From Clostridia bacterium (lineage in GTDB: Bacteria > Bacillota > Clostridia > Oscillospirales > Acutalibacteraceae), in assembly GCA_017382015.1 (NCBI GenBank), contig JAFOBC010000266.1:1-40337 (forward strand): 40,337 nt of DNA, written 5' to 3'. The number at the start of each line of letters is the position of its first letter. Positions within the stretch are counted from its first letter, which is position 1. The notes beneath the pieces were generated by a model. It was not told where the DNA came from. It worked only from the letters and a program-made list of their open reading frames with translations, and searched no databases. The position numbers were made by a program, and so were the translations under genes. Positions 1-40,337 of the stretch are shown in pieces.

Positions 1-53
1 CAGCAGCGCAGTAAAAAATCCGTTTATTTATGCTTTTTGAAGGAGGGGAAGAA

Positions 54-632
54 ATGGGAAGAAATAGAGAGCCGGTGGCGCTGATCCAGGCTAAGGGAAA
101 GTCGCACCATCTGACGAAGGAGGTTGTGGCGGAGAGGCTTAGTGCGGAAGTGCCGGTGGTGGCTGATAGAATTGCAGCGCCGGGGTTTTTATCGGCGAGG
201 CAGAAGAAGAGGTTTGACGAACTGGCTGAGGCGCTGGTTGAAATGAAGATCTTAAGTGATGCTGACTGTGATGTTCTGGGTAGGTACATTGTCTGTCAGG
301 ACGACTGGGAGAAGTACGGGCGGATCGTCAGGAAGCTGACGGCGGCGGTTGAAAAGCTGATCAGGGAGAGCGTTGAGATGGAGGCGGCGGATTCGGGAAC
401 GGATGATAGGATCTGCAAGCTCAGTAATACGCTTGAGCGGTATGAGAAGCTCCGGGGGGATGCTTTCAAGAAGTGTCAGGAATGCGCGGGGGTGCTGGGA
501 ATGACGGTGACTGCGCGAGGTAAAATTACTCTGCCGCCTGGTGCCGGTAAGAGTGAGCCGGGGAGCGGCGGAAAAAAGAATAAGTTTTCAAAGTTTTATG
601 ATAACAAGAACGAGGGAGGTCAGGCTGTGTGA
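54..632 (+). CDS. terS: Terminase small subunit, P27 family
   Basis: Recognises phage DNA and loads it onto the large terminase for packaging. The 192-residue product opens with GRNREP and a short basic stretch, as P27-family proteins do. A helical domain (about residues 45-110) follows, and then the conserved ending with LGMTVTARGKITLP, the usual glt-x-SR-kl element. The ATG at 54 is chosen because AAGGAGGGG lies 5 nt upstream; an in-frame ATG at 30 has no ribosome binding site. HNH endonuclease genes usually precede terS, and one starts at the far right end of this window. The large subunit is 6.7 kb away, which is unusual because the two are normally adjacent. The lysine-rich C-terminal tail is typical. 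Confidence 0.9.
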   Translation: MGRNREPVALIQAKGKSHHLTKEVVAERLSAEVPVVADRIAAPGFLSARQKKRFDELAEALVEMKILSDADCDVLGRYIVCQDDWEKYGRIVRKLTAAVEKLIRESVEMEAADSGTDDRICKLSNTLERYEKLRGDAFKKCQECAGVLGMTVTARGKITLPPGAGKSEPGSGGKKNKFSKFYDNKNEGGQAV

Positions 633-841
633 AGCTGGAGAAATGCAGGCGCTGCGGCGGTGAGATGAAGCAGTACACTCACGAGGGACGGAATATCATC
701 GGGGTTCCCGGATATATATCGTGCTGCTATTGCATGAGGTGCGGAAATCAGGTGGAGGCTTTTGATCCGGACCCTATCAAGGCTGAGAAAAAGGCGGCGG
801 GGTATTGTAACCGTGGAATCTATGATCTGAAAAAGTCCTGA
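629..841 (+). CDS. Small zinc-ribbon protein, function unknown
   Basis: A 70-residue protein with two CxxC knuckles (C6-x2-C9 and C35-x2-C38), so probably one structural zinc site. It starts at a GTG that overlaps the terS stop by 4 nt (GTGA), indicating translational coupling. The spacing of the knuckles resembles the many short zinc-ribbon proteins of Firmicutes phages, whose roles are unknown. The gene belongs by strand, overlap and base composition with terS rather than with the AT-richer island that follows. No enzymatic motif is visible. Confidence 0.75.
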   Translation: MKLEKCRRCGGEMKQYTHEGRNIIGVPGYISCCYCMRCGNQVEAFDPDPIKAEKKAAGYCNRGIYDLKKS

Positions 842-866
842 GTGAGAGGACTATAGGTGAGTAAAA

Positions 867-911
867 ATGAAACGATTAAAAGTATTAATTTCTTGTAGCG
901 AGGTAATAAAT
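867..911 (+). pseudogene. Vestigial gene start (about 13 codons)
   Basis: An ATG at 867 preceded by AGGTGAG opens a frame whose first residues read MKRLKVLISC. This resembles the beginning of a widespread phage protein family that starts with KVLISCEYSG. The resemblance stops after about 13 codons, exactly where the next gene begins. The frame then runs on to 1031 entirely inside the Lar-like gene in another register. I read this as the preserved start of a gene whose body has been deleted. The match is short, so chance cannot be excluded. Confidence 0.35.
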
Positions 912-912
912 A

Positions 913-1140
913 ATGAGCGAGATTTTAAAGCCATGCCCGTTCTGCGGAGGGAATGTTTACAACGATTTCAAGACAGTAGATGGCAAGACACAGTCCCTTA
1001 TTGGGGTGTATGTTATATGCCAAAGCTGTGATATGGTTATGAGGAGTGAATGGCTTCCATCGGAAAATTCGTTTTCAGAAATCATCGAAATTAACAACAA
1101 ACTTATCGAAAGATGGAACAGGAGGGCTAAAAGTGAATAA
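913..1140 (+). CDS. Lar-like restriction-alleviation protein
   Basis: A 75-residue protein with the family hallmarks: KPCPFCGG near the N-terminus (C8, C11), a second knuckle CQSC (C36, C39) and a WNRRA ending (68-72). Lar-family proteins reduce restriction of phage DNA by type I systems, in E. coli Rac by stimulating host modification. Most phage members, including this one, are assigned by sequence only. The gene sits directly before a Dam-type methyltransferase, giving a small protection cassette against host restriction. The start ATG is preceded by GAGG about 10 nt upstream. Local DNA is clearly more AT-rich than terS, suggesting the cassette was acquired separately. Confidence 0.75.
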   Translation: MSEILKPCPFCGGNVYNDFKTVDGKTQSLIGVYVICQSCDMVMRSEWLPSENSFSEIIEINNKLIERWNRRAKSE

Positions 1141-1555
1141 AGACTTAATGTTTTCAAGTAAAACAGACCTATGGGAAACACCGCAAGACTTGTTTGATCA
1201 CCTTGATTTTATCCATCATTTTACGCTTGACGTTTGTGCAACTCCTGATAATGCTAAGTGCAACAATTACTATACACCCGAAATTGATGGTCTTTCTCAA
1301 AAATGGGAGGGCACTTGTTGGTGTAATCCCCCTTATGGCAGGAATATCGGCAGGTGGGTTGAAAAAGCATATAACTCTAATTGCAAAGTGGTTATGCTTC
1401 TTCCGGCGAGAACAGACACAAAATGGTTTCACGATTTTTGCTTGATGGGCAAAATAGAATTTTTGAGAGGGCGGCTAAAATTCGGAAACAGTAAAAACTC
1501 AGCGCCGTTCCCGAGTATGATTGTGATTTTTGACAGGAGGGCTGATAATGCGTGA
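1133..1555 (+). CDS. DNA N6-adenine methyltransferase, Dam (DNA_N6_Dam) type
   Basis: Transfers a methyl group from S-adenosylmethionine to adenine N6 in DNA, probably to protect phage DNA. At 140 residues it matches the compact phage family: WETP (14-17), the LDVCATPDNAKC block (32-43), and the catalytic NPPYG (65-69), which is motif IV in its D/N-PPY form. FPSMIVIF lies near the C-terminus. I choose GTG 1133, preceded by GGAGGG and overlapping the previous stop by 8 nt. ATG 1148 is possible. Upstream in-frame codons have no binding site. The target sequence cannot be read from the protein. Confidence 0.85.
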   Translation: MNKDLMFSSKTDLWETPQDLFDHLDFIHHFTLDVCATPDNAKCNNYYTPEIDGLSQKWEGTCWCNPPYGRNIGRWVEKAYNSNCKVVMLLPARTDTKWFHDFCLMGKIEFLRGRLKFGNSKNSAPFPSMIVIFDRRADNA

Positions 1556-2024
1556 GATACTTTTCAGAGGGAAACGCAAAGACAATGGAGAGTGGGTGTA
1601 TGGCTTTTACATCGAAAACGAACTATTTGACGGTAGACTCGAACCATCAATTATACCAGTTGATGAAAAAGGAGCGGCACTCTTTGATGATGATGGATAT
1701 GACATTGAGATAAAGGTTAACCCCGAAACCGTCGGGCAGGACACGGGCGTAACAGACGGAAAAGAAACAGGGATTTTTGAGGGAGATATCGTTAAAATTC
1801 ATTTAAGCGGAAAGCCTGCAATTGGTGTTGTTGAGTTTGGCATTACAGGAATTGCAGCATATATTGTTAAAAACATAGATAAAGTAAGTTCAAATTATGT
1901 GCTTGAATTTGATAAACCGAATCTTTATGAAGTTATTGGAAATGTTTTTGACAATCCTGAATTGATGGAGGGTAAAAAATGGATAACGATACAATCAGCA
2001 GGCAGGCGGCAATTGATTTCATAA
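1548..2024 (+). CDS. YopX family protein
   Basis: The product begins MREILFRGKRKDNGEWVYGF and contains the GQDTGVTD and FEGDIVK motifs that define the YopX family of phage proteins. Their function is unknown; the structure is a small beta-rich domain found singly or as oligomers. ATG 1548 has AGGAGGG 7 nt upstream. The last 15 or so codons run 46 nt into the next gene, beyond the point where family members usually end (near DNPELM), so an ancestral stop was probably lost when the downstream gene was joined. Confidence 0.8.
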   Translation: MREILFRGKRKDNGEWVYGFYIENELFDGRLEPSIIPVDEKGAALFDDDGYDIEIKVNPETVGQDTGVTDGKETGIFEGDIVKIHLSGKPAIGVVEFGITGIAAYIVKNIDKVSSNYVLEFDKPNLYEVIGNVFDNPELMEGKKWITIQSAGRRQLIS

Positions 2025-2290
2025 AAGAACATTCATACCCTGTTAGATATGATAATACCAGTATTGAACAGGGAATGACGGTTACCGGAATTGAACAGGC
2101 TTTGAACGAAATGCCAAACATACAGTCGAAGCAGAAAACAGGGCGGTGGATATATATGAAAGACTGCGAAGATTGGTTCTGCTCAAATTGCAAAGATATT
2201 TTTATGTTGCTTGAAGGTACACCGAAAGATAATGATTATAACTATTGCCCGAATTGCGGCGCAAAGATGGAGAGTGATAACGAGGTTTAA
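1979..2290 (+). CDS. Small zinc-ribbon protein with DLISRQ-type head (copy 1)
   Basis: A 103-residue protein in two parts. The N-terminal head (about 1-50) carries TISRQAAIDFIK, a motif very common in small Clostridia phage proteins of unknown role. The C-terminal part is a zinc ribbon (CSNC, then CPNCGAKM). The head is nearly repeated, at both protein and DNA level, in the gene at 2559, and more distantly in the gene at 4041. GGAGG lies 7-8 nt before the ATG. Function unknown; one guess is a binding module with swappable C-termini. Confidence 0.8.
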   Translation: MDNDTISRQAAIDFIKEHSYPVRYDNTSIEQGMTVTGIEQALNEMPNIQSKQKTGRWIYMKDCEDWFCSNCKDIFMLLEGTPKDNDYNYCPNCGAKMESDNEV

Positions 2291-2293
2291 AAA

Positions 2294-2545
2294 ATGCCGA
2301 AACTTCCGAAAACTCCTAAAGGCTGGCTTTGTTCAGACGTGATGTGGCATGTGCCGGATAAGAAGAAACCAGTTGCATACAGCACGTTTGCAGCGTCAAG
2401 CTTGATAGTTGCATTGTCAAGAGACGGATGCACAATAAAAGAATTGTTAGACAAGATTAATTATGATGTGGAGGCAAAAAAGGTTATAAAGCAGTACATT
2501 GACAAAGGATACGGTGATATTATAGCTAAGACGTTTTTTGGTTGA
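2294..2545 (+). CDS. Hypothetical protein
   Basis: An 83-residue protein beginning MPKLPKTPKGWLC. No domain is recognised. It lies 3 nt after the preceding stop, so it is cotranscribed. A modest site (CGAGG) precedes the ATG. It sits between the two near-identical DLISRQ-head genes, so it could have been carried along, or isolated, by that duplication. The sequence predicts a soluble, mixed alpha/beta protein without signal peptide or membrane segment. Confidence 0.65.
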   Translation: MPKLPKTPKGWLCSDVMWHVPDKKKPVAYSTFAASSLIVALSRDGCTIKELLDKINYDVEAKKVIKQYIDKGYGDIIAKTFFG

Positions 2546-2558
2546 AAGGATGATAAAA

Positions 2559-3065
2559 ATGAGTGATGATCTGATAAGCAGGCAGGCGGCAATTGATTTT
2601 ATAAAAGCTCATTCATATCCTGTTAGATATGATAGAACCAGCATTGAGCAAGGAATGACGCTTACTGGAATTGAACAGGCTTTAAATGAAGTACCAACCG
2701 TTCAGCCTGAGCAGAAGACGGGGCGGTGGGAACATGACGGTGGGCATTTTGCGAATAGATGGATTCCTGTTAGTGAGAGGTTGCCGGATACAAGTATGAA
2801 GTATGTGATTTTTACACTTTATACTCCTGCTTGGCACGATGTTACAGACGAATTATCCGAAGAGGGGCGAGATTTTCCCGAAGAAACAAAAGTGGTATGT
2901 GGGAGCGTTGATGTTTACTCTGACTGTAAAAGATTTTGGTGTTGGGAAGAGGAATATGTCGAAGCTACAATAAAAAATGAGCATATCAAAGAACACACAG
3001 GGGAAGAAACATTTATAACAGCTTGGATGCCTATGCCGGAACCGTACACGAAGGAAAATGAATAA
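2559..3065 (+). CDS. DLISRQ-head protein fused to a DUF551-like domain (copy 2)
   Basis: 168 residues. Residues 1-50 are a close duplicate of the head of the gene at 1979 (the first 160 nt differ at only scattered positions). Here it is followed not by a zinc ribbon but by a DUF551-like domain that begins WIPVSERLP (68-76) and ends TAWMPMPEPY (154-163). DUF551 is a phage and prophage family of unknown function. ATG 2559 is preceded by GAAAGGATGAT. An in-frame upstream codon at 2538 lies inside the previous gene and lacks a site. The swap of C-terminal domain behind a conserved head is the notable feature. Confidence 0.8.
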   Translation: MSDDLISRQAAIDFIKAHSYPVRYDRTSIEQGMTLTGIEQALNEVPTVQPEQKTGRWEHDGGHFANRWIPVSERLPDTSMKYVIFTLYTPAWHDVTDELSEEGRDFPEETKVVCGSVDVYSDCKRFWCWEEEYVEATIKNEHIKEHTGEETFITAWMPMPEPYTKENE

Positions 3066-3394
3066 TGAGCGAAACAAAAGCAGAATGGCTTGAACAGTAC
3101 GACTGGAGAAGCGATAAAATATATTCAAGACCTTGCTGTCCTGACTGCGAGGAGCCGATAATATATTCCGAAGGTCAGTATGTGTGTATGCTTTGTGAAG
3201 AGCCGGTTCAAGTTGATGATAAAATGAAAGAATACATCAGCAAAGTGTCCGAGTTCAAGATAGGTTGGCAAAATTGTTTTATATGCGGAAAGAAAAAATG
3301 CGTTGAAACATACTACCACAGAAATCCCGTGACTATGGAATGGCAGACAGAACACGGGAAGTGCACTGAATGCGGATGCAGATTTATTGTGTGA
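3065..3394 (+). CDS. Hypothetical protein with two zinc knuckle pairs
   Basis: A 109-residue protein with CPDC and CMLC in the first half and CFICGKK and CTECGC in the second, consistent with two zinc-binding units. Its ATG overlaps the preceding stop by one base (TAATG), so translation is coupled. No catalytic motif is visible and I do not recognise the family. Cysteine-rich small proteins of this type are the dominant theme of this island. Confidence 0.7.
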   Translation: MSETKAEWLEQYDWRSDKIYSRPCCPDCEEPIIYSEGQYVCMLCEEPVQVDDKMKEYISKVSEFKIGWQNCFICGKKKCVETYYHRNPVTMEWQTEHGKCTECGCRFIV

Positions 3395-3439
3395 GTGAGA
3401 GATTGTTTTACAGTAAATTAATTACGATGGAGGGTTAAA

Positions 3440-3736
3440 ATGAATAAGCAAAATAAGCAGGAAGCAAAAGCGGATGCAGGCAAGCCGAAGCTGTCGATGG
3501 TGCCAAGGAGGATCCTTTACGATATTGCAAGGGTCAGGGAGTACGGCACGGAAAAGTACGGCGATCCGGACAACTGGAAGCAGGTCGAAAAGCAGAGATA
3601 CATAGATGCAGCCTTCAGGCATTTTCTGTCTTATCTTGACGACCCGCAGGGACTTGACGAAGAAAGCGGGCTTCCTCACTTGTCACACTTGGCTTGCAAT
3701 ATAGCGTTTCTTTGTGAGTTAGAACAGGAGGGTTGA
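3440..3736 (+). CDS. dATP/dGTP diphosphohydrolase-like protein (DUF5664 family)
   Basis: 98 residues that match the phage family annotated as dATP/dGTP diphosphohydrolase N-terminal domain: GKPKLSMVPRRILYDIARVR, EYGTEKYGDPDNW, AAFRHFLSYLDDP and LPHLSHLACNIAFL. The all-helical fold with its acidic and histidine residues resembles MazG-type nucleotide pyrophosphatases. The expected role is hydrolysis of purine deoxynucleotides, biasing the pool during replication. This is family knowledge rather than something shown here. GGAGGG lies 8 nt before the ATG. It is full length for the short form of the family. Confidence 0.8.
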   Translation: MNKQNKQEAKADAGKPKLSMVPRRILYDIARVREYGTEKYGDPDNWKQVEKQRYIDAAFRHFLSYLDDPQGLDEESGLPHLSHLACNIAFLCELEQEG

Positions 3737-3751
3737 CGGAGGAGGAAGAAA

Positions 3752-4027
3752 ATGACACGTAAAGAAGTAATTGACACGCTAAAAATTGCAAAGGCAGAGG
3801 TTGAGTGGAATTATCCGTTAGATTATGCAATAGCGATAGATCAGGCGATAAAGTATATTAAAACGTATGAGTATATTATTGTGGAGCTTGAAAAGGCACA
3901 AACATACAAGCTTTTTGGCAATAATAAAGATTTATACCTTGACAGGCAACAGACGCTTGAGCTGATTAAAAACAAACTAAAGGAGATTGAGAACGATGTT
4001 AAAGTCGGCGATACTGTACAAAGCTGA
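3752..4027 (+). CDS. Hypothetical helical protein
   Basis: A 91-residue, predicted mostly helical protein (MTRKEVIDTLKIAKAEVEW...), rich in Lys, Glu and Ile. GGAGGAGG lies 8 nt upstream of the ATG, one of the best binding sites of the island. Proteins with a similar opening are frequent in Clostridia phages but have no known function. The codon usage is AT-rich like its neighbours. It slightly precedes the start region of the next zinc-ribbon gene. Confidence 0.7.
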   Translation: MTRKEVIDTLKIAKAEVEWNYPLDYAIAIDQAIKYIKTYEYIIVELEKAQTYKLFGNNKDLYLDRQQTLELIKNKLKEIENDVKVGDTVQS

Positions 4028-4040
4028 AACAGCGAAGAAA

Positions 4041-4385
4041 ATGAGTGATGATTTGATAAGCAGGCAGGAAACGATCGAAGCGCTGAAAAGGTTTGAAACG
4101 CAATGCTGGGAGGATGCTTGCTTTAAGCCATTGATGGCAGATGCACGAATTATTATCCAGAGCTTACCGCCCGCCCGGGTGGAAAAAAGAAAAGTGGCTC
4201 AGTGGATCATCTGTCCCGATGGGTATTATCCCTACTGCTCCGGGTGCAACGAGGAGCCTCAGGGGGGAGCTATGACGCGCTTCTGCCCTAACTGCGGGGC
4301 GAGAATGACAGGGAAAACGGCAGAAGGAGGAAAAGCAGATGGAAACGTACATGGAAACGTACATGGAAACGTACAAGGGAGTTGA
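4041..4385 (+). CDS. DLISRQ-head zinc-ribbon protein (copy 3)
   Basis: 114 residues starting MSDDLISRQETIEAL, a more distant relative of the heads at 1979 and 2559, followed by a zinc ribbon (CSGC, CPNCGARM). The start is uncertain: ATG 4041 matches the start of the paralogues but has a weak site. In-frame ATG 3996 has AAGGAG 10 nt upstream and would add 15 residues. The C-terminal tail (GNVHGNVHGNV) is translated from a 12-bp tandem repeat that also forms the start of the next gene in another frame, so this tail is probably not functionally constrained. Confidence 0.7.
   Translation: MSDDLISRQETIEALKRFETQCWEDACFKPLMADARIIIQSLPPARVEKRKVAQWIICPDGYYPYCSGCNEEPQGGAMTRFCPNCGARMTGKTAEGGKADGNVHGNVHGNVQGS
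4339..4374 (+). repeat. Three tandem copies of ATGGAAACGTAC over a gene start
   Basis: A perfect 12-bp unit occurs three times in a row. Each copy supplies an in-frame ATG for the downstream gene (METY-METY-METY) while coding GNVH repeats at the end of the upstream gene. AGAAGGAGG lies just before the first copy. Confidence 0.95.
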
Positions 4386-5031
4386 GTGCAGGAGAGTTGA
4401 CGCCGATCTGCTGAGTGTGGTGGAAACTCTGAGCATCCAGCCACTGACGTCGGCGGAGCTGAGGGTCATTCAGGCGAATATAGACGATGTTATCGACAGG
4501 TGTGTCCCCTTCGCTTCTGTGAGGGCTGTGATATACAGAATGCTGCTGCCCGGAAGATCTGATCATCCGACGGTATTGGATGCGGACGACGAGAGCACGG
4601 AGCTGGGAGCTTCAGATAAGCAGCTTGTGCAGTGGTATGCGGGTGCAGCAGGCTGCGCAGGATACAAGATGGATGAGTTCTGCCACAGAGCATATGAAGC
4701 AAGCAGAGAGTTGAGAAATGCCGGAGTACTTGCGCATGAATTCCGGTGGAGCGGCAAGGCTCAGCAGCCTGGCTCCTTCGCGGAAGAGGGAAACAGGAAA
4801 GAAGAGGCGGAAGAGTCGGAGGAAACATTCATTGACATAGGCTGCGGGGACTTTGTTGAGAAAGGTAAGTTTGACATGAGAACTATTTTACTGGATCAGA
4901 TTAAGTTTTTCCGGGAGCTGCAGAAAAAGGCGGCAGAGGATGATCCATCGGATGCGGCGGCGATCATCAAATATTCTGATCATATTATTTATCTGTTCGA
5001 TGATCTGATTGAGAGGATAGAGGATGAATAA
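4339..5031 (+). CDS. Hypothetical protein
   Basis: 230 residues, no recognised domain. It opens with three METY repeats from the 12-bp tandem array. The first ATG is best placed behind AGAAGGAGG, but the 2nd and 3rd are also possible starts. The body has a helical N-terminal half, an acidic linker (EEAEESEETFID, about 150-165) and a C-terminal helical part ending YLFDDLIERIEDE. The linker suggests two domains. Overall acidic. Base composition is again closer to the structural genes than to the AT-rich island before it. Confidence 0.7.
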   Translation: METYMETYMETYKGVECRRVDADLLSVVETLSIQPLTSAELRVIQANIDDVIDRCVPFASVRAVIYRMLLPGRSDHPTVLDADDESTELGASDKQLVQWYAGAAGCAGYKMDEFCHRAYEASRELRNAGVLAHEFRWSGKAQQPGSFAEEGNRKEEAEESEETFIDIGCGDFVEKGKFDMRTILLDQIKFFRELQKKAAEDDPSDAAAIIKYSDHIIYLFDDLIERIEDE

Positions 5032-5101
5032 ATTATTGCAGGGTGACTGTCTGGAGCTGATCGGGAGGATGAAAATATATTGTTCCGTTCGAGGCGATTG
5101 A
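5024..5101 (+). pseudogene. Vestigial N-terminus of a DNA methyltransferase
   Basis: An ATG overlapping the end of the previous gene opens 25 codons that begin MNKLLQGDCLELIGRM. This closely matches the start of many phage N6/N4 DNA methyltransferases (typically LLQGDCLELM followed by IPDxSVD). The match ends after about 16 residues and a stop follows at 5099-5101. No downstream DPPY motif exists. A large internal deletion that kept only the start is the simplest reading. Confidence 0.6.
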
Positions 5102-5129
5102 CAAGGTTAAGAATCAGGAGGGGCTGACG

Positions 5130-5336
5130 ATGAATAAGGCACAGGCTTGTACTATTGTTATGAATATTTTTGATGATCGGTATTCGGAGGAGGATAAGCT
5201 TGAGGCGTGCAGGGTTGTGTGCTCGATGAATACGAATAGTATCCTTCGCAAGGGGGATTATTTTAGTGCGTTGAAATGGGTTGTTGAAAGAGGTTCTTTC
5301 AGGCGAGGATTCTCGGGGAAGGAGACCTTCGTGTGA
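5130..5336 (+). CDS. Small hypothetical protein
   Basis: 68 residues beginning MNKAQACTIVMNIFDDRYSE, predicted helical. CAGGAGGGG lies 6 nt before the ATG. The coding frame upstream of this ATG is open across the methyltransferase scar, so the gene lies right at a deletion junction. The last dozen residues (SFRRGFSGKETFV) are basic and unlike the rest. They end at a palindromic repeat element, so the C-terminus may have been altered by that insertion. No function can be assigned. Confidence 0.6.
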   Translation: MNKAQACTIVMNIFDDRYSEEDKLEACRVVCSMNTNSILRKGDYFSALKWVVERGSFRRGFSGKETFV

Positions 5337-5428
5337 ACTCCCTCCGCCACGGCTGCGGCGTGACACCTCCCTCTGAGAGGGAGGCGCTTCTGGCTCCCTC
5401 TGAGGGAGCTGTCGGCGAAGCTGACTGA
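5337..5428 (+). repeat. Palindromic intergenic repeat pair (element A)
   Basis: Two short palindromic elements lie in opposite orientation. One has a perfect 19-nt hairpin core (CCTCCCTCTGAGAGGGAGG, 5366-5384). The other contains a second arm GCTCCCTCTGAGGGAGC followed by a GTC...GAC hairpin. Elements of the same design occur at 10661, 15971 and 23149, always between genes. They could form mRNA hairpins. Confidence 0.75.
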
Positions 5429-5522
5429 GGGTTTATCCGTGAAAAACGCGGGTTTATCCGGGAAAAACGCGGGTTTATCCGGGAAAAACGCGGGTTTATC
5501 CGTGAAAAACGCGGGTTTATCG
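5429..5522 (+). repeat. 21-bp tandem repeat, about 4.5 copies
   Basis: The unit GGGTTTATCCGKGAAAAACG-C (21 bp, K = G or T) starts at 5429, 5450, 5471 and 5492, with a partial copy at 5513. The copies differ only at one T/G position. The period is two helical turns, so any bound protein would line up on one DNA face, as in replication or partition iterons. The array is noncoding: it lies between 5336 and 5561 and has no binding site or start of its own on either strand. Confidence 0.95.
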
Positions 5523-5560
5523 GAAAGATGTTATCAGGATTCTGAATGAGGGGGGATAAA

Positions 5561-5872
5561 ATGGAAATGGTAAGCGTGACAGAGGCGAGGACTATCCTCA
5601 TCAATCTGATGTATCCGGAGAGGGCAGCGCTGCCGGAACGGCAGAAAATAGCCTTGATGCTCGGCGCTGAGGCTCTGGGCAGGGCTCAGCCAAGGGAGCT
5701 ATTGACAAGCGGCGGCGGGGCTGCAAGCTGCCCCTGCTGTCTGCTTGAGGTCGGAAAGAGCGCGAAAAAATATGCGGTGAGCTACTGCCAGAGATGCGGG
5801 CAGGCGCTGAAAATGGACAATCCGTATATGACGCAGCTCTCAGGAGGAAAAAAAGAAAATGAAGGGATTTAA
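5561..5872 (+). CDS. Zinc-ribbon hypothetical protein
   Basis: 103 residues with CPCC and CQRCGQAL knuckles in the second half (zinc ribbon) and a helical, alanine-rich first half. GAGGGGGG lies 6-7 nt before ATG 5561; an ATG at 5546 is in frame but sits before that site. The gene overlaps the following HTH gene by 14 nt, so the two are coupled. It belongs to the same broad class of small cysteine proteins as those at 629 and 3065. Role unknown. Confidence 0.7.
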   Translation: MEMVSVTEARTILINLMYPERAALPERQKIALMLGAEALGRAQPRELLTSGGGAASCPCCLLEVGKSAKKYAVSYCQRCGQALKMDNPYMTQLSGGKKENEGI

Positions 5873-6308
5873 CAGCATATTCCAGCAGCGACTCAATGAG
5901 CTGTTAGAGCTTGAGAAATATACAGACGCTGCGAAAAAAACCGGAGTAAATATCAATGCACTTAAAGATTACATTTACGGGAAAACCATACCGAAGGCTG
6001 AAAACCTGGGAAGGATCGCCGCCGGCTATGGAGTTAGCGCTGATTGGCTTGCAGGCCGGATCGATGATCGGCGGGAGGCAGTCAGACGGCTGCCGGATGC
6101 CGGTTGCCGGGCAATTTTTACCGAGAGGCTCAACTCCCTTATCGGGAAGCGAAGCGACAGGGAAATAGCCGCAGACAGCGGCTTCTCTGAGTACGCCATC
6201 TGGGAATACCGCAAGGGGAAGATAGGGCCGAAGCTTTATGCCCTTATAGATATGGCGGACTTTTTTGATGTAAGCATTGATTATCTGATAGGACTGGAGG
6301 CAGGGTAA
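5859..6308 (+). CDS. Tandem two-domain XRE-type HTH regulator
   Basis: 149 residues made of two consecutive Cro/C1-type helix-turn-helix domains. Domain 1 spans about residues 6-66 (IFQQRLNELLELEKYTDAAK ... VSADWLAGR). Domain 2 spans about 86-146 (IFTERLNSLIGKRSDREIAA ... VSIDYLIGL). Each has the conserved ending V-S-x-D-x-L-x-G. Fused double XRE domains in one chain are uncommon and would let a monomer read two half-sites. The gene overlaps the zinc-ribbon gene and precedes the terminase, so control of late genes or of the accessory island is possible. The partner DNA site is not known. Confidence 0.8.
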   Translation: MKGFNSIFQQRLNELLELEKYTDAAKKTGVNINALKDYIYGKTIPKAENLGRIAAGYGVSADWLAGRIDDRREAVRRLPDAGCRAIFTERLNSLIGKRSDREIAADSGFSEYAIWEYRKGKIGPKLYALIDMADFFDVSIDYLIGLEAG

Positions 6309-6309
6309 A

Positions 6310-6378
6310 ATGGCTGAGGCTCTGGGATATATCGTTATTTTTATGGTCGGGGCGATCTGCGGCGGCTGCGGCGGCTGA
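6310..6378 (+). CDS. Tiny membrane protein (22 aa)
   Basis: MAEALGYIVIFMVGAICGGC plus two glycines: one hydrophobic segment with almost no tail. CTGGAGG, contributed by the end of the preceding gene, lies 8-9 nt upstream, which supports translation. A similar single-span micro-ORF occurs at 31670. Such tiny phage membrane proteins (some called DUF3789) have no established role. Confidence 0.5.
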   Translation: MAEALGYIVIFMVGAICGGCGG

Positions 6379-6433
6379 GGTCGGACGCCGAAGGGAAGAA
6401 AGAGAATTAAATACTATTGAGGAGGATAATAAT

Positions 6434-6958
6434 ATGTACCCTAAAAAATGGACAGATGAAATGAATAAAGAGCTGCTTGAGATGGCGGACAAGCGGTTCA
6501 GCTACAAGGATATGGCGCAGCGCTTTTGTGTGACTACTACGGCAATTGGTAATCAGTTAAAAAAGCTCAGGGATCAGGCGTCATTTTCGGAGATTGCTGA
6601 GAAGGCGGCTGCTGAGAAGGCTGATCAGGCGGCGGCGGATGAGTTATCACAGGCTTCGGCGGGTGTAAAGGCGGCGGCTGCGGCTTCGGCTGAGGCTGCG
6701 GAAGTGCCTGAGGCTGCGGAGGTTGAAAGGACTGCGGCGGTTGTGGCTGATGCGGTCAATGAGGCGCTTGAGGATATGGGGGACAGTGAGATCGCTAAGG
6801 TCGTCAGGGGCAGCAGTGACGCTCTTGTTCTGCGGATCAGGAAGTATCTCATCAGGCTTCTGCTTGAACACCTTGGAAAGGTTATTGATGGCGGGGCTTC
6901 TACTGATGAGGTGCTGAGGATCGTTGAAGAGGTCGGGAAGAATCTGGAAAAAATCTGA
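6434..6958 (+). CDS. HTH protein with alanine/glutamate-rich linker
   Basis: 174 residues. Residues 1-45 form a Myb/SANT- or GcrA-like helix-turn-helix (KKWTDEMNKELLEMADKRFS, YKDMAQRF, TAIGNQLKKL). Residues 50-110 are low-complexity (Ala/Glu repeats such as AAAEKADQAAADELSQAS). Residues 115-174 are a helical C-terminal domain that may oligomerise (LVLRIRKYLIRLLLEHLGKV). GAGGAGG lies 8 nt before the ATG. Its place two genes before the large terminase suggests a DNA-binding packaging or late regulatory role, but this is inference from position. Confidence 0.65.
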   Translation: MYPKKWTDEMNKELLEMADKRFSYKDMAQRFCVTTTAIGNQLKKLRDQASFSEIAEKAAAEKADQAAADELSQASAGVKAAAAASAEAAEVPEAAEVERTAAVVADAVNEALEDMGDSEIAKVVRGSSDALVLRIRKYLIRLLLEHLGKVIDGGASTDEVLRIVEEVGKNLEKI

Positions 6959-6980
6959 ATCAGGGTAAGAGGTGTTGAAA

Positions 6981-7340
6981 ATGAAAGCCAGGTATAAAAT
7001 GCCGCTGACAGCAATTGAAAGAGATGCGGTGGAAAGAATTATGGAGGAGGTCAAGGAGAAATCCTCCAGGGAACAGAACAGGGCTATTCTGAGGACGTTT
7101 AAAATCGCGTGCCTGATATTGCATCAGGATTTCGGCTTCGGTGGAAAAAGGCTGGAAAAATTTGTCGATCTTATGAATGAGGCCGGGCGAAAGGCGGCTC
7201 AGAGGCCGGAGATCTGGTTTCATGTTGACGAACAATTACAGGCTTTAGGCTTTGAGTTTGATCCAGAAGATCTTGAGGAACGTGTTGAGCACACAAAGGA
7301 GCTTTACAAGGAACAGGGCAGGAAGTTCAGGGAATATTGA
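6981..7340 (+). CDS. Hypothetical protein before terL
   Basis: 119 residues, mostly helical and charged (MKARYKMPLTAIERDAVERI..., ending KELYKEQGRKFREY). AGAGGTG lies before ATG 6981; an upstream in-frame GTG at 6972 is less likely. Proteins like this occur next to terminase genes in other Clostridia phages, but I know of no function. A perfect stem-loop follows its stop, separating it from terL. Confidence 0.65.
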   Translation: MKARYKMPLTAIERDAVERIMEEVKEKSSREQNRAILRTFKIACLILHQDFGFGGKRLEKFVDLMNEAGRKAAQRPEIWFHVDEQLQALGFEFDPEDLEERVEHTKELYKEQGRKFREY

Positions 7341-7346
7341 GAAAAG

Positions 7347-7380
7347 AGCGGAGAGCGGAGGATTGACTTCACTCTCCGCT
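7347..7380 (+). terminator. Stem-loop before terL
   Basis: AGCGGAGAG (7347-7355) pairs perfectly with CTCTCCGCT (7372-7380), a 9-bp stem with a 16-nt loop. The following TTATAAAAA is a weak U-tract, so this is probably a partial terminator or an mRNA-stabilising hairpin between the island and the packaging genes. Confidence 0.6.
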
Positions 7381-7402
7381 TTATAAAAAGGTGGTGTGAA
7401 TT

Positions 7403-9127
7403 GTGATTGACCGCGCGACAAGGCATGCGGAGGAGGTGGTGAGGGGGAATGTCGGAAGCGGGGTGCTGCATCGGCTGGCCTGTGAAAGGCATCTGAGGGA
7501 TCTTGAGCGGCAGGGGACGCCGGAATTCCCCTACATATGGAAGCCGGAGAAAAGTGAGGATATTCTGCGATTTGCTGAAACTCTGACGATCGCTGAGGGT
7601 ATGGAGCCCAGGCCGGTGAGGCTTTATGATAATCAATGGTTTGATTTAGGGGTGCCTATGGGCTGGGTCAAGCTTAACGGGAACCGGAGGTTTCGGCGAA
7701 GCTATGAAAGCATGGCGAGGCAAAACGGAAAGTCCTTTAAAAACGGCATCCGGGGCCCCTATATCGCGTTATGCAGCGGATATCAATACGGAAAACTTTT
7801 TACAGCGGCAACGAAAAGACGACAGGCGAAAATCGCCTGGGGGGAAATGCAGAAATTTATTCTGACGGATCCGGAGCTTTCGGAGCTTTTCAGGATCCAG
7901 GAATATAAAAATTTAATTACTTGTTTAGTGACCAATTGTACAATTGAGGCGCTGAGCAAGGAAGGGGGGCTGGATGAGGGCTTCCGGTCTCCCTTCATTT
8001 CCCTGGATGAAATTCACCAGATGAAGGATAATAAAGTTTATAAGGCGCTTTATAACGGTACAAAGGCTTTGGCTGAAACTCTTGTTACCATGATAACCAC
8101 CAGGGGGGCGGATCTTAACACCTTCTGTTATGAAATTGACAACTATGCACAAAACATCCTTAGCGGGGCTGAAACTGCTGAGGATTTTTTTATTGATATC
8201 TACTGCATAGACAAGGGTGACGATCCTTTTGATGAAAACATATGGTACAAGGCTAATCCTGTACTTCTTCATCCGGAGAATCCCAGGCTTGAGGAGGAAA
8301 TGGCCACCTTCCGCACGGATGCGGCGGCGGCGCGGGCTATGAGCGGGGAGCTGGCTGATTTTATGGTCAAGTCCTTAAACATATGGTACCGCAATACCGA
8401 TAATGAATTTGTAAATCGTGAAAAATGGCTGGAATGCGCCTGCGGGCTTACCCTTGAGGATATCAGGGGGGCGGCGGTTTATATCGGCCTTGACCTTTCC
8501 AGCGGCGGAGATCTCACTTCCTGGGTTGTGGAGGCTGAAATTGAGCCGGGGAAGTTTTTCATTGACAGTCACAGCTACATGCCCCGGGGACGGTTTCAGG
8601 AGCATATCGAAACGGATACGGCGCCCTATGACGTATGGGAAAAGCAGGAGCTTATCACTGTGACCGGGGGTGAGCTGGACTTTAAAAACGACTACGGGTT
8701 CATCATCAGAGACCTCCGGGAAATGGTAAATCGGTATGATCTTAAAATCAAGGCTATCGGTTATGATCCTCATAATGCGGACGGTATTCTGGGGGAGCTG
8801 GAGCGATTCGGGTGTCCGCTGATCTGTGTGACTCAGAGCGCCAGGGCGCTGAACGATACCACCTGTGAGATTCAGTATCTTGTCAAGTCGGGAAAATATC
8901 TTTACAACCCGAAAAATGAGCTGTTATCTCACAGTTTCCTGAATGCCGTGATTGTGGAAAACAGTTTTGAGGAAATTAAAATTGACAAGCAAAGCGGGAA
9001 AAGGAACAGCAGGATTGACCCGGTGGATGCTGCGATTGATGCGCATTTTTGCAGTATGAAAGGACAGCCGGAAAAATATGATATCAATGCGGAGATGGAA
9101 AGATATCTCAAAATGATTAAAAAATAG
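7403..9127 (+). CDS. terL: Terminase large subunit (HK97 type)
   Basis: ATPase-nuclease that packages DNA into the prohead. The 574 residues show a Walker A variant ARQNGKS (105-111), Walker B ending LDEIH (E203 catalytic) and a coupling region near TTRG. The C-terminal RNase H-like nuclease has acidic residues D364 (IGLDLS), D455 (GYDPHN) and D542/D546 (IDPVDAAID). All expected residues are present and the length is normal. I use GTG 7403, preceded by AAAGGTGGTG. The portal gene follows after 21 nt. The distance to terS is the odd point. Confidence 0.97.
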   Translation: MIDRATRHAEEVVRGNVGSGVLHRLACERHLRDLERQGTPEFPYIWKPEKSEDILRFAETLTIAEGMEPRPVRLYDNQWFDLGVPMGWVKLNGNRRFRRSYESMARQNGKSFKNGIRGPYIALCSGYQYGKLFTAATKRRQAKIAWGEMQKFILTDPELSELFRIQEYKNLITCLVTNCTIEALSKEGGLDEGFRSPFISLDEIHQMKDNKVYKALYNGTKALAETLVTMITTRGADLNTFCYEIDNYAQNILSGAETAEDFFIDIYCIDKGDDPFDENIWYKANPVLLHPENPRLEEEMATFRTDAAAARAMSGELADFMVKSLNIWYRNTDNEFVNREKWLECACGLTLEDIRGAAVYIGLDLSSGGDLTSWVVEAEIEPGKFFIDSHSYMPRGRFQEHIETDTAPYDVWEKQELITVTGGELDFKNDYGFIIRDLREMVNRYDLKIKAIGYDPHNADGILGELERFGCPLICVTQSARALNDTTCEIQYLVKSGKYLYNPKNELLSHSFLNAVIVENSFEEIKIDKQSGKRNSRIDPVDAAIDAHFCSMKGQPEKYDINAEMERYLKMIKK

Positions 9128-9148
9128 TGAAGGGTGGTGAGAGAAAAA

Positions 9149-10393
9149 ATGTTTGAATTCTGGAAAAAGAGAAAGAAAAAAAATTTCGATGAGCGAAGGA
9201 ATATTGAAATGAACAGCCTGCTTCAGTTCCTGGGAGTTGAGCCGGGAGAGGATCGGCTGTCGGAGGTTACTTATTTTACATGTCTTAAGGTTTTAGGGGA
9301 GGGCCTTTCCAAGCTTCCTCTGGCTGTGCAAAGGGTCAGTGATGACGGGGGGATCGTGGATCTTTTCAATTCTCCCCTATGGCAGACCGCAAAGGTCAGG
9401 CCTAACCCATATATGTCCCCTACAACCTTCTGGACTGCGATGGAAAACAACCGCAATCATTTCGGCAATGCTTACGCCTTCATTGAAAGAAATCCGGTGG
9501 ATTCTTCTGTCAGGCTATGGCCGCTGGATCCGGAATGCATGAGGATTGAAACGGATCTCCTCAGGGAGCTGTCGGATCTGGATGATATTACTTATGTCTA
9601 CAGCTCCCCTTCGGGGAAAATGTTCCGGTTTGCTTCGGAGGATATTCTGCACTTTAAATCCTCGGTGGTATTCGCTGGCCTGGTGGGCTTATCGGTGCGA
9701 AACAAGCTCAGGCTGTCTCTGGATGGGGCAATGATGTCACAGGAGATGCTTAACGAGCTATATAAAAATCATTTCGTGCCGAAAGCCGCTGTGCAGTTTG
9801 ACAGCGCATCCCTGGTCAATGAGGACTATGAGAAAAATTACCTCAAGGTTTTACAGGAATATGCTGACGGAAAGGGTGATGGAGGAAATACCTTCCTGCC
9901 GCTTCTGCCGGGAACGAGTATTGTTCCGCTGAATATTAAATTGACGGATGGGCAGTTCCTTGAGCTGAGGAAGTATTCAGCTTTACAGATTGCGGCGGCC
10001 TTCGGGATCAAGCCTAATCATCTGAACAATTATGAAAAATCCAGTTATGCTAACTCTGAGGCACAGCAGCTCGCTTTTTATACTGATACCATGCTGTATA
10101 TCATCAAGCAATATGAGGAAGAGCTGAATTACAAGCTTCTTTCAGCTTCTCAAAGGCGAAGAGGCTTCCGCTTCAAGTTCAATATTGCGGCGGTACTCCG
10201 GGGCGACACAAAAAGTCAGCTTGAAAGCCTGGCTATGGGCGTCAGCAATGGTATTTACACGCCCAACGAAGCCCGGAGGAATCTTGATCTTCCGGCTAAA
10301 TCCGGAGGTGATCGCATTTATTTCAACGGCTCCAATATCGCTGTTGAGGATGCGGGGAAGCAGTATGACGGCAAAATCATGGTGGATGAGTAA
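9149..10393 (+). CDS. Portal protein, HK97 family
   Basis: Forms the dodecameric DNA channel at the capsid vertex and docks the terminase. The 414 residues are normal length and carry the family signature regions SEVTYFTCLKVLGEGLSKLP and AFGIKPNHLNN (about 284-294), with the C-terminal helical stem region. The start is ATG 9149 with GGTGGTGAG 7 nt upstream; an in-frame GTG at 9134 has no site. It lies between terL and the protease, the canonical order. Confidence 0.95.
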   Translation: MFEFWKKRKKKNFDERRNIEMNSLLQFLGVEPGEDRLSEVTYFTCLKVLGEGLSKLPLAVQRVSDDGGIVDLFNSPLWQTAKVRPNPYMSPTTFWTAMENNRNHFGNAYAFIERNPVDSSVRLWPLDPECMRIETDLLRELSDLDDITYVYSSPSGKMFRFASEDILHFKSSVVFAGLVGLSVRNKLRLSLDGAMMSQEMLNELYKNHFVPKAAVQFDSASLVNEDYEKNYLKVLQEYADGKGDGGNTFLPLLPGTSIVPLNIKLTDGQFLELRKYSALQIAAAFGIKPNHLNNYEKSSYANSEAQQLAFYTDTMLYIIKQYEEELNYKLLSASQRRRGFRFKFNIAAVLRGDTKSQLESLAMGVSNGIYTPNEARRNLDLPAKSGGDRIYFNGSNIAVEDAGKQYDGKIMVDE

Positions 10394-10408
10394 GGGAGGT
10401 GAGAAGGT

Positions 10409-10660
10409 GTGACTTACGATGAATGGGCGGATGAATATCTGGAAAGCGCCCGGGTTACTATGGAGCAGATAAAGAAATGCAGGGCTGAATGTCACGCCTG
10501 TAAAAATAGGAGGCTTTTGCCGCTATATCAGAAAAGGCTCAGAACCTTATGGGAGATGCGCGAGGATCTGATCCGCACAGCGGATGAGCTCAGGCGAAAG
10601 GCGGCGCGGTTCCGGAAGGCCGGGTATTTGAAGAGCGGTGTTGTGATGGCGGTTTATTGA
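10409..10660 (+). CDS. Small helical protein between portal and protease
   Basis: 83 residues, highly charged and helical (TYDEWADEYLESARVTMEQI...). It starts at GTG 10409 behind GGGAGGTGAGAAGG. Small proteins of this kind, often starting with TYxEW, are frequent at this position in Clostridia HK97-type phages. Function unknown; possible head assembly factor. It contains CHACKN but no second cysteine pair, so a zinc site is doubtful. Confidence 0.75.
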   Translation: MTYDEWADEYLESARVTMEQIKKCRAECHACKNRRLLPLYQKRLRTLWEMREDLIRTADELRRKAARFRKAGYLKSGVVMAVY

Positions 10661-10708
10661 ACCTCTCCGTCACGCCTGCGGCGGCTGACTGGGGGAGTTT
10701 TCTGAGGG
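10661..10708 (+). repeat. Degenerate palindromic intergenic repeat (element B)
   Basis: Carries the CTCC-GTCACGC-GGCTGACT-GGGGGAG pattern of elements A, C and D, but with poorly paired arms. It fills the gap between the small helical protein and the micro-ORF at 10748. I read it as a decayed member of the same family. Confidence 0.45.
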
Positions 10709-10747
10709 AGTTTTCTGGTGGAAGCTTTTCGGGAGGAGGTGAGGGCT

Positions 10748-10828
10748 ATGGATCAGGATCTCAGTGAGGTTATGAGAGACTCCATGGAGGCTCTGGCTGG
10801 GCAGGAGGAAAAAAAGAGTGAAGAGTGA
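10748..10828 (+). CDS. Acidic micro-ORF (26 aa) before the prohead protease
   Basis: Encodes MDQDLSEVMRDSMEALAGQE plus EKKSEE. GGGAGGAGGTGAG lies 4-6 nt before the ATG, among the strongest ribosome binding sites in the structural region, and the stop falls 32 nt before the protease start. The peptide is acidic and helical. No function is known. It might be a coupling leader for the protease or a small assembly peptide. Confidence 0.5.
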   Translation: MDQDLSEVMRDSMEALAGQEEKKSEE

Positions 10829-10860
10829 TCTTTATTCTTCTGTGAAAGGGGGTGTTAAAA

Positions 10861-11517
10861 ATGGATGTTACTAAAAAGGATCTGGAGCTGATTAATCAGT
10901 TGTCCCTTACGGAGCTTAAGGCGGAGGAGGTTTATGCTTTTCGCGTTGTGTGCTGTGATAATTTAGTGGATCGGGATTATGAAAAATTTTCCGATGATGC
11001 GCTGGATAAAATGGCGGAGCTTTATGCGGGGAAGCCGATTATTTCGGATCATCTGCCTATGGCTAAGAATCAGGCGGCGAGAATATTCAGGGCGCAGGTT
11101 GAGGCTGAGGGGGATGTGCGCAGGGTGATAGGCTATGCTTATATTCCCAGGCTGGACAGCACCAAGGATTTTATCGAAAGTATCGACACCGGCCTGAAAA
11201 AGGAGGTCAGTGTGGGATGCTGCTGCAACAGGCGGATCTGTTCTGTCTGCGGGGATGAATCAGGGGGCTGCGGGCACAGACCCGGGAAGGTTTACGATGG
11301 GAAAAAGTGCTATCGTATTCTTGACGGAATAACTGATGTTTATGAGTTATCCTTTGTTGCGGTCCCGGCGCAGCCCGGGGCGGGGGTCGTCAAGAGCTTT
11401 GGCGGCGATAATGCTGATGAGGTCAGGGCGCAGGGAGACTGCGGGGAGCTCGAGGCTCAGTTGATTAATGTTGAAATTGAAAATTTAGAAAGGGAGATTG
11501 ATAACTATGGAAATTAA
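10861..11517 (+). CDS. Prohead protease
   Basis: Serine protease of the herpesvirus-assemblin type that trims the capsid delta domain. 218 residues. VDRDYEKFSDDAL leads to the catalytic histidine in SDHLP (H64) and serine in KEVSVG (S117). A cysteine-rich insertion (C120-C122, C127, C130, C137, H139) directly follows the catalytic serine and could bind zinc; related forms occur in XkdF-like proteases. GGGGGTG precedes ATG 10861. The end overlaps the capsid gene by 11 nt, so expression is coupled. Confidence 0.88.
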   Translation: MDVTKKDLELINQLSLTELKAEEVYAFRVVCCDNLVDRDYEKFSDDALDKMAELYAGKPIISDHLPMAKNQAARIFRAQVEAEGDVRRVIGYAYIPRLDSTKDFIESIDTGLKKEVSVGCCCNRRICSVCGDESGGCGHRPGKVYDGKKCYRILDGITDVYELSFVAVPAQPGAGVVKSFGGDNADEVRAQGDCGELEAQLINVEIENLEREIDNYGN

Positions 11518-12733
11518 GTGCAGTAAAAAGATGTATGAGATCTCAGAGGAGATCAAGGGTCTCACCGGTGAGGCAAGAGTTCTTCAGAAGAATGGCGAGA
11601 TCGAGAAGGCTAAGGAGAAGCTCGGTAAAATCAGCGAGCTTAAAAATGAATACGAGACAGAAAAGGGTCTTTTTGAGGCGGAAAAAATGTTTTCCGCTGT
11701 GGAGGAGCCGGATGACAGCAAGCAGCAGAAGAAAACTGTTGCAGGGGCTTCCGGTGAGCCTGAAAAGGACAGCGCTTTTATTAAGGCGTTCAGGAATCGT
11801 TTCGGAAGCTATGAGCTTAACAAGTCTCTGATGTCTGAGGGAAGCGCCGCAAATGGCGGTTACACCGTGCCTCAGGATATCCAGACGAAGATTAACGCTT
11901 ACAAGACTGATCGTTTCAGCTTTGAAAATTATATCACAAAGGTAAACGTAAAGACCAACACCGGTTCAAGAACTTACAGAAAGAAAAATCAGAGCGCTCC
12001 GTTCTCTGTTGTTCAGGAGGGCGCGGCAATTCCTCTCGTGGGTAATCCTCAGTACGAGATCGTCGGCTACGAGATCAAGAAGTTCGGCGGTATCATCATG
12101 GTGACTAATGAACTTTTCTCTGATACAGCGGAAAATATCGAAAATGAGCTCGCTATGCACTTTGCCCTGTGCCGTGAAGACACTATCAATGACCAGGTGC
12201 TTGATATCCTTACAGACAAGGCTGAAACAGCTCTGGGGGGCAGCCTTGCTAATGTCAGAACGGCGCTGATCACTACTCTGGGTGGCGCGTATACACCTAC
12301 ATCAAAGATTTACACCAATGATGATGGCTATGCTTATCTGTGCAATCTTCAGGACAGCAATAACAGAGATTACTTCTTCTATGATCCTCGCACAGGCGGC
12401 ACTCCGGCAATCAGTCTCGGGGGCAGAGTGATCCCTGTGATTCAGGTGCCTAACTCTGTACTTGCTTCTACTCCGGCAGCAAATAATAAAACAAAGATGC
12501 CTTTCATTATGGGTGATCTTAAAGAGGCCGTTCATCTCTTCGATCGTCAGCAGATGTCTATCAAGGCTTCTGATTCTGCGACTATTTCCTATACTCAGAC
12601 AGTTGAGAGTGAGGAGGAAACAGTGAGTGTCAGCGCATTCCAGAATGATATGACTTTCCTCAGAGCTTATCTGCGTGCGGATTTTGTTCAGGTTGACGCT
12701 GCCAGCTGGCTTAACTGCACAATTACGGCGTAA
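11507..12733 (+). CDS. Major capsid protein, HK97 fold
   Basis: 408 residues. Residues 1-80 form a charged coiled-coil scaffold-like delta domain (EKAKEKLGKISELKNEYETE), expected to be removed by the upstream protease. The mature part starts around residue 105 with SEGSAANGGYTVPQDI, typical for this family, followed by the E-loop and P-domain with LGGRVIPVIQVPN. ATG 11507 is preceded by AAAGGGAG. Codon usage is noticeably more biased than neighbours, as expected for the most abundant virion protein. Confidence 0.95.
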   Translation: MEIKCSKKMYEISEEIKGLTGEARVLQKNGEIEKAKEKLGKISELKNEYETEKGLFEAEKMFSAVEEPDDSKQQKKTVAGASGEPEKDSAFIKAFRNRFGSYELNKSLMSEGSAANGGYTVPQDIQTKINAYKTDRFSFENYITKVNVKTNTGSRTYRKKNQSAPFSVVQEGAAIPLVGNPQYEIVGYEIKKFGGIIMVTNELFSDTAENIENELAMHFALCREDTINDQVLDILTDKAETALGGSLANVRTALITTLGGAYTPTSKIYTNDDGYAYLCNLQDSNNRDYFFYDPRTGGTPAISLGGRVIPVIQVPNSVLASTPAANNKTKMPFIMGDLKEAVHLFDRQQMSIKASDSATISYTQTVESEEETVSVSAFQNDMTFLRAYLRADFVQVDAASWLNCTITA

Positions 12734-12879
12734 AAAAAAATAAAGAGAGCAGGGGGCTTCTTTCGGTTCAGGGGCTGTGCAGTGCGTGTGTGGTTTTCTG
12801 CCCCTGGACGAGCCGCCATTCTTTATTCTTTATTATTCATTATTTATTATTTATTATTTTCTTCTGGGGGGGGTTGTCT
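12734..12879 (+). repeat. Intergenic region with heptamer tandem array
   Basis: A 146-nt gap after the capsid gene. CAGGGGC (near 12769) and GCCCCTG (near 12799) could pair around a 25-30 nt loop. At 12818-12859 six heptamers stand in a row: ATTCTTT twice, ATTATTC once, ATTATTT three times. A G-run (GGGGGGG) follows and serves as a binding site for the connector gene. A transcript-end or dosage-control role after the capsid gene is plausible. Confidence 0.8.
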
Positions 12880-13191
12880 ATGGCTGATTATTCCGCTCTG
12901 GTGGACAGGGCGGCGGAGTATCTGGGGATTACGGATGCCGGGATGAAGGCGGAGCTGATGCCCTATATCAGGAGCGCGGTGGTGATCCTGACGATGCAGA
13001 CCGGGGAAGTGAATTTTTCAGATGATGCGGCACAGCAGGCTGTTGTGTTCAAGGCCGCTGTTATGTATACAGATCGCCTTGCTGAAATGAGCGGTAAAGA
13101 GGGCGCGGCGATGACAGGCCTTATGAAAAATCTGGATTTTGCATTAAGGCTGAAAAATACCCATCCTGATTCTGAGGAGGGGAGCGGATGA
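12880..13191 (+). CDS. Head-tail connector (gp6-like)
   Basis: 103 residues starting MADYSALVDRAAEYLGI, matching the DNA-packaging/head-tail connector family that joins the portal to the head completion ring. It is helical with a conserved FKAAVMYTDRLAEM region. ATG 12880 lies behind the GGGGGGG tract; in-frame codons farther upstream fall in the heptamer array. The gene overlaps the next by 4 nt (ATGA), as is usual in the connector block. Confidence 0.82.
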   Translation: MADYSALVDRAAEYLGITDAGMKAELMPYIRSAVVILTMQTGEVNFSDDAAQQAVVFKAAVMYTDRLAEMSGKEGAAMTGLMKNLDFALRLKNTHPDSEEGSG

Positions 13192-13502
13192 AAAATGCTC
13201 TGACCTTCCGGGATCGGGTTGTGCTGATGCGGATTGAGGATCAGCATGGTCACGGCAGCGGACAGGTGATCAGGTCAAGTCAGGCGGTCAGCTGTCATGT
13301 GGGGCAGCCGAGCCTTACAAGGCAGTTATCCGGCGAGGTGTCCGGGATGAGCGCTGATCTTTTTATTCATCTGTGGCGCCGGGATATCGAGGCGGACAGC
13401 TACAACTACGCAGAGCACAAGGGGATCAGATACCGGATTGACAAGCAGGCGCCGGGGGTCAATGATCTTTTTGTGTGGGTAACATTAATCAAAGGGGCGT
13501 GA
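13188..13502 (+). CDS. Head-tail joining / head closure protein
   Basis: 104 residues, beta-rich, beginning MKNALTFRDRVVLMRIEDQH, with the TADLFIHLW-like strand and the conserved ending IRYRIDKQAPG, typical of SPP1 gp16-like stoppers. It closes the capsid exit after packaging. Coupled to the upstream connector by an ATGA overlap and followed after 3 nt by the gp10-like gene. Normal length. Confidence 0.82.
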   Translation: MKNALTFRDRVVLMRIEDQHGHGSGQVIRSSQAVSCHVGQPSLTRQLSGEVSGMSADLFIHLWRRDIEADSYNYAEHKGIRYRIDKQAPGVNDLFVWVTLIKGA

Positions 13503-13505
13503 TCT

Positions 13506-14039
13506 ATGTCTACTGGGTCAGGTGAATCGGTTTTCACGTCTGCACTGCCGGATCTGAAAGGGTTATTGAAAAAACTGGACGCAACGAAAGACAGCTCTAA
13601 TGAGGCTATCAGGCGGGGTGTCAATGCCGGGGCGGATATTGTTATGGAAGAGCAGAAAAGGCTGATCCGGGGGAAGTCCCGGCGTCTGGCGGATGCTATT
13701 TCAAAAAGCGGGATCGTGGTCGGGAAAAAAGGCGCGGTCAGCGTTTCTACCGGATATCAGGGGGACTGCTTCAATACTGCTATGGGCGGTAAATACTGGC
13801 AAAAGGAAAGCGTCGGGATAGTCGGGCTTGTTCATGAATTCGGGCGTCCCGGGGAAAGTCCGGGGCGAACGGATCCGGTTATGAAGCAGACCCGAAACGG
13901 GAAAAAGGTTAAGGTTAAAAAGGGTCTGATCGTACCGACACCGCATATCAGGCGGGGGTATGATATCAAGATCGGCGAAGCTGCTGAGGCCTGCGCGGAA
14001 ATTTTTGAGGAGGAGATCGGGAGGTCGATGGATGGTTGA
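13506..14039 (+). CDS. HK97 gp10-like tail-completion protein
   Basis: 177 residues. The family elements are an N-terminal helix (LPDLKGLLKKLDA), the IVMEEQKRLIR stretch, an R-G-K-S-rich loop (SGIVVGKKGAVSVSTGYQGD), FVHEFGRPG-like residues and a C-terminal helix after PTPHIRRGYD. It helps attach the tail to the head. At 177 residues it is slightly longer than typical because of the KQTRNGKKVKVKKG loop. The end overlaps the tail terminator gene by 8 nt. Confidence 0.85.
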   Translation: MSTGSGESVFTSALPDLKGLLKKLDATKDSSNEAIRRGVNAGADIVMEEQKRLIRGKSRRLADAISKSGIVVGKKGAVSVSTGYQGDCFNTAMGGKYWQKESVGIVGLVHEFGRPGESPGRTDPVMKQTRNGKKVKVKKGLIVPTPHIRRGYDIKIGEAAEACAEIFEEEIGRSMDG

Positions 14040-14376
14040 CAGGCAATTCTGCGCTTTGGTGGACGGCATACTGACTATTGTCGGCGTCCCGTTCAAGCAT
14101 GGCGTATATGATCCCGGGGAAAGCCGGGGGGAAATTTTCATCGGATACAACTTCTACGAGGTGCCGAAGCTGCACGGGGACGGAGATGAGGAAGAAACAG
14201 AGTTCACAATTACTCTGGACATAATTTCTGTTAATGCGGGAACAATTGACAGCACCTATGAACGACTGCTGCCCCTGATGCTGGAAAACGGCTTCACAAG
14301 GGCAGGAGGAAGTTACAGCGTAAGCAGCGCGTATCCGAAATATTATCAGAAATCAGTTGATTTCAAATACTGCTGA
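14032..14376 (+). CDS. Tail terminator-like protein
   Basis: 114 residues beginning MVDRQFCALVDGILTIVGVP, alpha/beta, with EVPKLHGDGDEEETEFTITL in the middle, as in tail-terminator and minor tail proteins found between gp10-like and major tail genes. ATG 14032 is chosen behind GGGAGGTCG; upstream in-frame codons read the gp10-like gene in the wrong frame. The function is assigned from position and size more than from sequence. Confidence 0.75.
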   Translation: MVDRQFCALVDGILTIVGVPFKHGVYDPGESRGEIFIGYNFYEVPKLHGDGDEEETEFTITLDIISVNAGTIDSTYERLLPLMLENGFTRAGGSYSVSSAYPKYYQKSVDFKYC

Positions 14377-14404
14377 TTAAAAAAAGAAAGGACTTGATAT
14401 TTTT

Positions 14405-15298
14405 ATGGGAAATGCAAGAATTAAACCGATTTACAACTGTGAAAGACTTGTGATCTGGCCTATGATCAGCGAGGATGCGGAAACCTACGGGGAGCCGCTC
14501 AGCTTTACAAGACGATTGATGACATATGATGATAATGTGGAGTCAAATACCACTGATCTCTATGGTGACGGCATTAATGTTGACAGCGAGATCGAGGAGG
14601 GTAAGGGTACTCTGGCGCTGGGTATTCATGGGCTTTCAGATGAGGAATTTGCGGCTATTTTTGGTGCGGCAACTAAAAACGGCACAATTGTGGAGACCGG
14701 CGACGAAGTATCAGTATACTGCTGTGTTGCCCTTCTGGCGCGCAGATCGAAAAACATTGTGACAGTCAGAAAATGGCCTAAGGTACGTTTCGCAAAGCAG
14801 CAGGAGACAGTACAGCAGAAGCAGGGCAGCAAGACTTTTTCAACTCCTACGCTTAACGGTACTTTCGTATACTGCGAGCGTCTGGCGGCTAAGAGACTGA
14901 GAAAAACCATTGATGTTTCTACTGTTGAGGGTGCGGCCTTCCTTGAGGGTTGGTTCGGGTCTGCTGATTTCATCAGTTCCGAGGAATTGATCAACACTTC
15001 ATATCTCACCTATGACGGCGGTACTGATCCCATCGCGGGTGCAGTACATGAGGGTGATGTTATTATCAACGGCGCAGCAACCGGCGGTACTTCCCCCTAT
15101 ACCTACAGCTACTATTATCAGGTGCTTGACGGAGGCACATGGTCATCTTACACGGCAGCAGGCGAGGATGTTTCTGTTGCGTCAACTGCCATCAGCATTG
15201 ATGCAGGGCTTACCTATCGCCTTAAGGCTGTGGTCAAGGACACAGTTGGTCAGGAGCTCTCAAAGACGTTCAAATTCACTGCTGTGGCGGCAAACTGA
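14405..15298 (+). CDS. Major tail protein with C-terminal Ig-like domain
   Basis: 297 residues. The first 200 match the phi13-type major tail tube protein (MTYDDNVESNTTDLYGDGIN, LGIHGLSDEEFAAIFGA, FSTPTLNGTFVYCERLAAKR). The last 85 or so (GDVIINGAATGGTSPYTYSY ... YRLKAVVKDTVGQEL) form an Ig-like domain expected to decorate the tail surface and bind host sugars weakly. GAAAGGA lies 12 nt upstream of the ATG. A stem-loop follows the gene. Confidence 0.92.
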   Translation: MGNARIKPIYNCERLVIWPMISEDAETYGEPLSFTRRLMTYDDNVESNTTDLYGDGINVDSEIEEGKGTLALGIHGLSDEEFAAIFGAATKNGTIVETGDEVSVYCCVALLARRSKNIVTVRKWPKVRFAKQQETVQQKQGSKTFSTPTLNGTFVYCERLAAKRLRKTIDVSTVEGAAFLEGWFGSADFISSEELINTSYLTYDGGTDPIAGAVHEGDVIINGAATGGTSPYTYSYYYQVLDGGTWSSYTAAGEDVSVASTAISIDAGLTYRLKAVVKDTVGQELSKTFKFTAVAAN

Positions 15299-15314
15299 CG
15301 ATTTTAAAAGGGTT

Positions 15315-15349
15315 AAGAGTGGAGGCGGGTTTTTCCGGTCTTCACTCTT
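15315..15349 (+). terminator. Stem-loop after the major tail gene
   Basis: AAGAGTGGAG (15315-15324) pairs with CTTCACTCTT (15340-15349), 10 bp with one G-U pair, followed by TTCTCTC. The U-tract is weak, so this is probably a partial terminator or 3' stabiliser that keeps tail-tube mRNA abundant relative to the downstream chaperone. Confidence 0.6.
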
Positions 15350-15376
15350 TTCTCTCAATAAAAGGGGTGTTTTCAG

Positions 15377-15919
15377 GTGTTAACGGAGCTTTTGCATAGC
15401 TTTTCCATTATTCATATTGCGGGGGAAGAATACAGAATCCGGTTTTCACTGAATGCGCTGCTATGTCTTGAGATGACCTTCAAGCCGCTGGATGAGATTC
15501 TGGCGGTGGATTGCGATAAATGGGACATTGAAACAGTAGTGCAGATGGTGAGAGCCGGGCTTTGTGATCTTCCGGAAAACCGGAAGGCGGTGTGTCTGCG
15601 GGAATGGGATATGATTCAGCCGGATCTGCAGGAGATCGGCGGGATCATCAGGATGCAGGATCTGCCGCTGTTAAGGCTTGAGCTGATGGCTGCGATCCTC
15701 GCGGCGCTGCCGGAGGATGAGGGCGGCGGAGATCCGGATGCACCGGCTACGGATGAGGGTCATCTTCACGCCCTTGCTGTGCGGGTCGTGGGTATGTCGG
15801 AAGAGGAATTCTGGGACAGCTCCTATCGGGATATTCACAGAGAAATTGACCGGTATTTTGAGGTCAAGGGGATGAAGGAAATGCCGTCGCCTGTCAGGAT
15901 GTTTGATAAGGCGGATTGA
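15377..15919 (+). CDS. Tail assembly chaperone
   Basis: 180 residues starting at GTG 15377 behind AAAGGGGTG. The N-terminal half (YRIRFSLNALLCLEMTFKPL ... VVQMVRAGLCD) is the gpG-like part. The C-terminal part contains VGMSEEEFWDSSYRDIHREI, which resembles the gpT-like extension. Both are within one open frame, so no programmed frameshift is needed here, unlike lambda. It binds the tape measure protein and recruits tail tube subunits. It is placed between tail tube and tape measure as expected. Confidence 0.8.
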   Translation: MLTELLHSFSIIHIAGEEYRIRFSLNALLCLEMTFKPLDEILAVDCDKWDIETVVQMVRAGLCDLPENRKAVCLREWDMIQPDLQEIGGIIRMQDLPLLRLELMAAILAALPEDEGGGDPDAPATDEGHLHALAVRVVGMSEEEFWDSSYRDIHREIDRYFEVKGMKEMPSPVRMFDKAD

Positions 15920-16079
15920 GAGAGCGCTGCGCGCTCAGTTCAAAGCTCAAAGCTCAAAGCTCAAAGAAAACCCCTCAGTCAGCTACGCTGACAGCTCCCC
16001 TGAAGGGGAGCCCATCGGGCAACTAACCACTAACCACTAACCACTAACCACTAACAACTAAACAACAGGGGGTGAATGA
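15920..16079 (+). repeat. Repeat-dense intergenic region before the tape measure gene
   Basis: Within 160 nt: GAGCGC-TGC-GCGCTC-type palindrome (about 15921-15936); 7-bp array CAAAGCT with 3.7 copies (15941-15966); palindromic element C (15971-16012) with GTCAGC-TAC-GCTGAC and CTCCCCT-GA-AGGGGAG hairpins; and a 7-bp array ACTAACC with four perfect and two altered copies (16022-16063). The ribosome binding site of the tape measure gene (AGGGGGTGA) follows directly. Confidence 0.9.
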
Positions 16080-19000
16080 ATGGCAAAAAGCGGAAGAGAT
16101 TATGTTACTAAATTCGGGGCGGATAACTCCGGGTTTGTCAAAGGCGTTGATGAGATGATGAGCAAGGTCAGGGATCTGAATAAGTCTCTGACTGAAAACA
16201 AGAAGGCACAGAAGGAAGCGTCCAAGGAAATCAGCGATGCTGAAAAGGAACTGAAAAAGCTGGACAAGGAAATCGCAAAAAGCGGCGAGGCCACCGAGGA
16301 GCAGAAGAAAAAGCGGGAACAGTTAAATGCCGTCATTAAGGACGGCAAGGACAAGCTGGACGCCCTCAGGGTCGTTGAGGGACAGCTGAGAAAGGAAATT
16401 ACTGACACCAACGACAGTATCGGGAAGCAGAAAAAAGCCTATGAACAGCTTACAAGCTCCATCGAGGGGGCTAAGGCCTCGGGGTCTGATCTGGCAAAGG
16501 AGATCGGGGTTATCGGGGCTGCGGCTGCGGCATCTACTGCGGCAATTGTAAAATTCGTGGGGGATGCAGCGGCATGGGCGGACTCAATGAACACCATGCG
16601 GGATGTTACCGGTATATCGACTCAGGATCTGCAAAAATTTGCATATGCCTCTGAGCTTGTGGACGTAAGCATGGAGACAATGACCGGCAGTCTGACGAAG
16701 CTGACCCGAAACATGCAGGGGGCTTTGAATAACAGTTCAGGAACGGCGGCGCAGGCCTTTAAAGCCCTTGACGTTCAGATCGAGGACGGCACCGGTCATC
16801 TGCGGGACAGGCAGCAGGTTTTTTATGAGGTCATTGACGCATTAGGGAAAGTTTCAAACGAAACTGAGCGGGATGCGTTATCAATGAATATCTTCGGCCG
16901 CAGCGCGGAACAGCTTAACCCGCTGATCAAGGGCGGGGCTGAGACGTTGAAACAGTTAGGGGATGAGGCTGAAAAAGCCGGGTTGATTCTGGATCAGAAG
17001 ACCCTGGACAGTCTTCACGGTTTCAATGATGAGATCGATAAGATTAAATCAAAAGGCGGGCAGATCGCTAAGATTGTCGGGGCTGAGGCTTTGCCGGCGG
17101 TGGAAGGCCTGACAGAGGCGGCGGATGATCTGCTGAATGAGGTCAAGCAGATGGCGGACAGCGGAGAACTTTCGGCTATGGCTAAATCTGCCGGACAGCT
17201 CATCAAGCAGGGGGTTACAGACCTTAAGAACCTGGTATCCTGGGTGCTGAAACACAAGGAGGCTGTGGCAGGTGCTGCGGGGGCAATGGTAGGCTTCAAG
17301 GTAGGAATGTCTATCGGGGGGCTTATCAATTCCCTTATGGCCGGTTTTTCGGCTCTGAAGGTTATCACAGACAAGGAAACGGCCTCACAGCTTGCGCTTA
17401 ATACTGCTATGAATACCAATCCCATCGGGGCCGTTATCGGTCTTGTGGGGGCGCTGGTGGGAGGTCTGACGGCACTGACGGCGGCGCAGCAGGCAGCCGC
17501 CGGAGCAATTGACAAGACCAATGAAGCCCTTGACAGCGCCAACGCCGCATATGCTTCTGCGGCGGCTCAGGCAGAGGGCGAAGCCGGTATGCTTGAGGCT
17601 CTGGGGAAAAAATATGACGAGCTGAGGAGCAAGAGCAAGCTGACCGGAGAGGAAAAAACACAGCTTAAGAACATAAGCGAACAGCTTCGCGAAAAGCTCG
17701 GGCTGACGGCGGCTCAGGTGCAGGACGAGGCGGGAAAGTTTCAGGATCTGACAAAGTATATTGACGAGGCTACCGAAGCGCTGAAAAGGCAGGCGCAGGC
17801 TCAGGCGGCGCAGGCGGGGCTTACTGAGGCTATTAAAAAACAGAACGAGGCGGAACTTGCAGTTCAGCAGGCGATAGCAAGGGCAAGAGAAAAGTATCCG
17901 GGACTGTATGACGAGGAAGGCGGTCTCGTACCTGGTCAATGGACTTATGAAAACTCCGATGCAGTGAAAGAAGTCAACGAGCTTATAAAGGCACATTCAG
18001 AAGCAAGCAAGGCTGTGGAGTTCTACGCGGGAAAAGTTGAAGAAGCGGCAACAGCTGAGGGGAAGCTGTCGGATAAGTCAAAAGAAACAGCGGAAGTCCT
18101 GGGGAGCACATCCTCGGGCGCGGCTTATGCCACGGAAGAGATCGAGGAATATTCAAAAAAGCTTCTTGAGGGCAAAGGGAGCCTTGAGGAATTTTACAGC
18201 ATGTTTTTAAACATGGATGACGCTGTAGAATTCCTCAGCGATAAGCTGACGGAAGCTTACAAAGCCCTTGAGGATAACAAGGACAAGCTCTCACAGGCAA
18301 GGCAGGAAAAGAACAAGTATTTAAAAGAGCAGGGCGAAAGCTCAGAGGATTATTTGAAAGCCAAAAATATAGTTTCTGAGCTGGAGACTGAGCAGACAAA
18401 GCTCAGGATCACCGTCAGGAAAGCAAAGGCTGACTATGAGGCGGCGGCTCAGGCGGCGAAGCCTCTCAGTGAGAAACTCGCTGAGCTTGCCAAACAGTCG
18501 GCAAGCCTGAGGGGGGCGCTCTCTGAGCTTGTGGGGCTTTATGACAAGCTTAACGAGGGGCAGAGCCTTGACCTTGACACTCTGCTCAAGCTTTCGGAAA
18601 GCTATCCGGATTATGTCGCGGAGATCATCAGCGCAAACGGAAATATTGAGAAACAGAAAACCGTCATTGAAGCCCTTTACGAGGTCAAAAAGCAGGAGCT
18701 TATCCTCACCCTGCGAAAAGCCCGGGAAGAGATAAACGCAAGCAATGAGGTCACGAGGACAGAGCTTGAAAATGCCAAAAAAAGGCTGCAAACTGCGCGG
18801 TCTCTCTATGCTGTGCATGGCTTGGACAAGTACAAGCAGGAAATTGCTGAGGTTACAAAGGTAATCAGGGAGCTGAACGGAGAGCTGGACAGCGGAAAAA
18901 GCAAGGCGGACGCTTATAACAAAGCCATCGTGACGCTTGAGGGAACGGATATTGCCGACTATAAAACCAGCGGCGGCGGGACTTCCTCGGTTGGCGGGAC

Positions 19001-19904
19001 TTCCTCCGGCGGCGGGACTTCCTCCGGCGGCGGGACTTCCTCCGGCGGCTCGGTGATCAGCGGCGGGAAGGCTCAATATACCACAAGCGGCGAAGGAGAG
19101 GTCGGCACCGGCGACAGCAGGGTGGACAGTATGCTTGCATGGGCGGACAGGGTATCGGCAATGGGCAAGATATCGGATCAGGGGCTAAAAAGCTTTTATG
19201 AAAAAATACTGAACACCGAAAGGATGACGGCGGATGAAAGCTACAATGTGCGGCTCAGGCTTAAAAACCTTACGGACAAGCTGAATAATGCTGAGGTCAA
19301 GGCGAAGGAAGAAGCCGAAAAGAAAAAGCAGGATGCGGAAAAAAAGACCGCTGAGGAAAGAAAAAAGCAGATTGAGTATGCTAAGGCTGCTTATGAACGT
19401 CTGGTAAAAGGGCAGATTGAAGCTTATCAGAAGAGCAATGAGGAATATAACAAATATTACAATGAGCAGATAAAAAAGATCGAGGATGCTGAAAATAAGC
19501 GGACTCAGGCCGCTGAGGATAAAAAGCGGAGTGATGAGATCAGCAGCATTGACAGGGAACTGAGGGTCAGAAGTAATCAGCTCACAGAATCCGAAAAAAT
19601 ATCCCTTAAGCTGAGAAAGCAGGATCTGATTAATGCTCAGGCTGAGGCGGATCATCAGAGGGCTGTGGAGAAGAAAAAGCTTGATTTGCAGACACAAAAC
19701 AATACCTGGATCAGCAAGAATACTCAGGCGATCAGCAGGCTTAATGCAACGTTAGAAAAAGCGACTTATTTACTTGACAAGAAGTCGGGGAATGCTTCGG
19801 CTACTCAGATCGTAAATAACACCAATGTCAACGGGGTTACTGCTTATCTTAAAAAGGCGCTGACTGATGCGGAGTACAAGCAGCTGATCAGGCTGATATA
19901 TTAA
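16080..19904 (+). CDS. Tape measure protein
   Basis: The 1274-residue tail length ruler, by far the largest gene. An N-terminal coiled coil (about 20-125; many KK/EE) is followed by a TMP core region (VTGISTQDLQKFAYASELVD). Hydrophobic stretches follow (about 140-165 and 395-470, e.g. IGAVIGLVGALVGGLTALTA) that may reach the host membrane. Long helices come next, then a Gly-Thr-Ser low-complexity hinge (about 963-992, from an 18-bp DNA repeat), and a second long coiled coil to the end. No peptidase or lysozyme domain is visible. At about 1.5 angstrom per residue this predicts a tail near 190 nm. Confidence 0.93.
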   Translation: MAKSGRDYVTKFGADNSGFVKGVDEMMSKVRDLNKSLTENKKAQKEASKEISDAEKELKKLDKEIAKSGEATEEQKKKREQLNAVIKDGKDKLDALRVVEGQLRKEITDTNDSIGKQKKAYEQLTSSIEGAKASGSDLAKEIGVIGAAAAASTAAIVKFVGDAAAWADSMNTMRDVTGISTQDLQKFAYASELVDVSMETMTGSLTKLTRNMQGALNNSSGTAAQAFKALDVQIEDGTGHLRDRQQVFYEVIDALGKVSNETERDALSMNIFGRSAEQLNPLIKGGAETLKQLGDEAEKAGLILDQKTLDSLHGFNDEIDKIKSKGGQIAKIVGAEALPAVEGLTEAADDLLNEVKQMADSGELSAMAKSAGQLIKQGVTDLKNLVSWVLKHKEAVAGAAGAMVGFKVGMSIGGLINSLMAGFSALKVITDKETASQLALNTAMNTNPIGAVIGLVGALVGGLTALTAAQQAAAGAIDKTNEALDSANAAYASAAAQAEGEAGMLEALGKKYDELRSKSKLTGEEKTQLKNISEQLREKLGLTAAQVQDEAGKFQDLTKYIDEATEALKRQAQAQAAQAGLTEAIKKQNEAELAVQQAIARAREKYPGLYDEEGGLVPGQWTYENSDAVKEVNELIKAHSEASKAVEFYAGKVEEAATAEGKLSDKSKETAEVLGSTSSGAAYATEEIEEYSKKLLEGKGSLEEFYSMFLNMDDAVEFLSDKLTEAYKALEDNKDKLSQARQEKNKYLKEQGESSEDYLKAKNIVSELETEQTKLRITVRKAKADYEAAAQAAKPLSEKLAELAKQSASLRGALSELVGLYDKLNEGQSLDLDTLLKLSESYPDYVAEIISANGNIEKQKTVIEALYEVKKQELILTLRKAREEINASNEVTRTELENAKKRLQTARSLYAVHGLDKYKQEIAEVTKVIRELNGELDSGKSKADAYNKAIVTLEGTDIADYKTSGGGTSSVGGTSSGGGTSSGGGTSSGGSVISGGKAQYTTSGEGEVGTGDSRVDSMLAWADRVSAMGKISDQGLKSFYEKILNTERMTADESYNVRLRLKNLTDKLNNAEVKAKEEAEKKKQDAEKKTAEERKKQIEYAKAAYERLVKGQIEAYQKSNEEYNKYYNEQIKKIEDAENKRTQAAEDKKRSDEISSIDRELRVRSNQLTESEKISLKLRKQDLINAQAEADHQRAVEKKKLDLQTQNNTWISKNTQAISRLNATLEKATYLLDKKSGNASATQIVNNTNVNGVTAYLKKALTDAEYKQLIRLIY
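18970..19053 (+). repeat. 18-bp tandem repeat coding GGGTSS
   Basis: The unit GGCGGCGGGACTTCCTCC is repeated about four times with one variant copy inside the tape measure gene, giving a flexible GGGTSS hinge. In-frame unit number changes would alter protein, and perhaps tail, length by 6 residues each. Confidence 0.85.
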
Positions 19905-19981
19905 AAAATGAAATGGGGGTTCAATCTCTGTTTTAATTTTTATTCAAATTTTAAAAAAGTTTTAAAAAGGAAGGTGACAGA

Positions 19982-20761
19982 GTGGGGATCAGGAAGGTGA
20001 GGTACAGGAGCTATTATGGGGAGGAGCTGATCTTTGATAACCGGACGCTGTTCTGTGAGGAAATGCATATAGGAAATGCTCCTGCGAAATACAACGGTCA
20101 GGCGCGGGCTTTCTGTGACGGGCAGTACAGCGGAGACTATCTGGTGCAGCCGCTGCCGCTGAATTTCAAGTTTGCGCTTCGGGATGTGGCAGATGATGCT
20201 TTTCTCCGGAGGAAGGTTCAGGATGTTTTCACGTCCGTGCGTCCCGGGGTCATTACCATTACTGAGGGGGCTGAAAAATATACCATTGAAGCCCATCTGA
20301 CGGCGAGGCCGGATTTTGTGAGGATATCAAAACGTGTCTGGCGATGGGATGCGGCGTTTATTGCTGATTTTCCATATTTTAAAAAAGGTGTCGCCATGAA
20401 AGAAAAGGAGATGACTATCGGCGGGGGAAAGTCTATAGTATCAAGATCGCCGGTGGATGTTCCGGTGATCGTGGAGATAAACGCAACAGGTGCCGTTGTG
20501 GTGGGAAATTCCACCACTGGTCAGCATATTTACATGGCTATCCCTTCAAATGCAGTGCTGCCTGTTACCATCGACACGGAGAACTACCGCATTAAAAACG
20601 GCACCGGGGTGAATGTCAACCAGTATCTCAGCGGGGACAGAGAGATCGGGGATTTTGTTCTTGCACCTGGAAATAACACGGTGTATGCGTCCTTGCATGG
20701 ACCCGGCTCTGATGGTACGGTGACTATAAAGCACTGGGAACTCCGGGGAGGTGTGATCTGA
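19982..20761 (+). CDS. Distal tail protein (Dit-like)
   Basis: 259 residues starting at GTG 19982 behind AAGGTGACAGA. The N-terminal beta domain (GEELIFDNRTLFCEEMHIGN) and the C-terminal galectin-like half (FKKGVAMKEKEMTIGGGKSI, then beta strands ending TVTIKHWELRGG) match siphophage Dit proteins. Dit forms the hexameric ring joining the tail tube to the tip. It follows the tape measure gene and overlaps the hub gene by one base, as expected. Confidence 0.85.
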   Translation: MGIRKVRYRSYYGEELIFDNRTLFCEEMHIGNAPAKYNGQARAFCDGQYSGDYLVQPLPLNFKFALRDVADDAFLRRKVQDVFTSVRPGVITITEGAEKYTIEAHLTARPDFVRISKRVWRWDAAFIADFPYFKKGVAMKEKEMTIGGGKSIVSRSPVDVPVIVEINATGAVVVGNSTTGQHIYMAIPSNAVLPVTIDTENYRIKNGTGVNVNQYLSGDREIGDFVLAPGNNTVYASLHGPGSDGTVTIKHWELRGGVI

Positions 20762-21852
20762 TGGGGGCTGTTTTTGCGAAAATTTACAGCGCGCCTGACG
20801 GGGTCAACGCATTAAAGAATTTTTTCCGGTTTGCGGTCAAGGATATCGTGAGCTTCGACTACAGTCCGAAATTTATTTCGGGGAGCAGCTTCTCTCTGGA
20901 ATTTCCCGCAAATAAAACCCTGGTGGGGGCGATTCGGAATAATGATCTGATTGAGGTTGACGGGAACTGGTTCAGCGTGGAGACAGTCGCCTATAACCAC
21001 AGTGTGATGACAATTTCCGGGGTGGATCTTAAAGGACTGCTGGAACGCAGGATCTCTGCGGCGGGAAATGACCCTGATCTGTATGACAGCTTTGAGGGGA
21101 CGACTGCGGAGGTTATTGAGCATTTTGTTTACCGCAATATAGGTCTGGGGGCGGATGAGATCCGGCGGATGCCGGTGAGCTTTGACGCTAACGGCGTTAC
21201 GGGGCTTATAAATGACGGATATATGGCGAAGCTGGAATACCTGTCAGATATTGTAAAAACTCTCTGCTATACGGCGGGGATCGGTTTTGAAATTGTGGGG
21301 GATCCGGATGCTGCTAAACTCAAAATGAGACTGCTGCAGGGGATTGACCGTTCCATGCTGCAAAGTGTAAGGCCGAGGGTGATATTATCTCCCGGATGGG
21401 GGAACGTGCAGGATCAGAGCTTTGAGCATGATATCAGCAACCTTTACAACGCCATTACGGCGAAAAAGCCGGACGGGACGCTGAGAGTTGTTAACCGTGA
21501 CGGGGTCGCTGCGGCGGGGCTGAGCCGGCGTGAGTGTGTTGTGGATGTAGGCAGTAATGATAATGACGATGCTGATAAAATGGCGCTGGAGGCTGTGGAG
21601 GACAATGTTGAGACACATACTTATAAAGCTATTCCCATATCAGACAGTTACGGGGTGGATTTCCGCCTCGGGGATATCGTGACGGTGCGGGATCCTTTCA
21701 CCGGGAACAGCTTTAACGCTCCGGTGACAGAAGCGCATATCAGCTGCAGCTCGGGGGAAAAATCCGTTGAAATTGGAGTCGGGGGCTTAAAGCCTAAATT
21801 TCTGAACAGGATAATCAACAACCTGATCGCCGGGACGCAGAAAAGGAGATGA
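20761..21852 (+). CDS. Tail hub/tip protein, ReqiPepy6 Gp37-like
   Basis: 363 residues matching the Siphovirus ReqiPepy6 Gp37-like family. The N-terminal beta barrel (IVSFDYSPKFISGSSFSLEF) is gp27/hub-like. The middle contains LEYLSDIVKTLCYTAGIGFE, and the C-terminal part holds the conserved YGVDFRLGDIVTV. It probably forms the trimeric hub under Dit. No peptidase domain is attached. The start overlaps the Dit stop (TGATG). Confidence 0.88.
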   Translation: MGAVFAKIYSAPDGVNALKNFFRFAVKDIVSFDYSPKFISGSSFSLEFPANKTLVGAIRNNDLIEVDGNWFSVETVAYNHSVMTISGVDLKGLLERRISAAGNDPDLYDSFEGTTAEVIEHFVYRNIGLGADEIRRMPVSFDANGVTGLINDGYMAKLEYLSDIVKTLCYTAGIGFEIVGDPDAAKLKMRLLQGIDRSMLQSVRPRVILSPGWGNVQDQSFEHDISNLYNAITAKKPDGTLRVVNRDGVAAAGLSRRECVVDVGSNDNDDADKMALEAVEDNVETHTYKAIPISDSYGVDFRLGDIVTVRDPFTGNSFNAPVTEAHISCSSGEKSVEIGVGGLKPKFLNRIINNLIAGTQKRR

Positions 21853-21856
21853 GAAT

Positions 21857-22189
21857 ATGTTGGAGATCACCAGAGGGAATACGGATGACTGGGAGGTGAC
21901 TATAGATGATTATGTCTATACCTTCGGGGATGTAATGACCTTTGTTATGAAGGAGCAGCCGAAAAGGACGATGCCGGCAGTGTTGAGCAAGGAGCTTGAA
22001 TATGACAGCACGGATCAGGTATTCAGGCTGCATTTTGATCCGGAGGATACGGCTGAGCTTGAATGCTATCCGGATATGGAATACTGGTTTGACATTGCTA
22101 TCGAGCTTAATGACGGGCGGTTCTATACGGTGGTATCGGCGGACAGAATGAGGATAATGCCGGCAAATGCTGAAAAGTCGGCACAGTGA
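21857..22189 (+). CDS. Small beta-rich tail-tip protein
   Basis: 110 residues beginning MLEITRGNTDDWEVTIDDYV. This opening is common in Clostridia phages immediately after the hub gene and resembles the N-terminal domain of upper baseplate proteins (BppU-like beta sandwich). It ends with VVSADRMRIMPAN. GGAGATGAG precedes the ATG. Likely a virion component linking hub and receptor-binding proteins; inference from position and fold pattern. Confidence 0.7.
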   Translation: MLEITRGNTDDWEVTIDDYVYTFGDVMTFVMKEQPKRTMPAVLSKELEYDSTDQVFRLHFDPEDTAELECYPDMEYWFDIAIELNDGRFYTVVSADRMRIMPANAEKSAQ

Positions 22190-22206
22190 AAAGGATGGTG
22201 ATATTG

Positions 22207-23127
22207 ATGAAGAGATTTGAGGGGATCATAAGACCGGTGCGAAGGCTCTCCGGGCAGCTTAGACCTGCCTCCGGCGGCGGAGGGGGGAGCAGAACTATTG
22301 AGGGCGTGCCGCCGCTGAGCTTCGGGGCTGAAAGGGCGGGGGCGCTGTCGAACTGGAGGATCTTCGGGAACGGGGACGGACATCTGGTGGAATCGGTGAA
22401 TGTGGCTCCGCAAAGTCTGACGCTTGAGCAGGGGACGTTTGACGCCGGGGCAAGCGAGGAAACCAACATTGAAAGCACGACAAGGGTGAGAACCGGGGTG
22501 CTTGATCTTCCGGCTCTGACTGACACGAATTGGAGAGTCTGCGTGTCCTGGCACTCGGTGCTATCGGTGGATACTGAGGTTATGATGCGCATATATAACG
22601 CAGACGGCTCTTATTACAGTTATCAATCCTGGGGGAAATACAGGGTCGATTCTATGTCGCCGGCATGGGAGTACAGCGTTGTTAACCCTTACAGACAATT
22701 CAAGCTGAGGCTGGCATTTCGCCGGACTGATAACGGGGAGATTCTCCCTACTGATATTTACAATGTCCAGATTGAATATAATCGCGACGACCCGCGGGCA
22801 TATGAGGCACCGGTCAGCAAGATCTATGGTGCGGGTGATATCATAGCAGACAGCAGGAGCGCGGATTTCTGTAAATATCAGGTTCCGGTCACGGTTGGGG
22901 GGAGCACTCACAATATTGTACTGGATGAACCGCTGATTATCAGGAACGGGGTCGCTGATTATCTCGATTTCAAGTCCCTCAGCAGGGTTGACGGGGACGG
23001 GAATGTCAGCAGTCTGGAACTGCCGGAGCTGGGATTTGCTGCCGGGAGCAATACCCTGTCTGTGGGGACGGTCGTGCAACCGACAAAGGTGAGCGTTACC
23101 GGTGCTGTCAGGGAAGAAGAAAGTTAA
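22207..23127 (+). CDS. Minor tail-tip structural protein (module copy 1)
   Basis: 306 residues. The N-terminal part has a glycine-rich hinge and LSFGAERAGALSNWRIFGN, the signature of siphophage minor structural proteins. The middle is a beta-sandwich carbohydrate-binding-like domain. The C-terminal module (VTVGGSTHNIVLDEPLIIRN ... NTLSVGTVVQPTKVSV) recurs in the two downstream genes. Likely an upper baseplate or receptor-binding component. I prefer ATG 22207, behind AGGATGGTGAT, over a GTG at 22186 that overlaps the previous stop. Confidence 0.75.
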   Translation: MKRFEGIIRPVRRLSGQLRPASGGGGGSRTIEGVPPLSFGAERAGALSNWRIFGNGDGHLVESVNVAPQSLTLEQGTFDAGASEETNIESTTRVRTGVLDLPALTDTNWRVCVSWHSVLSVDTEVMMRIYNADGSYYSYQSWGKYRVDSMSPAWEYSVVNPYRQFKLRLAFRRTDNGEILPTDIYNVQIEYNRDDPRAYEAPVSKIYGAGDIIADSRSADFCKYQVPVTVGGSTHNIVLDEPLIIRNGVADYLDFKSLSRVDGDGNVSSLELPELGFAAGSNTLSVGTVVQPTKVSVTGAVREEES

Positions 23128-23148
23128 AGGAGCACAGGGGGCAGAAAA

Positions 23149-23192
23149 CCCCTCCGCTTCGCTTACGCTCAGCACCTCCCCTATAGGGGAGG
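23149..23192 (+). repeat. Palindromic intergenic repeat (element D)
   Basis: CCCCTCCGCTTCGCTTACGC followed by a perfect 18-bp palindrome CCTCCCCTATAGGGGAGG (23175-23192). Same architecture as elements A and C. It separates the tail-tip gene from the holin gene and could act as a processing or partial termination hairpin. Confidence 0.8.
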
Positions 23193-23219
23193 CTATAAAA
23201 AAAGGAAAGGGTGATGGAA

Positions 23220-23681
23220 ATGGAAAAAACAGCGGAAAAAGGTGTGCAGGCGGCGCTCTCGGTGGCGGCGGCTGCCTTTACGGCCTATATCGGCGCGCTG
23301 GTGGTGCCGATTTTAGTGCTTTTGATTATGATGATAATTGACTATATCAGCGGTATGTCGGCGGCATGGTGTGACAATTCGCTCAGCAGCAAGGTAGGCG
23401 CTAAGGGGATCCTGAAAAAAGTCGGTTACATGGCGCTGATCGCGGTGGCGATGGGGATAGATTATCTTATCTGTACCGGAGTTGCAAATGCGGGAGTGGA
23501 TATCCCCTGCGGAATGTGGCTGGGACTTGTGGTGTCGGTGTGGCTGATCATCAATGAGATGATATCCATACTTGAGAACCTTGCCCGCATAGGTGTACCG
23601 GTACCCGGGTTTCTTACCCGGATTATAAAGAGGCTTAAGGTGTCGGTGGAGGATAAAAAGGAGGATGATAGTGATGAGTAA
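23220..23681 (+). CDS. Holin, phage_holin_4 family
   Basis: 153 residues with three to four predicted membrane segments (SVAAAAFTAYIGALVVPILV, VGYMALIAVAMGIDYLICTG, MWLGLVVSVWLIINEMISIL) and the family motifs DYISGMSAAW and SKVGAKGILKK. It makes the membrane lesion that releases the signal-less endolysin. ATG 23220 has AAGGG 8 nt upstream; ATG 23214 is an alternative, and dual starts are common for holins. The charged tail (KKEDDSDE) is typical. It lies inside the tail-tip gene cluster rather than directly before the endolysin. Confidence 0.93.
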   Translation: MEKTAEKGVQAALSVAAAAFTAYIGALVVPILVLLIMMIIDYISGMSAAWCDNSLSSKVGAKGILKKVGYMALIAVAMGIDYLICTGVANAGVDIPCGMWLGLVVSVWLIINEMISILENLARIGVPVPGFLTRIIKRLKVSVEDKKEDDSDE

Positions 23682-23958
23682 AATCGTATTTTTAGGAATG
23701 GTTTTTGACGAAGATAATGCGCCGGATTTCGGTTCGATAGAAGAGGGGGCGGATGGTTTTCTGACGCTCCTGGATGAGGACAAGGGGAAGCTGAACAGCC
23801 TTCTGACGAAGGCGGGGACGGCGGAGGCGCTGGCGGAGGGGTCGCATTTCTCAATCCCCGGCGGAACATGCGCTGTGGTGGCGGATGTGCCCGCGGTATG
23901 GCGATATCACTCTGGATCTGATGAGTGGTATGAAGTTATCGACAATGAGGATGTGTGA
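23674..23958 (+). CDS. Hypothetical protein after the holin
   Basis: 94 residues, acidic, beginning MSKIVFLGMVFDEDNAPDFG and ending WRYHSGSDEWYEVIDNEDV. No domain recognised. The ATG at 23674 has GGAGG 9 nt upstream and overlaps the holin end by 8 nt; an ATG at 23665 is too close to that site. The position suggests a tail-tip or lysis accessory protein. Confidence 0.7.
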   Translation: MSKIVFLGMVFDEDNAPDFGSIEEGADGFLTLLDEDKGKLNSLLTKAGTAEALAEGSHFSIPGGTCAVVADVPAVWRYHSGSDEWYEVIDNEDV

Positions 23959-23971
23959 GAGGTGAAAAGGT

Positions 23972-24808
23972 GTGAAGTATGATATCGTGAAGCTGATGGC
24001 GCGGAGGAAGATCCGCTGGAAAAAGAGGTGGGTGTCGGGTGACAGCGGGGGGCGGTTGACTTTCCGGAGCAAAAAGGCGGGGACGCTTGAGAATTACCGT
24101 ATCTACGGAAACACTGTCGGCGGGGAGAGTGTGGGGGATCTGGTGGAAAACGGTGAGCATGCCGGAGAATATGAGGTGTCGGTGACGGTTAGCAATGGTA
24201 CTGATACTCTGACAACTCCCATCTACCTCCCCGAACCGCTCAAAATGGTAGGTAATGACGCTGAATATGTGGATTTTGTGGAACAAAAGCAATATTTCGC
24301 AGATGGAACATCAATAAGTGTCAATCTTCCAACGATTTTTGCTTCGATAGGGATGAACACCATTTGCATTGAAACAAATGTTGTTCCATCTGGTGTCCGT
24401 ATTAAAGGTAAATTTAAAAAAATAACAACTACTTATGTTCAGAGTATTGAGCTGGATAATACAAACAATAAAATTATATTTGTTGTAAGAGCGTATCTTT
24501 CCAAGAATGATAGAATGGTTAGAACCGGTTTAGTCGCTACTAATGACCCAGCAATAGGAGTGAATATTAATGTAAATAGCACTGTGATTACATCTGGCTG
24601 TAAGGTATTTGTAAAAGAACTTGCGGGTGTTACACCGACTACAAATAATACAAAGTACACATGGACAAAAAAAGTTACAGATGGTGAAATTTGGTATGTA
24701 CGTTCTTACGTGGAATATATTAATTCTGATAACGAACAATTGATTATTTACAGTGACGCTGCAAAAGCCTCTCTTGACGGAATAATAAAAACATACACAA
24801 TAACATAA
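23972..24808 (+). CDS. Minor tail-tip structural protein with AT-rich replacement (module copy 2)
   Basis: 278 residues. Residues 30-60 carry SKKAGTLENYRIYGN, as in the gene at 22207. Residues 85-150 carry the repeated module (TTPIYLPEPLKMVGNDAEYV ... NTICIETNVVPSGVRIKGKF). From about 24285 the DNA becomes sharply AT-rich and codes a beta-rich domain (ITTTYVQSIELDNTNNKIIF ... ASLDGIIKTYTIT) with no relative in the window. I read this as a recombinational replacement of the receptor-facing domain. Start GTG 23972 lies behind GAGGTGAAAAGG. Confidence 0.72.
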   Translation: MKYDIVKLMARRKIRWKKRWVSGDSGGRLTFRSKKAGTLENYRIYGNTVGGESVGDLVENGEHAGEYEVSVTVSNGTDTLTTPIYLPEPLKMVGNDAEYVDFVEQKQYFADGTSISVNLPTIFASIGMNTICIETNVVPSGVRIKGKFKKITTTYVQSIELDNTNNKIIFVVRAYLSKNDRMVRTGLVATNDPAIGVNINVNSTVITSGCKVFVKELAGVTPTTNNTKYTWTKKVTDGEIWYVRSYVEYINSDNEQLIIYSDAAKASLDGIIKTYTIT

Positions 24809-24818
24809 TCATGAACAA

Positions 24819-25244
24819 ATGGATATACAGTTTGAGATAGGAAACGATGCTACATCTTACGAACCCTACCACGCTCCCGTAACAACTTCCATCTATCTTC
24901 CCGAGCAGATACGCAAGATCGGAGATGAGGCAGAGTATATTGACTACGGTGAGCAGAAAATGCACAGGATAGGCGCGGATGATATCGACGTAACCCTCCC
25001 CGCACTGCAGACTTTGACGGGAACAAACGTGCTGAGCGTGGGGACGGCGGTGCAGCCGAGCAGAGTGGAGGTCAAAGGCAGGATTAAGGCTGTGGGGCAG
25101 GAGACGGAGCCGGAGCCGGAGGCAGCGGAAGCGGAGCCGGAGGCAGCGGAAGCGGAGCCGGAGACAGCGGAAGCGGAGCCGGAATAGGAAGAGCCGGAGC
25201 AGGAAGAGCCGGAAGTTAAGGAGGATGATACAGATGACAGATAG
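24819..25244 (+). pseudogene. Tail-tip protein remnant (module copy 3) with in-frame TAG
   Basis: Reads DIQFEIGNDATSYEPYHAPV, then the module TTSIYLPEQIRKIGDEAEYI ... NVLSVGTAVQPSRVEVKGRI and a Glu-Pro-Ala 7-residue repeat. This normally forms the C-terminal part of a longer protein; here it has no proper start (no binding site before ATG 24819) and lies in another frame than the gene before it. A TAG at 25185-25187 interrupts the acidic repeat. The frame then stays open with the same composition (EEPEQEEPEVKEDDTDDR) to a natural stop at 25244. Both ends look broken, so this is probably the orphaned tail of the ancestral gene. Confidence 0.65.
25105..25180 (+). repeat. 21-bp tandem repeat in tail-tip remnant
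   Basis: The unit GCGGAAGCGGAGCCGGAGGC-A recurs about three times with one substitution, coding EPEAAEA heptads. The next register of the same DNA is a clean Gly-Ser-Ala linker, a by-product of the purine-rich repeat. Confidence 0.8.
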
Positions 25245-26193
25245 GGAAAAAGTTTTACAGACTGCGCGCGGGTACATAGGTAAGTCTGGGTATGACGTGT
25301 GCATTAAAAAATTAAGACTGGGATGTGTCGTGGACTGGTGTGCCTATAGTATCTCAGCGATCATGAGGGACTGCGGATTCATCGGGAAGTATCAGGGGGG
25401 CATTTACGGGTTCGCCTCTGATGCTGCGCGTGAGGACAGCGGGAAGCTGGGAACGTGGTTCAAAAAGGGTGAGAAAACGCCGCAGCCGGGGGATTACATA
25501 ATGTTCCGGTATTCGTCTTTTCTCAACCCGATCGACAAATACAGCGCGAGCCATGTCGGACTGGTTGAGGCGGTTAACGGGAACACTTTAACGACGCTTG
25601 AGGGTAATGTCGACGGTTGGGGAGCTGACTGGGCGGGGACGTCCAGTTACAAACGAAAAACCAGGTACCTGTCCAGCTCTGATGTTTACGCCTTCTATCG
25701 TCCGAACTGGCAGGGGGAGAAGCAGCAGAGCACGTCCTCAGGCAGCGCGGGAGCTATCACTGCGGGGGGATCCGGGATTGATGTTATATATCAGGTGCAC
25801 ACCATCGGCGGAAAATGGCTGCCGAATGTTACCAATACGAGCGATTTTGCGGGGTTGGAAGGTAAAAAAATTGACGGAATCAGGGCGATGACGTCAAAGT
25901 ACCATATCAGGTATCGCGTCAGGTTATGGGGAAAAAAGAACTATGAACCATGGGTTACTGACCGCAGCGGGTTTGCTGGTAAGTATAACTATGCGATTGA
26001 CCGGGTGCAGATGGAGTTCTATGGGGATGATAACGTTTCTAAGTATGCGGTAGAATATAGGGTTTCTACTATGGAGAGTAAGGGCTATCTGGACTGGGTT
26101 CGAGGTTACAATCTTAAAAATGATGACGGATATGCAGGTATCGACAAGAAGTGCATTGATAAACTGCAGATCAGGATTGTAAAGAAAAAGTAA
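25234..26193 (+). CDS. Endolysin: CHAP amidase/endopeptidase with C-terminal wall-binding repeats
   Basis: Cuts host peptidoglycan at lysis. 319 residues. The CHAP/NlpC-P60-type domain (1-160) has catalytic Cys in VDWCAYS (C36), His in SASHVGLVE (H107) and the polar third residue in the LEGNVDGWG region. After a Ser/Gly linker (about 165-182), two to three repeats of the type GGKWLPNV...FAGLEGKKIDGI and WGKKNYEPWV...FAGKYNYAIDRV resemble clostridial cell-wall-binding repeats. There is no signal peptide, so it depends on the holin. ATG 25234 lies 9 nt after GGAGG. Confidence 0.92.
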   Translation: MTDREKVLQTARGYIGKSGYDVCIKKLRLGCVVDWCAYSISAIMRDCGFIGKYQGGIYGFASDAAREDSGKLGTWFKKGEKTPQPGDYIMFRYSSFLNPIDKYSASHVGLVEAVNGNTLTTLEGNVDGWGADWAGTSSYKRKTRYLSSSDVYAFYRPNWQGEKQQSTSSGSAGAITAGGSGIDVIYQVHTIGGKWLPNVTNTSDFAGLEGKKIDGIRAMTSKYHIRYRVRLWGKKNYEPWVTDRSGFAGKYNYAIDRVQMEFYGDDNVSKYAVEYRVSTMESKGYLDWVRGYNLKNDDGYAGIDKKCIDKLQIRIVKKK

Positions 26194-26201
26194 ATAATAC
26201 G

Positions 26202-26238
26202 GAGCCTGTCGGGAGTGATCCTGGCAGGCTCTTTTTTT
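26202..26238 (+). terminator. Strong intrinsic terminator after the endolysin
   Basis: GAGCCTGTC (26202-26210) pairs with GGCAGGCTC (26223-26231), followed by TTTTTTT (26232-26238). It ends the late transcript and insulates the accessory operon beginning at 26306. Confidence 0.92.
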
Positions 26239-26290
26239 GTTGGAAATATACAAAAAGTGGGGCGGATGTTTGGTGGGGGAATTAATAGAA

Positions 26291-26320
26291 TTTGGCTAAA
26301 CTCTATTGACTTTAGCCGAA
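26291..26320 (+). promoter_or_regulatory. Operator-like inverted repeat over the accessory promoter
   Basis: TTTGGCTAAA (26291-26300) and TTTAGCCGAA (26311-26320) are inverted copies matching at 9 of 10 positions, with arm starts 20 bp apart (two helical turns). The right arm covers the end of the -35 box, so a protein bound here would block RNA polymerase. The ribbon-helix-helix protein at the end of the same operon is the obvious candidate. Confidence 0.7.
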
Positions 26321-26334
26321 CTAAGTAGTATAAT
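26306..26334 (+). promoter_or_regulatory. Consensus sigma-A promoter of the accessory operon
   Basis: TTGACT (26306-26311), a 17-bp spacer and a perfect TATAAT (26329-26334), just after the late terminator. It is among the closest matches to consensus in the window and should be active in the lysogen without phage factors. Transcription would begin near 26341. Confidence 0.88.
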
Positions 26335-26380
26335 AAATACAACAAAGAAACAACAGCCCACAGGGCAGGAGGTAACAATT

Positions 26381-26560
26381 ATGAAATACACAGTTGACGG
26401 ACGCAAAGTTACAGCAAGAAAAGCAAGAAGAATTGAAAAGAAAAATCAGCAGATACTTGATGAAGTTATGAATGGCGGCGACTTCTCAAAATTGTTAAAC
26501 ATAGAATTTCTTTTCGGAGAAGAAGTCGAAAAGGCTTGCATAGCAATTAAAGAACAATAA
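26381..26560 (+). CDS. Small basic hypothetical protein, first cistron of accessory operon
   Basis: 59 residues beginning MKYTVDGRKVTARKARRIEK, strongly basic in the first half and acidic at the end (FGEEVEKACIAIKEQ). GGAGGTAACAATT directly precedes the ATG, an excellent site. No domain recognised; the basic helix could contact nucleic acid. The stop codon is immediately followed by the first base of the hammerhead ribozyme, so self-cleavage would leave this cistron with the ribozyme as its 3' end. Confidence 0.75.
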   Translation: MKYTVDGRKVTARKARRIEKKNQQILDEVMNGGDFSKLLNIEFLFGEEVEKACIAIKEQ

Positions 26561-26615
26561 CCCAACTGATGAGAGCTGGACAGCAACCAGCCGAAACCCC
26601 GAAAGGGGTCTTGGG
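26561..26615 (+). ncRNA. Type I hammerhead ribozyme
   Basis: All conserved parts are present in order. Stem I strand is CCCAA (26561-26565), core CUGAUGA (26566-26572). Stem II is GAGCUGG / CCAGCC (26573-26579, 26587-26592) with one bulged A and loop ACAGCAA. Core GAAA is 26593-26596. Stem III is CCCC / GGGG (26597-26608) capped by a GAAA tetraloop. The A-U pair closing stem III leads to the GUC cleavage triplet ending at C26610. Stem I strand UUGGG (26611-26615) is fully complementary to CCCAA. Both ends exit from stem I, hence type I. Predicted cut: between 26610 and 26611, giving a 2',3'-cyclic phosphate on the upstream RNA and a 5'-OH on the downstream mRNA. Confidence 0.95.
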
Positions 26616-26658
26616 GAGCCGAAACATCCCGAAAAAATACAAAGAGGAGGTCATCACT

Positions 26659-26883
26659 ATGACAAACATTAATTATTACAATTACAAAGAACTCAGAGAG
26701 AAGGCGCTGAGCGCTGACGCTACTCAGGAGGACATTAACAGCTTGGGAGAATGGTTTGAGCAGTACGGAGACGAGTACTGGAACGGCGAATACTATAACG
26801 CTGATGATGGTGTCAGGGTTTATCCCATCGTTAAAGAGGTTGACGAGGACGAGTATGAGACGGTTGGATATGAGATCAGATAG
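26659..26883 (+). CDS. Small acidic protein, second cistron of accessory operon
   Basis: 74 residues, very acidic (about a third Asp/Glu), with YNYKELREKALSADATQEDI, EWFEQYGDEYWNG and KEVDEDEYETVGYEIR. This family is common in Clostridia phages and plasmids without known function. The charge pattern would fit a DNA-mimicking or basic-partner-binding protein, which is only a guess. AGGAGG lies 8 nt before the ATG, in the 5' end generated by the ribozyme, so its mRNA would start with UUGGGGAGCC after cleavage. Confidence 0.8.
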   Translation: MTNINYYNYKELREKALSADATQEDINSLGEWFEQYGDEYWNGEYYNADDGVRVYPIVKEVDEDEYETVGYEIR

Positions 26884-26895
26884 GAGGACATTAAC

Positions 26896-27330
26896 ATGAA
26901 AAAAGTGATTAAAGGCAAGCTGTACGACACCGAAACAGCGCGAAGGATTGACACGGTCAGCGGTGGGGCGGAGTTTAGAACAGATTTTCACTACTGGGAG
27001 GAAACGCTATACTGCAAGAAGACCGGGGAATATTTCCTTCACTGTGCGGGCGGGGCGGCGAGCCAGTACGCTGAAAAGGTGGGAAGCATGACCGGATGGG
27101 GGGAGAGGATCAAGCCTCTCTCCTATGATGAAGCACAGCAATGGGCTGAGAAATATCTGGACGGGGATCAGCTGATCGCGGAGTTCGGGGAGCCGGTGGA
27201 GGATGTGAGTAAGGTGCAGCTGCATGTCAATCTTCGCAAGGGGAATGTCGAGAAAATTAAGCTCCGGGCGCAGAAGATGGGGGTGTCGGTTTCGGAACTG
27301 GTTGACAGAATGATTAAAGCGATGGAATGA
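26896..27330 (+). CDS. Ribbon-helix-helix protein, third cistron of accessory operon
   Basis: 144 residues. The N-terminal 95 residues (KVIKGKLYDTETARRIDTVS, FHYWEETLYCKKTGEYFLHC, PLSYDEAQQWAEKYL) form a domain frequent on Firmicutes mobile elements, role unknown. The last 38 residues (VQLHVNLRKGNVEKIKLRAQ, then SVSELVDRMIKAM) look like an Arc/CopG ribbon-helix-helix DNA-binding unit: one beta strand and two helices. GGAGG lies 8 nt before the ATG. A role as autorepressor acting on the inverted repeat at 26291-26320 is a reasonable inference. Confidence 0.78.
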   Translation: MKKVIKGKLYDTETARRIDTVSGGAEFRTDFHYWEETLYCKKTGEYFLHCAGGAASQYAEKVGSMTGWGERIKPLSYDEAQQWAEKYLDGDQLIAEFGEPVEDVSKVQLHVNLRKGNVEKIKLRAQKMGVSVSELVDRMIKAME

Positions 27331-27334
27331 AAGG

Positions 27335-27358
27335 GAGCCGCTCCGGTGGGGGCGGCTC
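27335..27358 (+). terminator. Stem-loop ending the accessory operon
   Basis: GAGCCGC (27335-27341) pairs with GCGGCTC (27352-27358), followed by TATAATTTTA. The stem is perfect over 7 bp but the U-tract is interrupted, so termination may be partial. Confidence 0.65.
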
Positions 27359-27364
27359 TATAAT

Positions 27365-27594
27365 TTTACACACAATTTTACACACAATGGGGGGATTTTA
27401 CAAGGGGTTGAGAGGCGGTGAAAGTGGCTTTGAATGCGTGGTTTGGGGAGGTGACAAGGGGAGAGGTTTTGACATGAAGGCAAACTGTCTGGGGGCTGAA
27501 TTTTCGGTGAGCGAGGTGAGAACCCGCTTCTGATGCCGGTTTTCAGAAACAGGGGGCTTGGTGTTTTTTTAATTACACACAATTTACACACAAT
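27365..27594 (+). other. Probable attP region with paired arm-type repeats
   Basis: The 12-mer TTTACACACAAT occurs twice in tandem at 27365-27388. A second pair lies at 27572-27594 (first copy ATTACACACAAT), in the same orientation and directly after the integrase stop. The pairs flank about 183 bp of otherwise noncoding DNA. Two doublets of short direct repeats around a core next to int are the layout of arm sites for integrases with an AP2-like arm-binding domain, which this integrase has. The crossover core itself cannot be identified without the host attB. No convincing gene lies in 27331-27597. Confidence 0.65.
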
Positions 27595-27597
27595 AAT

Positions 27598-28743
27598 TTA
27601 CTTTCTCAATTTTGACATTTCACCTATAAGCTCGGAAATGTCTTTATGGATGTAAATGTCGGCGGTCGTGGCGTAGTCTGCGTGGCCGATGATTTTCTGG
27701 AGATTTTCAGGGCGCATTCCGGCGGAGGCTGATAGGCTGGCAAAGGTGTGGCGGGTGCTATGGGGGGTCAGATGGTTTTTATCAGGGAATATCCATATCT
27801 TTCCTGTACCAGGTTTAACCCTGCCATTTATCATTCCCAGCTCTGACAGCGGCTGATAAAAATATTGATGCCGGAATTTTCCTTCTGCTACGGGGAAGAG
27901 CGGGCTGCCGTTTGGTGTCTTGGATATCCACTGGCGAAAAAAGTCTCTGATCTCGGGGATGGATGCCGGGAATGGAATTATTCTATCGGTGCCCGCTTCC
28001 GTCTTAATTCCTCCGATAACATAGCCCTCCTCGAGGTGAATGTTTTCGGGAGTCAGGGTGATGATCTCTCCGAGGCGGAATCCCATGTAAATCATCGACA
28101 GAATAATCTGTATTCTTTCATCATCTGTGTGCTGCCACAGCTTATTGATCTGATCTTTAGTAAAAATAACTTTTTTGGTTTTATCGAATTTCGGGATCCT
28201 GACGAATTCTGCATAGTTTTTATCTACGATATCATTTTCCAGGGCAAAGCGGCAGAGCATCAGGGCTAAGGATTTAAGCTTCGCCGCAGAGGATTTTGAG
28301 GTGGCCTCATTAACGAACGGCTGAAAGTGCGCTGCGCGGATGTCGGTCATGCGGACGCTGTGAATCGGGGCCATTCGTTTCCACATGGAAATCCAGACTG
28401 CCGGATTCTTGATCCGCTTATAGTGAATGTCAGACCACATTTTATAGATATCCTCGAGTGTCGCTCCATAGAGTTCTGGTCTTCCGTGTTTAATAAAGTC
28501 ATCGAGGGCTTCCTGCGCTGATTTCAGATCCGGGTAAGAGCCGATATAGACGCGTCCCGCTCCGTGAGAGGACGCGGGGGCAATGGCAATGTAAGGGCTT
28601 TTATAACGGGTGTCTTTTCTGATTGTGCCTGTGCCGTGAGCGCGTTTCCGGTGCTTTGATTTTGTCGTGGACTGCTTTTTTCCGCAGAAGTTGCAGAAGA
28701 CGGATCCGTCTGGTATTCTTTTTTTGCATTTTTTACACAACAT
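27598..28743 (-). CDS. int: Tyrosine site-specific integrase with N-terminal zinc ribbon
   Basis: 381 residues. Residues 1-21 form a zinc ribbon (C3-x2-C6, C17-x2-C20). Residues 38-85 form an AP2-like arm-binding domain (GTGTIRKDTRYKSPYIAIAP, YPDLKSAQEALDDF). Residues 92-180 form the core-binding SAM-like domain. The catalytic domain holds R223, K247, H328-x2-R331, H354 and the nucleophile Y364, so it is complete. The start is preceded by AAGGAGCTG, which can be paired in a hairpin (28751-28779). The gene stops at the arm repeats of attP. Probably cotranscribed in part with the repressor and lipoprotein genes. Confidence 0.96.
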   Translation of the reverse strand: MLCKKCKKRIPDGSVFCNFCGKKQSTTKSKHRKRAHGTGTIRKDTRYKSPYIAIAPASSHGAGRVYIGSYPDLKSAQEALDDFIKHGRPELYGATLEDIYKMWSDIHYKRIKNPAVWISMWKRMAPIHSVRMTDIRAAHFQPFVNEATSKSSAAKLKSLALMLCRFALENDIVDKNYAEFVRIPKFDKTKKVIFTKDQINKLWQHTDDERIQIILSMIYMGFRLGEIITLTPENIHLEEGYVIGGIKTEAGTDRIIPFPASIPEIRDFFRQWISKTPNGSPLFPVAEGKFRHQYFYQPLSELGMINGRVKPGTGKIWIFPDKNHLTPHSTRHTFASLSASAGMRPENLQKIIGHADYATTADIYIHKDISELIGEMSKLRK

Positions 28744-28750
28744 AAAAAAC

Positions 28751-28779
28751 AGCTCCTTCCTTGATTTATTCGGGGAGCT
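28751..28779 (-). promoter_or_regulatory. Hairpin covering the integrase ribosome binding site
   Basis: In the minus-strand RNA, AGCTCC and GGAGCT (plus-strand positions 28751-28756 and 28774-28779) pair around a 17-nt loop. The 3' arm includes the GGAG of the integrase binding site, and a U-run lies between it and the start codon. The hairpin could hide the site, or act as a weak terminator, keeping integrase low in the lysogen. It overlaps the plus-strand -35 box of the small RNA promoter. Confidence 0.5.
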
Positions 28780-28789
28780 GTGCTATAAT
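28761..28789 (+). promoter_or_regulatory. Promoter of candidate small RNA
   Basis: TTGATT (28761-28766), 17-bp spacer, perfect TATAAT (28784-28789) on the plus strand, pointing away from the integrase gene. The only thing downstream before a strong terminator is about 73 nt of noncoding DNA. Confidence 0.7.
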
Positions 28790-28795
28790 AACCTT

Positions 28796-28868
28796 GCGAT
28801 ATAGGTTATGTATTAACATAGCTCCTGCCCCTGTCGGTGTTACCAGCGCCGGTGGGGGCAATTTTTTT
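28796..28868 (+). ncRNA. Candidate small RNA between integrase and lipoprotein genes
   Basis: Predicted transcript of about 73 nt. Near the 5' end TATGT-ATTA-ACATA can fold. The 3' part is an intrinsic terminator: a 14-bp stem (28826-28839 with 28847-28860, several G-U pairs), loop UUACCAG, then A and seven U (28862-28868). It is antisense to the mRNA leader between the lipoprotein and integrase cistrons, and its terminator abuts the 3' end of the lipoprotein gene (28867). It could regulate integrase expression or stability of the minus-strand polycistron. No ORF with a binding site is visible on this strand. Confidence 0.55.
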
Positions 28869-29484
28869 ATTTCTTGAGCATTTCATTATAACATTCTTCA
28901 AACCCACCACAATTCACTTCGAATTTATATATATCTTGAGGATGCTTTTTATTTTCAACCACAAATTTTACGGTTTTTGATTTTTTGAAATCTTTAATTA
29001 TTTCTTCGTGATCTTCGGACAACAGGTAAATGCGATCGCCGGATTCAGCAACCATTTTTCCGATAAAATAATTAGTTTCGCCTGCATCATTTTTTGTGCT
29101 GATTGAAAATTCTAACCTATCACTATAATAATTTTTTACTTTTTGAGATCCGTATTCAAAAAGCATGATATTAGTTTCGTCAGGTTCGATTAAAAATTCT
29201 ACAAGCAGGTCTGAACCATCTGTCGCAGAATTCGAAAAGGTTCCCAGCACTCCTGTAAAAAGATAAGGTTTGTCTGTTTCGTCTCCGAATTTATCTACAT
29301 AATACTTGACGAGCCAATTTCTTTTTTGAATTTTTGATTCATCGGATGATTCGGCAACTGACGATTGTACTGAACTTTCGGATTCGGAAAGTGTTTTGTC
29401 TTTATAAATTGTAGTTGTGGATCCGCACGCAGACGCAGAAATCAGAAGCAGGGCGGATATTATAAAAAGTATTGGTTTTTTCAT
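28867..29484 (-). CDS. Putative lipoprotein in the lysogeny module
   Basis: 205 residues with a lipoprotein signal: MKKP, hydrophobic ILFIISALLLISAS, and lipobox cysteine C20 in SASACG. A Ser/Glu-rich spacer (about 25-55) follows, then a beta-rich domain with no recognised family. AGGAGG lies 8 nt before the start. The gene sits downstream of the repressor on the same strand, so it should be expressed in the lysogen. This is the position where superinfection-exclusion lipoproteins (such as Ltp of phage TP-J34) are found. It is AT-rich, unlike the structural genes, so a moron-type acquisition is likely. Confidence 0.8.
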   Translation of the reverse strand: MKKPILFIISALLLISASACGSTTTIYKDKTLSESESSVQSSVAESSDESKIQKRNWLVKYYVDKFGDETDKPYLFTGVLGTFSNSATDGSDLLVEFLIEPDETNIMLFEYGSQKVKNYYSDRLEFSISTKNDAGETNYFIGKMVAESGDRIYLLSEDHEEIIKDFKKSKTVKFVVENKKHPQDIYKFEVNCGGFEECYNEMLKK

Positions 29485-29495
29485 TTTTTTACCTC

Positions 29496-29585
29496 CTAAA
29501 CCTGATAAATTACCTGAACGACTTTTCCCAGAATTCGGATTGACGTCTTTTTTAAATCATAGATCTGCTCTGAAAATTTAGAAAA
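29496..29585 (-). pseudogene. Leftover C-terminal end of an older repressor gene
   Basis: Directly after the repressor TGA the same frame continues for 29 codons to a TAG. Its end, SIRILGKVVQVIYQV, aligns with the intact repressor ending DIRIIGKAVAFLSKIC and with the usual S24/LexA-like repressor terminus. This appears to be the 3' end of a previous repressor gene left behind when a new one recombined in. Confidence 0.7.
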
Positions 29586-30248
29586 TCAACAAATTTTGCT
29601 TAAAAAAGCAACTGCCTTGCCGATGATCCTGATGTCGTTAAGCTCATCGCCGGTGTAAATCAGATCTTCATAGCTTGAGTTCGCCGGTCTGAGCATCAGC
29701 ATATTTTTCTCCGGGTACTTAAAGACCCGCTTCAGCGTCGCTTCGTTCCCGATCAGAACAGCGGCGATTTCGCCGTTCTCAACATCTGGCTGCTGATGGA
29801 TATAGACTATATCGCCGCTTCTGATTCTCGCGTCGATCATGCTGTCGCCTTTGCACCTTAAAGCAAATTCAGCACTGATGTTTTTATTAACTTTGACATA
29901 ATCTTCAATATTTTCCTCTGCTAAAATGGGTTCGCCGCAGGCGATAGTACCAAGCAGAGGTATTTCTTTTGTTGATGGGAGGGGAATAATATTCGGAATG
30001 CTGAAAAGTCTTATTTTTTCGGGTTGCTCTTCCGCAGCATCTTCAAAGCCCATTATTTCTGTGGGAGATAACGCCAATACTTTTGACAATGAATATATTT
30101 TATCGCGTCCCATATTAGCAATATTGCCTGACTCCCACCGAGAGACTGTTCCTTCTGACACACCCACGGCTTTTGCAACTTCTTTCAAAGTAAGCCCCAA
30201 TTCTTTTCTTCTCTTTTTCAGTTTACTTTTGAAATCGTTTGCATCCAT
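29586..30248 (-). CDS. CI-like repressor with S24 autoprotease domain
   Basis: 220 residues. Residues 5-65 are an XRE helix-turn-helix (KKRRKELGLTLKEVAKAVGV). Residues 95-215 are a LexA/S24 peptidase: cleavage-type site C104-G105 (TIACGEP), serine S136 (KGDSMID) and lysine K173 (ATLKRVF). It should keep the prophage silent and be self-cleaved upon RecA activation after DNA damage. The start is taken at the ATG 9 nt after AAAGGAG; the ATG at 30257 directly touches that site. It is divergent from the Cro-like gene across the operator region. Confidence 0.95.
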   Translation of the reverse strand: MDANDFKSKLKKRRKELGLTLKEVAKAVGVSEGTVSRWESGNIANMGRDKIYSLSKVLALSPTEIMGFEDAAEEQPEKIRLFSIPNIIPLPSTKEIPLLGTIACGEPILAEENIEDYVKVNKNISAEFALRCKGDSMIDARIRSGDIVYIHQQPDVENGEIAAVLIGNEATLKRVFKYPEKNMLMLRPANSSYEDLIYTGDELNDIRIIGKAVAFLSKIC

Positions 30249-30276
30249 AAACTTCATCTCCTTTCATGTTAACTCC

Positions 30277-30305
30277 ATTATATCAAAATTATTGCATAAT
30301 TGCAA
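30277..30305 (-). promoter_or_regulatory. Repressor promoter with overlapping operator
   Basis: On the minus strand TTGCAA (30300-30305), 17-bp spacer, TATAAT (30277-30282). The -35 box is half of TTGCA-TAAT-TGCAA (30292-30305), a member of the operator family seen in the divergent region. Occupancy of this operator would shut off or tune the repressor gene. Confidence 0.75.
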
Positions 30306-30333
30306 GATAATGAATAAAAAAAGTATAAAAAAC

Positions 30334-30347
30334 TTGCGTAAAAGCAT
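30334..30347 (+). promoter_or_regulatory. Imperfect operator copy
   Basis: TTGCGTAAAAGCAT differs at three positions from the perfect TTGCGGAAACGCAA. It ends at the first base of the early -35 box, so a bound repressor would block that promoter. Confidence 0.6.
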
Positions 30348-30375
30348 TGACAAATAAAAAATGATATGATATTAT
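30347..30375 (+). promoter_or_regulatory. Early rightward promoter
   Basis: TTGACA (30347-30352), 17-bp spacer, TATTAT (30370-30375). It drives the Cro-like gene and the early operon. It is bracketed by operator copies at 30334 and 30380. Confidence 0.88.
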
Positions 30376-30379
30376 AAAC

Positions 30380-30393
30380 TTGCGGAAACGCAA
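30380..30393 (+). promoter_or_regulatory. Perfect operator copy in the early leader
   Basis: TTGCGGAAACGCAA, half-sites TTGCG/CGCAA around four bases, located just after the early -10 box. The identical 14-mer recurs at 30631. Confidence 0.8.
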
Positions 30394-30422
30394 AAAATAA
30401 AAAAGGAGGTACAAAATAAATC

Positions 30423-30626
30423 ATGCTTGATCGAAATAAATTAAAAGGAAAAATTGTAGAATGCGGATTTTCCATGGAGAAAATTGCTCAGATCCTCGGT
30501 ATTAATCCGGCTACACTTTACCGCAAGTTAACAATGGAAAGCGAGTTTACGCGAAATGAAATCGCAACACTTAAAACTGCATTGAATCTTTCTTTGCAGG
30601 AAATTGACGATATTTTTTTTGCTTGA
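30423..30626 (+). CDS. Cro-like HTH regulator
   Basis: 67 residues, a single helix-turn-helix of the kind found opposite phage repressors (MEKIAQILGINPATLYRKLT, then ALNLSLQEIDDIFFA). First gene of the early operon, with AAAGGAGG upstream at a longer than usual spacing (about 13 nt). Expected to compete with the repressor for the TTGCR-N4-YGCAA operators and drive the lytic switch. Its own 3' end is followed by another operator copy. Confidence 0.88.
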   Translation: MLDRNKLKGKIVECGFSMEKIAQILGINPATLYRKLTMESEFTRNEIATLKTALNLSLQEIDDIFFA

Positions 30627-30630
30627 TACC

Positions 30631-30644
30631 TTGCGGAAACGCAA
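30631..30644 (+). promoter_or_regulatory. Distal perfect operator copy after the Cro-like gene
   Basis: TTGCGGAAACGCAA, identical to the copy at 30380 and 251 bp away. It may serve looping between repressor oligomers or act as a roadblock to the early operon. Confidence 0.75.
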
Positions 30645-30686
30645 AAAAGCAACACGCTTTTAGCTATGATAAAGTGGGGTGAGGAG

Positions 30687-30887
30687 ATGGAGACAGCAAT
30701 AATTGTAATTCTTGTAGTTGTGAATATAGTACTTTTTTACAAATTTATTAGTTACAAGTCGGGGTTAGCGGCATATTTGCGTTATTACGAAGAACAGGGT
30801 ATAGAAGAGCCCACCGCCGAAAAACTATCAGAGTATCAGCAGTGGGCACTTGAAATGATGATTAAAGATTTCTTCAGGTTAAGGTAA
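30687..30887 (+). CDS. Small single-span membrane protein
   Basis: 66 residues: N-terminal membrane segment (AIIVILVVVNIVLFYKFISY, about 4-23) and a short soluble C-terminal helix. ATG 30687 follows GGGGTGAGGAG. Second early gene. Early membrane proteins of this size in phages sometimes act in exclusion or in host takeover, but no family is recognised here. Confidence 0.65.
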   Translation: METAIIVILVVVNIVLFYKFISYKSGLAAYLRYYEEQGIEEPTAEKLSEYQQWALEMMIKDFFRLR

Positions 30888-30922
30888 CCCTAAATGTGAT
30901 TTTGCAAAAGGGGGGTGAGGGT

Positions 30923-31087
30923 ATGAAAAAGATAAATGATACAGTGACCGTTAAGGTTAATGCGGACACTTCCGATCTAAAAGAAAAGCTTGCGGAAATA
31001 GAGCAGGAGGTTGACCGAATAGCTGAAAAAATCAGCCGGATGAAAATCTCTTTGACAGAGATAATTCAGACAGCTGATAGAGCTTAA
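30923..31087 (+). CDS. Small coiled-coil early protein
   Basis: 54 residues: a beta-like start (KKINDTVTVKVNADTSDLKE) followed by one amphipathic helix (KLAEIEQEVDRIAEKISRMK). GGGGGGTGAGGG precedes ATG 30923. The pattern VNADTSDLKEKL resembles the start of tape-measure type helices, but the protein is too short for that. Unknown function; a dimeric coiled coil is likely. Confidence 0.65.
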   Translation: MKKINDTVTVKVNADTSDLKEKLAEIEQEVDRIAEKISRMKISLTEIIQTADRA

Positions 31088-31099
31088 TCAAACATTTCT

Positions 31100-31180
31100 A
31101 TGAATACTACATATGTCCGAGATGCAGAAAAAATGTATGCAGCGGCAAAAATAAGCATAAAAAATGATGAAAGGAGCTGA
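31100..31180 (+). CDS. Possible 26-aa micro-ORF
   Basis: Reads MNTTYVRDAEKMYAAAKISI then KNDERS and stops at 31180, five bases before the next gene start. There is no clear ribosome binding site, so translation is doubtful. The end of this frame contains the AAAGGAG used by the next gene. Confidence 0.25.
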   Translation: MNTTYVRDAEKMYAAAKISIKNDERS

Positions 31181-31184
31181 TCAT

Positions 31185-31394
31185 ATGGCGGAGACACCGA
31201 TGATCAAGGTTATCAGCGTTAAGCGTGCCTGTGAGATCCTGGAAGCACACGGCCTGCACACTGATCCCGGTAAGCTCGGGCTCGGATTGCAGCAGCGGGT
31301 CTATCCCTTCGGTGTGGCGATTCAGAGCGGGCGGTGGATTTACGAGATATATGAGCATCTGCTGATGGTCTGGATCAGGGAAAGAGCAGGATGA
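31185..31394 (+). CDS. Possible excisionase-like small protein
   Basis: 69 residues beginning MAETPMIKVISVKRACEILE and ending YEIYEHLLMVWIRERAG. The pattern of an N-terminal helix pair (VKRACEILEAHGL), a turn and a strand (QQRVYPFGVAIQSGRWIYEI) resembles the short winged-helix/MerR-like folds of excisionases. It lies in the early region where xis-type genes can occur. ATG 31185 has AAAGGAG 8 nt upstream. The assignment is tentative; it may be a general DNA-binding protein. Confidence 0.6.
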   Translation: MAETPMIKVISVKRACEILEAHGLHTDPGKLGLGLQQRVYPFGVAIQSGRWIYEIYEHLLMVWIRERAG

Positions 31395-31454
31395 AACGGA
31401 AGCACAGAGCTATAAAGCTCATGATATGGCTTTTAAGTCAGAAAGGAATTAAAA

Positions 31455-31658
31455 ATGATGGGAACAGTAAAAATCAGAACGAACAGCGGGGTCACTATGA
31501 AAGCCCCGATAGATACAGCGGGGGAGCTGGACAAGGTCATCAAGTTCCTGATTGCTGAAAGGGATGCGCTTCTCAAGAGTGAGGGAAAGCAGCAGAAAAA
31601 AAGCAAGCTCGCCGAGGATTTTAACGCCGGTTTTGAAGCGGCGCGGCTCAAGAGCTGA
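31455..31658 (+). CDS. Small hypothetical early protein
   Basis: 67 residues beginning MMGTVKIRTNSGVTMKAPID, with a helical and lysine-rich second half (KFLIAERDALLKSEGKQQKK). AAAGGA lies about 8 nt before the ATG pair at 31455/31458. No domain recognised. It is followed after 11 nt by a micro-ORF for a membrane peptide. Confidence 0.65.
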   Translation: MMGTVKIRTNSGVTMKAPIDTAGELDKVIKFLIAERDALLKSEGKQQKKSKLAEDFNAGFEAARLKS

Positions 31659-31669
31659 GGAGGGACATC

Positions 31670-31756
31670 ATGATTTTAAATTTTGCGATGTTTGCTATTG
31701 GTGTGATTTTCGGAGTATGCGTGATGTCGCTCATGGCGGCGGATGACGATGACTGA
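31670..31756 (+). CDS. Tiny membrane protein (28 aa)
   Basis: MILNFAMFAIGVIFGVCVMS plus LMAADDDD: one hydrophobic span with an acidic tail, like DUF3789-type phage peptides. GAGGAGG lies 6-7 nt before the ATG. The stop overlaps the region where the next frame opens. It resembles the peptide at 6310 in design. Confidence 0.55.
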   Translation: MILNFAMFAIGVIFGVCVMSLMAADDDD

Positions 31757-32081
31757 TGACAGGATCAGCGCTGATGATCTGGTGACCTTGTATTTAATAA
31801 TCAGACGGTTAAAGGAGGAAACAGCAGTGAATGAATATAGAGATCATCCCTTCTGTCAGAGGCTGCGGAAGCTGATGCTTTCAGCATATCGGGTGCAGGG
31901 GTTGACCTTTGAAAAAATGACCGAAGAAATAGGAATAGGACGAAGCTCAATGTCGACATATTATTCGGGACTTCGTTTGCCAGGGGCAGAGAACCTGATC
32001 AAGTTAGCTGACTACTTTGGTGTGAGCACGGACTACCTTCTGGGACGAGAAGGATATGAACTGGAGGAGGAGATTAAATGA
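31743..32081 (+). CDS. XRE-family HTH regulator
   Basis: Up to 112 residues with a Cro/C1 helix-turn-helix (YRVQGLTFEKMTEEIGIGRS, ending VSTDYLLGREGYE). Two starts are possible. ATG 31743/31749 overlaps the previous micro-ORF but has no good binding site. GTG 31827 has AAAGGAGG 6 nt upstream and would give 84 residues that still include the whole DNA-binding domain. I keep the longer frame because residues 5-28 (DRISADDLVTLYLIIRRLKE) look like real coding sequence, but the shorter form may be the main product. Confidence 0.75.
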   Translation: MTMTDDRISADDLVTLYLIIRRLKEETAVNEYRDHPFCQRLRKLMLSAYRVQGLTFEKMTEEIGIGRSSMSTYYSGLRLPGAENLIKLADYFGVSTDYLLGREGYELEEEIK

Positions 32082-32509
32082 ACGCTGAAAAAGAAAAATC
32101 CGCTGTCGGGATGGCAGTCCCGGCAACGGAAAGGAAGAATATTAATATAGACCCTGATATTATTATATCCTGTGTTTCGGAAAAAAGCAAGACTATAAAA
32201 GTCGTTATTCAGAGGCCGGGGGAGCTGTCAGTGGTTGCCAGGATCGCTCAGAGCATCGAGGAACTCAATGCTCTTGTGGGGGGAATGTCTACAGCTGTTA
32301 CCATACCAGATAACGGGCTCAAGCTCATCATGAATGTTAACAGTAAAAGACGCAGAAAACCCACTCTGAAAACGCTATGGGGCAGGATTTACGGGACAGT
32401 GCTGATTATGGCAGCGGACGGGGACACGTTTATTGATCTGACACCGGATCAGGTACAGAGCGCCAGAGGATGGCTGCTCAGACATACATATGAGGAGGTC
32501 GCGGAATGA
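32078..32509 (+). CDS. DUF3846-like protein
   Basis: 143 residues with the conserved pattern of DUF3846-type phage proteins: VVIQRPGELSVVARIAQSIE, ELNALVGG, LIMNVNSKRR, and IYGTVLIMAADGDTFIDLTP. Function unknown; widely found in early regions of Firmicutes phages. The start overlaps the preceding stop (ATGA) and the end overlaps the next gene by 4 nt. Residues 1-40 are a variable leader. Confidence 0.7.
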   Translation: MNAEKEKSAVGMAVPATERKNINIDPDIIISCVSEKSKTIKVVIQRPGELSVVARIAQSIEELNALVGGMSTAVTIPDNGLKLIMNVNSKRRRKPTLKTLWGRIYGTVLIMAADGDTFIDLTPDQVQSARGWLLRHTYEEVAE

Positions 32510-33411
32510 GTGAAATGATTTTAAGCGAACAGTATAAAACAGCGGCGGAGCTGAATCAGAAAATAATCTTTGCCGCACAGATGGCACAGCAGAATCTTTT
32601 CGATATGTGCAGGATGCTCAAGCAGATGAGGGATGACAAGCTTTATAAGGAGCTGGGTTATCAGAATTTTGAGGAGTACTGCGAGCAGGAAGTCGGGATG
32701 AAACGAAGAAACGCATATAACTACATTTCAATCATTGAAAAAACTGAAAATGTGCAATCGATTGCACATTTTGGAATGACAAAGCTTTCCCTGCTTGCCT
32801 CTCTTTCCGAGCCGGAGCAGGAGGAAATACAGGACAGAGTTGGCCTTGAGGATATATCCGTCCGCAAGCTGAAAGAGGAAATTGCAAGGCTGAAGAAGGA
32901 AAAATCCTCTACCGAGGCACACCTGAAAATTGCTCAGGGACAGCTCCGAGACGAGAACAGCGAGAAAATCATGTATAAAAACGATTTGCTGAACGTCAAA
33001 AGTAAAAACAGGGAGTTAACTCATGAGCTCCAGGAGGTCAGGGAAGAAAACAAGCGATTGCATGAAACGGTGTCGCCGGATCAGAAAACCCAGGATGCAC
33101 TGATCAGGAAGCTTGACAGAAAACTTTCCGAGGCGGATCAGGAACACGCCAATGATCTGGAACGGCAGAGAAAACGCTATCAGTCACAGATAAATGAGCT
33201 GGAAGAAAGATTGAAAAATACCAAGACGATGATAGAGACAGTTGAAGTCCCGGCGACAGCGGAGGTTTTTGAGGCATATTGTGCAGTGGTAAAAAATGCC
33301 TATGCTATGCTGCTGAATTATGTTAAAAATGCGGGAGTCACCAAGGATTTCACAAAAGAAATAAGTAAAATGATTGACAGTTTTGATGATGAGCTTTGCG
33401 AAATTATGTAG
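32506..33411 (+). CDS. DUF3102/ParB-HTH-like coiled-coil protein
   Basis: 301 residues. Residues 15-105 hold an HTH-like unit (YKELGYQNFEEYCEQEVGMK, RRNAYNYISIIEK, FGMTKLSLLASLSEPEQEEI) seen in DUF3102 and ParB-related phage proteins. Residues 110-240 form a long coiled coil (VRKLKEEIARLKKEK..., LEERLKNTKTMIE). The C-terminal 60 residues are helical. Probably a DNA-binding early protein involved in replication or partition-like functions. A 26-bp perfect palindrome lies inside the coding sequence (32747-32772), just within the HTH part. AGGAGG lies upstream of the ATG. Confidence 0.75.
   Translation: MSEMILSEQYKTAAELNQKIIFAAQMAQQNLFDMCRMLKQMRDDKLYKELGYQNFEEYCEQEVGMKRRNAYNYISIIEKTENVQSIAHFGMTKLSLLASLSEPEQEEIQDRVGLEDISVRKLKEEIARLKKEKSSTEAHLKIAQGQLRDENSEKIMYKNDLLNVKSKNRELTHELQEVREENKRLHETVSPDQKTQDALIRKLDRKLSEADQEHANDLERQRKRYQSQINELEERLKNTKTMIETVEVPATAEVFEAYCAVVKNAYAMLLNYVKNAGVTKDFTKEISKMIDSFDDELCEIM
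32747..32772 (+). promoter_or_regulatory. 26-bp perfect palindrome within coding sequence
   Basis: AAAATGTGCAATC (32747-32759) is followed directly by its exact reverse complement (32760-32772). It lies inside the HTH-containing gene and codes ENVQSIAHFG. A perfect palindrome this long is not expected by chance in 40 kb, and its codons do not demand it. It may be a protein-binding site. Confidence 0.9.
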
Positions 33412-33421
33412 GAGGTGCGAA

Positions 33422-34015
33422 ATGAAGCTTTATGAAATCACAGGCGTTTTTGCTGAATTGTTCGACAGTTTTGAGTCGATCTGCAATTATGACCTCGAAA
33501 AAAATGAGGATGGCCAGTTTATAGATGATGATGGAAATATAATTCCGGATCCTGATGCTTATAGAGCCGATATGCAGCAGGCCTGGTTCGACACTCTTTC
33601 CGGCATCGAGGACGACTTTGAAGAGAAGGCCGAGAATATAGCGGCTTATATCAAAAATTTACAGGCGCAGTCTGATGAGCTGAAAAAAGAAGAGGATGCA
33701 CTATATGCGCGCAGGAAAGTGAAAGAAAACCAGATCGGACGGATGAAAAAATATTTACTTGAGAGTATGAAAAAAATCAAACGGTTGAAAATAGATACTC
33801 CCAGAGCGAAGCTGAGTATTCGTGACAATGCTGAATCTGCAAAAATCTATGATGAAAAGGCCTTCGTCAATATGTGCATGGAAAAAGGGCTTGAAAAATA
33901 TCTCAGGTTTAAAGCGCCGGAAATCAATAAAACGGCGGTCAAAAAGGATTTGCAGTCAAATATTAAAATTATTGGCGCTGAACTCGAAAGAACTCAGAGT
34001 TTAATAATAAAATAA
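33422..34015 (+). CDS. Siphovirus Gp157-like protein
   Basis: 197 residues of the Gp157 family: MKLYEITGVFAELFDSFES, a central helical part with AAYIKNLQAQSDELKKEEDA and KYLLESMKKI, then RAKLSIRDNAES and the KAPEINKTAVKKDL ending. Family members sit directly before single-strand-annealing recombinases, as here, and have been linked to phage resistance when expressed in streptococci. The molecular role is unknown. AGGAGG lies 6-7 nt before ATG 33422; in-frame codons upstream overlap the previous gene. Confidence 0.88.
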   Translation: MKLYEITGVFAELFDSFESICNYDLEKNEDGQFIDDDGNIIPDPDAYRADMQQAWFDTLSGIEDDFEEKAENIAAYIKNLQAQSDELKKEEDALYARRKVKENQIGRMKKYLLESMKKIKRLKIDTPRAKLSIRDNAESAKIYDEKAFVNMCMEKGLEKYLRFKAPEINKTAVKKDLQSNIKIIGAELERTQSLIIK

Positions 34016-34028
34016 GGGGGTTATAAAA

Positions 34029-34931
34029 ATGTTTGAACAGGTCACCAGAAAAAAAGCTAAGCTCCGCATGGCGCTCATGGGGGTGAGCGGAGCCGGGAAA
34101 ACGCTGTCAGCGCTCTATATTGCGTATGGCATAACAGGGGATTGGAGTAAGGTCGCTCTGATCGACACGGAGCACGAGAGGGCGAGATTTTACGCTGATC
34201 GCTCTGATCTGGGCACGGGACGTTTTCTCTACGCGCCCTTCACTCCACCATATAGCCCGGAGCGCTATAAAAAGTATGTAGAAGAAGGCGCTGAAGCTGT
34301 CGGCGAGGATGGTGTTATCATCATCGACAGTTTTTCTCACGCCTGGAACAATGAAGGCGGCGTTCTGGAGATAAAGGACAGAATCGCAGGGCAGCAAGGG
34401 AAGAACAGCTATACAGCATGGGCGGAAGCAGGAAGAGAGCAGAACAGCCTTGTGAATACTATCTTAGCTGTGAATTGTCACACTATCGTAACGCTGCGCT
34501 CAAAGATGGATTACATTATGCAGGAAAACGACAGAGGGAAAATGACACCGGTTAAGGTCGGACTGGCTCCGATCCAGCGTGACGACACGGAGTATGAATT
34601 CGATATTGTAATGAGTATTTCGAGAGACCACACAGCTTCCACGTCTAAAGATACGACTTTTCTTGACAATTTCAATAAGATCATCACGCCGGATCTGGGA
34701 AAGCAGCTGGCTGAATGGCTTAACACCGGAGCTGAGCCTATTCGTTGTGAGAGCTGTGGAAAGGTTATCATGGCTCAGAGCGGTAAGAAAAGCAATGGCC
34801 AACTCTATACGCGCAGCGTTGAAGAAATTATCAATTCGTCAATGAAGCATCTCAATAAAAAGCTGTGTTTCAACTGCTATTCTTCTGAATATAAGGCCAA
34901 GAAAGAGGCGGAAAAGGATGCCGCTTCGTAA
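34029..34931 (+). CDS. AAA_24 RecA-like ATPase (Sak4-like) with C-terminal zinc ribbon
   Basis: 300 residues. Walker A GVSGAGKT (18-25), IDTEHERARFY, and Walker B GVIIIDSFSH near 95-105 identify a compact RecA/RadA-type P-loop ATPase like the Sak4 recombination proteins. The C-terminal 65 residues add a zinc ribbon (CESCGK ... CFNC). Expected to promote annealing or strand exchange during phage replication with the SSB-like protein at 36575. AAGGGGG precedes the ATG. It overlaps the helicase by 14 nt. Confidence 0.88.
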   Translation: MFEQVTRKKAKLRMALMGVSGAGKTLSALYIAYGITGDWSKVALIDTEHERARFYADRSDLGTGRFLYAPFTPPYSPERYKKYVEEGAEAVGEDGVIIIDSFSHAWNNEGGVLEIKDRIAGQQGKNSYTAWAEAGREQNSLVNTILAVNCHTIVTLRSKMDYIMQENDRGKMTPVKVGLAPIQRDDTEYEFDIVMSISRDHTASTSKDTTFLDNFNKIITPDLGKQLAEWLNTGAEPIRCESCGKVIMAQSGKKSNGQLYTRSVEEIINSSMKHLNKKLCFNCYSSEYKAKKEAEKDAAS

Positions 34932-36255
34932 GTACCAGATGGATATCATCGCCGATGTTAAGCAAGCATATAAAAAAGGCAAGCAAGCTCCATGCATTGT
35001 CCTTCCTTGCGGCGGCGGAAAATCAATAATTGTCGCAGAAATCGCAAAAAGAACGACTGACAAAGGTAACCGGGTTCTATTCATCGTTCACCGGAAAGAG
35101 CTGTGCGATCAGATATTCCGGACGTTCCGGGACTGGGGCGTTAACATGGGGCTGTGTGATATCGGAATGGTTCAGACTATTTCCCGGAGGCTCGGGAAAA
35201 TCAAGAGGCCGGTACTGATTATCACAGATGAAAATCATCACAGTAAGGCGGCCACCTATCGTAAAATATATGATGCTTTCCCGGACGCAAAAAGGATCGG
35301 CGTCACAGCTACACCGGTAAGGCTTGACGGGTCAGGGCTTGCTGATGTTAATGATGAGCTTGTTATAGGGGTCAATGCGAAATGGTTAATTCAAAATCAT
35401 TTCCTTGCGCCCTATGATTATTACGCTCCGTCAATGGTCGATCTGACAGAGGTTAAAACCGTCAGAGGTGAATTTGACATCAAATCGACAGAAAAAATTA
35501 TGCTGAAAAAAGCAATTTTCGGGGATGTAATCAATAATTATAAAAATCTCGCTGCCGGGAAACAGGCAATCTGTTACTGCGTCTCGATTAACCATTCGCT
35601 TTCAATGGCCGAAGCGTTCATTGCTGCCGGAATTAATGCGCAGCATATTGACGGCACGACACCGAAAGCCGAAAGGGATCAGATCATTGAGGATTTTCGC
35701 AGGGGTAAAATTGAAATTCTATGCAATGTCGATTTGATTTCCGAGGGGTTTGACGTGCCGGATTGCGGCTGTGCGATTTTACTCAGACCGACAAAAAGCC
35801 TGACGCTTTACATTCAGCAATCCATGAGATGTATGAGGTATAAGCCCGGCAAGCGCGCTGTAATAATTGATCACGTGGGGAATTATGCAAGATTCGGGCT
35901 TCCGGATGCGGACAGAGAGTGGAAACTTGACTCGCATAAAGAAAAGCGAAAAAACTCGGAAGCGGAGGATCTGAACATTAAAACCTGCACCAACTGTTTT
36001 ATGGTCTTTCCGTCAAAAGATGACAGCGGCAAAAGGATACTTGAATGCCCTTTCTGCGGATATAAGCTTCCAAAATCGAAAAAAGAGATTGAAGAAGAAA
36101 AACAAGCTATTCTCGAAAAAATAGAGGGCTTCGTCATTAATTATGACAGCCCGAGCGATTGCGGAAGTTATCAGGAATTAAAAGCATATGCAAAAAGCAA
36201 GGGCTATAAACCCGGCTGGGCATGGTATCAGGCACGCATGAGGGGGATGATATGA
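34918..36255 (+). CDS. DExH-box superfamily 2 helicase
   Basis: 445 residues. Motif I CGGGKS (31-36), motif II DENHH (104-108; a DExH variant), motif III VTATP (129-133), and motifs V-VI EGFDVPDCG and QQSMRCMR are all intact, so it should be active. A four-cysteine zinc ribbon (CTNC, CPFCG) and a helical tail with KSKGYKPGWAWYQARMRG end the protein, as in phage helicases of this group. It probably unwinds DNA at the phage origin or remodels recombination intermediates. Confidence 0.93.
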   Translation: MPLRKYQMDIIADVKQAYKKGKQAPCIVLPCGGGKSIIVAEIAKRTTDKGNRVLFIVHRKELCDQIFRTFRDWGVNMGLCDIGMVQTISRRLGKIKRPVLIITDENHHSKAATYRKIYDAFPDAKRIGVTATPVRLDGSGLADVNDELVIGVNAKWLIQNHFLAPYDYYAPSMVDLTEVKTVRGEFDIKSTEKIMLKKAIFGDVINNYKNLAAGKQAICYCVSINHSLSMAEAFIAAGINAQHIDGTTPKAERDQIIEDFRRGKIEILCNVDLISEGFDVPDCGCAILLRPTKSLTLYIQQSMRCMRYKPGKRAVIIDHVGNYARFGLPDADREWKLDSHKEKRKNSEAEDLNIKTCTNCFMVFPSKDDSGKRILECPFCGYKLPKSKKEIEEEKQAILEKIEGFVINYDSPSDCGSYQELKAYAKSKGYKPGWAWYQARMRGMI

Positions 36256-36572
36256 CAGAAGAGCACAGAATCATGAATGAGATCCGGATTGCTTTGTCGA
36301 GCGCGGATTGTACCTGCTTCCGCATTAATGTCGGCTGCGGCTTCACGCCGGATGGGCGACATTTTGAGACGGGAGTGCCTGCCGGATTTTCTGATCTATT
36401 CGGCTTCAGGAATTCTGACGGCAGGGCGTTTTTTATTGAGGTTAAAACAGAAACGGGCAGAGTGAGCCCGAAACAGAAGCACTTCATCGAGGCTATGCGG
36501 TCATATGGCGCTATCGCCGGGATTTGCCGCAGCGCAGATGAAGCATTACTATTAATTAAAGGAGATATGTGA
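36252..36572 (+). CDS. VRR-NUC domain nuclease
   Basis: 106 residues covering the whole minimal VRR-NUC fold of the PD-(D/E)xK superfamily: E near the N-terminus (MTEEHRIMNEIRIAL), G-x-SD (PAGFSDLFGF), and the E-x-K motif FFIEVKTETGRVSPKQ, with the conserved Q. Likely a structure-specific nuclease working with the adjacent helicase. ATG 36252 overlaps the helicase stop (ATGATATGA) behind GAGGGGG. This helicase-VRR-NUC pairing is common in Firmicutes phages. Confidence 0.93.
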   Translation: MTEEHRIMNEIRIALSSADCTCFRINVGCGFTPDGRHFETGVPAGFSDLFGFRNSDGRAFFIEVKTETGRVSPKQKHFIEAMRSYGAIAGICRSADEALLLIKGDM

Positions 36573-36574
36573 CT

Positions 36575-37093
36575 ATGGCATTTTCAACAAATTACGAAAC
36601 CAGAGATATTCTTCCGGAGGGAGAATATGAATGTATGATTTTATCAGCTTTTCTTAATGCGACTCAGGGAGGAACTCAGTATTTTTCCATTAAGATGGTT
36701 ATAAGAAACGATGTTCCTCAGAATCATCAGAACCGATTTATCTATCATGCAATCTGGCAGCGCAAGCCTGAAAAACAAACCGAAGAAGATAAAATGGTGG
36801 ATGGATTCAGCTTTAAACAGCTTATGAACCTGAGCCGCGCTGCCGGAATCCCGAAGGGGAAATCTTACAATACCCTTGACGATCTGGGAGCGGATCTGAA
36901 GGGTAAGTGCATAAGAGTAACGATCGGGCACAACGAATTTAACGGTGAAACACGCGAGCAGGTGAAATGGAGTAATTTGACTAAATTCCCGAGCTGCAAA
37001 CATAAAATGCCGATCACTAATGCAGAACCGGCGCTGAAGGTGCAGGAAGTGTCAGAAAGCTCTATTGATGATGACGACCTGCCGTTCGATTAA
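36575..37093 (+). CDS. DUF669 protein, SSB-like
   Basis: 172 residues. Family features: TNYETRDILPEGEYECMILS, GTQYFSIKMVIRNDV, FSFKQLMNLSRAAGIPKGKS, and a disordered C-terminus ending DDDDLPFD. That tail is the acidic tip used by bacterial single-stranded DNA-binding proteins to recruit partners, so this is probably the phage SSB. ATG 36575 has AAAGGAG 10 nt upstream; a GTG at 36569 is possible. Located between nuclease and primase. Confidence 0.88.
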   Translation: MAFSTNYETRDILPEGEYECMILSAFLNATQGGTQYFSIKMVIRNDVPQNHQNRFIYHAIWQRKPEKQTEEDKMVDGFSFKQLMNLSRAAGIPKGKSYNTLDDLGADLKGKCIRVTIGHNEFNGETREQVKWSNLTKFPSCKHKMPITNAEPALKVQEVSESSIDDDDLPFD

Positions 37094-37104
37094 TGGAGGT
37101 AATT

Positions 37105-39423
37105 TTGAAAAATTACACAAATGTCCCAATTGAATTAAGAAGCCTGCCGCAATGGGTAGGCTTTTACAGAATTCCAGCTGCTAATGGACGCATGACAAAA
37201 AAGCCCGTCAATCCTCACACACTATTCGGAGCGAGCAGCACTAATCCCGAAACCTGGGGAACATATGAGCAAGCTGTTTCAATTATCGGCAAGCCCTGCC
37301 GTGTAGGTCAGGACCAGGCGATTGTTGAGGGTATAGGCTTTGTTTTTTCCCCGCCATATTGCGGGATAGATCTTGACGGCGTTTTCAATCCTGACACCGG
37401 CGAAATTAACGATCAGGCTTTGAAAATTGTGAAAGAAATGAGCAGCTATACAGAATTGTCTCCGAGCGGTACCGGGCTACATATCATCTATAAAGGTGAG
37501 ATCCATCCGGACTGGAAAAAGAAACAGACCGGCGCTTTCGGGAACGGCACTGATCTGGAGATGTATCAGCAAGGTAGATATTTTACTGTAACAGGTGACA
37601 TATGGGGTGAATATTCCGAGGTGTGCAGGCGAGATTCTGAAGCTGAAGCTATTCAGAATAAATTTATGTTCAAACCTGTAAATAATCAGAACACTACTAA
37701 AATCAGAGTGAATCCGATATCTTTAAACGATGAGGAGATTATGACAGCGGCGCGGAACAGTCGGAATGGTATGCTTTTTTCAGATCTATATTCCGGTAAC
37801 TGGCAGGGCTCATATAATAGCCAGAGCGAGGCGGATATGGCTCTGTGTTCAATGCTTGCTTTCTGGTTTCAGCGGGATTTTAATAAAATAGACAATATGT
37901 TCCGGCACTCTGGTCTGATGCGCGAAAAATGGGATCGTAAACAATCAGGCAGCACTTACGGCGCGATCACAATTAAAAAAGCAATCAGTGAGTGCAGCAA
38001 TGTCTATTCACCCGAAACGCCTGATGATGATTTTTTTATCACAATAAAAAAATCAAAAAAGATACAGAAATACTACTCATTTGATGACACAGGAAATGCA
38101 CAGCGGATGCATGACCTGTTCAAGGACAAGATCCGATATAACTATAACGATAAGCGATGGATGATTTACGATAAAAATAAATGGGTATATGACATTACAG
38201 GCTATATCTGGAAACTAATCGACAAATCTATGGAGGCTATAAAAAACGAGGCAGAGCACTACTCAGGGACAGAACTTCAGCAAGATTTTGAAAAGCACTT
38301 AAAAAAATGCCGAAGTAATAACACAAAAAAAGCTCTTGAAAAAGAAGTGCAGCACTATGCATCTATCACTCCGAATGAGCTCGACAGGCATAAGTTAAAA
38401 CTCAATACTCCTGACGGCATTGTTGACCTTATAAATTTTAAGGTTTCGCCGTGTGATCCGGATATGTTTTTTTCCAAATCGTCAAAAGTCAGCATCCGGA
38501 AGGGGGAAAAATGCCCTCTATGGATTAAATTCGTTAATGACATTTTCGGCGGGAACGAAGAGCTGATCAGGTACATCCAGAAGGCAGTAGGCTACAGCCT
38601 GACCGGCCTGACTGATGAGCAGTGTGCTTTTTTCTGCTACGGCACGGGGCGAAACGGCAAGACAACATTTCTGGATATCATTCGTTATATTTTCGGCGAC
38701 TATGCATCGAATATACAGCCTGAAACGCTTATGCTCCGCAGCTCAAACAGTTCTGCTAACAGTGACATAGCAAGGCTCAAGGGAGCAAGGCTTGTTACAT
38801 CTGTTGAGCCAAACGAGGGTGTAAGATTGAACGAAGGACTTCTGAAGCAGCTTACAGGAGATGATGTAGTAACGGCAAGGAAGCTTTACGGAGAGGAATT
38901 TGAGTTCCGCCCGGAATTCAAGCTGTGGATGGCCACAAATCATAAGCCGATAATAAGAGGCACAGATACAGGTATCTGGCGCCGCATTCATCTGATCCCT
39001 TTCACAGTTCAGATTCCCGAAGAAAAAGTCGATAAGAAGCTCAAAGAAAAACTCATGAAAGAAATAGACGGCATTTTCCTCTGGATCCTCAAAGGCCTGG
39101 ATCTTTATAACAAAGAAGGTTTGAAAAAGCCTGCCGCTGTCACTGCGGCAGTTGAGGAGTACAGAGGGGAGATGGACACTATATCAAGATTTCTGGAGGA
39201 GTGTACAGTTAAAAGCTTTGCCGAATCTATGAGAGCTAAGGATCTTTATAACGCTTTTTCATCCTGGTGCGATGAGAATGGCGAGTATAAATTGACTAAC
39301 ACGAAGTTCGGGATTGAAATGGTAAAACGATTTGAGCGTAAAAAAGACTCGCGAGGGTGGTACTATATCGGTTTAAAATTCAATGACGATTATCAACAAT
39401 ACCGCATTAATATTGGAAAATGA
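37105..39423 (+). CDS. D5-like primase-helicase
   Basis: 772 residues. The N-terminal prim-pol-like domain has GIDLDG (D89, D91) and SGTGLH (H126). A helical linker follows, then a D5_N domain and a superfamily 3 helicase with Walker A GTGRNGKT (513-520), KGARLVTSVEPN and WMATNHKP. It should prime and unwind phage DNA. The start is probably TTG 37105, because GGAGG lies at 37096-37099 and the sequence from there (KNYTNVPIELRSLPQWVGF) matches family N-termini. ATG 37093 would place that binding site inside the gene. Confidence 0.94.
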   Translation: MKNYTNVPIELRSLPQWVGFYRIPAANGRMTKKPVNPHTLFGASSTNPETWGTYEQAVSIIGKPCRVGQDQAIVEGIGFVFSPPYCGIDLDGVFNPDTGEINDQALKIVKEMSSYTELSPSGTGLHIIYKGEIHPDWKKKQTGAFGNGTDLEMYQQGRYFTVTGDIWGEYSEVCRRDSEAEAIQNKFMFKPVNNQNTTKIRVNPISLNDEEIMTAARNSRNGMLFSDLYSGNWQGSYNSQSEADMALCSMLAFWFQRDFNKIDNMFRHSGLMREKWDRKQSGSTYGAITIKKAISECSNVYSPETPDDDFFITIKKSKKIQKYYSFDDTGNAQRMHDLFKDKIRYNYNDKRWMIYDKNKWVYDITGYIWKLIDKSMEAIKNEAEHYSGTELQQDFEKHLKKCRSNNTKKALEKEVQHYASITPNELDRHKLKLNTPDGIVDLINFKVSPCDPDMFFSKSSKVSIRKGEKCPLWIKFVNDIFGGNEELIRYIQKAVGYSLTGLTDEQCAFFCYGTGRNGKTTFLDIIRYIFGDYASNIQPETLMLRSSNSSANSDIARLKGARLVTSVEPNEGVRLNEGLLKQLTGDDVVTARKLYGEEFEFRPEFKLWMATNHKPIIRGTDTGIWRRIHLIPFTVQIPEEKVDKKLKEKLMKEIDGIFLWILKGLDLYNKEGLKKPAAVTAAVEEYRGEMDTISRFLEECTVKSFAESMRAKDLYNAFSSWCDENGEYKLTNTKFGIEMVKRFERKKDSRGWYYIGLKFNDDYQQYRINIGK

Positions 39424-39543
39424 CGACTTATGACGAGTTTACCTATCCCTTTCACATGAAAAAAATAAAATATATATATAAAAGAGTAGAAAGTGCAGTC
39501 AAACTCGGCACAAGTCGTCACAGAGACAGAAAGGGATGATGAA
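39424..39543 (+). other. Intergenic region after the primase-helicase
   Basis: 120 nt, AT-rich in the middle (AAAATATATATATAAAAG). TGACGACTT (39421-39429) and AAGTCGTCA (39512-39520) are an exact 9-bp inverted pair 82 nt apart, which could fold the leader of the next gene. No ORF with a binding site is seen. Confidence 0.5.
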
Positions 39544-39957
39544 TTGACCGCTATTGAATACTTACGGCAGGCGCGGAGGCTGGACGCAGCGATCAGCGTC
39601 AAGAGGAAAGAATTGAAGAAGTTAGAAGAAACTGCAACGGCTCTCTCTTCGCCTGCCTTCGGCGATAAGGTAAAGACCAGCGGCGTGAATGATGCGATGA
39701 AAACAGTTGACAAGATCATCATGCTTGACGCGGAGATCAAAGAAGAGATAAGCAGGCTGATTGATCTGAAGACGGAAATTCACGATAGAATTAATCGAGT
39801 TGCTGTTCAAGATTACATAACGCTTCTGACAAGTAGATATATCCTTTGCAATCCTTTTCCGAAAATTGCAGAGGATATGGATGTCGATGAAAGAACTCTG
39901 TACAGGTGGCATGGAATAGCATTGGAGCTGTTCCGGAAAGAAAATCATATGCTTTAG
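39544..39957 (+). CDS. Sigma-region-4-like late regulator (DUF1492 type)
   Basis: 137 residues. Residues 1-85 are helical (TAIEYLRQARRLDAAISVKR) and the C-terminal 45 residues are a sigma-70 region 4-like helix-turn-helix (PFPKIAEDMDVDERTLYRWH). Proteins of this DUF1492/ArpU/RinA-like group are encoded before the HNH-terminase block and activate late genes in several Firmicutes phages. I choose TTG 39544, preceded by AAAGGGATG, because family members begin with TAxEYL; a GTG at 39493 lacks a site. Confidence 0.8.
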   Translation: MTAIEYLRQARRLDAAISVKRKELKKLEETATALSSPAFGDKVKTSGVNDAMKTVDKIIMLDAEIKEEISRLIDLKTEIHDRINRVAVQDYITLLTSRYILCNPFPKIAEDMDVDERTLYRWHGIALELFRKENHML

Positions 39958-40145
39958 GCAATTTGAATAAAAATGTTACTCATTTTTTTACAGTCAATGT
40001 CAGTGAATGTCAGTGTCAATTCATGATATCATTAAGATGTAGAAATGAGTGCGAGAAATTCAATGCCTCTATGATAGACTTTCGGGGAGCCGCCTTAGCT
40101 TAAAATTGCTGAGAGCGGCTTCCCGATTTAATTGTAGGTGATCTT
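39958..40145 (+). promoter_or_regulatory. Possible late promoter region with tandem 10-mers and hairpin
   Basis: Two exact tandem copies of AATGTCAGTG (39996-40005, 40006-40015) are followed by TCAATT and a palindrome ATGATATCAT (40024-40033). Farther on, GGGAGCCGC (near 40084) pairs with GCGGCTTCCC (near 40118-40127), with one bulge. The region lies between the putative late activator and the HNH-terS start of the late operon, where its target promoter is expected. No classical -35/-10 pair is clear, as for activator-dependent promoters. Confidence 0.5.
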
Positions 40146-40337
40146 ATGATTTTTAAATATTGCACAGGCTGCGGTGCTATGATGCCATATTCAGGGCATA
40201 GCTTATGCAGCGTATGTCGCCCAGAACGACAGAAAAATTACAACCAAAACAAACGAGATAAAAAAGCTGATAAGTTTTACCATTCAAAACAATGGAAAGA
40301 ACTTTCTCGCGCTGTGCTGATCAGAGCGGGGTACAAG
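40146..40337 (+). CDS. HNH endonuclease, N-terminal part (truncated by window end)
   Basis: 64 codons to the end of the window, open. CTGCG and CSVCR knuckles (C6, C9, C21, C24) followed by QKNYNQNKRDKKADKFYHSK-QWKELSRAVL are the hallmark N-terminus of phage HNH proteins next to terminase genes. The catalytic H-N-H part, which normally begins directly after GYKC, is missing. TAGGTGAT precedes the ATG. HNH proteins of this type assist terminase cleavage at cos, and terS opens the left end of this window. Confidence 0.88.
   Translation, partial: MIFKYCTGCGAMMPYSGHSLCSVCRPERQKNYNQNKRDKKADKFYHSKQWKELSRAVLIRAGYK

Follow-up and report, generated by a model that had tools for sequence, protein, structure and literature searches.

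Does a phage sequence with the outline of a type I hammerhead ribozyme, placed between two small genes, encode a genuine ribozyme, and what would its cleavage do there? The function of prokaryotic hammerheads is called an open question in the part of PMC6155905 consulted. The window analysed here is a whole contig of 40,337 bases (C237), taken from a 2.7 Mb draft genome in 399 contigs. Its structural genes include terminase, portal, major head, tape measure, distal and minor tail proteins, and endolysin, and beyond the endolysin lie a minus-strand integrase, a CI-like S24 repressor, a helicase and a primase. The contig, which lacks host flanks, is a temperate phage judged by its gene content; its terminase was at most 41% identical to the best 12 of 1916 matching phage records. 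A small unit sits between the endolysin gene (ending at 26193) and the integrase gene (27598-28743). It consists, in order, of a terminator-like hairpin, a promoter match, orf1, the ribozyme, orf2, orf3 and a second terminator-like hairpin:

26201-26232, plus strand: intrinsic terminator-like hairpin after the endolysin gene, 14 pairs, 8 of them GC, then TTTTTTGTTG
26306-26334, plus strand: strong sigma70-like promoter match TTGACT-17-TATAAT ahead of orf1, 11 of 12 consensus positions
26381-26560, plus strand: orf1, 59 amino acids, function unassigned; its stop TAA (26558-26560) abuts the ribozyme
26561-26615, plus strand: type I hammerhead ribozyme, found by direct reading, covariance model and full descriptor
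26616-26622, plus strand: 3' tail of the ribozyme, with GCCG (26618-26621) in pairing register with loop II
26659-26883, plus strand: orf2, 74 amino acids, rich in D and E; AGGAGG (26645-26650) lies ahead of its ATG
26896-27330, plus strand: orf3, 144 amino acids, with a weak DUF6364 match at residues 109-138
27334-27359, plus strand: terminator-like hairpin behind orf3, 11 pairs, 8 of them GC, with a weak T tail

The putative promoter and terminators are consensus matches and not proof; a scan of 24700-27700 gave 4 terminator-like sites against 2.2 expected and 9 promoter-like sites against 3.5.

The ribozyme was read directly from the letters. Its transcript begins with CCCAA (26561-26565) and the catalytic core CUGAUGA (26566-26572), continues with G(A)GCUGG (26573-26579), loop II (ACAGCAA, 26580-26586), CCAGCC (26587-26592) and the second core strand GAAA (26593-26596), and ends with CCCC (26597-26600), a GAAA loop (26601-26604), GGGG (26605-26608), UC and UUGGG (26611-26615). 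Stem I (CCCAA with UUGGG) has five pairs and an open end. Stem II has six pairs (G26573 and GCUGG 26575-26579, with CCAGC 26587-26591 and C26592) and one bulged A (26574), and stem III has five (26596-26600 with 26605-26609), in which the last A of the core GAAA (26596) pairs with U26609. C17 falls at 26610, and cleavage is predicted between 26610 and 26611. All helical positions of the three stems are paired, and the order CUGANGA, GAAA and U-H at the cleavage site, with stem I open and stems II and III closed by loops, is that of type I. For the 56 bases 26560-26615, the computed energy of the ribozyme fold lies no more than 0.1 kcal/mol above the minimum. The full descriptor (core, three stems and cleavage site) matched once in the window and in none of 600 dinucleotide-preserving shuffled strands. 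A loose core pattern matched three times against 0.18 expected; the other two matches overlap on the minus strand (18570-18631) and do not satisfy the full descriptor. Everything that a preliminary description had listed (CUGAUGA, GAAA, the cleavage triplet and three complementary stems) is present. The bulged A and the 3' tail able to pair with loop II were absent from that description. Its label 'textbook' does not quite fit the bulged A, a one-base bulge parsed on the 5' side of stem II in 17 of 101 sequences with a CCAA/UUGG stem I (window included), or the want of an Rfam match at cut-off. From its sequence, we regard a genuine hammerhead at 26561-26615 as close to certain.

A covariance model, R1, was built from 33 relatives in viral contigs with the window excluded. 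R1 matched the ribozyme at 65 bits (E 3.9e-12), the runner-up in the window scoring 13.1 bits (E 0.86), and gave a near-equal 63.8 bits to L005, another relative outside its training set. Rfam at gathering cut-offs matched nothing anywhere in the window. When an E-value threshold was used instead for 26450-26750, the sole match was RAGATH-1-hammerhead (RF03152), at 25.3 bits against a cut-off of 56.3; it covers the same bases and core, but in the window none of the four pairs of the model's upstream hairpin is intact. Searches of the window's own genome with Hammerhead_1 (RF00163, cut-off 34 bits, which we take to be the type I topology) at E 10, and with Hammerhead_II, did not list the site. 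The Rfam cut-offs also gave no match for any of the 24 other type I loci tried, a set of 14 and a set of 10 (L342, L347, L431, L463, L368, L422, L479, L212, L213 and L352, two of them from one contig), and the missing match in the window is therefore read as a gap in the library. In the remaining 3 of 13 loci, from Streptomyces phages, Rfam finds 11 type II hammerheads. Thus the covariance-model check proposed in the preliminary description failed with Rfam at its gathering cut-offs and succeeded with R1.

Relatives were collected with sequence patterns. A pattern close to the window found 7 viral contigs; in six, the stems, loop and tail are closely similar. When only the CCAA/UUGG stem I was kept, with stem II, loop and bulge free, at least 120 stretches of viral contigs matched; in the genomes of 84,980 species the same pattern matched two contigs (L125 and L126), in which stem III barely pairs, with one pair each. 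At least 120 viral-contig stretches were also found for each of three further patterns: other stem I pairs, other stem I pairs with a pseudoknot-like tail, and CCGC-CUGACGA. The preliminary description had hammerheads occurring sporadically in bacterial and phage genomes, which understates how common type I is in viral contigs. We sorted the relatives into four groups, whose names are our own. Group A comprises ribozymes with a tail pseudoknot and includes the window copy. Group B, with L033, L041, L091 and L109 among its members, is marked by UGAGAUU in or around loop II; often an additional hairpin follows stem I, perhaps making another tertiary contact or capping the new 5' end. Group C, a large one in L127-L244 (e.g. 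L131 1185-1238, L212 and L129), has stem I GGUUAA/UUAACC and variants with co-changing pairs, a short stem II, usually of four pairs, and a loop of the kind UUAAU or UCAAU; the UAA that ends the 5' strand of its stem I can itself serve as a stop codon. Group D (e.g. L431, L463, L422 and L368) combines a CCGC/GCGG stem I with the core CUGACGA, and a one-base bulge at the junction of stem II and core was parsed in 56 of 135.

The ribozyme is unlikely to be a feature of the host lineage, as R1 copies are scarce there. No second copy was found in the window's own assembly. Under filters strict enough to lose weak matches, the family (149 other genomes, E 0.01) gave one type I copy, L347, at 32.4 bits, and the class (390 others, E 0.001) gave three. 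Among named phages, blastn with the window ribozyme gave 30 records, of which the 4 examined were one type I and three type II; one group A relative gave a single 19-base match, and one group C relative 20 records, R1 matching two of the 3 examined. The kind is thus common in viral contigs and seldom recovered from named phages by blastn.

Conservation of the ribozyme together with its flanking genes was rejected. PHROG and Pfam searches gave no family match for orf1 or orf2; no relatives of orf1 were found in viral contigs or in 147 other genomes, and a search for relatives of orf2 found none. Matches to orf3 numbered 15, in 14 of the 147 other genomes, and 11 fetched orf3-relative loci had no R1 match at E 0.1. 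The DUF6364 match of orf3 (E 0.0086, 17 bits against a cut-off of 27.3) lies near its end, whereas its relatives mostly cover its first part. With flanking genes that have few relatives or none, selection on the window copy of the ribozyme cannot be demonstrated.

Across the 33 group A members 95.7% of cells pair, with changes on both sides at 17 of 21 pairs. The covariation score was 0.431, against 0.157 when shuffled and at most 0.075 when slid, a result that leans toward the structure because pairing stems and an exact pseudoknot match were conditions for including a row. Paired stem changes also occur in other relatives, including stem I of group C, where rows were again partly selected. 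The covariation in related phages that had been suggested as a check was thus found, in groups A and C.

In the relatives, loop II is complementary, in a fixed register, to the bases immediately behind stem I, which is read as a tail pseudoknot. Tail bases 4-7 have an exact complement in stem-loop II of 62 of 101 distinct CCAA/UUGG-pattern ribozymes, a set chosen irrespective of tail that includes the window, L125 and L126; in 1000 permutations of the tails, which ignore the relatedness of the sequences, the mean was 24.4 and the maximum 35. For group D, the test was limited to ribozymes with three or more pairs in stem II and two or more in stem III, 114 of the 135 distinct ones. Of these, 69 had a three-base match in that register (permuted mean 21.5, maximum 36) and 28 a four-base match (mean 7.2, maximum 21), relatedness again being ignored. 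An exact tail match is missing in 39 of the 101, the window among them, and in 45 of the 114. In the window CAGC (26581-26584, loop II) faces GCCG (26618-26621), with three of four pairs and one A.C mismatch. The preliminary description had suggested that tertiary loop contacts may be weak or lie outside the core, and the contact is most likely this pseudoknot of loop II and 3' tail, imperfect here by one pair. For a type II hammerhead, shortening the pseudoknot is reported in the consulted part of PMC3088659 to cost about 20-fold, and then more than 100-fold.

A hairpin UUGG-NNNN-CCAA at the new downstream 5' end was considered as a switch and is not supported as a conserved feature. Its four pairs are present in 32 of 36 UUGG members, and possible in the window, but in none of 15 members with another stem I, and they covary no more than shuffles. 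The 51 members were picked for an exact pseudoknot match, and the scan for other stems fixed a purine-purine-pyrimidine-pyrimidine-A tail with no G at the third stem base, so that the test is partly biased. With stem UUAG the scan still permitted a hairpin of this type, yet none of 7 has it.

The position of the ribozyme relative to genes was then compared with that of its relatives. In the window the stop of orf1 ends 5 nt before the core and the orf2 ATG lies 48 nt after the cleavage site; TAA at 26558-26560 and ATG at 26659 agree with the earlier statement that the motif starts directly after one stop codon and ahead of the next start. Without L125 and L126, groups A-C gave 285 distinct sites, and the flank was long enough at 248. 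An upstream stop was counted where an open frame of at least 60 codons ended between -200 and +20 of the core, and a downstream start where a frame of at least 40 codons began within 120 nt; genes were called as plain open frames, and some loci belong to phages related to one another. An upstream stop was found at 236 of 248 sites, with its end at a median of 5 nt before the core, and 12 had none in range. The commonest ends were +4 (48 sites, the TGA of CUGA), 0 (42), -5 (37) and -6 (25). A downstream start was found at 239 of 248, at a median of 25 nt after cleavage, with ATG at 192 and a Shine-Dalgarno-like sequence at 123. On the opposite strand stops were found at 116 and starts at 119 of 249 sites (median stop -73.5, ATG 23, Shine-Dalgarno 5), and three random same-strand sets of 285 gave 143-166 stops and 187-199 starts (median stop -71 to -102, ATG 79-91, Shine-Dalgarno 29-32). 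A same-strand frame of at least 100 codons encloses 30 of 248 ribozymes, against 105-113 of 285 random places. Group D behaved alike: of 100 sites with flank, 96 had a stop (49 at +4) and 93 a start, at a median of 38 nt after cleavage, against 77 stops with a median of -84 for the antisense control. For both sets together, the stop overlaps the ribozyme or is at most 2 nt away at 259 of 348 sites, and at most 10 nt away at 287, and the TGA of the core CUGA is itself the stop at 97 (48 of 248 and 49 of 100). At the 299 sites with both neighbours and free spacer, the share of the spacer on the upstream side has a median of 0 and a mean of 0.11.

A shift test was made with 229 of 399 sites that have 1.4 kb of flank on both sides, using eight shifts of 200-900 nt. 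A stop ending from -12 to +4 of the core was found at 178 of 229 sites, against 6-18 at shifted places; counting only stops outside the core (-12 to -4), the figures were 83 and 1-10, and for stop and ATG together 148 and 1-7. The +4 class alone would prove little, since any frame reading into the core in one of the three phases is bound to stop at its TGA. The core does not impose the -5 and -6 classes, and the group C TAA at 0 is part of stem I. A literature search, judged by title among the papers listed, found no published description of stop-codon anchoring of hammerheads, and the words 'stop codon' do not occur in the main text of PMC3088659.

Some of the ribozymes are clustered. Two or more were found on 41 of 229 locus strands in groups A-C, and L212 has four, at or behind frames ending at 1263, 1631, 1880 and 2913. 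L431 and L463, neighbouring stretches of one contig, carry four and five in about 6.6 kb. A row of three (50.8, 26.3 and 43.2 bits) occurs in Christensenellales phage IMGVR 15666929; the annotated stop is the core TGA in two of them (locus positions 1919 and 2487) and lies 30 nt ahead of the core in the first. Streptomyces phage Janus carries five type II hammerheads (RF02276, above cut-off) in 5 of 7 annotated gene gaps over 3 kb (L343 290-352, 777-857, 1507-1569, 2166-2231 and 2882-2944; also L344 and L345). These lie 15-18 nt before the next start and 0, 270, 17, 4 and 47 nt behind the previous stop. Janus thus resembles the set described here in gap placement ahead of a start, and differs in circular permutation and in its upstream stop distance of 0-270 nt. 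The Janus record names a host strain, which maybe makes it usable as a test system. In Flavobacterium phage elemoC (L349 1462-1569) a predicted minus-strand gene, perhaps miscalled, covers a plus-strand type I hammerhead match (26.3 bits, 1497-1562).

Similar ribozymes have been described. In the consulted part of Perreault et al. 2011 (PMC3088659), prophage hammerheads are intergenic, often near integrase genes and often clustered around single genes; pseudoknots are given for all three hammerhead types, and processing into shorter mRNAs is named as a possible role. Tandem prophage hammerheads cleave in vitro and those of A. tumefaciens cleave in E. coli, while 4 of 18 consensus hammerheads tested failed to cleave (PMC3088659, same part). 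Compared by text, these prophage hammerheads are like the present ones in being intergenic, phage-borne and pseudoknotted, whereas placement at stop codons is absent from that account. The haloviruses HF1 and HF2 have a hammerhead variant 13 nt upstream of a start codon, with a mapped transcript 5' end at most 3 nt from its cleavage site (PMC3088659, same part); like the window ribozyme it lies just upstream of a start in a viral operon, unlike it in having a variant catalytic core and an archaeal virus as carrier.

Our preferred explanation, which we consider probable, is that a temperate phage carries here a small accessory operon whose transcript is cut between orf1 and orf2 by a self-cleaving type I hammerhead. 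The preliminary claim of a type I hammerhead between two phage cistrons is backed by the anatomy, the window-free model, the covariation and the geometry of stop, ribozyme and start. Cleavage in the cell is likely, and from a placement shared with hundreds of relatives the parting of two messages is the best reading of its role. The ribozyme would fold and cleave during transcription, between C26610 and U26611, with the pseudoknot of loop II and 3' tail replacing the loop contact that fast hammerheads require. The orf1 message would then extend only just past its stop, closing with the folded stems II and III and a 2',3'-cyclic phosphate, and the orf2-orf3 message would gain a new short leader with a 5'-OH. 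Separate fates for the two mRNAs, as proposed in the preliminary description, are the best explanation of such a cut: the pieces would be translated and degraded independently, so that one promoter would yield two messages with separate lifetimes and no translational coupling. As the window pseudoknot is one pair short, the ribozyme may cleave more slowly than its relatives. Several observations speak against this explanation: the A.C mismatch, a competing fold with the downstream leader, the Rfam scores below cut-off, the published consensus hammerheads that did not cleave, and those relatives that sit within long open frames, have no upstream stop in range or lack the exact tail match.

An ordinary hairpin element (terminator, attenuator or nuclease site) that merely resembles a hammerhead would also place two stable hairpins between genes, and a terminator-like match does occur on the minus strand (26581-26560). 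A terminator at the ribozyme site was rejected because there is no plus-strand match there, and any such element would leave the invariant core and the covarying stems of the relatives without a reason; with the full descriptor present in none of 600 shuffled strands, this reading is highly improbable. Descent from an active phage hammerhead that is now inactive, or too slow to matter in the cell, is a less remote reading, though still an unlikely one. The A.C mismatch in the four-pair pseudoknot and the finding of a sole copy in its own assembly fit decay, as does a competing fold: with the downstream leader included, the core pairs with UCAUCA (26651-26656) 5.8 kcal/mol better than in the ribozyme fold computed without tertiary contacts, or 3.8 kcal/mol better with all of orf1 included. 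Random decay should also strike the core and the three stems, however, and these have no mismatch; the R1 score is about that of L005. UCAUCA, beside the orf2 start codon, was considered as an off-switch and rejected. Such a switch is possible in the window, but pairing of this type is not enriched in relatives (7 of 279 against 5.2 expected).

A refinement compatible with cleavage between orf1 and orf2 is that translation gates the cut. A ribosome at a stop codon shields about a dozen nt beyond it, and one terminating on orf1 would cover stem I and the core. Tentatively, the phage hammerheads might then be translation-gated cutters, with the stop in or against the core and the terminating ribosome keeping the ribozyme unfolded. 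The excess of stops at -12 to +4, the use of the core TGA as a stop and the near absence of spacer on the upstream side are consistent with this. On the other hand, tight packing of phage genes and room for a Shine-Dalgarno sequence favour the same placement, the Janus ribozymes are not all near an upstream stop, and the ribozyme may fold ahead of the ribosome's arrival, so that we give gating only a modest chance, for the window as for the relatives. If it is true, cutting would be confined to messages whose upstream gene is not being translated to its end, and the mRNA end of every gene in an operon would be set by that gene's own translation.

The window ribozyme is one of many type I hammerheads in phages, a kind already known, of which Rfam's present cut-offs miss all the type I loci tried. 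The stop and start geometry holds across type I groups that differ in stems, loops and a core base, which argues that these ribozymes are cutters between genes. With this placement rule, and with named phages that bear hammerheads, the old question of their function becomes testable.
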